Shown: positions 1 to 34,783 of the stretch, in pieces | Layout: each line of letters starts with the position of its first letter | Position numbering within the stretch: the stretch's first letter is position 1 | Origin: Limisphaerales bacterium | GTDB taxonomy: Bacteria; Verrucomicrobiota; Verrucomicrobiia; Limisphaerales; UBA11358 | DNA length: 34,783 bases | Direction: 5' to 3' | Assembly (NCBI GenBank): GCA_003139955.1 | Contig: PLHK01000130.1 | Location: forward strand, 1-34,783 | Notes under the pieces: model-generated | The model's input: the letters and a program-made list of their open reading frames with translations, nothing else | The model's database searches: none | What the model was told of the DNA's origin: nothing | Position numbers and translations under genes: made by a program

Positions 1-164
1 GTGATGCCGCGCTCGCGCTCCAAATCCATCGCGTCGAGCAACTGGTCGGACATATCGCGCGTGGCGATCGTGCCGGTGCGATGCAGGAGGCGGTCGGAAA
101 GCGTCGTCTTGCCGTGGTCAATGTGGGCAATGATGCTGAAATTTCTGATGTGTGCGGCGTCCAT
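1..164 (-). CDS. lepA: Elongation factor 4 (LepA), N-terminal part only
   Basis: The first 54 residues of a translational GTPase are encoded here; the rest lies beyond the left edge. The reading [20 protein letters not shown] carries the G1 P-loop (AHIDHGKTT) in the form typical of LepA, followed by LSDRLL and the start of switch I ([10 protein letters not shown]), which is diagnostic of EF4/LepA over EF-G or IF2. LepA is a ribosome-bound GTPase that helps late steps of 30S assembly and back-translocation. The start is the ATG at 162-164; no Shine-Dalgarno sequence is visible before it. The nearest upstream gene on the same strand begins at 1587 and ends at 313, leaving about 150 bases for a promoter. 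Confidence 0.95.
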
Positions 165-312
165 TTATTTCTCTAAATCAAGAGCGCGACAGCATAGCGG
201 CAACGCGATTTAAGAAAAGGAAATTCAAGTGGTGCGGACGTCTCGCCTGCCGCAATTTTATTTCGCAGCGGATGGAAGATTTTAATTTTTCCAAAAACAA
301 ACCGGCAAGTCT

Positions 313-1587
313 TCAATTCGTTTTCTGCCGCATATAAACGATCTGGAGCGGCGGGTTGGCGTGGTAGGACACCAGCAGGTCGGGAATGTGCATGAGCATC
401 CACGGCTGGTTGATGCCGCCGCCGTTTTTGGTGAAGACGAGGTCGTCGGCCAGATACACCGCCGAGTGCAGGATCTGATTGTTGTTCATCAGCAGCAGAA
501 TGTCTCCGCAAACGGACGGGGCTTGGATGGGATAATAATTGGCATTGAGAAAACCGACGAGGTTGGTGGAATTGCCGAGTTGGCCGGTGACGGCTTCATT
601 CAGAAAATTATAGGTGGTCCAGTTGCAATCCATGTAGGGATCGCCGGGTTGCGGCGGTAGGGGAAAGGTGTAAAGCCGGTCGCGGGCAAACTTGGGCAAG
701 AGATAAAACAGGCTGAGGTTGCCGCCTTCGGGCAGCCGGACGAGGGCTTCGAGCATGGGGCGGATGTCGTTGAAACGCACGCCGTCAAGATGTCCCCAGT
801 AGGCTGCGATCTTGTCAATATCCGTCTCCGGTTTGATGCTTAACCCGGCAAACACCGCCGCCTGCCGGGACAGCGCCCGCGCCATGGCGACGCGCCGTTC
901 CGGGGTCGGGATTTGTTCCATCAACGTCTGGTAGTTCGCCAGCATGGTGACGTCGCCGTTGAGATAGGTCAGTTTCTTGAGGCACTCCACGTCCTCGGCG
1001 GCCAACTGGTCATCGGCGTAAATGGACTGGATGATTTTTTGCGGAAAAAACAACGGGAAATCCAAATGCTCGTTCACGCCCAGCCCCGCCAGCCCGGCGC
1101 AAAGATTCTGGCGCGTCGAAGCATCGAGCGAGAGAATGAATTCCGGTGCGGGCTGAAGCACGGTGCCGGAGGTATCTTCGGAAACGGTTCCGGACGCAAA
1201 CAATGCTGTGATCTGCGCAGGTGACAAAGCCGTCTTGGCCAGCAGCCGTTTTACTGCGGCAGAATTCATGTTCTTGAACGTCCATGTCTCCGGTCCCAAC
1301 GTTGTCGCTTCGCCGGTCACGAGTTCGGCGGGACGTTCGAGAATGACGTCGCGCGTGACCAGCTCGCCCCACGGGCCGACGCGCACCGAGCGGGATTTGT
1401 CATTGGGATCCACCGCAAACGTGTCGGCGAGTTTTCGGGGATGGCTCTCAAAAATTTTATTATCAACGAAGGCGGTGCCGGCCATCAGAGCCAGACTGAA
1501 GATGATCAATCCGGACAACGTGAAGCGAAACACATTACCGGAGGCGGCGGTGACGTTGGCGGACGTCTTTTGATTGGCTTTGCTCAT
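313..1587 (-). CDS. Membrane-anchored or exported protein with NlpC/P60-like C-terminus
   Basis: This 424-residue protein has no name I can give with certainty. The N-terminus has a positively charged stretch and one hydrophobic segment (about residues 18-38, SGLIIFSLALMAGTAF), so it is exported and probably anchored. A middle alpha-helical part follows. The C-terminal 120 residues read like a papain-fold cysteine hydrolase of the NlpC/P60 or CHAP type: a Cys-Asn-Trp-Thr motif (MDCNWTTYNFLN) opens the domain, then GDILLL, and a His in LHSAVYLADDLVFTKNG. That Cys...His order is the family signature, but a polar third residue is not assigned. The ATG at 1587 was preferred over an upstream start at 1701 because it directly precedes the signal-anchor. 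Peptidoglycan or amide hydrolysis in the envelope is inference. Confidence 0.72.
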   Translation of the reverse strand: MSKANQKTSANVTAASGNVFRFTLSGLIIFSLALMAGTAFVDNKIFESHPRKLADTFAVDPNDKSRSVRVGPWGELVTRDVILERPAELVTGEATTLGPETWTFKNMNSAAVKRLLAKTALSPAQITALFASGTVSEDTSGTVLQPAPEFILSLDASTRQNLCAGLAGLGVNEHLDFPLFFPQKIIQSIYADDQLAAEDVECLKKLTYLNGDVTMLANYQTLMEQIPTPERRVAMARALSRQAAVFAGLSIKPETDIDKIAAYWGHLDGVRFNDIRPMLEALVRLPEGGNLSLFYLLPKFARDRLYTFPLPPQPGDPYMDCNWTTYNFLNEAVTGQLGNSTNLVGFLNANYYPIQAPSVCGDILLLMNNNQILHSAVYLADDLVFTKNGGGINQPWMLMHIPDLLVSYHANPPLQIVYMRQKTN

Positions 1588-1802
1588 GGGAAAAGAAACG
1601 GCGACTGGCTGGCAGAGGCAAAATTGGAGCTGCAACAAAACATCGCAAATTATTAAAGACAAGCATTTTAACACACCGCATCCCAATGTCAAATCAACCA
1701 CAGCCGTTGCCGCCGGGGTTGTGGAGATTCAAATCACAAATGTAACACGGACGGCTGAGAAATGCTTTGAAGAGACACCGCGTTGCGCGTAAGTATTAGA
1801 CG

Positions 1803-1810
1803 AAAGGAGA
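1803..1810 (+). promoter_or_regulatory. Strong Shine-Dalgarno sequence
   Basis: AAAGGAGA sits seven bases before the ATG at 1818. It is the best anti-16S match in front of any start in the window, where most genes have none. It is the main reason to accept the short downstream reading frame as a real gene. Confidence 0.65.
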
Positions 1811-1817
1811 CGTTGTC

Positions 1818-2027
1818 ATGGCAAAAAAAGACGAACGCGCCAGCATAAACATAATCATCAAGGCTGTTGAAGCTCGCGATATTCTTCTGCGCCGATCAGA
1901 AAAGCTTTCGAATAACTCGCCGGATAAAGCTGCAATCAATCCAAGAAAAATTCGCGCGCGGAAACGGTCAAAAATTCTCAAAACCACAAACCAAGATTCG
2001 GCTTTAAAAAAGAATTGCCGCGATTAA
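1818..2027 (+). CDS. Small basic hypothetical protein
   Basis: A 69-residue, Lys/Arg-rich protein (it starts MAKKDERASINIIIKAVEAR and has a PRKIRARKRSK stretch near the middle). I do not recognise a family. It has no membrane segment or cysteine cluster; the composition suggests binding to nucleic acid or ribosome, but that is only inference. A strong ribosome-binding site supports the start. It stands alone on the plus strand, divergent from the NlpC-like gene, and its stop codon overlaps by four bases the stop of the convergent lipocalin gene. It is more AT-rich than its neighbours. Confidence 0.6.
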   Translation: MAKKDERASINIIIKAVEARDILLRRSEKLSNNSPDKAAINPRKIRARKRSKILKTTNQDSALKKNCRD

Positions 2028-2605
2028 GGAGCAGCCACCGGCTGCGGCACCCGGACGAGCCTGTTCGTATCAACGCCTTCCGCAGCGATGCGCCGGAGGA
2101 TGGTCGCGTAGGTTGCGTCGTCTAATTGCCGCTGGCGGGCCAGCACCCACATCAACCGGTGCTGCGGCGTGCCGACGACGGCCCATTGATAATCAGGATC
2201 CAAATCCAGCACAAGATACGTCGCGTAAAACGGCCAGATAAAACGAACATGCCAGGTGGCATTGGACTTGTGATCCACCACCCAAGCCACGCCATGCCAG
2301 CTTTTTTCTGGCGCAGTGATTGTCCCTTTGCGGAAAGTGAAAATGTTGTCGAGTCGCCCGTCCGGCCGCCGCGCATAAGTGTCATACGAAGCGACCTTGC
2401 CACGCTCCAGCGCATAGGGCACGTTCGCGATGACATACCAGCGTCCGAGGTAACGATCCAAATCCACATGAGCCACCGTGCGAGTGGCCGGCGGTGTCGC
2501 GCAACCGGCCAAGCTCAAAGCCGCTGCCAGCCACAAACCGACACGCGAAAATCTACCTGAATAACAGGTGGCGATGTCAAACATCCTGGAAAAATTAAAA
2601 TTCAT
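2024..2605 (-). CDS. Lipocalin family outer-membrane lipoprotein (Blc-like)
   Basis: A 193-residue lipocalin. The signal peptide ends in a lipobox, LAGC, with Cys35 as the lipidated residue. Mature sequence has the lipocalin hallmark DLDRYLGRWYVIA (G-x-W around residues 54-56), then the strand motif RPDGRLDNIF and LDPDYQWAVVGTP with MWVLAR, all typical of bacterial Blc, which binds fatty acids or lysophospholipids at the outer membrane. A C-terminal helix (LDDATYATILRRIAAEGVD) is also family-typical. The ATG at 2605 overlaps the stop of the upstream DCC gene by ATGA, and AAAGGAA lies about ten bases before it, so the two genes are translationally coupled. A longer frame to 2701 runs inside the DCC gene and is rejected. 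Confidence 0.9.
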   Translation of the reverse strand: MNFNFSRMFDIATCYSGRFSRVGLWLAAALSLAGCATPPATRTVAHVDLDRYLGRWYVIANVPYALERGKVASYDTYARRPDGRLDNIFTFRKGTITAPEKSWHGVAWVVDHKSNATWHVRFIWPFYATYLVLDLDPDYQWAVVGTPQHRLMWVLARQRQLDDATYATILRRIAAEGVDTNRLVRVPQPVAAP

Positions 2606-3015
2606 TTGCGCGATTCCTTTAAGTCTGGGCTGCCACACGCGTCCGCCGTGCATTTGCGTCCAAAGATTTTGCCGATGCCCATGCGGTTGCGCGCGAACCA
2701 TTCGTAGCCGCGGTCTGCCAGCCAGCGCAATCCCGGCCAGCCGGTCGGCGCGAGCAGCCAGCCGAGACCGATGGCGCGATAGGCTTCGCGGAAGACCGCG
2801 ACCTTTTTTACGATCCGCCCATCGGGAAAAACGCCGTGGATGACGCCCATCAATTCCTCGCGTGTCGCGTGATAAACGGACGGATCAAAATCCGGCGCGA
2901 CGATGTCCTCAAACGCGAGCCAGCCGTGGCGGTTGCGGCGCTGCAGAAAGCGCGCCTCGCGCTGGCAGAGCGGACATTCACCGTCGTATAACAATTTGAA
3001 ACGCCATTCATTCAT
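2602..3015 (-). CDS. DCC family thiol-disulfide oxidoreductase-like protein (DUF393)
   Basis: A 137-residue DCC-family protein. The defining motif YDGECPLC is at the N-terminus (Cys14 and Cys17), followed by the helix REARFLQRRN. The family is named for its DxxCxxC motif and is predicted, though poorly tested, to have a thioredoxin-like fold and redox activity. Later blocks (GVFPDGRIVKKVAVFREAYRA and LRWLADRGYEWFARNR) match the usual conserved positions; the last Cys pair (KCTADAC) is near the C-terminus. Start choice is uncertain: ATG at 3015 gives the family's normal N-terminus, while 3027 and 3051 are alternatives. It overlaps the lipocalin start, forming a two-gene unit. A terminator at 3054-3083 separates it from the gene upstream. 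Confidence 0.85.
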   Translation of the reverse strand: MNEWRFKLLYDGECPLCQREARFLQRRNRHGWLAFEDIVAPDFDPSVYHATREELMGVIHGVFPDGRIVKKVAVFREAYRAIGLGWLLAPTGWPGLRWLADRGYEWFARNRMGIGKIFGRKCTADACGSPDLKESRK

Positions 3016-3053
3016 AGTGCGGAACATAACGCGCATCCGCCCCGTCTGCACAA

Positions 3054-3083
3054 TAAAAATGCCGGGACATTTTTTGTCCCGGC
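3054..3083 (-). terminator. Rho-independent terminator
   Basis: A perfect 9-bp stem (GCCGGGACA at 3061-3069 with TGTCCCGGC at 3075-3083) with a five-base loop. Read on the minus strand it is followed by an ATTTTTAT tract, so it ends transcripts coming from the small gene at 3102-3368 and the pyruvate carboxylase gene. Confidence 0.85.
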
Positions 3084-3101
3084 CAGATGATTTGAAATTT
3101 T

Positions 3102-3368
3102 TTACTTTTTGGCGGCGGTGGTTTTCTTGGCCGCGCCATTTTTTTTCTCGGCCACAGGCTTGGCGACATCAGGCTTGATTGCCTTCACAAGCACGGCCTT
3201 GTTCTTTTTGAGAAATTTTTCGATGTTCGTCTTGCTGCCGATGGAGTTGGAAATTCTGACGGCATTGTGCTTGCCGAGCTTGTAATGGACGAGGAGCTTG
3301 CCGACCATGTCCACCTGCAAATTGGTTTCCGCCATGCGCCAAACCTGGCCGTCAGCCAGTGGCTCCAT
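3102..3368 (-). CDS. Small protein with Lys/Ala-rich tail, unknown function
   Basis: About 88 residues. The core (residues ~10-60) is compact and includes VGKLLVHYKLGKHNAVRISN; the last 25 residues are a low-complexity basic tail (KPVAEKKNGAAKKTTAAKK) like those of histone-H1-like or ribosome-associated proteins. I do not recognise a named family. The start is uncertain: the frame is open back to a TTG at 3428, immediately after the pyc stop (TAATTG), with a GTG at 3401 and ATGs at 3368 and 3335. The ATG at 3368 is taken, giving MEPLADGQVWRMAE. It lies just downstream of pyc on the same strand and just upstream of a terminator, so it is probably the last gene of the pyc transcript. Confidence 0.65.
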   Translation of the reverse strand: MEPLADGQVWRMAETNLQVDMVGKLLVHYKLGKHNAVRISNSIGSKTNIEKFLKKNKAVLVKAIKPDVAKPVAEKKNGAAKKTTAAKK

Positions 3369-3428
3369 GGGCGCGCGCGGTGCGGATTTGGTCTTAATCA
3401 CAAGGCAGCTTGCAACTTTGGCGGCCAA

Positions 3429-6400
3429 TTAACCAGTCAAATCGCAAGGTAATTGAGCGACCGCGCGCAGCTTCAAGATCAAATCTTTACTCTCGACCGC
3501 CTCGCCGTTCGACACGCAAATTTCTTCCACCACGCCAGCGCACGGCGCATAAATCGTCGTCTGCATTTTCATTGCTTCGAGCGTCAGCAGCTTGTCGCCT
3601 TTCGCCACCTTCGCGCCGATGCTGACGGCGAGCGCGGTGACGAGACCGGGAATGGGCGCACCAACTTCGCTCGGCTTGGTGGAATCAGCCTTCAAACGCG
3701 CTTTCACGGTCGGCTTGGCGGAACAATCCACGATGCCAAGCTGCCGCGTCATGCCGTTCAATTCGAAATTCACCGCGCGTTTGCCCTCGGCATCCACCGC
3801 ACCGATGTTGACGAGGCGGATGAACAAAGTTTTGCCCGGCTCGATCTCGACGGAAATTTCCTGGCCGGCTTTCATGCCGTAAAAAAACGCCGGCGTCGGC
3901 AGCACAGACGAATCGCCGTTAGCCGCGACTTTCTTTGCGAACTCCGCGAACACTTCCGGATACATGACGTGGCTGAAAACATCATCCAGCGTCGCGTCGC
4001 GCTTGAGTTTCGTTGAAAGTTCTTCCTGAATTTTTTTGAAATTGAGCGGCTTCAACGCCGCACCGGGGCGGCCTTTCAGCGGCTTGCGTTTACCCAGCAC
4101 GACGCTCTGCAATTTTTTCGGCCAGCCGCCGAGCGGTTGACCGAGTCCACCCGCGAGCATATCAATCACCGATTCGGGAAACGGCGTGCTGCCTGGTTCA
4201 AGATTTAAAACATCAGCGGGCTTGATGCCGCGCGTGATAAGAAACATCGTCATGTCGCCGACGACCTTGCTGCTCGGCGTGACTTTCACGATGTCGCCGA
4301 AAAGTTGATTTACCTCCGCGTAAGTGCGCGCGATTTCCGGCCAGCGATGCGACAAGCCCATGCCGGCCGCCTGTTCTTTCAAGTTGGTAAATTGTCCGCC
4401 CGGCATCTCGTGCAGATAAACTTCCGCGCTGCCGGCTTTCGGCGACGTGTCGAACGGCGCGTAAAACGTGCGGACATGCTCCCAATAATCGGCAAATTCG
4501 TTGAGCGCGGACAAATCCAATCCCGTGTCACGCTTGGTGAATTGCAGCGCGGCGACGACGGAATTCAAATTCGGCTGGCTCGTCGAACCGCTCATCGAAG
4601 CGATGGCCAAATCGACAATGTCCACACCCGCTTTCGCAGCGGATAAAACACTCGCCGCTGAAATTCCGCTCGTGTCGTGCGTGTGAAAATGGATTGGAAT
4701 TCCAATCTCTTCTTTCAGCGCCTTCACCAAAACCTGCGCGGCAGTCGGACGGCAAAGTCCTGCCATGTCTTTGATCGCGAGAATGTGTGCGCCCATTTTC
4801 TCCAAATCCTTCGCGAGCTTCACATAATATTTCAGCGAGTATTTGTCGCGCGCCGGATCCAAAATATTTCCCGTGTAACAAATCGCCGCCTCGCAAATGC
4901 CGTGCGTTTCGTTGACGGCATTCATCGCGACTTCGAGGTTTGGCAGATAATTCAGCGAATCAAACACGCGAAAAATATCCATGCCCGCCGCCGCCGCGTG
5001 CTTCACAAAACCGGCGACGACGTTGTCCGGATAATTGGAATAGCCCACCGCGTTCGAGCCGCGGAAGAGCATCTGAAAACAAATGTTGGGAATGCGCTCG
5101 CGCAACGCGCGCAGCCGCAGCCACGGGTCTTCGTGCAAAAAACGCAAAGCCGTGTCAAACGTTGCGCCGCCCCACATTTCCAGCGAGTAAAGATTCGGCG
5201 TGCGCCGCGCGACGGCATCGGCTACCGCGAGCATGTCGTAAGTGCGCAGGCGCGTCGCAAAGAGCGATTGATGCGCGTCGCGGAACGTCGTGTCGGTGAC
5301 GAGCAACGGTTTTTGCTTGAGCGTCCACTCGGCAAATTTTTTCGGCCCAAGTTCAAGCAGCAACTGCCGCGTGCCTTTCGGCGGCGTTTGCTTCTGGTCA
5401 TAAGCCGGCACGCGTGCAGGCAGCAGTATTTCCTTCGGCACAAAATTTTTCGCCGGCGGATTGCCATTCACTGTCACGTCGCCGAGGAAGCTCAAAAGTT
5501 TTGTAGCGCGGTCGCGTTTGGTTTTGAGTTTGAAAAGTTCCGGCGTCGTGTCAATGAACGTGGTCGTCGCGCGCCCGCTGCTGAATTCCTCGTTGTGGAT
5601 GACGTTTTCGAGAAACGGAATGTTCGTCTTCACACCGCGAATACGAAACTCACGCAGCGCGCGGTCCATGCGTTGCAGCGCCGCCGCGAATGTCGGCGCG
5701 GACGCTGTGAGTTTCACCAGCAGCGAATCATAAAACGGCGTGATGACCGCGCCGCCGTAACCCATGCCGCCGTCGAGCCGCACGCCAAATCCGCCCGCGC
5801 TGCGATACGTCAAAATGCGGCCGTAGTCCGGTTGAAATTTATTTTCCGGGTCTTCGGTTGTGATGCGGCATTGCACGGCGAAACCGTTGCGCGGAATTTT
5901 TTCCTGCGCGGGAATTCCCACCTCGACGTCGTGCATTTTTTTGCCGTCGGCGATCAAAATTTGCGAGCGCACAAAGTCAATTCCCGTGATGACTTCTGTG
6001 ACCGTGTGCTCGACCTGAATGCGCGGATTCATCTCGATGAAGAACCATTCTTTCGTGTCCTGGTCGTAAAGAAATTCCACCGTGCCGGCGTTGTCGTATT
6101 TGATTTCCGTGCAAAGTTTCGCCGCCGCCTCGCACAATTCTTTGCGCACGCGCTCGTCCAAGCTCACGCTCGGCGCAATTTCAATTACCTTTTGGTGACG
6201 TCGCTGCACCGAGCAATCGCGTTCGTGCAAGTGAACGACGTTGCCGTGCTGGTCGCCGAGAATCTGCACCTCGATATGTTTCGCGCGCGGAATGTAGCGT
6301 TCGAGAAAAACGGCGGGATTGCCAAACGCGCGATCCGCTTCACCCTGCGCCTCGTCGAGCAATGAAGCCAAATCCGCCGGCTTCGTGACGACACGCATTC

Positions 6401-6926
6401 CGCGTCCGCCGCCGCCGAACGCGGCCTTGATAATGAGTGGAAAACCGATTTCCTTCGCGACTTTGAGCACTTCGCCGCGATCGGAAATGGCGTCTTCCGT
6501 TCCCGGCAGCACCGGCACGCCAATTTTTTGCGCGAGCGCGCGGGCGGCTGTTTTGTCGCCCATGCTTTTCAGCAAGTCCACGCGCGGGCCGATGAAAATG
6601 ATTCCCGCGTCTGCGCACGCCTGCGCAAACGCCGCGTTCTCAGAAAGAAAACCGTAGCCGGGATGGATCATGTCCACACCCTTTGCCTTCGCGAGCGCGA
6701 TGATGCTGGGAATGTCGAGATACGCGCCGACCGGCCCTTTGCCTTCGCCGACGACGTAAGCCTCGTCCGCCTTGAAACGGTGAATCGCGAGGCGATCCTC
6801 CGCGGCGTAAATGGCGACCGTGCGGAAGCCGAGTTCGGTCGCCGCGCGAAAAACGCGGATGGCGATTTCGCTGCGGTTGGCGACGAGCAATTTTCTCTGG
6901 CGTGAAGATATTGCGTTGGAAATCAT
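3429..6926 (-). CDS. pyc: Pyruvate carboxylase
   Basis: A 1165-residue single-chain pyruvate carboxylase, the usual length. It carboxylates pyruvate to oxaloacetate with ATP, bicarbonate and biotin, feeding the TCA cycle and aspartate-family synthesis. Domains in order: biotin carboxylase (about 10-460) with the glycine-rich loop FGGGGRGM and EMNPRIQVEHTVTE; carboxyltransferase (about 540-810) with DTTFRDAHQSLFATR, the carbamylated-lysine motif AIKDMAG and metal-binding HFHTHDTSG; the PYC-specific domain with HEMPGGQFTNL; and a C-terminal biotinyl domain with EAMKMQ, biotinyl-Lys1120. The ATG at 6926 was chosen because the frame before it adds only an unlikely 13 residues. It follows mnmE by 61 bases on the same strand. 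A long antisense frame over it is a composition artefact. Confidence 0.97.
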   Translation of the reverse strand: MISNAISSRQRKLLVANRSEIAIRVFRAATELGFRTVAIYAAEDRLAIHRFKADEAYVVGEGKGPVGAYLDIPSIIALAKAKGVDMIHPGYGFLSENAAFAQACADAGIIFIGPRVDLLKSMGDKTAARALAQKIGVPVLPGTEDAISDRGEVLKVAKEIGFPLIIKAAFGGGGRGMRVVTKPADLASLLDEAQGEADRAFGNPAVFLERYIPRAKHIEVQILGDQHGNVVHLHERDCSVQRRHQKVIEIAPSVSLDERVRKELCEAAAKLCTEIKYDNAGTVEFLYDQDTKEWFFIEMNPRIQVEHTVTEVITGIDFVRSQILIADGKKMHDVEVGIPAQEKIPRNGFAVQCRITTEDPENKFQPDYGRILTYRSAGGFGVRLDGGMGYGGAVITPFYDSLLVKLTASAPTFAAALQRMDRALREFRIRGVKTNIPFLENVIHNEEFSSGRATTTFIDTTPELFKLKTKRDRATKLLSFLGDVTVNGNPPAKNFVPKEILLPARVPAYDQKQTPPKGTRQLLLELGPKKFAEWTLKQKPLLVTDTTFRDAHQSLFATRLRTYDMLAVADAVARRTPNLYSLEMWGGATFDTALRFLHEDPWLRLRALRERIPNICFQMLFRGSNAVGYSNYPDNVVAGFVKHAAAAGMDIFRVFDSLNYLPNLEVAMNAVNETHGICEAAICYTGNILDPARDKYSLKYYVKLAKDLEKMGAHILAIKDMAGLCRPTAAQVLVKALKEEIGIPIHFHTHDTSGISAASVLSAAKAGVDIVDLAIASMSGSTSQPNLNSVVAALQFTKRDTGLDLSALNEFADYWEHVRTFYAPFDTSPKAGSAEVYLHEMPGGQFTNLKEQAAGMGLSHRWPEIARTYAEVNQLFGDIVKVTPSSKVVGDMTMFLITRGIKPADVLNLEPGSTPFPESVIDMLAGGLGQPLGGWPKKLQSVVLGKRKPLKGRPGAALKPLNFKKIQEELSTKLKRDATLDDVFSHVMYPEVFAEFAKKVAANGDSSVLPTPAFFYGMKAGQEISVEIEPGKTLFIRLVNIGAVDAEGKRAVNFELNGMTRQLGIVDCSAKPTVKARLKADSTKPSEVGAPIPGLVTALAVSIGAKVAKGDKLLTLEAMKMQTTIYAPCAGVVEEICVSNGEAVESKDLILKLRAVAQLPCDLTG

Positions 6927-6987
6927 GGTTACGTACACAGATGAAAACGAAAAAGCGGCGCGCAATCAATTAGAGAATCAGCAGAAT

Positions 6988-8370
6988 TTATTTTCCGATG
7001 CAGAACGCACTGAAAATGGAGTCCAGCAAATCTTCCGTCGTAGTCTTGCCAACAATTTCACCGACGGCGTTGGCGGCGATGCGCAAATCCATGGCGACGA
7101 GTTCCAGCGTGGCGTCAGCGCGCAGCGCGTCGGTCGCCTGTCGTGCGGTGGTGCGGGCGCGGTTCAACGCGTCCTGATGCCGCGAGTTTATCATCACCTG
7201 CAACATTTCAGATTTGATTTCGCCGGCCCAAACCAGATTTTTAATCGCGTCCTTCAACGCTTCAATCCCCTGCCCACTTAAACTGCAGGCGCTGCAGGTC
7301 GCGGGTTGCAAGTTGATGGTTTCCACAGGCAGAACAAGTTTTATCGGCAAGTCAGTCTTGTTGAGAACAAGAATTCTTTTTTTATCCGCAAACTCGGCCA
7401 AATAATTTTTGTCGGCTTCGGTCAGTGGTTCGCTGGCGTCGAGGACATGCAAAATAAATTCCGCCGACGCGAGCGATTCGCGACTGCGGCGGATACCTTC
7501 GAGTTCGATCTCGTCGCGCGCCTCGCGCAGGCCGGCGGTGTCAATGAAGATCACCGGCAGGCCGCGGATATTGGCAGTTTCTTCAATCGTGTCGCGCGTG
7601 GTGCCGGCGATGGGCGAGACGATAGCGCGGTCGCGGCCGAGCAGTTGATTGAGCAAACTGGATTTGCCGGCGTTCGGACGACCGACGATCGCGGCGCGGA
7701 TGCCGCGACGCAAAATTTGCCCTTCGTTCGCGGTGCGCAGCAGTTCGTCCATGAACGAAATTCCATTTTCCAAGCGCTGCAATAATTTGTCCTTGGTGTC
7801 GGGCGAAATATCTTCGTCGGGAAAATCAATGTGCGCCTCGACGTGCGCGAGCGTGAGCATGAGGTCGTCGCGAAGTTGATTGATGCGTTGCGAAAGTTTG
7901 CCGGCAAGTTGTTCGTTGGCGGCGGCGAGCGCGAGTTCGGTGCGCGAGTGGATCAAATCCGCGACGGCCTCGGCCTGCGCGAGGTCAATGCGACCGTTGA
8001 GAAACGCGCGGCGCGTGAACTCGCCAGGTTCGGCCAAACGCGCGCCGTTGGTGAGCAGCGCGTCGAGCACGAGTTTTGCCGGCAGCAATCCGCCGTGGCA
8101 GGAAATTTCGACCGTGTCTTCGCGCGTGAATGTGCGCGGCGCGCGCAGGACGGCGAGCAGCACTTCATCAATGATTTTTTCGTCGCGAACGATTTTGCCG
8201 AATTGAATTGTGTGCGTCGGCGCGGCGCACGGTTTCAATGAACTCTTCCCGACGGGCTGAAAACATTTGTCAGCGATGGCAAACGCCTGCGCGCCGGAAA
8301 TTCTGATTACGGCGAGTCCGCCTTCGCCAAGCGGCGTGGCGATGGCGACAATTGTTTCATCCGGCATCAT
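6988..8370 (-). CDS. mnmE: tRNA uridine-5-carboxymethylaminomethyl modification GTPase MnmE
   Basis: At 460 residues this is full-length MnmE (TrmE), which with MnmG makes the cmnm5 modification on the wobble uridine of several tRNAs. The N-terminal tetrahydrofolate-binding domain opens with DETIVAIATPLGEGGLAVIR and contains EISCHGG and EPGEFTRRAFLNGRIDL. The embedded G domain shows G1 GRPNAGKS (230-237), G2 TTRDT (about 258-262), G3 DTAG (277-280) and G4 NKTD (337-340). The C-terminus ends with the invariant FCIGK, whose Cys is family-conserved. Two adjacent ATGs (8370 and 8367) could serve as start. It is followed by pyc; no mnmG is nearby. Confidence 0.97.
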   Translation of the reverse strand: MMPDETIVAIATPLGEGGLAVIRISGAQAFAIADKCFQPVGKSSLKPCAAPTHTIQFGKIVRDEKIIDEVLLAVLRAPRTFTREDTVEISCHGGLLPAKLVLDALLTNGARLAEPGEFTRRAFLNGRIDLAQAEAVADLIHSRTELALAAANEQLAGKLSQRINQLRDDLMLTLAHVEAHIDFPDEDISPDTKDKLLQRLENGISFMDELLRTANEGQILRRGIRAAIVGRPNAGKSSLLNQLLGRDRAIVSPIAGTTRDTIEETANIRGLPVIFIDTAGLREARDEIELEGIRRSRESLASAEFILHVLDASEPLTEADKNYLAEFADKKRILVLNKTDLPIKLVLPVETINLQPATCSACSLSGQGIEALKDAIKNLVWAGEIKSEMLQVMINSRHQDALNRARTTARQATDALRADATLELVAMDLRIAANAVGEIVGKTTTEDLLDSIFSAFCIGK

Positions 8371-8419
8371 CGGGCGGGAGTCTCACGCAATTGCGCCAAG
8401 ATGCGAAGCAAAATTTGTT

Positions 8420-8677
8420 TCAAACATGACGGCAGTTGCCAGCTTGATTTTCGGTCTCGCGTCCCTGCAAAAATAGGCGTGCCTTCTCATAGCTTTTCTT
8501 GTGTAAATAGTGGAGCAATGTCGGGTCGGCATCGTGCGGAAGCTGCGCGGTCAATTCGTCAATGCGCGCGAAAAGCGGCAACAGGCTGGGTTTGGGCTGC
8601 GCGGTGGCAATCGTCTTTACGGTTTCATCCAATTGCAGCAGCGCGGTGAGCAGTTGCGGTTCGATGGATTTGTTCAT
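8420..8677 (-). CDS. Small conserved-looking hypothetical protein coupled to Yip1-like gene
   Basis: An 85-residue, mostly helical soluble protein starting MNKSIEPQLLTALLQLDETV. There is no motif I can tie to a function; a HYLHKKSYEKARLFLQG block lies near its C-terminus. The start ATG overlaps the stop of the upstream membrane-protein gene (ATGA at 8674-8677), which strongly supports it as a translated gene. A longer frame to 8905 would run wholly inside the upstream gene and is rejected. It may act with the Yip1-like protein. Confidence 0.75.
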   Translation of the reverse strand: MNKSIEPQLLTALLQLDETVKTIATAQPKPSLLPLFARIDELTAQLPHDADPTLLHYLHKKSYEKARLFLQGRETENQAGNCRHV

Positions 8678-9300
8678 TGAAGCAAGGCGGGAAATTTGTG
8701 GGTGAGCCAGGAATTTTTGAAATCCACAACGCCCAGCAAAAAGAGTCCGGGCAGCACGCGTGCGATGCTGGTAGTCAACACCACCACAAACATCGCTGAC
8801 AGATAAAGTCCGAAGGCGTGGGTCGGGTCGGGCTGCATCACACGCGGAATGCCTTGGTAGAGAACCCAAACGACCATGAGGATGCCGATGATTGCCGATG
8901 CCCACGGACTCACCATCGGGCCGGCGTCGAGAAGATGCGCCAGAAACAATGGGCTGTATCCATAGGCCATGGTGGTGAACGCCTGCTGATAATTGCGACG
9001 GTGCTCGAAGGTCTGGCTCATTTTCAGTAGCAGCAGGGCGCTCACAAGAACCATAAGCAATAACAGTGCGGCTTGGATGGCTTCAAAAGTGACGATGCCG
9101 TGATTGGAAAAAGTTTTTAACTGCTGAAATTTCGGCTGCCATTTTCCCCAGCGATCCAGCCCCCAGCCTTCGACGGCGGAACTGATCACAATCATCGGCA
9201 GCAGATAAACGAACAGGATAAAGCTGAAGCCTCGGCGAGCCCGGGCGATTCCATCCCAAGTCGCACCCGGCTCGAACAGCAAAAAGAACACCTTAATCAT
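8674..9300 (-). CDS. Yip1-family integral membrane protein
   Basis: A 208-residue membrane protein. After a cytosolic start (FFLLFEPGATWDGIARARRG, the usual opening of bacterial Yip1-domain proteins) there are about five hydrophobic segments, including FILFVYLLPMIVIS, QAALLLLMVLVSALLLL, AIIGILMVVWVLY and LYLSAMFVVVLTT. The motif TTMAYGYSPLFLAHLLD corresponds to the conserved YAxxP region of Yip1. Family function in bacteria is unknown. The ATG at 9300 is chosen over a TTG at 9309. It overlaps its small downstream partner by ATGA. Confidence 0.8.
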   Translation of the reverse strand: MIKVFFLLFEPGATWDGIARARRGFSFILFVYLLPMIVISSAVEGWGLDRWGKWQPKFQQLKTFSNHGIVTFEAIQAALLLLMVLVSALLLLKMSQTFEHRRNYQQAFTTMAYGYSPLFLAHLLDAGPMVSPWASAIIGILMVVWVLYQGIPRVMQPDPTHAFGLYLSAMFVVVLTTSIARVLPGLFLLGVVDFKNSWLTHKFPALLQ

Positions 9301-9384
9301 TAAGCGCAAAAGTTAAACCTCTGGCCGCGAGTTGTCAGTAAAATCCGCTTTCACTTCCGCGCCGTGCGCCGTTAAACTGGTCGC

Positions 9385-9705
9385 ATGAAAGTTGATCTTG
9401 GCATCTGGAGCAAACTCACCCAGGCGGTTGTCGCGCTGGTAGCGGTTGCCGTTTTGATTTTGATTGTCATGGCCTACCTGCCGCTCATCCATCAAAATGA
9501 ACGGATGCGCCGCGAAGTTCTCCGGCTCGACACCGAGTTGCAAAAACAAGACGCCATCTCCCGCCAGTTACGCGCCGACATTGACGCGCTCCGCGATGAT
9601 CCCGCGACCGTCGAGCGGCTGATCCGGGAAAAGCTCGCTTATGCCAAACCGGATGAAACGGTGATCCGCTTTGAAACCAATTCGGTTATTGCGACTCCAA
9701 GATAA
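9385..9705 (+). CDS. Septum formation initiator family protein (FtsB/DivIC-like)
   Basis: A 106-residue single-pass protein: short cytosolic N-terminus, one membrane helix (about residues 14-32, VVALVAVAVLILIVMAYLP), then a heptad-rich coiled coil (NERMRREVLRLDTELQKQ) and the family-typical DPATVERLIREKLAYAKPDE block before the C-terminal tail. The last block (xxERxAREKLgyxkpgE) is diagnostic for FtsB/DivIC, small divisome proteins that bind FtsL/FtsQ. It is a lone plus-strand gene between minus-strand genes, sharing its upstream region with the divergent Yip1-like gene. No Shine-Dalgarno is seen. Its stop reaches into a terminator hairpin. Confidence 0.87.
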   Translation: MKVDLGIWSKLTQAVVALVAVAVLILIVMAYLPLIHQNERMRREVLRLDTELQKQDAISRQLRADIDALRDDPATVERLIREKLAYAKPDETVIRFETNSVIATPR

Positions 9706-9734
9706 AAGCCGCCCCGGTTTTCTAGAGCGGCTTT
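9705..9734. terminator. Hairpin terminator between convergent genes
   Basis: AAAGCCGC (9705-9712) pairs with GCGGCTTT (9727-9734). On the minus strand the stem is followed by TTTTATCTT, so it best fits the end of frr. On the plus strand the T tract is only three bases, so termination of the FtsB-like gene there is weaker. Confidence 0.7.
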
Positions 9735-9771
9735 GCAAACATAAATCCTAAATCATGAATCGTAAATTTCT

Positions 9772-10332
9772 TCACACCGTCATGATTTCTTTTTCCTTGT
9801 GGACGACATGCGCGTCAATTTTGCCAATGTAATCGTCCGTCAGCTTTTGCAGATCTTTTTCCGCCTGTTTTTTCGCGTCCTCCGTGACGCCGCTGTCGTG
9901 CGCGTGCTTCTTAAACAAATCCATCGCGTCACGGCGGACGTGGCGGACGGCCACGCGTCCGTCTTCGGACATTTTTTTGATGAGCTTCACAAATTCTTGA
10001 CGCCGCTCCGTGCTCAATTCCGGAAACGCCAGCCGCAGTAGCTTGCCCTGCACCACCGGCGAGAGGCCGAGGTTCGCCTTCTGGATCGCCTTCTCAATCG
10101 GTTGCAGCGCGGCCACATCCCACGGTTGAATAACCAGCATGCGCGGCTCCGGCGTGGAGATGTTTGCGAGCTCGCGGATGCGCATCATCGAGCCATAAAC
10201 TTCCGCCTGAATATTCTCCACGAGACTGGCCGACGCCTTCCCCGTGCGCACGCCCACAAAATCATTCGCCAGCTTCTGCTCGGTCTTGAGCATTTTTTCT
10301 TCGGCTTCCAAAAGAATGTCGTCCAGTGTCAT
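9772..10332 (-). CDS. frr: Ribosome recycling factor
   Basis: A 186-residue RRF, the normal length. It splits post-termination ribosomes with EF-G. Recognisable blocks: FVGVRTGKASASLVENI (the RTGRA-type motif near the N-terminus), VQPWD-like IQPWDVAALQPIEKAI, IQKANLGLSP, FPELSTERRQEFVK, and VAVRHVRRDAMD of the domain I helical bundle, ending DAHVVHKEKEIMTV. The ATG at 10332 gives the standard MTLDDILLEAEEKM start; the frame extends six residues further. It follows the SIS-domain gene by 21 bases, so it is probably cotranscribed with it. The usual pyrH neighbour is absent. Confidence 0.97.
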   Translation of the reverse strand: MTLDDILLEAEEKMLKTEQKLANDFVGVRTGKASASLVENIQAEVYGSMMRIRELANISTPEPRMLVIQPWDVAALQPIEKAIQKANLGLSPVVQGKLLRLAFPELSTERRQEFVKLIKKMSEDGRVAVRHVRRDAMDLFKKHAHDSGVTEDAKKQAEKDLQKLTDDYIGKIDAHVVHKEKEIMTV

Positions 10333-10353
10333 AATTTCAAACCATAGCAAAAT

Positions 10354-12147
10354 TTATTGCGCCTGTAAAAATCTTTCGGCCTGCTCGTTCGTGAAATCAT
10401 TTTTTGCCCGCACCACCGCCATGCCCACGACCGGCGGATACGTCTGATCCGCCTTCATTCGCGGCTCGACGTATTCGATGATTTCAAAAAGCAATCCGTT
10501 CGCGCGTTCGTAAGGCAAATCGGTGAGCTTGGAAATATAGCGCGTCGCGCGGTCAATCAATTTCAAATTGCTCGGCACGACCCACACCATGTAATTGCCC
10601 ATCACGCGTCCCAGCCGCACCATCGTGCAAGTGGAAAGCGCATTCATCACCAGCTTCACCGCCACGCGCGTAATGCCGTTAAGGAGAAAATTTGCCTGCG
10701 GAACACGAACAATTACAGTCACCGTCTCTCTTGTGTCATTTGCGCTACAAAGCCGATTAAGAAATTCCGCGTTAGTCATTCCGAAATAAAGCACGCTTGT
10801 TTTTGCTCCCAATTGTTTATCAATTTCAATTCGCGCAGGTTCAAATTTTAACCATGAATCCCGTTCTTGTTCACAAAAGACTACAATTGTGCTGTTGTCA
10901 CTTGCAAAAGGTCGAAACGATATTCCATCAAAACCGATGCGGAAACGCATCAGTTCCGTCGCGCTAATCTTACGGATGATTTCCTGCGTGCGGGGAAACT
11001 TGTCTTCGCCCACGAGCGCGCGGATTTCAACATCGCTCCATTCCACGCAACGCGGTTTACGCTTCAAAATACTGCGCCACGCGGATGCCGCGTCCGGTTC
11101 TGGCAAAAACAGATACGCCCACGATTCTGTCGCCGTCGTATCGTCAAATTTACGGAACGGCGGCGTGCAATACGTCGGCGAACGCTCCGTCGTGTCCGTC
11201 AAGACATCCGCGCCCAAACGGTCGGCGAAATAATTGTTTTTGCCGCCGCCGCGATAAACCGACTCTTCCAATTTTACGAGTTTAGCAAGTGACAAGAGAA
11301 ATTCTGGCGAACGCAAATTGACGTGAAGAGTTTTTAGCTGCGCCAGAAATTCATTAGCAACACCGATGGTTTTTTGTCCAGTCAGCTTGCGCACAACGAT
11401 TTCCAAAACCGTCAGCATAACGCAAAGTTGGATGGAGGTGGCTTGCATCCGCGTCGAGCCGGTAATGCTCATCGGCCCGGTTGTGAGATTTATTTTCTCG
11501 AGGCGCTCGTCCTGAATCACCTCGCGGCTGCGCTGGACGTGTTCGCACAAAATGTCATCGGGATTGTTATAGACGAAATAAACTTTCGCGCCCGCCTTCA
11601 CACCCGCCCACGCCGTGCCGATGACGAATGATGTTTCACCGCCTTCGGTGATGGCAAAAACCACGTCCTTTGCGGACAAACTTAAATCAGTAATTTGTTT
11701 TTCTCCAAACGCCGTAAAATCCTCGAAGCCTTCAACCGATTTGATGAGCGCGTAATCACCGCCCGCCATCACGCTAAAAGTGCGGTTTTCCAAATCAGAA
11801 TTTTGTCGCTTTTGCCAGAAATCGCGCCAGATGGAATCGAGCAAAATACTCAACCGCCCGGTCGAACCGCAGCCGGTGAAAAATATTTTTCCGCCGGACT
11901 TGATTGAAGCGAGAATTACAGCGGCAATTTTCTCCGCGTGGCCGGACGCGGCGAACACGCGGAATTTATTCACGACGTCACCATCAGCTTCAAACAGTAA
12001 ATCGAGCGCGGCGGCAATGTCGGTTTTTGCGACTTCGCTCAAATTCGCCGTGACGGGATGCGAGGATTCGGTGACGAGCGCACCGAGCTTGAACTGGCCG
12101 CTGATCTGCAAAAATTCTTCGGAACGTCTTTGTGAACTGGCGCTCAT
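10354..12147 (-). CDS. Tandem SIS-domain protein, GKRP/MurQ-like
   Basis: A 597-residue protein with two SIS (sugar isomerase) domains, the layout of glucokinase regulatory protein (GKRP) rather than of single-SIS MurQ etherases (about 300 residues). The first SIS domain has GCGSTGRLS (92-100), MAGGDYALIKSVEGFED (127-143) and TGSTRM (229-234), all parallel to MurQ. The second closes with MNALSTCTMVRLGRVMGNYM (around 502-521) and SNLKLIDRATRYI. The position of the MurQ catalytic Glu in LDASE is LDSIW here, while the second Glu (VEGFED) is kept. It therefore probably binds a sugar phosphate such as fructose-6-P or MurNAc-6-P, with doubtful etherase activity. It overlaps the epimerase gene by ATGA and precedes frr. 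Confidence 0.85.
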   Translation of the reverse strand: MSASSQRRSEEFLQISGQFKLGALVTESSHPVTANLSEVAKTDIAAALDLLFEADGDVVNKFRVFAASGHAEKIAAVILASIKSGGKIFFTGCGSTGRLSILLDSIWRDFWQKRQNSDLENRTFSVMAGGDYALIKSVEGFEDFTAFGEKQITDLSLSAKDVVFAITEGGETSFVIGTAWAGVKAGAKVYFVYNNPDDILCEHVQRSREVIQDERLEKINLTTGPMSITGSTRMQATSIQLCVMLTVLEIVVRKLTGQKTIGVANEFLAQLKTLHVNLRSPEFLLSLAKLVKLEESVYRGGGKNNYFADRLGADVLTDTTERSPTYCTPPFRKFDDTTATESWAYLFLPEPDAASAWRSILKRKPRCVEWSDVEIRALVGEDKFPRTQEIIRKISATELMRFRIGFDGISFRPFASDNSTIVVFCEQERDSWLKFEPARIEIDKQLGAKTSVLYFGMTNAEFLNRLCSANDTRETVTVIVRVPQANFLLNGITRVAVKLVMNALSTCTMVRLGRVMGNYMVWVVPSNLKLIDRATRYISKLTDLPYERANGLLFEIIEYVEPRMKADQTYPPVVGMAVVRAKNDFTNEQAERFLQAQ

Positions 12148-13088
12148 GGCGGATGCGCCGGGCTGGCGTTTTTTTTTGGGCAGAGATTTTCCAGTGCGGC
12201 GCGGAGTTGCGGGAACTGGAATTGGAAATCCACTTCAAGAAATTTATCTGCCGAGCAGCGCTGGCTGACCAGCGCGAGCGACGGCTCAAAATTGAACAGC
12301 CACGCGCCGAGGCGCACGGCAAATTCCGGCGCGGGCGGACTCCACGGGCGATCCAGCACTCGGCGCAGTTCGCCCATGAATTCCGCATTGGTCACCGCGC
12401 CCGGTGCGACGGCGTTAAAAGTTCCGGCCAAAGTTTCCCGTTTCACCACGGTCACGAACATCTGCACTAAGTCGGCCAGATGAATCCAACTGATGTATTG
12501 CCGTCCGCTGCCCGCCGCGCCGCCGAGATAAAATTTTGCCAGCCGGCTCAAGAGCGGCAGTGCGCCACCATCGCGCCCGAGCACAAAACCGATCCGCAAC
12601 ACAACTTTGCGTGTCTGTGGAACCGTGGTCGAATCGAAGGCTGCCTCCCATTGCCGGCAGATTTCTGCGAGCGTGTTTTCGCCGGACGGAAAATTTTCAT
12701 CACGGATATGGTTGCCGGTGTCGCCGTAAAAACCAACCGCGCTTGCCTGCACCCAGACGCGTGGCGGAACTTTGACCTGCGCCAGCGCGTCGGCGATGGC
12801 ATTGACCGAGTCCACGCGCGAAGCCGTGATTTTAAAAACATTCTTCGGCGTGTGCGGGCAGTTTATGTTTTTGCCAGCGAGATTAATGACGGCTTCCGCG
12901 CCGTCGACAAACTGAACCCAGCCGCCAAGTTTTTTTCCATTCCAAGCGACTTCACGGATGCCGTCGGCGCGTCCATGCGGCGCTCGCGTAAGGATGATAA
13001 CTTCAAAATTGCGTGCGGAAAATTCCTCCGCCAGTACGCGACCGATGAACCCGCTGCCACCCGCGATGACGATGCGTTTTTGGTTCAT
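12144..13088 (-). CDS. TIGR01777 family NAD-dependent epimerase (YfcH/SDR39U1-like)
   Basis: A 314-residue atypical short-chain dehydrogenase. The Rossmann start is VIAGGSGFIGRVLAEEF (glycines GGSGFIG). The family markers follow: VAWNGK, AEAVINLAGKNI, SRVDSVNAIADAL, QASAVGFYGD (the YxxxN variant of TIGR01777 with GFYG), RIGFVLGRDGGALPLL, SGRQYISWIHLADL and FNAVAP; a C-terminal DUF1731 segment (SQRCSADKFLEVDFQFQFPQ) matches the usual ending. E. coli YfcH and human SDR39U1 belong here; the substrate is unknown. Its stop overlaps the next gene's ATG (ATGA), and the DUF309 gene ends only seven bases upstream, so the four genes down to frr look like one operon. Confidence 0.93.
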   Translation of the reverse strand: MNQKRIVIAGGSGFIGRVLAEEFSARNFEVIILTRAPHGRADGIREVAWNGKKLGGWVQFVDGAEAVINLAGKNINCPHTPKNVFKITASRVDSVNAIADALAQVKVPPRVWVQASAVGFYGDTGNHIRDENFPSGENTLAEICRQWEAAFDSTTVPQTRKVVLRIGFVLGRDGGALPLLSRLAKFYLGGAAGSGRQYISWIHLADLVQMFVTVVKRETLAGTFNAVAPGAVTNAEFMGELRRVLDRPWSPPAPEFAVRLGAWLFNFEPSLALVSQRCSADKFLEVDFQFQFPQLRAALENLCPKKNASPAHPP

Positions 13089-13095
13089 GGTAGAA

Positions 13096-13485
13096 TCATT
13101 CTTGCAGCGACAAATGTGGAACGTTGGTGGCGGAAAGTGGATTCACCTTGAACTCATTTGTTTCCAATTGCCGCAGCCAGCCTCCAATCAGGCGCAACAC
13201 CACTTGTAAATCAAGCTGCTCGTGGGGCGAAGGATATTTTTCAAGATTCGCTTGCGCGAGCTTGAACAGCGCGGCGGACGGGCGCAGCCGGTTTTTTTGC
13301 AGATGCACGAACGCACCCGCCAGTTGGATCAATCCCTTGTAGAAATTTCCATCATCGCCATGCCTGTCCAGCAGCCACAAATCCTCCAGCACGTCGTGCG
13401 CCTCGTAGAAAAGCTGGCGGTTGAAGCAATCAAAATAGCCAAGGTAATGCGCGTCCAAATCACGTCCTCGGAAAGACTCAATCAT
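13096..13485 (-). CDS. DUF309 domain protein
   Basis: A 129-residue protein of the DUF309 family. The hallmark FYEAHDVLEDLWL lies at about residues 26-38, and the second helix is FYKGLIQLAGAFVHLQKNR; both hold the His/Glu residues conserved in the family, which suggest a metal- or ligand-binding helical bundle of unknown function. The ATG at 13485 gives MIESFRGRDLDAHYLGYFD; a TTG at 13530 would add 15 unusual residues and run almost into the terminator. It ends seven bases before the epimerase start. Confidence 0.88.
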   Translation of the reverse strand: MIESFRGRDLDAHYLGYFDCFNRQLFYEAHDVLEDLWLLDRHGDDGNFYKGLIQLAGAFVHLQKNRLRPSAALFKLAQANLEKYPSPHEQLDLQVVLRLIGGWLRQLETNEFKVNPLSATNVPHLSLQE

Positions 13486-13530
13486 CGTGGCGATGCGTGC
13501 GCTTTTGTGGCTCACAAGCTGACGATGCAA

Positions 13531-13558
13531 TAAAAAAGCCGCCCAACCCGGGCGGCTT
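13531..13558 (-). terminator. Rho-independent terminator
   Basis: AAGCCGCCC (13536-13544) pairs with GGGCGGCTT (13550-13558) around a five-base loop. On the minus strand the stem runs into TTTTTTA, 15 bases past the stop of the small gene at 13573-13803, which it ends. Confidence 0.9.
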
Positions 13559-13572
13559 GCTAAAACTTACTA

Positions 13573-13803
13573 TTACTTTTTGGCCGCTTTGATTTTGGCC
13601 CAGCGCGCTTTTTGCGCTGCGCGAATCCTGGCGATTCCGGCGGCACTGATTTTCTTTTTCGCCGGTTTCACGATTTTTTCCGCAGCAGGTTTTACGATGG
13701 TTGAACCGGACAACTTATCAAGTTCGCCTTGCAACTTTGCAATTTGTTCTTTTAGTTGCGCCGCGTGTCTTAATTGAACTGGAGTTAGATGGTTAATACT
13801 CAT
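13573..13803 (-). CDS. Small basic protein with KARWAKIKA-type tail
   Basis: A 76-residue protein. Residues 9-32 are a predicted short coiled-coil helix (VQLRHAAQLKEQIAKLQGEL); then a Lys/Pro linker (KPAAEKIVKPAKKK) leads to the C-terminal motif ISAAGIARIRAAQKARWAKI followed by KAAKK. That closing motif recurs at the end of many small uncharacterised bacterial proteins and is thought to bind nucleic acid, though this is unproven. It is monocistronic: its own terminator lies just downstream and its promoter must lie in the divergent region shared with the riboswitch. Confidence 0.8.
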   Translation of the reverse strand: MSINHLTPVQLRHAAQLKEQIAKLQGELDKLSGSTIVKPAAEKIVKPAKKKISAAGIARIRAAQKARWAKIKAAKK

Positions 13804-13870
13804 GGGTAAGATTAGTCATGGATGACGGGTTAAGTCAATCTTCGGTTATCTTTATAAGATAAAAAATTAT

Positions 13871-13899
13871 TTGACAGTTGCCCACACTGGCATCAATCT
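13871..13899 (+). promoter_or_regulatory. Candidate sigma-70-type promoter for the riboswitch operon
   Basis: A perfect -35 box TTGACA (13871-13876) is followed after 17 bases by CAATCT (13894-13899), a poor -10 that keeps the key A and final T. Transcription would start about 15-20 bases before the SAM aptamer, which is the expected distance. The weak -10 keeps confidence modest. Confidence 0.45.
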
Positions 13900-13920
13900 A
13901 TCCGCATCCGTTGATTTGAC

Positions 13921-14040
13921 GGACTCATAACGAGTGGTCGAGGGACTGGCCCGGCGACACCACGGCAACCGATTGAACTGGTTTTCAATGTCAGGTGCCA
14001 ATTCCAGCTCAAGCACCATTAGCTTGGGAAAAATGAGAAG
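13921..14040 (+). promoter_or_regulatory. SAM-I (S-box) riboswitch aptamer
   Basis: The S-box core is readable base by base. P1 pairs CTCAT (13924-13928) with ATGAG (14033-14037). The conserved junction and P2 strand contain GAGGGACTGGCCC, then GGCAACC; P3 is GATTGAA with TTCAAT; AGGTGCCAATTCCAGC matches the conserved block after P3; P4 pairs CAAGC with GCTTG; and GGGAAAAATGAGAAG closes the aptamer. SAM binding stabilises P1. The 3' P1 strand plus the next bases (GAGAAG) can instead pair with CTTCTC at 14062-14067, which is the 5' arm of the terminator. That gives an OFF switch: high SAM, termination. Confidence 0.93.
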
Positions 14041-14057
14041 AGCACAACCGTTTTGTC

Positions 14058-14088
14058 GCCCCTTCTCGTCATGAGTCGGGGCTTTTTT
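14058..14088 (+). terminator. Riboswitch expression-platform terminator
   Basis: GCCCC (14058-14062) pairs with GGGGC (14078-14082), with an inner CTC/GAG pair and a five-base loop, followed by six T. Its 3' arm repeats the ATGAG of P1 (14071-14075), so it and P1 compete for the same CTTCTC strand. It regulates the thrC operon by attenuation. Confidence 0.9.
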
Positions 14089-14106
14089 GTTGCCTTAAAA
14101 TCATCG

Positions 14107-14168
14107 GTAGCAGCGAAAGTGAGTTCGCTCTGACTGAAAATAATGAGCCGACTCACGTCGGCTGCTAC
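14107..14168. repeat. Complex inverted repeat (three-hairpin palindrome)
   Basis: Outer arms GTAGCAGC (14107-14114) and GCTGCTAC (14161-14168) enclose two inner hairpins, GCGAA/TTCGC and GCCGAC/GTCGGC. The element lies between the terminator and the thrC start, so it is transcribed as the 5' leader only when the riboswitch is ON. Shape and place suggest a dispersed REP/BIME-like element. Confidence 0.7.
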
Positions 14169-14188
14169 GATTGAAGAAATAAAAATTT

Positions 14189-15448
14189 ATGAGTGAAAAG
14201 CATCACGGTTTCATGAAGACACTCAAGTGCCGCGAATGCGCGCGCGAATATCCGCTCGAAGCGACGCACGTCTGCGAGTTCGACTTCGGCCCGCTCGAAG
14301 TCGCCTACGATTACGAGCGCATCAAAAAATCGCTCACGCGCGAAATCATCCAGTCGCGTCCGAAAACGATGTGGCGTTACCGCGAGCTTTTGCCCATCGC
14401 AGGCGAGCCGACCGTCGGCCCACTCGTCGGTTTCACGCCACTCGTCAAAGCGAACCGCCTCGCAAAAGCTCTTGGCATCCGCGAACTCTGGGTCAAGAAC
14501 GACGCCGTGAATTATCCGACGCTCTCGTTCAAGGATCGTGTCGTCAGCGTCGCGTTGAGCCGCGCGAAGGAATTAGGTTTTGAAACTGTCGCGTGCGCGT
14601 CCACGGGAAATTTGGCGAACTCCGTCGCCGCCAACGCCGCGAGCGCGGGATTAAAATCCTACGTTTTCATTCCGTCCGATTTGGAGCAGGGGAAAATTTT
14701 GAACTCGCTCATCTACGGCGCAAACGTCATCTGCATCAAAGGCCATTACGACGAGGTGAACCGCCTCTGCGCCGAGATCGCCGGCAAATTCGGCTGGGCA
14801 TTTGTGAACGTGAACATGAGGCCGTATTACGCTGAAGGCTCGAAGAGCATGGCGTATGAAATCGCCGAGCAACTCGGCTGGCGGCTGCCGCAGCACACGA
14901 TCGTGCCGATGGCGTCCGGCTCGTTGCTGACGAAAATCCACAAAGGCTACCAGGAATTTGTAAAGCTCGGGCTCGTCGCGAATTCCGAGACGCACATCCA
15001 CGGCGCGCAGGCCACGGGCTGTTCGCCGATTTCCGTCGCGCAAAAGGCCGGACTCGATTTCTTCAAGCCGGTGAAGCCCGACACGATTGCGAAATCGCTC
15101 GCCATCGGCACGCCGGCGGACGGTTTTTACGCGCTCAAAGTGATGCGCGAAACCAACGCCGCGGCTGACGACGTGACCGACGACGAAATCCGCGACGCGA
15201 TCAAGCTGCTCGCCGAGACGGAAGGCATTTTTGCCGAGACCGCCGGCGGCGTGACCGTGGGCGTGGCGAAGAAACTCATTGCGTCCGGGAAAATCCCGCG
15301 CGATTCTTCCGCCGTCATCTGCGTCACTGGCAACGGATTGAAGACGCTCGACGCCGTGCAAGGTCATGTCGGCAAACCGCGCGAAATCAAGCCGAGCCTG
15401 CGCGAATTCGAGGCGCTGCTGGCGCATGAAGAAAAAGTGAATGCGTAA
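14189..15448 (+). CDS. thrC: Threonine synthase-like PLP enzyme under SAM riboswitch
   Basis: A 419-residue fold-type II PLP enzyme. An N-terminal zinc-ribbon remnant holds Cys14, Cys17 and Cys29, but the fourth position is Asp32. Next come the threonine synthase blocks GFTPLVKANRLAKALG, VNYPTLSFKDRVVSVAL with PLP-Lys115, ACASTGNLANSVAA, PMASGSLLTKIH, HIHGAQATGCSPI and ETAGGVTVGVAKKL. The family converts O-phosphohomoserine to threonine. Here it sits behind a SAM OFF switch and ahead of a CysO-like sulfur carrier and a NIL protein, so homocysteine synthesis from O-phosphohomoserine is a real alternative (inference). The first ATG, 14189, is taken; 14213 is possible. The next gene begins directly at the stop (TAAATG). 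Confidence 0.9.
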   Translation: MSEKHHGFMKTLKCRECAREYPLEATHVCEFDFGPLEVAYDYERIKKSLTREIIQSRPKTMWRYRELLPIAGEPTVGPLVGFTPLVKANRLAKALGIRELWVKNDAVNYPTLSFKDRVVSVALSRAKELGFETVACASTGNLANSVAANAASAGLKSYVFIPSDLEQGKILNSLIYGANVICIKGHYDEVNRLCAEIAGKFGWAFVNVNMRPYYAEGSKSMAYEIAEQLGWRLPQHTIVPMASGSLLTKIHKGYQEFVKLGLVANSETHIHGAQATGCSPISVAQKAGLDFFKPVKPDTIAKSLAIGTPADGFYALKVMRETNAAADDVTDDEIRDAIKLLAETEGIFAETAGGVTVGVAKKLIASGKIPRDSSAVICVTGNGLKTLDAVQGHVGKPREIKPSLREFEALLAHEEKVNA

Positions 15449-15955
15449 ATGAATACTCAAAAGCCAAAACGTAAAATGCCGTGGTGGGCAATTTTGCTGT
15501 GCATTGTTTTTGCACCAATTCTTTTGGTCGCAATTCCAACTTTGTTGATAATTGTGCTGGCACTTTATGTCGTCAGCACAATTTGTCTGCACATTCTTAT
15601 TTGGTCGCTGTGGTATTCTCGCGGGTGTGACATTTTATTCGTCTATTCGGATAGTCCGATTTGGCATGATTACGTCGAGCAACATATTATTTCCAAACTC
15701 GGCAAGCGCGCGGTTATTCTTAACTGGTCGCAACGCAAACAATGGCGTTTTTCAATTGCTAGGATGGCTTTTTATCATTTCGGCGGTTATCGCCAATTCA
15801 ATCCGCTTGGCATTGTGTTTCGTCCATTTCATCGCACGCGAACTTTTAGATTTTGGCAGCCATTCCGAGATTTCAAACACGGAAATTCAGAAGCTCTTCA
15901 AAAAATGGAAAATGAATTTTTTGAATTGATTAGAATTCAAAGACACGAATCGTAA
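15449..15955 (+). CDS. AT-rich membrane protein of unknown function inside the thrC operon
   Basis: A 168-residue protein I do not recognise. Residues 13-54 are strongly hydrophobic (two adjacent membrane helices, WAILLCIVFAPILLVAIP and LLIIVLALYVVSTICL). The cytosolic part contains DILFVYSDSPIWHDYVEQHI, then RAVILNWSQRKQW, FGGYRQFNPLGIVFRPF and FRFWQPFRDFKHG, which read like a conserved soluble domain. The ATG touches the thrC stop. Base composition is clearly more AT-rich than the flanking genes (many TTT, ATT, AAT codons), so it may have arrived later than the rest of the operon. Role in sulfur or amino-acid metabolism is only suggested by position. Confidence 0.78.
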   Translation: MNTQKPKRKMPWWAILLCIVFAPILLVAIPTLLIIVLALYVVSTICLHILIWSLWYSRGCDILFVYSDSPIWHDYVEQHIISKLGKRAVILNWSQRKQWRFSIARMAFYHFGGYRQFNPLGIVFRPFHRTRTFRFWQPFRDFKHGNSEALQKMENEFFELIRIQRHES

Positions 15956-15970
15956 AATTATTTTTAATTT

Positions 15971-16246
15971 ATGCCAAAAAAAGTCCGCATCCCCACGCCG
16001 CTCCGCAAGTTGACCAACAACGAGGAGCTGGTCGAAATCAACGCCGCCACCATCGGCGAGGCGCTCGTCGAATTGCAGACGCGCTTCCCCGGCATCCAGG
16101 AACGCCTCGTGGATGAACAAGGCGAGGTGCGCCGCTTCGTCAACGTCTATGTCAACGAGGAGGACATCCGCTTCCTCAAAAACCGCGCGACGCCGCTCAA
16201 AGACGGCGACGAGATCAGCATCATCCCCGCCATCGCCGGCGGCTAG
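15971..16246 (+). CDS. MoaD/ThiS-family sulfur-carrier protein, CysO-like
   Basis: A 91-residue beta-grasp protein. It begins VRIPTPLRKLTN, continues with TIGEALVELQTRFPGIQERL and RRFVNVYVNEEDIRFL, and ends DEISIIPAIAGG. The C-terminal Gly-Gly is the residue pair adenylated and then converted to a thiocarboxylate. From memory of family members, the pattern PTxLR...ERL...RFVNxYVNxEDxRF...PAxAGG is nearer to Mycobacterium CysO than to molybdopterin MoaD. CysO donates sulfide to the PLP enzyme CysM to make cysteine. Here the neighbouring PLP enzyme of the same fold is ThrC-like. No ThiF/MoeZ activator or JAMM (Mec-type) protease is in the window, so these must be elsewhere if the model holds. 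Confidence 0.9.
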   Translation: MPKKVRIPTPLRKLTNNEELVEINAATIGEALVELQTRFPGIQERLVDEQGEVRRFVNVYVNEEDIRFLKNRATPLKDGDEISIIPAIAGG

Positions 16247-16250
16247 AACC

Positions 16251-16345
16251 AATTCAAAATGAAAAATGCAAAATTAAAAATTGTCGGCAGGAAATATCCA
16301 GCCGTTGAATTCAATTTTACATTTTTAATTTTTAATTTTTAATTT
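16251..16345. repeat. AT-rich imperfect inverted repeat
   Basis: ATTCAAAATG...AAATTAAAAATT on the left and AATTTTTAATTTTTAATTTG...on the right are near reverse complements around a 30-base spacer. It fills the gap between the sulfur-carrier and NIL genes, where no promoter or terminator with a T tract is clear. Confidence 0.55.
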
Positions 16346-16352
16346 GAATCTT

Positions 16353-16640
16353 ATGGCCACGCCCAAGAAAAAAATTACGGCGACGAAACCTTCTTCGCCG
16401 ACGCAGCAACGTTTGTGGCTGATGTATCCGCCCAAGCTCATCAAGAAGCCGTTCATCTACGAAGTCGGCCACAAGTTCAAAGTTGTGACGAACATTCGCC
16501 AAGCCACGGTGACGGACGAGATTGGAATCGTCTGTTTAGAACTCGACGGCGCACACGGCGAAGTCGCCAAGGCAATCAAATGGCTGGAGAAGCAAGGCGT
16601 CAACGTGGAGCCGGTGGAAATCGGCATTGTCGCCGGTTGA
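16353..16640 (+). CDS. NIL-domain protein
   Basis: A 95-residue protein. After a basic N-terminus (MATPKKKITATKPS) comes a ferredoxin-like NIL domain: LWLMYPPKLIKKPFIYEV, then FKVVTNIRQATVTDEIGIVC, LELDGAHGEVAKAIKWLEKQ and VNVEPVEI. NIL domains are best known at the C-terminus of the methionine ABC-transport ATPase MetN, where they bind methionine and inhibit transport. A free NIL protein in a SAM-riboswitch operon supports a methionine link. The ATG at 16353 is used rather than a TTG at 16344. Sixteen bases after the stop is a terminator, so this is the operon's last gene. Confidence 0.87.
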   Translation: MATPKKKITATKPSSPTQQRLWLMYPPKLIKKPFIYEVGHKFKVVTNIRQATVTDEIGIVCLELDGAHGEVAKAIKWLEKQGVNVEPVEIGIVAG

Positions 16641-16658
16641 TAAATTTGTAAGGACAAG

Positions 16659-16687
16659 CGGCGCGGAATCAAATCCGCGCCGTTTTT
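16659..16687 (+). terminator. Rho-independent terminator of the thrC operon
   Basis: CGGCGCGGA (16659-16667) pairs with TCCGCGCCG (16674-16682), loop ATCAAA, followed by TTTTTATTTT. It closes the SAM-regulated operon. Confidence 0.9.
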
Positions 16688-16749
16688 ATTTTGCCTGACG
16701 GCGACAGGTTTGTGTCGCACCTAGAAATTTTTTTTGTAAAATCCGCCGC

Positions 16750-17805
16750 GTGTTAAATCCGTTGCTTCATTGGATGGAAAGTCAGGGTGCGTGGACGCCA
16801 TGGCTTTTTCTGGCACTTTTTCTTGTGGCCTCGTTTCTGATGATCTGGCGGCTGGAAGCGATGAGCGCGGGCGGCTTCGAAGGCACGGTGCTCGGCACGC
16901 TCGTGATGCCGTATTGCTCCGGCATGGGAAATTTAATTTTCGCGTTCATCCTCGGCCAAACCGGCGGCAGTGGTGCGGACGTGATGACGAATTCGCTCGT
17001 CAACAACGTCACGAACATGACGCTCGTGCTCGGCTTGCCGGCAATCATTTGGGGCATCAACGTCCTGCCGAAAGCAAAATCCGGCGCGAGTAAAAAGAAA
17101 AAATCTGAAGTGAAACTTTCTGCCAAGGTTGAAGCCAAGGCTGGCAGCAAAGGCGGCAAGGAACACGAATTGAACCGGCTCTCGCTGCTGCTCACGCTGA
17201 CGGCGGTTTTGTTTTTCACCGGCGCGGTCTGGGCGATGGGTCGCAAGGGCAGTTTGAATTTCAACGATGGATTAGTTCTGGTGGGATTATTTTTATTCTG
17301 GCAGGTGTTTCATATTTTTGAAGTGCTCAAGGCGAACGTGCGTCAGGGCAAATCGACCTTCAGCTTCATGTTGCTGGTCAATCTCGCGCTGCTGGGGATT
17401 GGCGCGTATGGGATTTACGTCAGCACCGACTGGCTGGTGAACTGGGTTTCGCACATCCACACCGGCTTCATCAGCGCAAAATATGTCGGCTGGCTGAGCG
17501 GCTGGCTCGATGTGCTGCCGAACGCACTGCTGGCATTTTATTACGGCTGGCGCAAACAGCCGGAGGTCGTCTATGCCTCGCAGGTCGGCGACGCGCACAT
17601 TTCCATCCCGCTGTGCCTCGGCGTTTACGCATTGTATCACACGATGGCGATGCCGGCGTTTTTTCAGACAGGAATGTTTTTGCTGCTTGGCGCAACGCTG
17701 GTGCATATGTTTTTCGTGGCGGTGTTCGGGCGATTGCCGCGCTTTGTTGGCTTCTCGCTGGTCGTCGCGTATGGCTACTTTCTGAAAAAAGGTTTGCTCG
17801 GCTAA
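16750..17805 (+). CDS. Divergent sodium/calcium exchanger (CaCA superfamily) membrane protein
   Basis: A 351-residue polytopic protein with about ten hydrophobic segments and a Lys-rich cytosolic loop near residues 107-145 (KSGASKKKKSEVKLSAK). Two inverted alpha-type repeats flank that loop: the first holds SGMGNLIFAFILGQT and DVMTNSLVNNVTNMTLVLG, the second SGWLDVLPNALLAFYYGWRK and YASQVGDAHISIPLCLG. The N-x-x-x-N-x-x-x-VLG and D-x-LPNALLA patterns resemble Na+/Ca2+ exchangers, though the canonical GTSLPE is altered. Cation antiport across the inner membrane is likely; the ion is not knowable from sequence. The start is a GTG at 16750; an ATG at 16774 would also work. No Shine-Dalgarno is seen. 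Confidence 0.8.
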   Translation: MLNPLLHWMESQGAWTPWLFLALFLVASFLMIWRLEAMSAGGFEGTVLGTLVMPYCSGMGNLIFAFILGQTGGSGADVMTNSLVNNVTNMTLVLGLPAIIWGINVLPKAKSGASKKKKSEVKLSAKVEAKAGSKGGKEHELNRLSLLLTLTAVLFFTGAVWAMGRKGSLNFNDGLVLVGLFLFWQVFHIFEVLKANVRQGKSTFSFMLLVNLALLGIGAYGIYVSTDWLVNWVSHIHTGFISAKYVGWLSGWLDVLPNALLAFYYGWRKQPEVVYASQVGDAHISIPLCLGVYALYHTMAMPAFFQTGMFLLLGATLVHMFFVAVFGRLPRFVGFSLVVAYGYFLKKGLLG

Positions 17806-17814
17806 AGCTTGAAA

Positions 17815-17866
17815 GGGTGGCGTTGCTGCGCTGCCTTTTTTGGCTGACCAGCAAGTCAGCCCTACC
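17815..17866. repeat. Dispersed palindromic repeat, long copy
   Basis: GGGTGGCGTTGCTGCGC begins it and GCCCTACC ends it, with a GGCTGAC/GTCAGCC hairpin (17842-17848 and 17855-17861) in between. The GGCGTTGCTGCGC core and the GCCCTACC arm recur, inverted, at 31793-31823. Confidence 0.65.
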
Positions 17867-17925
17867 AGCGTAATGAAAGGTTGAACTCGGCCACTCACCA
17901 GACGTATAATTCGCACACAATTTTA

Positions 17926-18294
17926 ATGAGCGCGTTTCAAATCATCTTCACGCCGACCGCCGCGTCTGAACTCGCGCGGATGCCGAAGGAATTGCAACTG
18001 CAAATCCTCGGCGATTTTCGCGGCCTGCCGCAGCAAGTTGTCGGCAGCGAACTCGAAGATTTCGGCAAGTTGGAAAGTGACGGCCACACGCTGCACCGGT
18101 TTCGCCTCGGCGATTACCGCGTTTATTTTGAGCGTCACCAACTTGGCGTGCTCGTTCACCGCGTGATGAGCCGGCATACGCTCAAGGATTTTTTCTTCCG
18201 TTCCGGCATCAAGGTTGGCGAAGACGAGGCGTTGCAAGAAAATCCAAAATTCTGGGAACTCATCGAAGCCGCGAAGACTTCCGAGGGCAAATAA
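17926..18294 (+). CDS. RelE/ParE-like protein without an antitoxin partner
   Basis: A 122-residue protein of the RelE/ParE type: FQIIFTPTAASELARMPKEL, then FGKLESDGHTLHRFRLGDYR, VYFERHQLGVLVHRVMSRHT and LKDFFFR. RelE toxins cut mRNA on the ribosome and ParE blocks gyrase; the core pattern (HRFRLGDYRVYFE...VHRVMSRHTLKDF) matches the family, but a 25-residue C-terminal extension (SGIKVGEDEALQENPKFWEL...) is unusual. No antitoxin gene lies on either side, so it may be a chromosomal domesticated or orphan member. The ATG at 17926 is used; the longer TTG start at 17881 adds an unlikely leader. Confidence 0.75.
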   Translation: MSAFQIIFTPTAASELARMPKELQLQILGDFRGLPQQVVGSELEDFGKLESDGHTLHRFRLGDYRVYFERHQLGVLVHRVMSRHTLKDFFFRSGIKVGEDEALQENPKFWELIEAAKTSEGK

Positions 18295-18383
18295 ATCCCA
18301 ATTTTCAAGATTGCCGAAAATCTTTTGAACGCATCGCTGTCCGCCGGGTCTTAAAGTATGTCCGCTGATTGGGTTTTGGTTGA

Positions 18384-18426
18384 AGAGCCTGACTTTTTTA
18401 TTGTTTTTAAGTCAGGCTCTTTTTTG
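18384..18426 (+). terminator. Strong hairpin terminator
   Basis: A perfect 12-bp stem, AGAGCCTGACTT (18384-18395) with AAGTCAGGCTCT (18409-18420), then TTTTTG. It lies about 90 bases past the RelE-like stop. The remaining sequence from 18427 to 18604 shows no gene or clear promoter. Confidence 0.85.
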
Positions 18427-18604
18427 TGCGCACGATGGCATATCTTTGGATTCTCATTGGATAAATGCGCCAGCCGCAGTCGTCACACTTGTTCAAAAAT
18501 AGTTGCGTTAAAAACTTTTTCTTGGACTTGCGCTCCGCAGTTCTGGGGGGTAGAACTTGGTTTGTGTACCCATTTTTGCCAACATTGATGTTTGTAGCCC
18601 TTCT

Positions 18605-21124
18605 ATGAAAATAACCTTATTGCTGTGCTTGACTCTGCTCGGTCTTGAAATCGCCACCGCGCAGCCGGATGCCAGCCAATTGCTGCAGGTGCACTACGAG
18701 TCGCTGGTTTCGCGGGCGGATTTGAATTACGACACTCCCGTCAAGCAAAGCGTAGAAGGCATGCCTATCGGCAACGGACGCATGGGCAGCCTGGTCTGGA
18801 CCACGCCGCAGGCTTTGCATTTTCAGATCAATCGGGTGGATCTATTTTGCGTGGGCAACAACAGTCGTAGTTTTCCCATGGGCAACAACGCATATTCGAG
18901 CGGCTGTGGCTATGTGGACATTGGCCTTGAAGGTTATGGGGATGAAATTTTCACTGGCAGCGCCTTCCGACAACATCTGTCGGTGTATGACGGCCTGACC
19001 ACAGTGGTGGGCAATGACGTCACCGCCCGAACACTGGCGTGGAATGACGGGGACGTGATTGCCGTTGAGTTGGACGATCAACGCGACCATCCATCCGCCA
19101 TCAACCTTGACCTGCGGATGCTGCGCTATGCCGTGGATTATATCGTGCAAGAAAATTACGTCTTGTTCAGCCATCACGCCACGCAGGTGCAAAACGGCGC
19201 GCACTCCGCGCAGTCGCGGCTGGAAATCCGCGATGGCCGGATTATTTTGGTGCAGGAGTTCCGGGAGGGAAAATTTTACAGTGCCTCGGCCGTGGCGATC
19301 GGGGTCGTCGGGCGGGAGAGCAAGCCCAGCTACTACAACGAAAGCACGGTGCGATTGTCCGTCGCACCGGGACAAGGCAAGTTCACCGCGCTGATTGCGA
19401 GCGCCGCCAGCTACAATCCCGGAGAAGACGTGGCGGGACTGGCATTGAAACAGTTGGTGGCCGCCCAAGCCAAACATTTTGACGAGTTGCTGGCCGACAA
19501 CCGCGCTTGGTGGAGCCAATACTGGCCGCAGTCCTTCGTGCATCTGCACAGCACCGATGGCGTGGCCGACAAAGTAGAGGAGAACTATACCTACTTTCTT
19601 TACATCATGGCCTCGTGTTCGCGCGGAACGTATATGCCACGTTTTGCCGGGATGCTGTGGGGCGCAAACGGCGACCTGCGCGAGTGGGGCTCGGAGTATT
19701 GGTGGCACAACCAGGAGACGTATTACGGCCTGCTGGAGCCAGCCAACCGTCCCGAATTGCTGGATCCATTATTTCTGACTTATGACCGGAACATGGCGTC
19801 GTTTGCCCGCGCCGCCCGCCAGCAATGGGGCAGCCAGGGAATTTGGATTCCCGAAACTTCCTATTTTGACGGACTGGAAAATTTGCCGGACGGCGTGGCC
19901 AAGGAAATGCGCCTGTTGTATCTGGCCCAAAAACCGTGGAAGAATCGTTCCGCCGAGTTCATGGATTTTGCCAGGGGCAAGAGCGGCATGGACAGCCGCT
20001 GGAATTGGTGGCTATTGCCCAGTGCCCGCGAGGTCAACCAAAACGGCGATCAAGGCCCCTTTTCCTGGACATCGCACATCATGTCCGCCACGGCCAAAAT
20101 CGCCTATGTTTATTGGCTCCACTACGCCTATTCGCTGGACGAAGACTGGCTGCGAACCAACGGCTATCCCGTGATCAAAGGCGCGGCCGAGTTTTACCGC
20201 AATTTCCCCAATCTCTACCTGGCCCGCGACGGCAAATATCATATCCGCTATGTGAACAATCATGAACGCGATTGGGGCACTTCGGACACGCCGGAGGAAC
20301 TCACGGCCATGCACGAGATTTTTCCACTGGCCATCCGGGCTTCCGAGATTCTGGGGGTAGACGCCAAATTGCGTCCGCGTTGGAAAAATGTGTTAGATAA
20401 TTTGACGCCAATTCCACCCGCGTTGGAACCAGCCGAGTATTACGACCAGTGCAACATCGGCACCGAAAATCTGGCCTTGCGCGCTAACATCATCCACGCC
20501 TTCAACCTGAAATACACCAACGCCATATCAGAAATGACCAACGGCAGCACTCTGTCGCGCCTTCCCGTCGCCGTCTGCAACCTCGGCTGGACGGATAAAG
20601 CGAAGCCCATGCTGGCGGCTTTGGCGGAACCTTACAAATCGGTCAAGCAACTGGATTACGGCACCAAAGGCGAATGGGACGTGGGAGTGATGCGCAACCG
20701 CTTGGCCTTGGACGAAGGCCCGGGGGCGATTGAATGTGAACGGCTCGGCATGTTGTCGCAGACCCTCCATCTGGCGTTGCTGCAAAGCGCACCGCCCTCG
20801 CCGGACAAGGAACCAGTCAACTACCTGTTCCCGGCTTGGCCGAAGGAATGGGATGCCCAATTCACGCTGGCGGCGCGCGACGCATTTATCATCAGCGCCT
20901 CCCAACAGAACGGCCAGATTGAGTTTGTGGAAATCTATTCCAAAAAAGGCGTTCCCTGTCGCGTGCACAATCCTTGGGACGAAACGCCGGTGACGCTCTA
21001 CCGCGATGGCAAAGAGGCGGAAACGATTTCCGGCCAACTTTTGGTAATTCCCACGGCGCCGGGCGAGATCGTGACCTTGGTTCCCAAAGGACAGCCGCTA
21101 CCGGAAAAAATGATTATCAAGTAA
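18605..21124 (+). CDS. Secreted GH95-like (alpha/alpha)6-barrel glycoside hydrolase
   Basis: An 839-residue exported protein: signal peptide MKITLLLCLTLLGLEIATAQ with probable cleavage after TAQ. The mature N-terminus carries PIGNGRMGSLVWTTPQALHF, the opening of GH95/GH65-clan beta-sandwich domains. A long middle part with FAGMLWGANGDLREWGSEYW, YPVIKGAAEFYRNF and TSDTPEELTAMHEIFPLAIR resembles the helical barrel of GH95 alpha-L-fucosidases, and the C-terminal part (SGQLLVIPTAPGEIVTL) is a beta domain. I cannot place the exact catalytic acids, so substrate (fucosides or another plant/algal sugar) is open. The ATG at 18605 starts the signal peptide; a frame to 18557 is rejected. It has no operon partners. 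Confidence 0.72.
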   Translation: MKITLLLCLTLLGLEIATAQPDASQLLQVHYESLVSRADLNYDTPVKQSVEGMPIGNGRMGSLVWTTPQALHFQINRVDLFCVGNNSRSFPMGNNAYSSGCGYVDIGLEGYGDEIFTGSAFRQHLSVYDGLTTVVGNDVTARTLAWNDGDVIAVELDDQRDHPSAINLDLRMLRYAVDYIVQENYVLFSHHATQVQNGAHSAQSRLEIRDGRIILVQEFREGKFYSASAVAIGVVGRESKPSYYNESTVRLSVAPGQGKFTALIASAASYNPGEDVAGLALKQLVAAQAKHFDELLADNRAWWSQYWPQSFVHLHSTDGVADKVEENYTYFLYIMASCSRGTYMPRFAGMLWGANGDLREWGSEYWWHNQETYYGLLEPANRPELLDPLFLTYDRNMASFARAARQQWGSQGIWIPETSYFDGLENLPDGVAKEMRLLYLAQKPWKNRSAEFMDFARGKSGMDSRWNWWLLPSAREVNQNGDQGPFSWTSHIMSATAKIAYVYWLHYAYSLDEDWLRTNGYPVIKGAAEFYRNFPNLYLARDGKYHIRYVNNHERDWGTSDTPEELTAMHEIFPLAIRASEILGVDAKLRPRWKNVLDNLTPIPPALEPAEYYDQCNIGTENLALRANIIHAFNLKYTNAISEMTNGSTLSRLPVAVCNLGWTDKAKPMLAALAEPYKSVKQLDYGTKGEWDVGVMRNRLALDEGPGAIECERLGMLSQTLHLALLQSAPPSPDKEPVNYLFPAWPKEWDAQFTLAARDAFIISASQQNGQIEFVEIYSKKGVPCRVHNPWDETPVTLYRDGKEAETISGQLLVIPTAPGEIVTLVPKGQPLPEKMIIK

Positions 21125-21219
21125 ACCTCGCGCGGCAATGCGAGTTCAATCCAGAATCGCCGATGTCGAACCATCGTTCTTGGAGGCATTGACGATTTGC
21201 GAGAAGTCAAATGGCTGGA

Positions 21220-21945
21220 TTATTTCTCTTGCCGATCGAGGTTCTGCTTGAGACAGGCTTGAAGAAATGATTTCTCCACGGCAAATACCCGTGAATAAAG
21301 CGTGACCTCGCTTTCCGGTTTCGTGCGCAGTGTCTGACTAACCCTGACGGTCACTAGATTCTCATCCGGCAAAACCGGCCAAGTCCTTCCCCTGAACAGG
21401 TCGAGCGCAAAGGTGTCATCGCGGCATAACCGGGTTAGCAACGCTTCCCGATCCGCATAGCGATGGTTGATCTGTTCGGTGAGCAAGGCTTCATTCGTGT
21501 TTCCATGTGTCCATTTTAAATATTCTTCAAGGCTTTGAACCGGCCAGGGTTGGCGGTATTCGCTCCGGGTGTAAGTGTCGGTGATGATTTGTCGTGCTTC
21601 GATCCGTTTGACCCAATAGGGACAGGCACTGGAATACCCCGCCGCGCGGGGAAACACCTCGGTCGGTATGGTGATCCAGTTGGTGGCTCCTTGGAATTCA
21701 AGCCGGATGTCCTCAAAATACCCGATGTCAAAACTGGGATAATCCATTTCATTCGTGGTCGCATTGCGAATCCGGCAATGGATGATGCCATTGGTCTGAT
21801 CCAGCGAAACCGACATCTGAAAACCACCGGCGGTGTTGCCCCAGTCGTATCCGTCGGCCAAACTGGATGGTTGGGCAATGCCGGAACCAACCGGCAAACC
21901 ACCGCTGAATACGAGTGCTAGGCTGAGGATGAGTATGACTTTCAT
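21220..21945 (-). CDS. Exported hypothetical protein
   Basis: A 241-residue protein with a signal peptide MKVILILSLALVFSGGLPVG and no membrane segment after it. The body shows GGFQMSVSLDQTNGIIHCRI, a beta-rich opening, then GYFEDIRLEFQGATNWITIP and RTWPVLPDENLVTVRVSQTL; no known domain is recognised. The ATG at 21945 overlaps the upstream gene's stop (ATGA), so it is the second of a coupled pair. Its signal-peptide DNA is nearly the same as that of the first gene (see findings). It converges on the GH95-like gene's end. Confidence 0.75.
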   Translation of the reverse strand: MKVILILSLALVFSGGLPVGSGIAQPSSLADGYDWGNTAGGFQMSVSLDQTNGIIHCRIRNATTNEMDYPSFDIGYFEDIRLEFQGATNWITIPTEVFPRAAGYSSACPYWVKRIEARQIITDTYTRSEYRQPWPVQSLEEYLKWTHGNTNEALLTEQINHRYADREALLTRLCRDDTFALDLFRGRTWPVLPDENLVTVRVSQTLRTKPESEVTLYSRVFAVEKSFLQACLKQNLDRQEK

Positions 21946-22442
21946 GGTTCGGTATCGCCCCACCACCATTGACCGGCGCCGTCCTGGTAAGCCCAATAAT
22001 AAGGGGGGTAGCTCCAAATGATCCATTTACCGGTTTTCCCGGCGGCATCTTTTATGTCGGCAACGAGCAATGGGACGCCATCGCCAAACGACCAGACGTG
22101 ATACTTCCAGGTATGCGTCTTTGGGTTGGCCAGCAACCCGCGTAAGAATTCCCGGGTTTGATTTTTGGATCTGAAGTAGTTCGGATCCACCCACGTCACC
22201 TTAATTCGGGCAATGCGGCCGGCCACGATATTGGTGAACGAACCATATTCGCGACCGGCTTCACCCGCCGGGTAAAATGCTTCCGGTGGAGGAATATCCC
22301 GGCGGGGAGCCATCGGCGGACTCGCAAAGGTGATTTTGATTTCATCCACTTTGACCCATTGGGAGTGATGCTCCGCAGTGGAACAGCCAAACCAACCGCC
22401 GCTCAATACGAGCGCAAGGCCGAGGATGAATTTGGGTTTCAT
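21942..22442 (-). CDS. Exported or lipoprotein-like hypothetical protein
   Basis: A 166-residue protein. The signal peptide MKPKFILGLALVLSGGWFGC ends in a Cys, but the preceding residues (GWFGC) make a poor lipobox, so lipidation is uncertain. The body holds KVDEIKITFASPPMAPR, a proline-rich DIPPPEAFYPAGEA, WKYHVWSFGDGVPLLVADI and the aromatic WIIWSYPPYYWAYQDG, with WWWGDTEP at the end. No family is recognised. The ATG at 22442 was preferred to one at 22556, which would place the signal peptide in the interior. It is coupled to the next gene by ATGA. Confidence 0.72.
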   Translation of the reverse strand: MKPKFILGLALVLSGGWFGCSTAEHHSQWVKVDEIKITFASPPMAPRRDIPPPEAFYPAGEAGREYGSFTNIVAGRIARIKVTWVDPNYFRSKNQTREFLRGLLANPKTHTWKYHVWSFGDGVPLLVADIKDAAGKTGKWIIWSYPPYYWAYQDGAGQWWWGDTEP

Positions 22443-22595
22443 GGAATTTGGATGGCAGCTATTTAAGCACTTTGACCGCCTTTGCCAAAAAGCGTTCACT
22501 AAAAATCGCGCATCATTCGCCAAATGCACTGTTAAATAAATTTTCCCTTCTTGCACTGCCGCTGATTCAATTTATTCTTTACGCGCTCAAATTTT

Positions 22596-23771
22596 ATGAA
22601 TTACAAAATCTCCCGTCGCGCCGCGTCGCTCGCACCGTCACTGACTTTGGCCATTGATTCCAAGGCCAAGGCGATGAAAGCTGCCGGCGAAGATGTCGTC
22701 GGCTTCGGCGCGGGCGAACCAGACTTTGACACGCCGCAGCACATCAAAGACGCGGCCGCCAAGGCGCTCGCCGCCGGCTTCACCAAATACACGCCGAGCA
22801 GCGGCATTCCCGAATTGCGCGAAGCCATCGCCGCGAAATTTTTGCGCGAGAATGGACTGACTTACAAACCGTCGCAAATCATCGTCTCGAACGGCGGCAA
22901 ACATTCCTGCTATAATGTCATTCTGGCGACGTGCGAGGAAGGCGACGAGGTCATTATCCCCGCGCCGTATTGGCTGAGCTATCCCGAAATGGTCAAACTC
23001 GCGGGCGCGACGCCGGTAATTTTAGAAACGACGGACAAAACGGAATTCAAAGTCACGCCCGCACAACTGCGCGCCGCCATCACGCCCAATACGCGGTTGT
23101 TCATTTTGAATTCGCCGAGCAATCCGACCGGCAGCGTTTATTCGCCCGAAGAAGTGAAAGCGCTCGGCGACATCTGCGTGGAGAAAAACGTGCTCATCAT
23201 GAGCGACGAAATTTACGAGCATCTGCTTTACGACGGCGCGAAAGTAAAAAGCGTCGCGAGTTTTTCGCCGGCGCATTACGACCACACAATCATCGTTCAC
23301 GGTCTGGCGAAGGCGTATTCCATGACCGGCTGGCGCTTGGGTTTTCTCGCCGCGCCGGAGCCGATCGCCAAGGCGATTGACGCCGTGCAAAGTCACAGCA
23401 CGAGCAACCCGACTTCATTCGCGCAAAAAGGCGGCGTAGCGGCATTGAACGGTTCGCAAGAGCATTTGCCGATCTGGCTCGCTGAATACGACAAGCGCCG
23501 CCGCTACGCGCACGCGAAATTAAATTCCATACCCGGCATCACCTGCGTCAATGCCAAGGGAGCGTTTTATTTGTTCCCCAACATTTCCAAAACGGGACTC
23601 AAGTCCGCCGAGTTTTGCGCGAAATTATTGGAGCAGGAAAAAGTCGCCGCCGTGCCCGGCATCGCGTTCGGCGCGGACGATTACATCCGTTTGAGCTACG
23701 CGACAAGCTTGGCGAACATTGAAAAAGGCTTGGAGCGCATGGACGAATTTGTTCGCACGCTGGTGAAATAA
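22596..23771 (+). CDS. aspC: Aspartate/prephenate aminotransferase, class I
   Basis: A 391-residue fold-type I aminotransferase of the Ib subgroup. Motifs: GAGEPDFDTP (38-47), KYTPSSGIPELREAI, SNGGKHSCYNV, PAPYWLSYPEM, NSPSNPTGSVY (172-182), SDEIYEHLLY and GLAKAYSMTGWRLGF, with PLP-Lys239. GAGEPDFDTP and MTGWRLG are typical of Thermus/Rhizobium-like aspartate aminotransferases, many of which also act on prephenate. It would link oxaloacetate from pyc to aspartate, the start of the threonine, methionine and lysine routes whose genes thrC and dapL lie nearby. It begins the plus strand after a 153-base divergent region and has no visible Shine-Dalgarno. Confidence 0.93.
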   Translation: MNYKISRRAASLAPSLTLAIDSKAKAMKAAGEDVVGFGAGEPDFDTPQHIKDAAAKALAAGFTKYTPSSGIPELREAIAAKFLRENGLTYKPSQIIVSNGGKHSCYNVILATCEEGDEVIIPAPYWLSYPEMVKLAGATPVILETTDKTEFKVTPAQLRAAITPNTRLFILNSPSNPTGSVYSPEEVKALGDICVEKNVLIMSDEIYEHLLYDGAKVKSVASFSPAHYDHTIIVHGLAKAYSMTGWRLGFLAAPEPIAKAIDAVQSHSTSNPTSFAQKGGVAALNGSQEHLPIWLAEYDKRRRYAHAKLNSIPGITCVNAKGAFYLFPNISKTGLKSAEFCAKLLEQEKVAAVPGIAFGADDYIRLSYATSLANIEKGLERMDEFVRTLVK

Positions 23772-23874
23772 TTTTCATCGGCCCGCCAATTCAGGTTGCA
23801 GACAAGCGCGATTTTTGCATTTCATAGCGCAAAAAGGGATGGAAACCCTTCCGCCGATGGGTGAATATGTTTCT

Positions 23875-25617
23875 ATGTCCGAAGCGCAAGACAATACAAT
23901 CGCCTTGGTTTCTTTGGAGAAAATCCAGAAGGAATGGAATGACCTCACGTTGCGCGTGGCGCAGGCCGAGACCAAGCAAGCCGCGCTCGAACACGAAAAC
24001 AAGGGGCTACGCACATTGCTAGAGCGCGTCATTGAGCAACGGCAGAAATCCCACAGCGAACTTGTCACCCTCCTCACCACGCTGGTCAGCAAACTGCCGC
24101 TGAACGATGTGGGCGTTATCATCGCGCGACTGGTGGCGCATAACCAACACGTCGCCGAAGTCAGTGCCAGCCTCGTGAAAGGCAAGCTGGACGACAACCT
24201 TTTGCAGCCCGCCATTCTCAAAACGCTTGATAAAACCAAGCGTGATCTTGCCGAGGCCGCCAAGACGGAGGTGGAAAAATTGCTGAAACTGGACACGGCG
24301 TTCGAGCCGGATATGTTGCAAGCCTTGCTCGCCAACCCGGAAAATTTTTTCTCGCCCGCCGTGGCGCGCGCCAATCGCGGCTTTGTGAAAGGCCAGTTGC
24401 CACGCGAACGCATCATCAAAGATTTTGGCGCGGAGGCGCTGTTTTTTTTCAAGGATGTGACGACGGATGTGAAATTCAATCCGCGCCCCAAGCCGGAGGA
24501 AATCATGCTCGCGTTCAAGCCGGAGTTTGCCGAATTGCTCCAGCAAAATCCCGGTGCCGCCGCCGACCGCCGGACGGAACTGGAGGCGTTGCATCAAAAG
24601 ATCCGCCAGAGCCGTGAAAATACCGAGCCGGCTCGCACGCAAAAAACTGCGTTCCTGCGCCTATCGTTTTTTTTAGAACTGTTGCACTACTACGACCACC
24701 AGAGCACGGAATCACCGGATGTGGTTTTTGCCCAGCGTCTGCCGCCATTAATCGAGCAACTCGCCATCACCGGCGAACGCGACACGCTCGACGAAAAACT
24801 GCTTGAAGCGGTCGAGGCGTTGCTCGCGCTGATCATCATCACCGACCATCGCAAGGCCGTGGTCAACAACATCGGCAAGGCCGGCGGCCTCGCCCGCACG
24901 TTGCGCTACACGTTGGCTTTCCGTGTGGAAAAACTTTCCGACATGGATTCGCTGACGCAGGAGTGCATCAAGCATTTGATTCCACAGGGCAATGCACCCG
25001 CACCCGCCGCGCTCGCCACCGTGCTGCGGCTATTCAATCCGCATATGCAACAGGCCTGCATCCGCGCCATCACCGCGACCGACCGGTTGCGCAAGGAAGA
25101 CGCGGCCAAACTTGGCAAGGCGGTCGCGCAAGAACTCGGCCTCAAGGAAATGCTCGACCGGTTGAACGAGCAATCTTCCCTCTCGCCGGAACGCGAACGT
25201 CAGCTTGCGTGGGATCAAATCAAAGATCTCATCGGTTCGCGCGCCACGCCCAATGACATTGTCGCCGCGCTGCGCAAGCGGCTGCATTTCCGATACGATG
25301 CGGACGAAATCAAGCAAAGCTGGCTGATTCTCACCGAAGCCGACGCGATGGTTTTCGTCCGCGTGTTTTGTCTGCTGCCGTATTTGCCCGACGGCCAGAC
25401 CGACCCGGTCGCACGCGCCATTTTAGAATCTTTTGTCACCCGCCTCACCCATGAAAAATACGCCGTCACCTACGCAAAAGTCATTGCCGCTTTAAAAAAT
25501 CTTTTCAAGGTCAAGGCTGACAGCCCGGCGCTGCTAAATTTCATCACGCTCGTGAAATGGGTGGATGCCGCTGCCGCCGAAAAAATCTCCGCCGATATCG
25601 GCATGGTGAAGCCTTGA
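23875..25617 (+). CDS. Large conserved-looking hypothetical protein, coiled-coil N-terminus
   Basis: A 580-residue soluble protein with no membrane helix. An N-terminal coiled coil (LEKIQKEWNDLTLRVAQAET...LEHENKGLRTLLERVIEQ) leads to a long all-helical body; motifs such as LPRERIIKDFGAEALFFFKD, RLSFFLELLHYYDHQSTESP and LLPYLPDGQTDPVARAI do not match any family I know. The start is unclear: the frame opens with a TTG at 23815 and has ATGs at 23839, 23857 and 23875. The last is preceded by GGGTGA and gives a sensible MSEAQDNTIALVSLEK. It follows aspC by 100 bases and ends two bases from the convergent YkgJ-like gene. Confidence 0.77.
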   Translation: MSEAQDNTIALVSLEKIQKEWNDLTLRVAQAETKQAALEHENKGLRTLLERVIEQRQKSHSELVTLLTTLVSKLPLNDVGVIIARLVAHNQHVAEVSASLVKGKLDDNLLQPAILKTLDKTKRDLAEAAKTEVEKLLKLDTAFEPDMLQALLANPENFFSPAVARANRGFVKGQLPRERIIKDFGAEALFFFKDVTTDVKFNPRPKPEEIMLAFKPEFAELLQQNPGAAADRRTELEALHQKIRQSRENTEPARTQKTAFLRLSFFLELLHYYDHQSTESPDVVFAQRLPPLIEQLAITGERDTLDEKLLEAVEALLALIIITDHRKAVVNNIGKAGGLARTLRYTLAFRVEKLSDMDSLTQECIKHLIPQGNAPAPAALATVLRLFNPHMQQACIRAITATDRLRKEDAAKLGKAVAQELGLKEMLDRLNEQSSLSPERERQLAWDQIKDLIGSRATPNDIVAALRKRLHFRYDADEIKQSWLILTEADAMVFVRVFCLLPYLPDGQTDPVARAILESFVTRLTHEKYAVTYAKVIAALKNLFKVKADSPALLNFITLVKWVDAAAAEKISADIGMVKP

Positions 25618-25619
25618 AG

Positions 25620-26126
25620 TCACCGGAGAAAATCACGTTGCAGCGTCTGCATCAGGTCAGATACCGCCAGCATCAACTCGCCGCGCAATTCTGAATCATT
25701 TTCCGAAGCCTTCAAATCAATCGGCGCGCTCATCACGGCAGTGTAACGATGTGTCAAGGCCATTTGCTCGTCGCGATGACCGGTTGTACGCAGCAGGGCA
25801 CGGACTTTTTCCGCCTGAATTTTGGCGGTCTTAATTTTTTTCAACGCTGCATCCGCCGTGATTTCTTCCGCTTGGACTTTTTTCAGCAGCCCGCATTCAA
25901 ACAAGCGGCAACGCTTCGGACGGTCGTGGTAAATGCCGCAAAGTTTTCCATCGAAGCACGCGCACGGCTGCGCGAACGCCAGCTTCCCCTGCTCTTTTTT
26001 CGCCAGCGTCAAACCTAATTTTTTTAATCGCTGCACGTTGTCGCCGGCGCGCAATTCCACATCCGCAAACAGTGTGCTGTCGCAACACAAACCGCAGTTT
26101 GGACAAAGTTGTTCAACGCCATTCAT
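25620..26126 (-). CDS. YkgJ-family cysteine-cluster protein
   Basis: A 168-residue protein of the YkgJ/CxxCxxCC family. The N-terminal motif CPNCGLCC (Cys8, Cys11, Cys14, Cys15) and the later CACFDGKLCGIYHDRPKRCR and FECG supply the Cys set thought to hold zinc or an iron-sulfur centre; the family's role is unknown. After that the helical region shows AEEITADAALKKIKTAKIQ. The ATG at 26126 overlaps the stop of hrpB by ATGA, so it is coupled to that gene; a longer frame to 26501 lies inside hrpB and is rejected. Confidence 0.88.
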   Translation of the reverse strand: MNGVEQLCPNCGLCCDSTLFADVELRAGDNVQRLKKLGLTLAKKEQGKLAFAQPCACFDGKLCGIYHDRPKRCRLFECGLLKKVQAEEITADAALKKIKTAKIQAEKVRALLRTTGHRDEQMALTHRYTAVMSAPIDLKASENDSELRGELMLAVSDLMQTLQRDFLR

Positions 26127-28657
26127 CGCCAGAAATGTTTCGGATACTTTCGCGCCAGTTCTGATTTTATTTTTGGATAGTGTTCGCGCCAAAAGCTCGC
26201 CAAGTCCTGCGTCACTTGAATCGGTTTCATGCCCGGCGTCAAAATATGCACCGTCACCGGCACGCGCGCCATCGCGACTTTGGGCGTCTGGTTCACGTCG
26301 TAAAGTTCTTGGATGCGGAGCGAGATGAACGGCGACTTGCCGTTTTCGTAATTCACCTTCGGCGTGCGCCCATTCGGCAATGTCAATCTTTCGGGCGCGT
26401 GCTTGTCCAAAAGTTCCCGCTGCGCCTGCGACAGCCAGGACATCACGATGGGTTTGACTTCGCGTTCCTTGATGTCTTTGTAATTCACCGCGCCGTGACA
26501 TAACTGCTCGATAATGGATTTTCTATCGTCGTCCCTGATCGCTGGCAATTGCAGATCCGCGCACTCCTGGCACAACAAATTCAGCCGCGCGAGCCATTGC
26601 TCGACATGATGATCCCAGTTCGGCAACAGCAATCTTCCCGCTAAAATTTCATCCGCGAGCAGGCGCGCCGCCGCGTCGGCGGGTGGAGGGTCAATGCGTT
26701 TCGCCGACAATGCCAAATCACGAAACTTTAACAGTTCGGCGGCCAATACGCGTTTCTGCTGCGCATCAAATTGGACATGCACATCGCTCTTGATGTCGTC
26801 TGGAAATAATGCGCGCAGCCACTCGACCTCCACGGCCGTGCCGAGCGAGAGAATCGTGTTCACTTCGCGGTCGCGTCCCTCGATCTCGCGAATCTCCGCC
26901 GCCACGAAGAGCGGACTATGTTGCACGACGCTCTCACGCGCCAGCACGCCGCGCCGTCCATGAACCAGTTCACAGCGCAAAGTTCCCTGATCCATCCGCC
27001 GCGCTACTCGGTCGCTGAAGCCGATCAGAATACACTTCTGTAGATTTTCGTCTTTAACTTCATTTGGCCGCATATCGAGGCCTTCATCCTTGGCGATGCG
27101 TAGAAATTGGTCGAACAGCGGCCCGACTTGTTTCGCGGTGACGGCGTGAATGCCCAGCTTGCGGCACGCGTCCACGCGGAATTGATTGTTGAACGCAAAA
27201 CTCCATGCGCGCATCAGAATCCAAAAATCCGACGACGCTTTTTCGCCAAGCAAATCTTCACGCGCAGAATCCACTTCCTTGCCGCAGTTGCGCAACAACA
27301 AGTCCCTCCCCTGCGTCAACGCCGCGACGAGACATGCTTGATGCACGCAACCATATTCCTGCGCCGCGAGGAGCATTCTCGCGTAACGCGGATGTAATGG
27401 AAACGCCAGCATTTTGCGCCCGACCGCCGTGATTTTGTTTTCGTGAATCGCTCCCAAATCCGTCAACAGTTCTTCCGCGTGCGCCAATGAAATCTCATCC
27501 GGTTTTTCCAGCCAGCGAAACTTGCGCAGTTCCTCCACGCCCGACGCTTTCAGCGTCAGCACGACCTCCGACAAATCGAGCCGCTTGATTTCCGGCAATT
27601 CCTGTGCTGCGCGATGCGCGTGTTCCTCGCGCGACCACAACCGCATACACAAGCCCGGCGCGGTGCGGCCCGCGCGGCCCGCGCGCTGGTCAGCGGATGA
27701 TTGCGAAATTTTGTCAATGAGCAGCGTGTTGATGCCGCGATTCGCGTCGTAGCGCGCCACGCGGGCGAGACCGGAATCAATCACCAGCCGCACGCCGTCA
27801 ATTGTAAGTGATGTTTCTGCGACATTTGTGGCGACTACTACTTTGCGCTTGTCATAGCGCGCGACGGCGGCGTCCTGGTCGCGCGGCGGCAATTCTCCGT
27901 GCAGCGCCAACAAAATAAATCCCTTCGCCTCGCTCGTGTGGCGGATGGCCTCGATGGTCTGCGAGATTTCAAAACCACCGGGCATAAAGACGAGCACGTC
28001 GCCCTCGCCGCCGCAGTGCACATACCGGCTGAACGCGTCTGCCGCCTGTTCCCAAACGGGGCGTTTATCGCTGTAAGCGGGCAGCTCGGCATATTCGTGC
28101 TCCACCGGAAACATACGACCTACGGAAGCGAGGACCGCGCAGGGCGAAAGATACTTTTTCAACTCGCCCGCGTTCAACGTGGCGGACATCACCGCGAGCA
28201 TGAGGTCGGGCCGAAATTTTTCCTGCTGGTCGAGCGTTCGCGCGAGCGTGATGTCACCGTAAAGATGTCGCTCGTGAAATTCATCAAACAAAATCGCCGA
28301 CACGCCGGACAATTTCGGATCATTGATCATCTGCCGCAGCAACACACCCTCGGTCACAAAGCGAATTTTCGTCTTGGCCGAGGTGCAGTTCTCAAAGCGG
28401 ATTTGATAACCGACCTCCTCACCAAGTTTTACGCCCAATTCCTGCGCCACGCGCGCGGCGAGCAGGCGCGCGGCGAGTCGGCGCGGTTGCAAGACAACCA
28501 CTTGGCCGCTGCCAAGCAAGCCGTGCTTGAGCAATATCTGCGGCACCTGCGTGCTTTTGCCGGAGCCGGTGGGCGCGGACAAGATGAGCCGCTTGTCGCG
28601 TTGCAGGCGTGCAATGATGTCGCGTTCGATTTCGTAAATGGGCAATGGCTCGGCCAT
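26123..28657 (-). CDS. hrpB: ATP-dependent RNA helicase HrpB
   Basis: An 844-residue DEAH/RHA helicase of the usual HrpB length. Motif I is SAPTGSGKSTQVPQ (27-40), motif Ia VVLQPRRLAARLLA, motif II FDEFHERH (DEFH at 125-128), motif III MSATLN, motif IV VFMPGGFEI, and motif VI QRAGRAGRTAPGLCMRLW. The C-terminal HrpB-specific domain includes ELLDKHAPERLTLPNGRTPK and ends SFWREHYPKIKSELARKYPK. HrpB unwinds RNA with ATP; its cellular substrate is poorly defined. It is followed by the YkgJ gene, coupled by ATGA. There is no Shine-Dalgarno before the ATG. Confidence 0.95.
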   Translation of the reverse strand: MAEPLPIYEIERDIIARLQRDKRLILSAPTGSGKSTQVPQILLKHGLLGSGQVVVLQPRRLAARLLAARVAQELGVKLGEEVGYQIRFENCTSAKTKIRFVTEGVLLRQMINDPKLSGVSAILFDEFHERHLYGDITLARTLDQQEKFRPDLMLAVMSATLNAGELKKYLSPCAVLASVGRMFPVEHEYAELPAYSDKRPVWEQAADAFSRYVHCGGEGDVLVFMPGGFEISQTIEAIRHTSEAKGFILLALHGELPPRDQDAAVARYDKRKVVVATNVAETSLTIDGVRLVIDSGLARVARYDANRGINTLLIDKISQSSADQRAGRAGRTAPGLCMRLWSREEHAHRAAQELPEIKRLDLSEVVLTLKASGVEELRKFRWLEKPDEISLAHAEELLTDLGAIHENKITAVGRKMLAFPLHPRYARMLLAAQEYGCVHQACLVAALTQGRDLLLRNCGKEVDSAREDLLGEKASSDFWILMRAWSFAFNNQFRVDACRKLGIHAVTAKQVGPLFDQFLRIAKDEGLDMRPNEVKDENLQKCILIGFSDRVARRMDQGTLRCELVHGRRGVLARESVVQHSPLFVAAEIREIEGRDREVNTILSLGTAVEVEWLRALFPDDIKSDVHVQFDAQQKRVLAAELLKFRDLALSAKRIDPPPADAAARLLADEILAGRLLLPNWDHHVEQWLARLNLLCQECADLQLPAIRDDDRKSIIEQLCHGAVNYKDIKEREVKPIVMSWLSQAQRELLDKHAPERLTLPNGRTPKVNYENGKSPFISLRIQELYDVNQTPKVAMARVPVTVHILTPGMKPIQVTQDLASFWREHYPKIKSELARKYPKHFWR

Positions 28658-28714
28658 GAAAGTTAAAGAATAAGCGAACCGGCGACCGGACTGAAATTTT
28701 TCTGAAGGATTTAT

Positions 28715-29602
28715 TCAGCTCGCCGACAATTCCGCAGCACGAACGGTGTTTTGCAACAGCATCGCAATCGTCATCGGGCCGACGCCGCCGGGATTGGGCG
28801 TGATTTTACCGGCGATGAGCTGCACGTTCGCAAAATCCACGTCGCCGACAAGTTTGGTGCCGGTCTTGGAAGTTGTGTCTGAAATACGATTCACGCCCAC
28901 GTCCATGATGACAGCACCCGGTTTGACCATGTCGGCTTTCACAAATTCCGCCACGCCTATTGCGGCAATAATGATGTCTGCGCGGCGACAATGTTCCTTT
29001 ATGTCGCGCGTTGCCGAATGACAAATTGTCACGGTGGCGTTGGCATTTCCACCTTTTTGACAAAGCATCGCGGCCATCGGTTTGCCAACGATGTTGCCGC
29101 GTCCAAGCACGACTACTTCCGCACCATCCGTTTTCACGCCGGAACGCGCGAGCAATTCCATTACGCCTGCCGGCGTACAAGGTTTAAAACCAGTTTCGTC
29201 GCCGAGCATGAGCTTGCCGACGTTCACCGGATGAAAACCGTCCACGTCCTTGGTCGGCAGCACGGTCGCGAAGACCACCGATTCGCGGATTTGTTTTGGC
29301 AAGGGCGCTTGCACCAGAATGCCGTGCAGGTGTGAGGCGGAATTTAGTTTGCCGATCAGCGCGAGCAGTTCCGCTTCTGAAGTTTTTTCCGGTAGAACGT
29401 GCGTTTCGGAAACGATGCCGAGTTCGGCACAGGCTTTTTCCTTGCGTCTGACATAAACTTTCGACGCCGGATCTTCGCCCACGCGCACAAACGCAAGGCC
29501 GGGAACCACGCCGCGTTTTTTCAATTCCGCAACACGGGCAGAAAGTTCGCGCTGGATTTGCGCCGCAATGGCGCGGCCGTCAACGACGTTGACTGCTGGC
29601 AT
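28715..29602 (-). CDS. folD: Bifunctional methylene-THF dehydrogenase/cyclohydrolase
   Basis: A 295-residue FolD, making 10-formyl-THF from 5,10-methylene-THF with NADP. Catalytic residues are seen as YVRRKEKACAELGI (Tyr50, Lys54). Other signatures: GILVQAPLP, KDVDGFHPVNVGKLM, FKPCTPAGVMELL, VVLGRGNIVGKPMAAML (the usual Ser after GR is Gly here), ATVTICHSAT, GAVIMDVGVNRI, and TPNPGGVGPMTIAMLLQNT. The ATG at 29602 gives MPAVNVVDGRAIA; the upstream TTG is less likely. It overlaps the SH3b gene by 23 bases, so it is probably cotranscribed with it. Its one-carbon product would feed methionine and purine synthesis. Confidence 0.96.
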   Translation of the reverse strand: MPAVNVVDGRAIAAQIQRELSARVAELKKRGVVPGLAFVRVGEDPASKVYVRRKEKACAELGIVSETHVLPEKTSEAELLALIGKLNSASHLHGILVQAPLPKQIRESVVFATVLPTKDVDGFHPVNVGKLMLGDETGFKPCTPAGVMELLARSGVKTDGAEVVVLGRGNIVGKPMAAMLCQKGGNANATVTICHSATRDIKEHCRRADIIIAAIGVAEFVKADMVKPGAVIMDVGVNRISDTTSKTGTKLVGDVDFANVQLIAGKITPNPGGVGPMTIAMLLQNTVRAAELSAS

Positions 29603-30767
29603 TGGAACTGGCGCGCGGGCTGGCAACGCGGTTCAGGTTCTCCGGCAGGTTGGTGGAGACGACGTAGATTTTCTGGATTGTCAGCACCGGCGTCGCGTTC
29701 CAACGCTCGGACATACCTTCCTCGCCGGTCACGATGATTTGAAAATCATCATAGCGGGAGAGATCCAAATTGGTGCTCGTTGAATAAAGATAATTGATCG
29801 CCTTGCCGCTGTCCCAGTCATAAAGCTCATAATAAGTCGGAGCGACAATGCTCACCGACCGACGCACATAACCTTCATGTGTGACCACGCGGGGCGGCGG
29901 CGGATTCGTGTCAACCGCCGTAATGGGTGCCGGAGCATTGGTATCAATGGCTACGGTCGGAGCATTCGTGTCGGCAGCGGCAGGTTCATTGGTATCCGCA
30001 ACCGGCGCGGACGGTTCAGTCACGATAGGCTGCGCTTCCGCCACAGTGTTGGTGGTCGGCGGCGGGACGACGGCCACGGGCGTTTCAACAGGTGCCGGAG
30101 CGGTATTGGTCGGTTCCACCGTTGGAGCCGGCTCCTGATTCAAATACATGGCTGCCACGAACGCGAACGCATTGGTGGGCGTCTCGATTTGCGTCCAGTC
30201 ACCCTTGGCATTCAGCGCATTGACCGCCGTTCCTTTTTCCAGAATGCCCAGCACACTGTAATTTTCACCCGGCCCGGCACGTAGATTGAGTCTTTTGACA
30301 GAAACCGTCTTGTTCGTCGCGTCGATAAATTTTGAATTGACCCAGACTTCGGTGCCGGATGGCAGCGCAATCTTTGCCCATTGCGCCGGCTCATCGGCGG
30401 CATGTTTGTCCAAGTTGATCTGGGAAATGACGGAGACGCTATCGCCTTTTTTCAAGTGATAAATGACTTCGCCCTTCAGGCCGGCCTGGCCGCGCACATT
30501 GAGATTCTCGGAAAGCACTGTGGCCGGTCCAGCGACGAGCGCGACGGTCGGCTCGGAAATCTTTCTGACCGCCTTTTTCCTTTTGTGCGCGACGGCGGCC
30601 TTCTTTTTTACGGGCGCAACGTCATTGGTGCTTTCCACGGTCGTCGGCGCAGCCACCGTCGTGACGGTGGCTGGCGCCGGAATTTCCGGCAGCGTATTCG
30701 TGTTCACCTGCGCCACGACAGACGTGGCGATCATCATCCCCAAAACCAGCCAGCAGTTCGTTTTCAT
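29580..30767 (-). CDS. Exported protein with two bacterial SH3 (SH3b) domains
   Basis: A 395-residue protein with a signal peptide (MKTNCWLVLGMMIATSVVAQ). Two SH3b repeats follow a basic linker: the first at about 80-150 (NLNVRGQAGLKGEVIYHLKK, VWVNSKFID), the second at about 155-210 (LNLRAGPGENYSVLGILEKG, GDWTQIE). Then comes a 100-residue Pro/Thr/Ala linker with repeated DTNAP-type units and a C-terminal beta domain (YYELYDWDSGKAINYLYSTS). SH3b domains bind cell-wall peptides, so an envelope role is likely but the partner is unknown. The start overlaps the rluB-like stop by ATGA and its tail overlaps folD. Confidence 0.87.
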   Translation of the reverse strand: MKTNCWLVLGMMIATSVVAQVNTNTLPEIPAPATVTTVAAPTTVESTNDVAPVKKKAAVAHKRKKAVRKISEPTVALVAGPATVLSENLNVRGQAGLKGEVIYHLKKGDSVSVISQINLDKHAADEPAQWAKIALPSGTEVWVNSKFIDATNKTVSVKRLNLRAGPGENYSVLGILEKGTAVNALNAKGDWTQIETPTNAFAFVAAMYLNQEPAPTVEPTNTAPAPVETPVAVVPPPTTNTVAEAQPIVTEPSAPVADTNEPAAADTNAPTVAIDTNAPAPITAVDTNPPPPRVVTHEGYVRRSVSIVAPTYYELYDWDSGKAINYLYSTSTNLDLSRYDDFQIIVTGEEGMSERWNATPVLTIQKIYVVSTNLPENLNRVASPRASSNASSQRR

Positions 30768-31477
30768 AAATCAGTAGTCAAAGTTTTAATTTCCACCGCG
30801 CTCAGCGTCCGCCATTTCCCCGGCTTCAATTCGCCGAGCCGGATTTTTCCGATCTGCGTCCGCTGCAATTTTTTCACCGTGATCGCCTGCGACTCGAAGA
30901 GCCGCCGCACCTCGCGGTTTTTGCCTTCGCCCAGTTCCAGTTCCACCACGCATTTCGCGCGTGTGCCGGAAACGATCCGCGCCGACAGCGCCTTCAATTT
31001 TTCACCCTCGTGAAAAATACCGCGCTTGAACAACTCCAGCGTCGCCGGCGTCACTTCGCCCTCGACGCTCGCCAGATACTTTTTGCGGACGCCGTAGCGC
31101 GGATGGGTCAGGCGCAGCGCGAATTGTCCATCATTCGTCAGAAAAATCAATCCTTCACTGTTGTAATCCAGCCGGCCGACCGATTGGACGGTTTCCCACT
31201 CGCGCGGCAGCAGTTGATAAATCGTCGGCCGGTTCAACTCATCCTTGCGCGAACACACGCAGCCCGGCGGCTTGTTCAGCGCGGCGTAGATCAGTTTTTT
31301 TGGGCGGACAACTTTTCCGTCCACCGCCACCTGGTCGTGGTCGGGGTCAACCTTGGAACCGAGCAGCCTGACCACCTGGCCGTTGACCGCCACGCGTCCT
31401 TCCAAAATCAACTGCTCGCCCGCCCGGCGCGAAGCCACTCCGGCATCGGCGAGAAATTTTTGAAGACGAACGCTCAA
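30764..31477 (-). CDS. Pseudouridine synthase, RluB/RsuA family
   Basis: A 237-residue pseudouridine synthase. An S4 RNA-binding domain spans residues 3-50 (VRLQKFLADAGVASRRAGEQ, VNGQ). The catalytic motif is VGRLDYNSEGLIFLTNDG with Asp104, followed by RKKYLASVEG and the RluB/RsuA block ELGEGKNREVRRLFES. It isomerises a uridine in rRNA (RluB/E/F or RsuA site not decided). The start is a TTG at 31477; the frame stays open upstream but contains no ATG or GTG, and the S4 domain starts at residue 3, so nothing seems missing. It precedes the SH3b gene with an ATGA overlap. Confidence 0.93.
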   Translation of the reverse strand: MSVRLQKFLADAGVASRRAGEQLILEGRVAVNGQVVRLLGSKVDPDHDQVAVDGKVVRPKKLIYAALNKPPGCVCSRKDELNRPTIYQLLPREWETVQSVGRLDYNSEGLIFLTNDGQFALRLTHPRYGVRKKYLASVEGEVTPATLELFKRGIFHEGEKLKALSARIVSGTRAKCVVELELGEGKNREVRRLFESQAITVKKLQRTQIGKIRLGELKPGKWRTLSAVEIKTLTTDL

Positions 31478-31501
31478 GTCGTTAAATGGCCGAACCGCGA
31501 A

Positions 31502-31553
31502 CCGTTGAATCGTTGAATCGGCTTTACAATTTAACCATTCAACGATTCAACGG
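31502..31553. repeat. Perfect 17-bp inverted repeat built of GTTGAATC units
   Basis: CCGTTGAATCGTTGAAT (31502-31518) is the exact reverse complement of 31537-31553, with an 18-base AT-rich spacer. Each arm is itself a tandem pair of an 8-base GTTGAATC-type unit. It sits between the small basic protein gene and the pseudouridine synthase gene and lacks a T tract. Confidence 0.85.
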
Positions 31554-31554
31554 G

Positions 31555-31710
31555 TTACGCTTCCGGTTTTGTTTTGCGCAGGCCGGTGATCTTGTCGCCG
31601 GTTTTACGCTGGCCGCGCTTTTCGAGGAGCGCCGTGCGTTCAAAACGCTTGAGGACATTGCGCTTGCCGCCCAAGGTGGACGCCGCGCGGAGACTGCGAT
31701 GCTGTGACAT
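31555..31710 (-). CDS. Small basic protein, Chlamydiae/Verrucomicrobia type
   Basis: A 51-residue very basic protein starting MSQHRSLRAASTLGGKRNVL, with KRFERTALLEKRGQRKTGDK and ending GLRKTKPEA. This is the small basic protein family (TIGR04137 by my recall) limited to Chlamydiae, Verrucomicrobia and relatives, probably associated with the ribosome. The ATG at 31710 gives the normal N-terminus; a frame to 31776 adds unrelated residues. It is the best taxon marker in the window. It lies directly beside the 31502 inverted repeat. Confidence 0.9.
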   Translation of the reverse strand: MSQHRSLRAASTLGGKRNVLKRFERTALLEKRGQRKTGDKITGLRKTKPEA

Positions 31711-31792
31711 AAAATATTTTGGTTGGTTTCGGTTAAAAACGAGCGCAGAGAATAGCCGGTTTTCACATGATTGCAAACGGTTAATTCAGGTT

Positions 31793-31823
31793 GGTAGGGC
31801 CGCGCAGCAACGCCCGCCCTACC
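31793..31823. repeat. Dispersed palindromic repeat, short copy
   Basis: GGTAGGGC (31793-31800) pairs with GCCCTACC (31816-31823) around CGCGCAGCAACGCCC. It is the short version of the element at 17815-17866, in inverse orientation, and lies two bases from the stop of the protease gene, where it could also work as a hairpin end. Confidence 0.75.
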
Positions 31824-31825
31824 GA

Positions 31826-32587
31826 TCAATATACGAGGACGAGGACGGCCGCATCCTGTGCCGACTGCACCACATCCTCAAACGGCGGGGTGGCCGTCTG
31901 CAAAGACTTAGGCTCCTTCAATTTGCTGTCCACCTCCGGCACCGACTCCAGAAAGCTCAAGAGCAAACTGCTCTTCACCGCGTAATTCACATTCTCCGGC
32001 AAAGCCCCGCTCGCCGCCAGTGCCACCGCCGCATCCAGCTTGGCCGATACGATTCCAATCACGTTGCCATGTTCATCCACCAATGCGCCGCCCGAATTGC
32101 CCGGCTGCACCGGCACGCTGATTTGAAAATAGCGCGGGTCATCCCCCGCGCCGGACAGCGACGTGATTTCCCCCTTGGCCAGCTTGGGCGAAAATCCCTG
32201 CAACGACGGGTCGGGAAAACCAATCGTCGCCACCGTGCCGCCCAGATGCGCCGAGCGGCTCGCGGCAATCGGCAACGGAGAAAATTTTCCATCCGCTTTC
32301 AACAAAGCCAGATCATTCGCTGCGTCCACTTGAACAACTTTGGCATCAACCGTTCCTGCGCTTGTGACCAGACTAACTTTCGTCGCCGCCTTGACCACAT
32401 GATAATTTGAAATCAAATAACCATCGTCCGTGATGAAAAAACCTGTGCCGCTGGCCGTTGGATTTTCCGATGAAGTGGAATTTGAATCTGGTTTTTCTTT
32501 TTTGGGAACAAAGGCAGCGGAAAGTTGCTGTGCTTCGGCAATTTCTTCAGGAGAAATTTTCCCTAACCCGACCATTGAGTCACGCAA
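31826..32587 (-). CDS. Trypsin-like serine protease, probably 5'-truncated Sel1 fusion
   Basis: A 253-residue reading from a TTG; the trypsin-like fold is complete. Catalytic residues are His63 (SNYHVVK), Asp92 (AANDLALLK) and Ser165 (QPGNSGGALV), with GTGFFITDDGYLISN before them and GNVIGIVSAKL after. The same frame stays open upstream to a stop at 32834-32836 and, from about 32743, encodes one Sel1-like repeat (GLFYEDGTGVPKNNVEAYKW) that runs straight into this protein. No ATG, GTG or TTG exists in that extension, so the original start and any earlier Sel1 repeats seem lost. It may be a pseudogene or rely on the internal TTG. A DegP-like PDZ is absent. Envelope proteolysis is the family role. 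Confidence 0.75.
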   Translation of the reverse strand: MRDSMVGLGKISPEEIAEAQQLSAAFVPKKEKPDSNSTSSENPTASGTGFFITDDGYLISNYHVVKAATKVSLVTSAGTVDAKVVQVDAANDLALLKADGKFSPLPIAASRSAHLGGTVATIGFPDPSLQGFSPKLAKGEITSLSGAGDDPRYFQISVPVQPGNSGGALVDEHGNVIGIVSAKLDAAVALAASGALPENVNYAVKSSLLLSFLESVPEVDSKLKEPKSLQTATPPFEDVVQSAQDAAVLVLVY

Positions 32588-33080
32588 ATCTGCGCTACTC
32601 TGAATGAATCTCTTTTCATTTTCATCGTTTCCACTTTGAGAAGCTGCAATGTTGAACCATTTATATGCCTCAACATTGTTTTTGGGAACGCCAGTTCCAT
32701 CTTCGTAAAACAGTCCAAGCGATCTGCAATATTTTGGCGCGTATTCAGACCAACCAATGCCGCCACTGGCTGGAATCCGATGACGAGGTTCGGGGTAGCG
32801 TCGAAAAGATACTCGTTTGATGAATTGTATTTGTCAAGTGCTGGCGAACCCCAAACCTTCAACCCAAACTGCATTTGGCAGCGGCGTTCGTCCCAACGGG
32901 ACAACCGGAAATTAGCCAGACACAAGGTGTCTGGTTCACCGTCCAAAACAAAATCTGTCCTGAATGGACGGCGGAAACCCATCGTTTCTACAGTACAAAA
33001 AAATCGCGGATGCGCCACCAGCCACTTCATAGCTGGCTAATTTCCAAGGTCGCTCCGCGACCTGAAAGCGCTAAACCATT
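32588..33080. other. 493-base region without a confident gene
   Basis: The part from 32588 to about 32743 is the Sel1 remnant described above. From there to 33080 no reading frame on either strand looks like a protein I know; frames of 155 and 134 residues overlap here on opposite strands but read like low-information translation. The region holds a hairpin CCAGACAC/GTGTCTGG (32916-32934) and a 13-bp inverted repeat spanning 32907-33045. Confidence 0.6.
32907..33045. repeat. 13-bp terminal inverted repeat, MITE-like
   Basis: GGAAATTAGCCAG (32907-32919) and CTGGCTAATTTCC (33033-33045) are exact reverse complements 113 bases apart. The left arm overlaps a perfect 8-bp hairpin (32916-32934). 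No transposase lies between them, so this may be a small non-autonomous element or part of a structured repeat. Confidence 0.55.
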
Positions 33081-34319
33081 TCACCATTTCAATTCCTGCA
33101 ACCGCCGTGCAACTTCCTCGGCGTTGGCGCGGCTGTTGAACGCACTGATGCGGAAATAGCCTTCGCCCTTGGAGCCAAAACCGCTGCCGGGCGTGATGAC
33201 CACGTTCGCGTCCGCCAGAATTTTATCGAACGCCTGCCAGCTCGTGGCGCCTTTGGGCGTGCGCACCCAAATGTAAGGCGCATTCACGCCGCCAAAAACT
33301 TTCAGCCCGGCTTTCTTCGCGCCTTTGCGCAACACTTCCGCGTTGCCGAGATAATGTTTGATGAGTTCGGCCACCTGCATTTTTCCTTCGGGCGAATACA
33401 GAGCCTCCGCCGCGCGTTGGACGATGTAACTGACACCGTTAAATTTTGTCGTCTGCCGCCGCGCCCAAAGCGGGTGCAACGGCTTCGCTTCGCCTGATCT
33501 GGTGTAGGCATTAAGCGATTTCGGGACGACCGTGAACGCGCAGCGCGTGCCGGTGAAGCCGCCGTTTTTTGAAAAACTGCGGAATTCAATCGCACAGTCG
33601 CGCGCACCGGAAATTTCGTAAATGGAATGCGGCATGCCCGGCTCGGTGATATAAGCCTCGTAAGCCGCGTCGAACAAAATCACGGACTTGTGCTCCAGCG
33701 CGTATTTTACCCAGGCCTCAAGCTGCTCGCGCGTGGCGGCTGCGCCGGTCGGATTGTTCGGCGAACAAAGATAAATCACGTCAACGTGTTTCTTCGGCGG
33801 TTCGGGAATGAAACCGTTGCCCGGTTTGCACGGCAGATAAACGAGTTTCGCGTAAGCGCCCGCGTCGTTCGCCTCACCTGTGTGGCCGACCATGACGTTC
33901 GTGTCCACATAAACCGGATAAACCGGATCGCTGATCGCGATTTTATTTTTGCCGCCTAGAATGTCGAGGATCGCGCCACAGTCGCACTTCGAGCCGTCGC
34001 TGATAAAAATTTCGTCGTTGGCCATGTCCAGACCCTTGTCGCGAAAATCATTTTGCGCGATGGCGTGGCGCAACCATTCGTAGCCCTGCTCCGGCCCGTA
34101 ACCTTTGAACGTTTCGCGCGACGCCATTTCGTCCACCGCCTTGTGCAGCGCGGCGATGACGGCGGCCGGCAGCGGCTCGGTCACGTCGCCGATGCCGCAA
34201 CGGATCAATTTTTTTGCGGCTTCAGGATTCGCGTCACAAAATGCTTTTACCCGTCTTCCGATTTCAGGAAATAAATAGCCCGCTTTGAGTTTAAGATAAT
34301 TGTCGTTAAGAAATGCCAT
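33081..34319 (-). CDS. dapL: LL-diaminopimelate aminotransferase
   Basis: A 412-residue DapL. It converts tetrahydrodipicolinate straight to LL-diaminopimelate, bypassing DapD/C/E, for lysine and peptidoglycan; Chlamydiae and Verrucomicrobia use this route. It begins [20 protein letters not shown], the family's usual start, followed by [73 protein letters not shown] and the PLP-Lys motif [15 protein letters not shown]. The ATG at 34319 is chosen; 34340 is upstream. It is followed by the non-coding 32588-33080 region and preceded by the hpt gene on the same strand. Confidence 0.95.
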
Positions 34320-34337
34320 ATTGAAACCACAGCTAAA

Positions 34338-34434
34338 CACGGATGGGCACGGTTGTAAAATTCAAACGAATTAAACGAAGGACTGCCAAGAAAGTTAGGC
34401 CGGTCTTGTTCGTGTTTATCTGTGTCCATCCGTG
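34338..34434. repeat. Inverted repeat in the hpt-dapL gap
   Basis: CACGGATGG (34338-34346) and CCATCCGTG (34426-34434) are exact reverse complements around an AT-rich spacer. It fills nearly the whole gap between hpt and dapL and has no T tract. Confidence 0.65.
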
Positions 34435-34435
34435 A

Positions 34436-34783
34436 TTAAACTTTTTTGTAAACGTGCGGATGCAGCACGGCGACGAACGGCAGGTTGCGGTAGCGCTCCG
34501 CGTAATCCAGTCCGTAGCCGACCACAAACAAGTCAGGAATTTCAAAGCCGACATAATCCGCCTGAATTTTTCTCACGCGGCGCGCGGCCTTGTTCAGCAG
34601 CACACAAGTTTTTATTCGACGCGGCTTGAGTGCGCGGATTTTTGGCAGCACGCGGCTCAAGGTTTTGCCCGTGTCGAGAATGTCGTCCACGAGCAGCACG
34701 TCGCGCCCACGCACGTCAATTCGCAACTCCTTCGTGAAAACCAGTTCGCCGGATTCCGTGCCGAGGCCGTAGCTGGAAACGCC
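34436..34783 (-). CDS. hpt: Hypoxanthine phosphoribosyltransferase, C-terminal part
   Basis: The last 115 residues of a purine salvage phosphoribosyltransferase; the start lies past the right edge. The PRPP-binding motif is [13 protein letters not shown], followed by [34 protein letters not shown] (the hpt-specific region) and [12 protein letters not shown]. It makes IMP (and GMP) from hypoxanthine (and guanine) with PRPP. It is upstream of dapL on the same strand. Confidence 0.94.

Follow-up and report, generated by a model that had tools for sequence, protein, structure and literature searches.

Why would a relative of threonine synthase (ThrC) be placed under a riboswitch that responds to S-adenosylmethionine (SAM)? 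The question is raised by a gene cluster in contig PLHK01000130.1 of a Limisphaerales bacterium (Verrucomicrobiota; assembly GCA_003139955.1), which was analysed over a stretch of 34,783 nucleotides, here called the window. The original prediction was that the enzyme may form homocysteine by joining O-phosphohomoserine with sulfur from the C-terminal thiocarboxylate of a small carrier protein. Genomic comparisons support this proposal, and we conclude that the cluster is very probably an operon of the MetM/MetO type that would form homocysteine under SAM feedback. This kind of chemistry has a precedent in MetM/MetO of Streptomyces, as described in PMC12172450. Gene content, co-occurrence, phylogeny and the riboswitch are established here.

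Components of the cluster and their control

The original prediction had named a SAM-I aptamer with a mutually exclusive terminator, a ThrC-type pyridoxal phosphate (PLP) enzyme, a membrane protein, a beta-grasp protein ending AIAGG, a free NIL-domain protein and a closing terminator, and all but the membrane protein were confirmed as parts of the unit (Table 1). The aptamer passes the gathering cut-off of RF00162, and no other S-box turned up in the window's genome. In the free-energy minimum, the aptamer's 5' strand is taken up by the competing pairing with 14061-14077, so that the two folds exclude each other; the z-score of this fold is only -2.0. S-box control recurs, being present upstream of the operon in 23 of the 34 loci inspected and not found there in the other 11. 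The hairpin that closes the unit resembles a terminator, a pattern that is weak when taken alone, since nine such sites lie in the region against 5.3 expected.

Table 1. Features of the cluster in the window
Feature	Position	Strand	Evidence or remark
SAM-I (S-box) riboswitch aptamer	13922..14039	+	RF00162 73.8 bits (gathering cut-off 44.4)
Riboswitch intrinsic terminator, T-tract hairpin	14058..14088	+	mutually exclusive with the 13922-13937/14061-14077 pairing
ThrC-like PLP enzyme, proposed MetM-type homocysteine synthase	14189..15448	+	PF00291 232.7 bits; TIGR00260 277.5 (cut-off 167.1)
168-aa membrane-like ORF, local insertion	15449..15955	+	matches no Pfam or NCBIfam family
Beta-grasp sulfur carrier ending AIAGG, MetO/CysO-type	15971..16246	+	PF02597 66.1 bits
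Free NIL-domain protein	16353..16640	+	ATG start; in-frame TTG at 16344; PF09383 41.7 bits
Terminator-like hairpin closing the unit	16656..16685	+	12 pairs, 8 GC

None of the other 89 loci that were compared holds a homologue of the membrane-like ORF (best match 26 residues, E 0.8), and in the five close relatives inspected the corresponding gap holds other small ORFs. As the ORF also lacks a family match, we take it to be a local insertion, and it was rejected as a component of the system. The carrier, by contrast, stands beside the ThrC-like enzyme in 86 of the 90 loci, which span about a dozen phyla. A profile of eight such carriers found its closest solved structure in Mycobacterium tuberculosis CysO (3dwg_C, 97.8 bits). 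NIL proteins are present in 66/90 loci and fused to the carrier in six. They are 80-95 aa long and have no ferredoxin part, and a profile of 25 of them matches the C2/NIL domain of Escherichia coli MetN (E 5e-10); a search for NIL in a plasmid collection returned no match.

Enzyme, carrier and NIL are together in Methylacidimicrobium tartarophylax, and two 0.9-Mb genomes carry enzyme and carrier. One Nitrospirota locus (L109) reads homoserine dehydrogenase, TusA, E1, ThrC-like enzyme, carrier, NIL and ThrC, and another (L106) reads ThrC-like enzyme, carrier, NIL, ThrC, proposed homoserine kinase and aspartokinase. In a Nitrospira-type locus (L094), a separate ThiS-like gene and a cysteine synthase gene adjoin the unit.

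A separate clade of threonine synthase relatives

The enzyme passes the TIGR00260 cut-off for threonine synthase and has the ThrC fold. Its structure model (pLDDT 92.5) found mostly threonine synthases as best PDB matches, with the Arabidopsis enzyme on top (Z 43.6) and class I ThrC structures at Z 37.7-43.6. The best-matching families were likewise threonine synthases, and none of the 25 top-scoring models was a cysteine synthase, so that the enzyme is not of the CysM type. The ThrC-like sequences nevertheless form one clade (60/60) apart from the ThrC sequences (SH-aLRT 100). The motif NSxNPxRx[ED]GQK of the neighbouring ThrCs, which we take to be the substrate loop of ThrC, is not matched by the ThrC-like sequences; Arg211 and [ED]G[SA]K are found in all 60, with RP in 59 and RT in one. 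Of these sequences, 50 were collected by a scan in which part of the loop served as one of two patterns; the other 10 were not. The changed loop could mean a substrate other than O-phosphohomoserine. A strict filter for one-residue sites diagnostic of ThrC-like enzymes against ThrC returned no more than three, owing to the mixed composition of the ThrC set.

According to PMC12172450, Hasebe et al. (2024; doi 10.1128/aem.01247-24) found MetM of Streptomyces, a ThrC-related homocysteine synthase acting on O-phosphohomoserine; metM of S. albulus has a SAM riboswitch upstream and MetO as carrier, and in Microcystis metO adjoins metM. On this description, the S. albulus system is like the cluster in the window, where a ThrC-homologous gene and a gene for a carrier ending in GG follow a SAM riboswitch. 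As a proxy for S. albulus, in which metO presumably lies next to metM, we used an actinobacterial copy from Nonomuraea in the test for common descent. The Nonomuraea locus has the S-box, enzyme and carrier in the window's order, and its enzyme joins the ThrC-like clade with an SH-aLRT of 100 against the ThrC sequences, on a long branch in a quick tree. The two units thus appear to share common descent. They differ in that NIL, which usually follows in the loci studied here or is fused to the carrier, was not found in the Nonomuraea locus.

Homocysteine-forming enzymes, activator and protease

As the original prediction had anticipated, the usual enzymes of homocysteine formation are missing where the ThrC-like enzyme occurs in its phylum. 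In a phylum sample of 194 genomes, 10 with the ThrC-like enzyme and 184 without, Cys/Met PLP enzymes (PF01053, E<=1e-30), the family of MetB, MetZ and MetY, were found in 0/10 and 181/184, respectively, and MetX (TIGR01392, E<=1e-20; the curated 500 bits were reached by no genome and no control) in 0/10 and 173/184. Both are missing from all 10 genomes with the enzyme, which represent six genera in five families and are not independent, and from none of the 184 others. The best PF01053 match in the window's genome (34.8 bits, positions 52-180 of 381) is, by our reading, a DegT-type protein. Among 60 genomes with the enzyme from several phyla, MetA above its cut-off was found in none and a full-length PF01053 protein was absent from 47; as the remaining 13 have one, the mutual exclusion is free of exceptions in the phylum sample alone. 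Methionine synthase of type PF02574, the one type searched for, was not found in 16/60.

Another intact ThrC above the TIGR00260 cut-off is present in nine of the 10 phylum genomes, the window's own included. In the tenth (G121), transposase-like ORFs break up the second ThrC, so that the ThrC-like enzyme might serve threonine there too, provided that no ThrC of another type escaped detection. No genome of the phylum sample combines a normal methionine pathway with the ThrC-like enzyme as the only thrC, which would have told against the prediction; G121 also lacks the normal pathway.

The predicted activator of ThiF/MoeZ type (E1) was found in 60/60 genomes. E1 is common anyway (12/14 control genomes). 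The window's genome gave partial E1 matches (C120, at a contig edge, C143 and C23). E1 has a rhodanese domain in both Verrucomicrobia checked. The predicted JAMM protease did not follow the enzyme in this way: it was not found in nine of the 10 phylum genomes and was rejected as an obligatory component for the phylum. The window's genome is one of those without a JAMM match, as would be expected for a carrier whose sequence stops at GG. Counted at >=50 bits, JAMM is present in 34/60 genomes (36 at the family cut-off, 42 at E<=0.001), including 26/26 in which the carrier has residues after GG. The Fisher p of 8.5e-10 for this association overstates it, because JAMM changes only twice on the tree and an independent-pairs test had no power; we rejected it as independent evidence. 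Four of the 60 genomes without a carrier passing the filter were dropped from this test (L067, L083, L114 and L128), and in L114 the filter missed a carrier with one residue after GG, in a genome with JAMM.

In Wolinella succinogenes, Krishnamoorthy and Begley in 2011 reportedly found that the thiocarboxylate of a carrier with a trimmed tail donates the sulfur of homocysteine (HcyS/HcyD). The sulfur donor and tail trimming are shared with the present proposal, but the Wolinella enzyme belongs to the Cys/Met PLP family, whose PF01053 sulfhydrylases are missing from the window's genome, whereas ours is a ThrC relative, usually without JAMM if nothing follows GG in the carrier. In M. tuberculosis, CysM/CysO/Mec+ likewise pairs a PLP fold-II enzyme with a CysO-type carrier; it differs in enzyme subfamily and proposed substrate and in its JAMM. 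As the search of the window's genome revealed no JAMM, product release there probably does without one. PMC5764234, which cites the Wolinella route, describes another that combines DUF39 with a NIL/ferredoxin protein (MA1821/MA1822; also Desulfovibrio). That route resembles ours in having NIL beside a homocysteine-forming protein, but NIL here is without the ferredoxin part, and DUF39 (PF01837) was not found in the window's genome and occurs in only 2/60 genomes; the route was rejected.

Proposed route, rival readings and significance

Substrate and sulfur transfer we infer from these patterns. E1 would adenylate the C-terminal glycine of the carrier and load sulfur to give the thiocarboxylate. 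The ThrC-like enzyme would bind O-phosphohomoserine through PLP and eliminate phosphate, and the thiocarboxylate would then take the part that water plays in the threonine synthase reaction, so that homocysteine is formed and can be methylated by methionine synthase. SAM would favour the riboswitch terminator. For the free NIL protein, we infer that it probably senses methionine or acts as a partner subunit. More doubtfully, it may be a dedicated third MetM/MetO component, a free MetN methionine-binding domain that would respond to methionine by slowing down the synthase or the loading of the carrier, some lineages having a carrier-GG-NIL fusion that JAMM would cut like a ubiquitin fusion.

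Family score and top structural match would also suit an ordinary, second threonine synthase with chance or regulatory neighbours, SAM tuning the threonine/methionine branch. The interrupted ThrC of G121 points the same way, as does a Microcystis relative, which yielded threonine and alpha-ketobutyrate in vitro; its authors doubt that it has full MetM function in vivo (PMC12172450). We consider this unlikely, given the intact ThrC in the other phylum genomes, the conserved carrier and the absent homocysteine-forming enzymes; moreover, SAM shutting off threonine synthesis is control in the wrong sense.

Two cysteine synthases above the cysK cut-off in the window's genome mean that free sulfide is probably available, and the enzyme might combine it with O-phosphohomoserine while the carrier serves another pathway. 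This is quite improbable, as the carrier gene follows the enzyme gene so regularly, JAMM is there wherever the carrier's GG is covered, and MetO is reported with MetM in Streptomyces (PMC12172450). The same two genes argue against another sulfur amino acid as product, such as cysteine from O-phosphoserine in the manner of CysM/CysO, as do the cysteine synthase and the separate ThiS-like gene beside the L094 unit. Despite the likeness of the carrier to CysO and the fold type II shared with CysM, we give this reading very little credence, since methionine is the product indicated by S-box control and by the missing MetX and PF01053.

In the literature searched, PMC12172450 was the one account of a MetM/MetO-type system that we found. 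As far as checked, the NIL partner, the carrier-NIL fusions, the carrier-tail/JAMM pattern and the candidate for the Methylacidiphilum homocysteine gap are new. For Methylacidiphilum fumariolicum, a curated metabolic model came upon nothing in the genome that would explain how homocysteine is made (PMC12341988), and in Xiphinematobacter, a symbiont of nematodes, methionine genes are missing according to two studies (PMC7857533, PMC4607532). The operon, whose enzyme, carrier and NIL also occur in a relative, Methylacidimicrobium tartarophylax, supplies candidate genes for this documented gap. It would extend the Streptomyces route to Verrucomicrobiota, Nitrospirota, Omnitrophota, Mariprofundus, Myxococcota, Thermodesulfobacteriota, Planctomycetota and others, where the enzyme, as it passes TIGR00260, would be named threonine synthase. 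It also points to a NIL partner with a testable role; if NIL does sense methionine, feedback would act at two levels, through SAM on the RNA and methionine on the protein.

Operon content and distribution

In the window, the riboswitch (see table) precedes genes for a 419-aa ThrC-like PLP enzyme, a 168-aa ORF, a 91-aa carrier with the C-terminus AIAGG and a 95-aa NIL protein, followed by a terminator-like hairpin. Downstream of the operon, a gene codes for a protein resembling glycoside hydrolase family 95 that includes a DUF5703 stretch.

Features located in the window and in related loci (L numbers)
Feature	Location	Remarks
SAM-I aptamer	window 13922-14039	sole S-box (RF00162) detected in the 2.79-Mb genome (91.7% complete)
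Riboswitch terminator hairpin	window 14058-14088	mutually exclusive with aptamer 5' strand pairing to 14061-14077
Glycoside hydrolase family 95-like	window 18557-21124	
Unrelated small ORFs in enzyme-carrier gap	L051 6199-6456; L052 2823-3497; L054 9327-9749	close relatives
Diverged second carrier genes	L058 8030-8305; L062 9128-9592; L069 9263-9547	
Carrier-E1 fusion	L119 3043-4134	Methylomirabilota
Split ThrC-type gene of G121	L180 477-2723	
Transposase-like ORFs of G121	L043, oriented 3286-4222	

Two short patterns taken from the orthologues were scanned against 84,980 genomes, one per species, returning at least 578 stretches with a tblastn match at E≤1e-3, a set in which some may be ordinary ThrC. 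By record titles, the best 80 of these (60–94% identity) are from Verrucomicrobiota, Kiritimatiellota, Nitrospirota, Nitrospinota, Omnitrophota, Mariprofundus, Myxococcota, Thermodesulfobacteriota, Methylomirabilota, Planctomycetota, Armatimonadota and Elusimicrobiota. With the window and nine loci from its phylum, 90 loci were compared. The carrier adjoins the ThrC-like enzyme in 86; of the four loci without one, L067 has 8 kb of contig past the enzyme and the other three have <2.4 kb. A NIL gene is nearby in 66/90, is missing from 17 with at least 2.5 kb following, and seven loci end too early. None of the 89 other loci has a homologue of the 168-aa ORF, and in five close relatives its position is occupied by other small ORFs. 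As the window's ORF and the relatives' unrelated small ORFs share this place, the gap between enzyme and carrier seems to be an insertion site. By eye, some gap ORFs of the close relatives are toxin-antitoxin-like. The original prediction of a co-occurring four-gene set with an S-box stands for the enzyme and carrier and in most loci for NIL, fails for the intervening ORF, and holds for the S-box in 23 of the 34 loci checked.

In some Verrucomicrobial loci the main carrier gene is separated from that of the ThrC-like enzyme by another, diverged carrier gene whose product also ends in GG. In L119, a carrier domain with an internal GG is joined directly to a ThiF-like domain of the carrier-activating enzyme (E1), upstream of the ThrC-like operon.

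Methionine and sulfur genes

Ten of 194 Verrucomicrobiota genomes (six genera, five families) contain a ThrC-like orthologue, the window's own and nine at 62–73% identity; the remaining matches, among those listed, are at most 40% identical. Such genomes had been expected to lack MetX and Cys/Met PLP enzymes (PF01053), and this is borne out: both are absent from 10/10 ThrC-like genomes versus 0/184 others (Fisher 6e-17, for genomes that are not independent). PF01053 (E≤1e-30) is also absent from three other genomes, all with MetX, and MetX from 11 others. MetX was counted at E≤1e-20, as nothing reaches the curated cut-off of its model. Nine of the ten have a second, intact ThrC that passes the TIGR00260 cut-off. 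In the tenth, G121, two transposase-like ORFs split the second ThrC-type gene, and nearly identical ORFs are also found upstream of this genome's ThrC-like operon. Two very reduced 0.9-Mb single-contig genomes, G057 and G036, retain, besides the ThrC-like enzyme, its carrier, an E1 and another ThrC. S-box and NIL were not found at their loci (L044, L045), nor PF02574 methionine synthase in either genome.

The window's genome has five PALP enzymes: two over the cysK cut-off, one TrpB, one E. coli-type threonine synthase (TIGR00260 242.6, cut-off 167.1) and the ThrC-like enzyme. Searches of this genome found no full-length Cys/Met PLP enzyme (best match partial, 34.8 bits), MetX (E≤1e-20), MetA or DUF39. 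Its E1 matches are partial only, and a MetH-type gene lies within a 1275-aa frame. Across 60 ThrC-like genomes (the ten plus 50 of the best 80), a full-length PF01053 enzyme is absent from 47 and present in 13, and MetA gave a single weak match, below cut-off (G210). Of the two proteins predicted to co-occur, E1 is found in 60/60 of these genomes, and the JAMM protease gave no match at E≤0.001 in the window's genome. Both Verrucomicrobial E1s examined (n=2) carry a rhodanese domain.

Relationship to MetM and threonine synthases

All 60 ThrC-like rows fall into a single clade with a long branch (SH-aLRT 100, in a quick tree that carries a warning that long branches meet), in which G008 groups with Methylacidimicrobium. 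Their typical substrate loop is NxNxRP[YF]Y.[ED]GSK, with Arg211 in 60/60, versus NSxNPxRx[ED]GQK in adjoining ThrCs, and the segment following MA is [SG]GSL versus GNAGN. Fifty of the rows were selected by a scan with part of this loop as one of its two patterns; the rows not so selected (the ten from the phylum and Nonomuraea) share the loop. The window enzyme's predicted structure (pLDDT 92.5) is closest to class I threonine synthases (Z 43.6 to 37.7); the best matches include CapA2 of Alistipes (Z 38.7). Such fits are as expected, because the modelled enzyme would share the O-phosphohomoserine half-reaction with threonine synthases.

According to PMC12172450, the homocysteine synthase MetM, which converts O-phosphohomoserine to homocysteine, was identified in Streptomyces by Hasebe et al. 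2024, with homologues in cyanobacteria; a SAM riboswitch lies upstream of metM in S. albulus, and in Microcystis a gene adjoining thrC resembles the sulfur-carrier gene metO. A Nonomuraea locus (NZ_LT559118) has an S-box, a ThrC-like enzyme that is 56.6% identical with the same loop, and a carrier ending AVAGG; NIL was not found within 13 kb. As the Nonomuraea enzyme joins the ThrC-like clade, the proposal that a ThrC relative makes homocysteine from O-phosphohomoserine was right in kind, and on the account in PMC12172450 the mechanism is already published in kind. Like metM of S. albulus, the window's enzyme gene has a SAM riboswitch upstream. In the MetM system, thiocarboxylated MetO is reportedly the sulfur donor, and metO is said to lie directly after metM.

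PMC5764234 lists the homocysteine routes of Aquifex, Pyrolobus and Acidimicrobium as unsolved. Carrier/E1/JAB operons with cysteine synthase are described by Iyer et al. 2006 (PMC1779556), and the term 'threonine synthase' is absent from its main text.

Neighbouring genes also point to the substrate, O-phosphohomoserine, and to the sulfur source, since makers and consumers of O-phosphohomoserine adjoin sulfur-relay genes. Gene orders at three loci are homoserine dehydrogenase, TusA, E1, ThrC-like, carrier, NIL, ThrC (L109); ThrC-like, carrier, NIL, ThrC, a TIGR02535 'proposed homoserine kinase' protein, aspartokinase (L106); and ThiS-like, cysteine synthase, E1, ThrC-like, carrier, NIL, second E1, JAMM (L094). 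The L106 protein passes the cut-offs of both TIGR02535 and a phosphoglycerate mutase model.

Carrier tails and the NIL protein

All 26 genomes whose carriers extend past GG (by 1 to 82 residues) encode a JAMM of ≥50 bits; of the 31 with carriers ending in GG, 24 have none at that score. On the tree, this tail-JAMM pattern is mostly one loss in Verrucomicrobiae. Together, tails and JAMM suggest that JAMM is a carrier-trimming protease not required for product release. Mec+ is needed for product release in the CysO system, whereas JAMM is seemingly needless for that step here.

A profile built from 25 NIL proteins hits the methionine importer MetN in its C2/NIL domain (3dhx, E 5e-10). The conserved Asn of their tNiR motif (Asn in 58/66, Ser in 6, Asp in 2) aligns with MetN Asn295, a residue needed for methionine feedback on MetN; the 6cvl chain has Ala at this position. 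MetN Met301 is not conserved, with Val or Ile in 64/66, and the NIL proteins have no conserved Cys, with any Cys in 31/66. Carrier and NIL are fused into one protein in six loci, NIL starting a few residues past AIAGG, and one fusion is predicted to consist of two folded domains joined by a disordered GG segment. We infer that the NIL protein may be a methionine sensor.

Follow-up and report, generated by a model that had tools for sequence, protein, structure and literature searches.

A SAM-I riboswitch with OFF-switch geometry precedes a probable homocysteine synthase gene labelled threonine synthase in Limisphaerales

The window analysed here, a stretch of 34,783 nucleotides from a Limisphaerales bacterium, carries a SAM-I riboswitch in front of a gene annotated as threonine synthase. 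Our analysis makes it very likely that this leader switches transcription off ahead of a metM-metO-NIL unit that makes homocysteine, and that the cell relies on a separate thrC for threonine. The locus represents, within Limisphaerales, a methionine route that was described recently, and its mechanism is known in kind. The original prediction held for the SAM-I riboswitch, the terminator and the OFF mechanism, but not for its view of the target as an unusual, non-methionine gene.

The RF00162 search proposed with that prediction was run with cmscan and gave a match on the forward strand at 13922-14039, with 73.8 bits against a gathering threshold of 44.4 (E 1.1e-15). The alignment was full length (1-108), the P1-P4 architecture and the conserved core letters were matched, and the core stretches GAGGGACUGGCCC, CGGCAACC and GGUGCCAAUUCC were all intact, in agreement with the near-textbook core described earlier. 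P1 of this aptamer is formed by CUCAU (13924-13928) and AUGAG (14033-14037). RF00162 was the sole match in an Rfam scan of the whole window, and the aptamer is the single SAM-I riboswitch in its 2.79 Mb draft genome. A chance match is ruled out by the score together with the conservation across the order, since the same riboswitch lies 5' of the same gene order-wide and the pairings of these leaders beat permuted ones.

The intrinsic terminator (14058-14088, forward strand) consists of a GCCCC/GGGGC stem (14058-14062 and 14078-14082) with an inner CUC/GAG helix, followed by six U (TTTTTT, 14083-14088). Both strands of P1 have a potential alternative partner in this hairpin. The P1 3' strand AUGAG overlaps the antiterminator 5' strand GAGAAG (14035-14040, the two spanning 14033-14040), which is complementary to CUUCUC at 14062-14067, the antiterminator 3' strand inside the terminator 5' arm. 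A second copy of ATGAG at 14071-14075 means that the P1 5' strand GACUCAU (13922-13928) can pair with AUGAGUC (14071-14077) in the terminator 3' half. The recurrence of ATGAG in the terminator 3' arm and the pairing of GAGAAG with CTTCTC had both been predicted, and the claim that the OFF mechanism can be read from the letters is borne out by this strand sharing and by the covariation of both pairings described below.

Because the antiterminator energy had only a weak z-score relative to mononucleotide shuffles (mean -1.3), matched and permuted pairings were compared. For this, each of 87 leaders of the order contributed its P1 3' strand and its terminator 5' arm, the arm being defined by the terminator hairpin alone. 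True combinations paired at -10.6 kcal/mol and permuted ones at -9.4 kcal/mol (p <= 2e-4, kinship ignored), with covarying hexamer pairs across leaders (GAGACG with CGTCTC, GAGACA with TGTCTC), and the terminator arms of the 87 leaders likewise paired more strongly in their true combinations (p <= 2e-4, kinship ignored). For the GACUCAU/AUGAGUC helix, too, true combinations gave stronger pairing than permuted ones, both in the genus (p = 0.002) and in the rest of the order (p = 0.0004; kinship ignored in both). P1 pairs showed little covariation (p = 0.08) because P1 is nearly invariant. In constrained folds, enforcing the antiterminator yielded both helices at -53.8 kcal/mol, compared to -47.8 kcal/mol for aptamer plus terminator, a difference that could be overturned by ligand binding; left unconstrained, the minimum-free-energy fold of the leader breaks up P2 and is uninformative by itself. 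The ligand-free scheme in which both P1 strands pair with the terminator arms is supported computationally.

In the absence of SAM, GAGAAG would pair with CUUCUC of the terminator 5' arm and GACUCAU with AUGAGUC of its 3' half, and with both helices formed the terminator would be blocked and transcription would read through. Binding of SAM would stabilise P1 and free both terminator arms, so that the terminator would form before metM. Judged from the arrangement of the strands, the switch has SAM-OFF geometry, from which a response to SAM would be expected. The aptamer, the role of P1 as anti-antiterminator and the intrinsic terminator are the same as in SAM-I (S-box) riboswitches of RF00162; the window differs in that both P1 strands are able to pair with terminator halves, the rest being standard. 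Between the terminator and metM lies a long palindromic hairpin (14107-14171), and this spacer folds at -33.7 kcal/mol. About seven relatives have a similar sequence at this position, and pieces of such elements also match the window at 31797-31823 and 17814-17835. Because the palindromic elements at this position differ in other relatives, the spacer resembles a landing site for dispersed repeats.

The gene controlled by this leader (14189-15448, forward strand) encodes 419 amino acids and scored 277 bits with the threonine synthase model TIGR00260, for which the cut-off is 167. This model does not discriminate, since a protein of the actinomycete Nonomuraea gerenzanensis (L224:3001-4203) scored equally well (270 bits against the same cut-off), and misannotation of MetM-type proteins by this NCBIfam 'equivalog' is probably systematic. 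The Nonomuraea gene is 57% identical to the window gene; it is closely preceded by an RF00162 match (68.7 bits) and closely followed by a sulfur-carrier-like gene of 91 aa. In a Pfam search, PALP (PF00291) was the sole family over cut-off for the window protein, which did not fall into PF01053 (the MetY/MetZ/MetB/MetC enzymes). The motif NSVNPxRxEGQK of solved threonine synthases, which we take to contact the substrate phosphate in these structures, reads NVNMRPYYAEGSK in the riboswitch-linked protein. A maximum-likelihood tree that took in those second thrC copies that could be aligned placed the riboswitch-linked proteins and the Nonomuraea protein in one clade (support 100/100), set apart from the solved threonine synthases and the second thrC copies. 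Compared with threonine synthase (TIGR00260; 6cgq, 2zsj, 1uim, 2d1f), the window protein shares the fold family and PLP domain with clear homology, but carries an N-terminal cysteine-bearing extension in addition to the changed motif and separate clade.

The own genome contains a second, canonical thrC (G000:C58:19698-20717, 243 bits), as do 14 other well-assembled genomes that bear the switch or its gene. In G039, in G061 and in G119, which is a single contig, this additional thrC adjoins a gene whose translation reads as homoserine dehydrogenase. In view of the clade, the changed motif, the second thrC, the sulfur-carrier neighbour and the lack of other homocysteine routes detailed below, the window gene is probably a MetM-type homocysteine synthase rather than a threonine synthase. 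With a homocysteine synthase as target, this would be an ordinary, textbook S-box arrangement in the methionine pathway with a wrong gene label, and the earlier description of an unusual S-box target would fall away. As a separate observation, metM of one species (L045 near 1850, L111 near 3160) carries a stop codon in frame about 54 codons into the gene, reflecting either a draft error or decay.

Downstream of metM, a sulfur-carrier gene similar to metO (15971-16246, forward strand) encodes a ThiS-family protein of 91 aa that ends in AIAGG (Gly-Gly). It matches PF02597, is 51% identical to the Nonomuraea carrier used as the search query, and has as its closest relative among solved structures a chain of 3dwg, which we take to be CysO of the CysM-CysO complex. 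A metO homolog was found in 19/19 tested genomes bearing the riboswitch or metM, and in 0/4 tested members of the order without the riboswitch; in 64 of 70 loci it lies 3' of metM and is read in the same direction. The next gene encodes a stand-alone NIL domain (16344-16640, forward strand, 98 aa as listed, with an ATG at 16353; PF09383, 41.6 bits) and follows metO in 62 of 63 loci, while a NIL homolog was not found in the Nonomuraea locus. Methionine importers also contain NIL domains. A terminator-like hairpin of 12 pairs (16656-16685, forward strand) closes the unit. Between metM and metO, an ORF of 168 aa (15449-15955, forward strand) starts directly after the metM stop codon and has a hydrophobic N-terminus; among the fetched loci it had no homologs and occurs in the own genome only, and it has been inserted into a cluster of genes that is conserved in other respects. 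The controlled unit probably comprises metM, this ORF, metO and the NIL gene, presumably co-transcribed, a reach beyond the first gene that the original prediction did not include.

We also looked for other routes to homocysteine. In the own genome, a draft of 91.7% completeness that makes absences weak evidence when taken alone, neither MetX nor true PF01053 enzymes (MetB/C/Y/Z) were found, whereas MetH is present; the single-contig relative G119 has the same gene pattern. The DUF39 (HcyBio) route is ruled out, as HcyBio was absent from all 20 genomes tested, including the own genome. Across the order, 28 genomes had both the switch and MetX, 135 the switch alone, 59 MetX alone and 23 neither, with five weak MetX-like matches under 200 bits left out, which gives a negative association (odds ratio 0.08, Fisher p = 6e-17, kinship ignored). 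The corresponding numbers for PF01053 were 44, 119, 56 and 26 (p = 7e-10, kinship ignored). Of the 163 genomes with the switch, 28 have MetX and PF01053 as well, so strict mutual exclusion does not hold and what remains is a tendency.

The switch is widespread: it was detected in 163/245 genomes of the order and in 40/49 genomes of the genus, normally once per genome. Wherever this could be checked, the gene directly downstream was metM-like (39/39 loci in the genus, 26/26 in the wider order). A search that started from the gene gave the same picture, with a SAM-I core motif or Rfam match upstream in 75 of the 78 GTDB loci that had enough upstream sequence, the named records among them belonging to Limisphaerales or Verrucomicrobia subdivision 3. 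In the wider phylum the riboswitch is rarer (17/195 genomes), with 18 copies in all, which lie in front of MetM-like genes (7, counting the own one), MetY (8), MetX (1) and unknown proteins (2); family models confirmed four of the MetY targets and the MetX target. For the most part, then, the switch goes with the step that forms homocysteine, regardless of the enzyme involved. Genome G402 has two SAM-I riboswitches (L218, L223) that precede open frames with similar N-terminal stretches and no NCBIfam match.

The annotation itself offers a different explanation, in which a true threonine synthase is placed under SAM control for balancing. The TIGR00260 score far above cut-off and the homology to solved threonine synthases fit with this, but the score carries little information when the Nonomuraea protein reaches it as well. 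Against a true threonine synthase stand a second, canonical thrC, a changed substrate motif, a sulfur-carrier gene as neighbour and a genome in which other homocysteine routes were not found, and its repression at high SAM would divert O-phosphohomoserine from threonine with no clear benefit. We therefore regard this explanation as very unlikely; the second thrC, together with the motif and the sulfur carrier, led us to reject it. A variant is an enzyme with both threonine synthase and threonine deaminase activity, whose control by SAM would tune the supply of 2-oxobutyrate and isoleucine. A cyanobacterial (Microcystis) homolog, 52% identical to MetM and adjoined by a metO-like gene, formed threonine from O-phosphohomoserine and also deaminated threonine in vitro (PMC12172450), which makes such side activities of MetM possible. 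However, the Microcystis gene lacks a SAM riboswitch (PMC12172450), and a bifunctional enzyme explains neither the missing homocysteine pathway nor the presence of the switch before MetY and MetX in the same phylum, so that we consider it highly improbable.

Plant threonine synthase is activated by SAM, and this raised the idea of an ON switch, where SAM binding would prevent the terminator and expression would rise. Beyond this analogy nothing specific favours such a switch in the window. The P1 3' strand is also the antiterminator 5' strand, so that a stabilised P1 must free the terminator, and the covariation of the pairings fits with release of the terminator by P1. We reject the ON reading on the basis of this strand sharing and hold it to be extremely improbable.

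The SAM-OFF control of a homocysteine-forming unit has a close counterpart in Streptomyces albulus, where MetM is a homocysteine synthase that uses O-phosphohomoserine, and metM comes with a SAM riboswitch and the sulfur-carrier gene metO (Hasebe 2024, AEM 90:e01247-24, as reported in PMC12172450). To the extent covered by that report, the window locus has the ThrC-like enzyme, the upstream SAM riboswitch and metO in common with this system, the likeness being one of arrangement, and the Nonomuraea locus shows the same order of parts. The window locus differs in its phylum, in the extra conserved NIL-domain gene and in the unrelated 168 aa ORF between metM and metO. It also has a transcription terminator, whereas in Nonomuraea the aptamer ends close to the start codon.

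By homology and genome context, MetM would make homocysteine from O-phosphohomoserine, the MetO thiocarboxylate would deliver the sulfur, and MetH would then convert the product to methionine, while threonine would be made by the separate thrC. With this route under a SAM-OFF switch, SAM would hold down formation of the precursor from which it is made. Speculatively, the NIL protein could bind methionine or aid sulfur transfer. A fuller version can be put forward tentatively: a three-component MetM-MetO-NIL route with a functional NIL protein, for instance as a methionine-binding brake on MetM or as a sulfur-transfer partner, with both P1 strands swapped with the terminator arms and with MetX/MetY replaced through much of the order.

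Parts of this proposal resemble other known systems. By sequence, the window carrier comes closest to the carrier chain of Mycobacterium tuberculosis CysM-CysO (3dwg), which feeds a fold-type II PLP enzyme; CysM-CysO makes cysteine from O-phosphoserine, and its enzyme subfamily differs from MetM. The Wolinella succinogenes route reportedly uses a MetY-type enzyme, a family absent from the window genome. That route, as far as it is described in PMC5764234 (citing Krishnamoorthy and Begley 2011), makes methionine with homocysteine sulfur taken from the thiocarboxylate of a small carrier protein, as proposed for the window. In the DUF39/HcyBio - NIL/ferredoxin - COG2122 pathway, of which a NIL domain forms part (PMC5764234), this domain is tied to homocysteine synthesis as in the window, but HcyBio is absent from the 20 genomes tested and the window NIL protein is a short stand-alone domain. 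In the literature searched, which left out most subscription journals and the MetM paper, neither the conserved NIL gene nor an order-wide replacement of MetX/MetY nor an occurrence in Verrucomicrobiota turned up.

These observations illustrate how the label of a gene may be corrected with the help of a regulatory RNA: automatic annotation says threonine synthase across the whole order, while the switch, the neighbouring genes and the pathway gaps point to a homocysteine synthase. This would extend the MetM route to Verrucomicrobiota and assign the conserved NIL protein a position in sulfur metabolism that can be tested. It also predicts that Limisphaerales genomes resembling those of methionine auxotrophs can make methionine.
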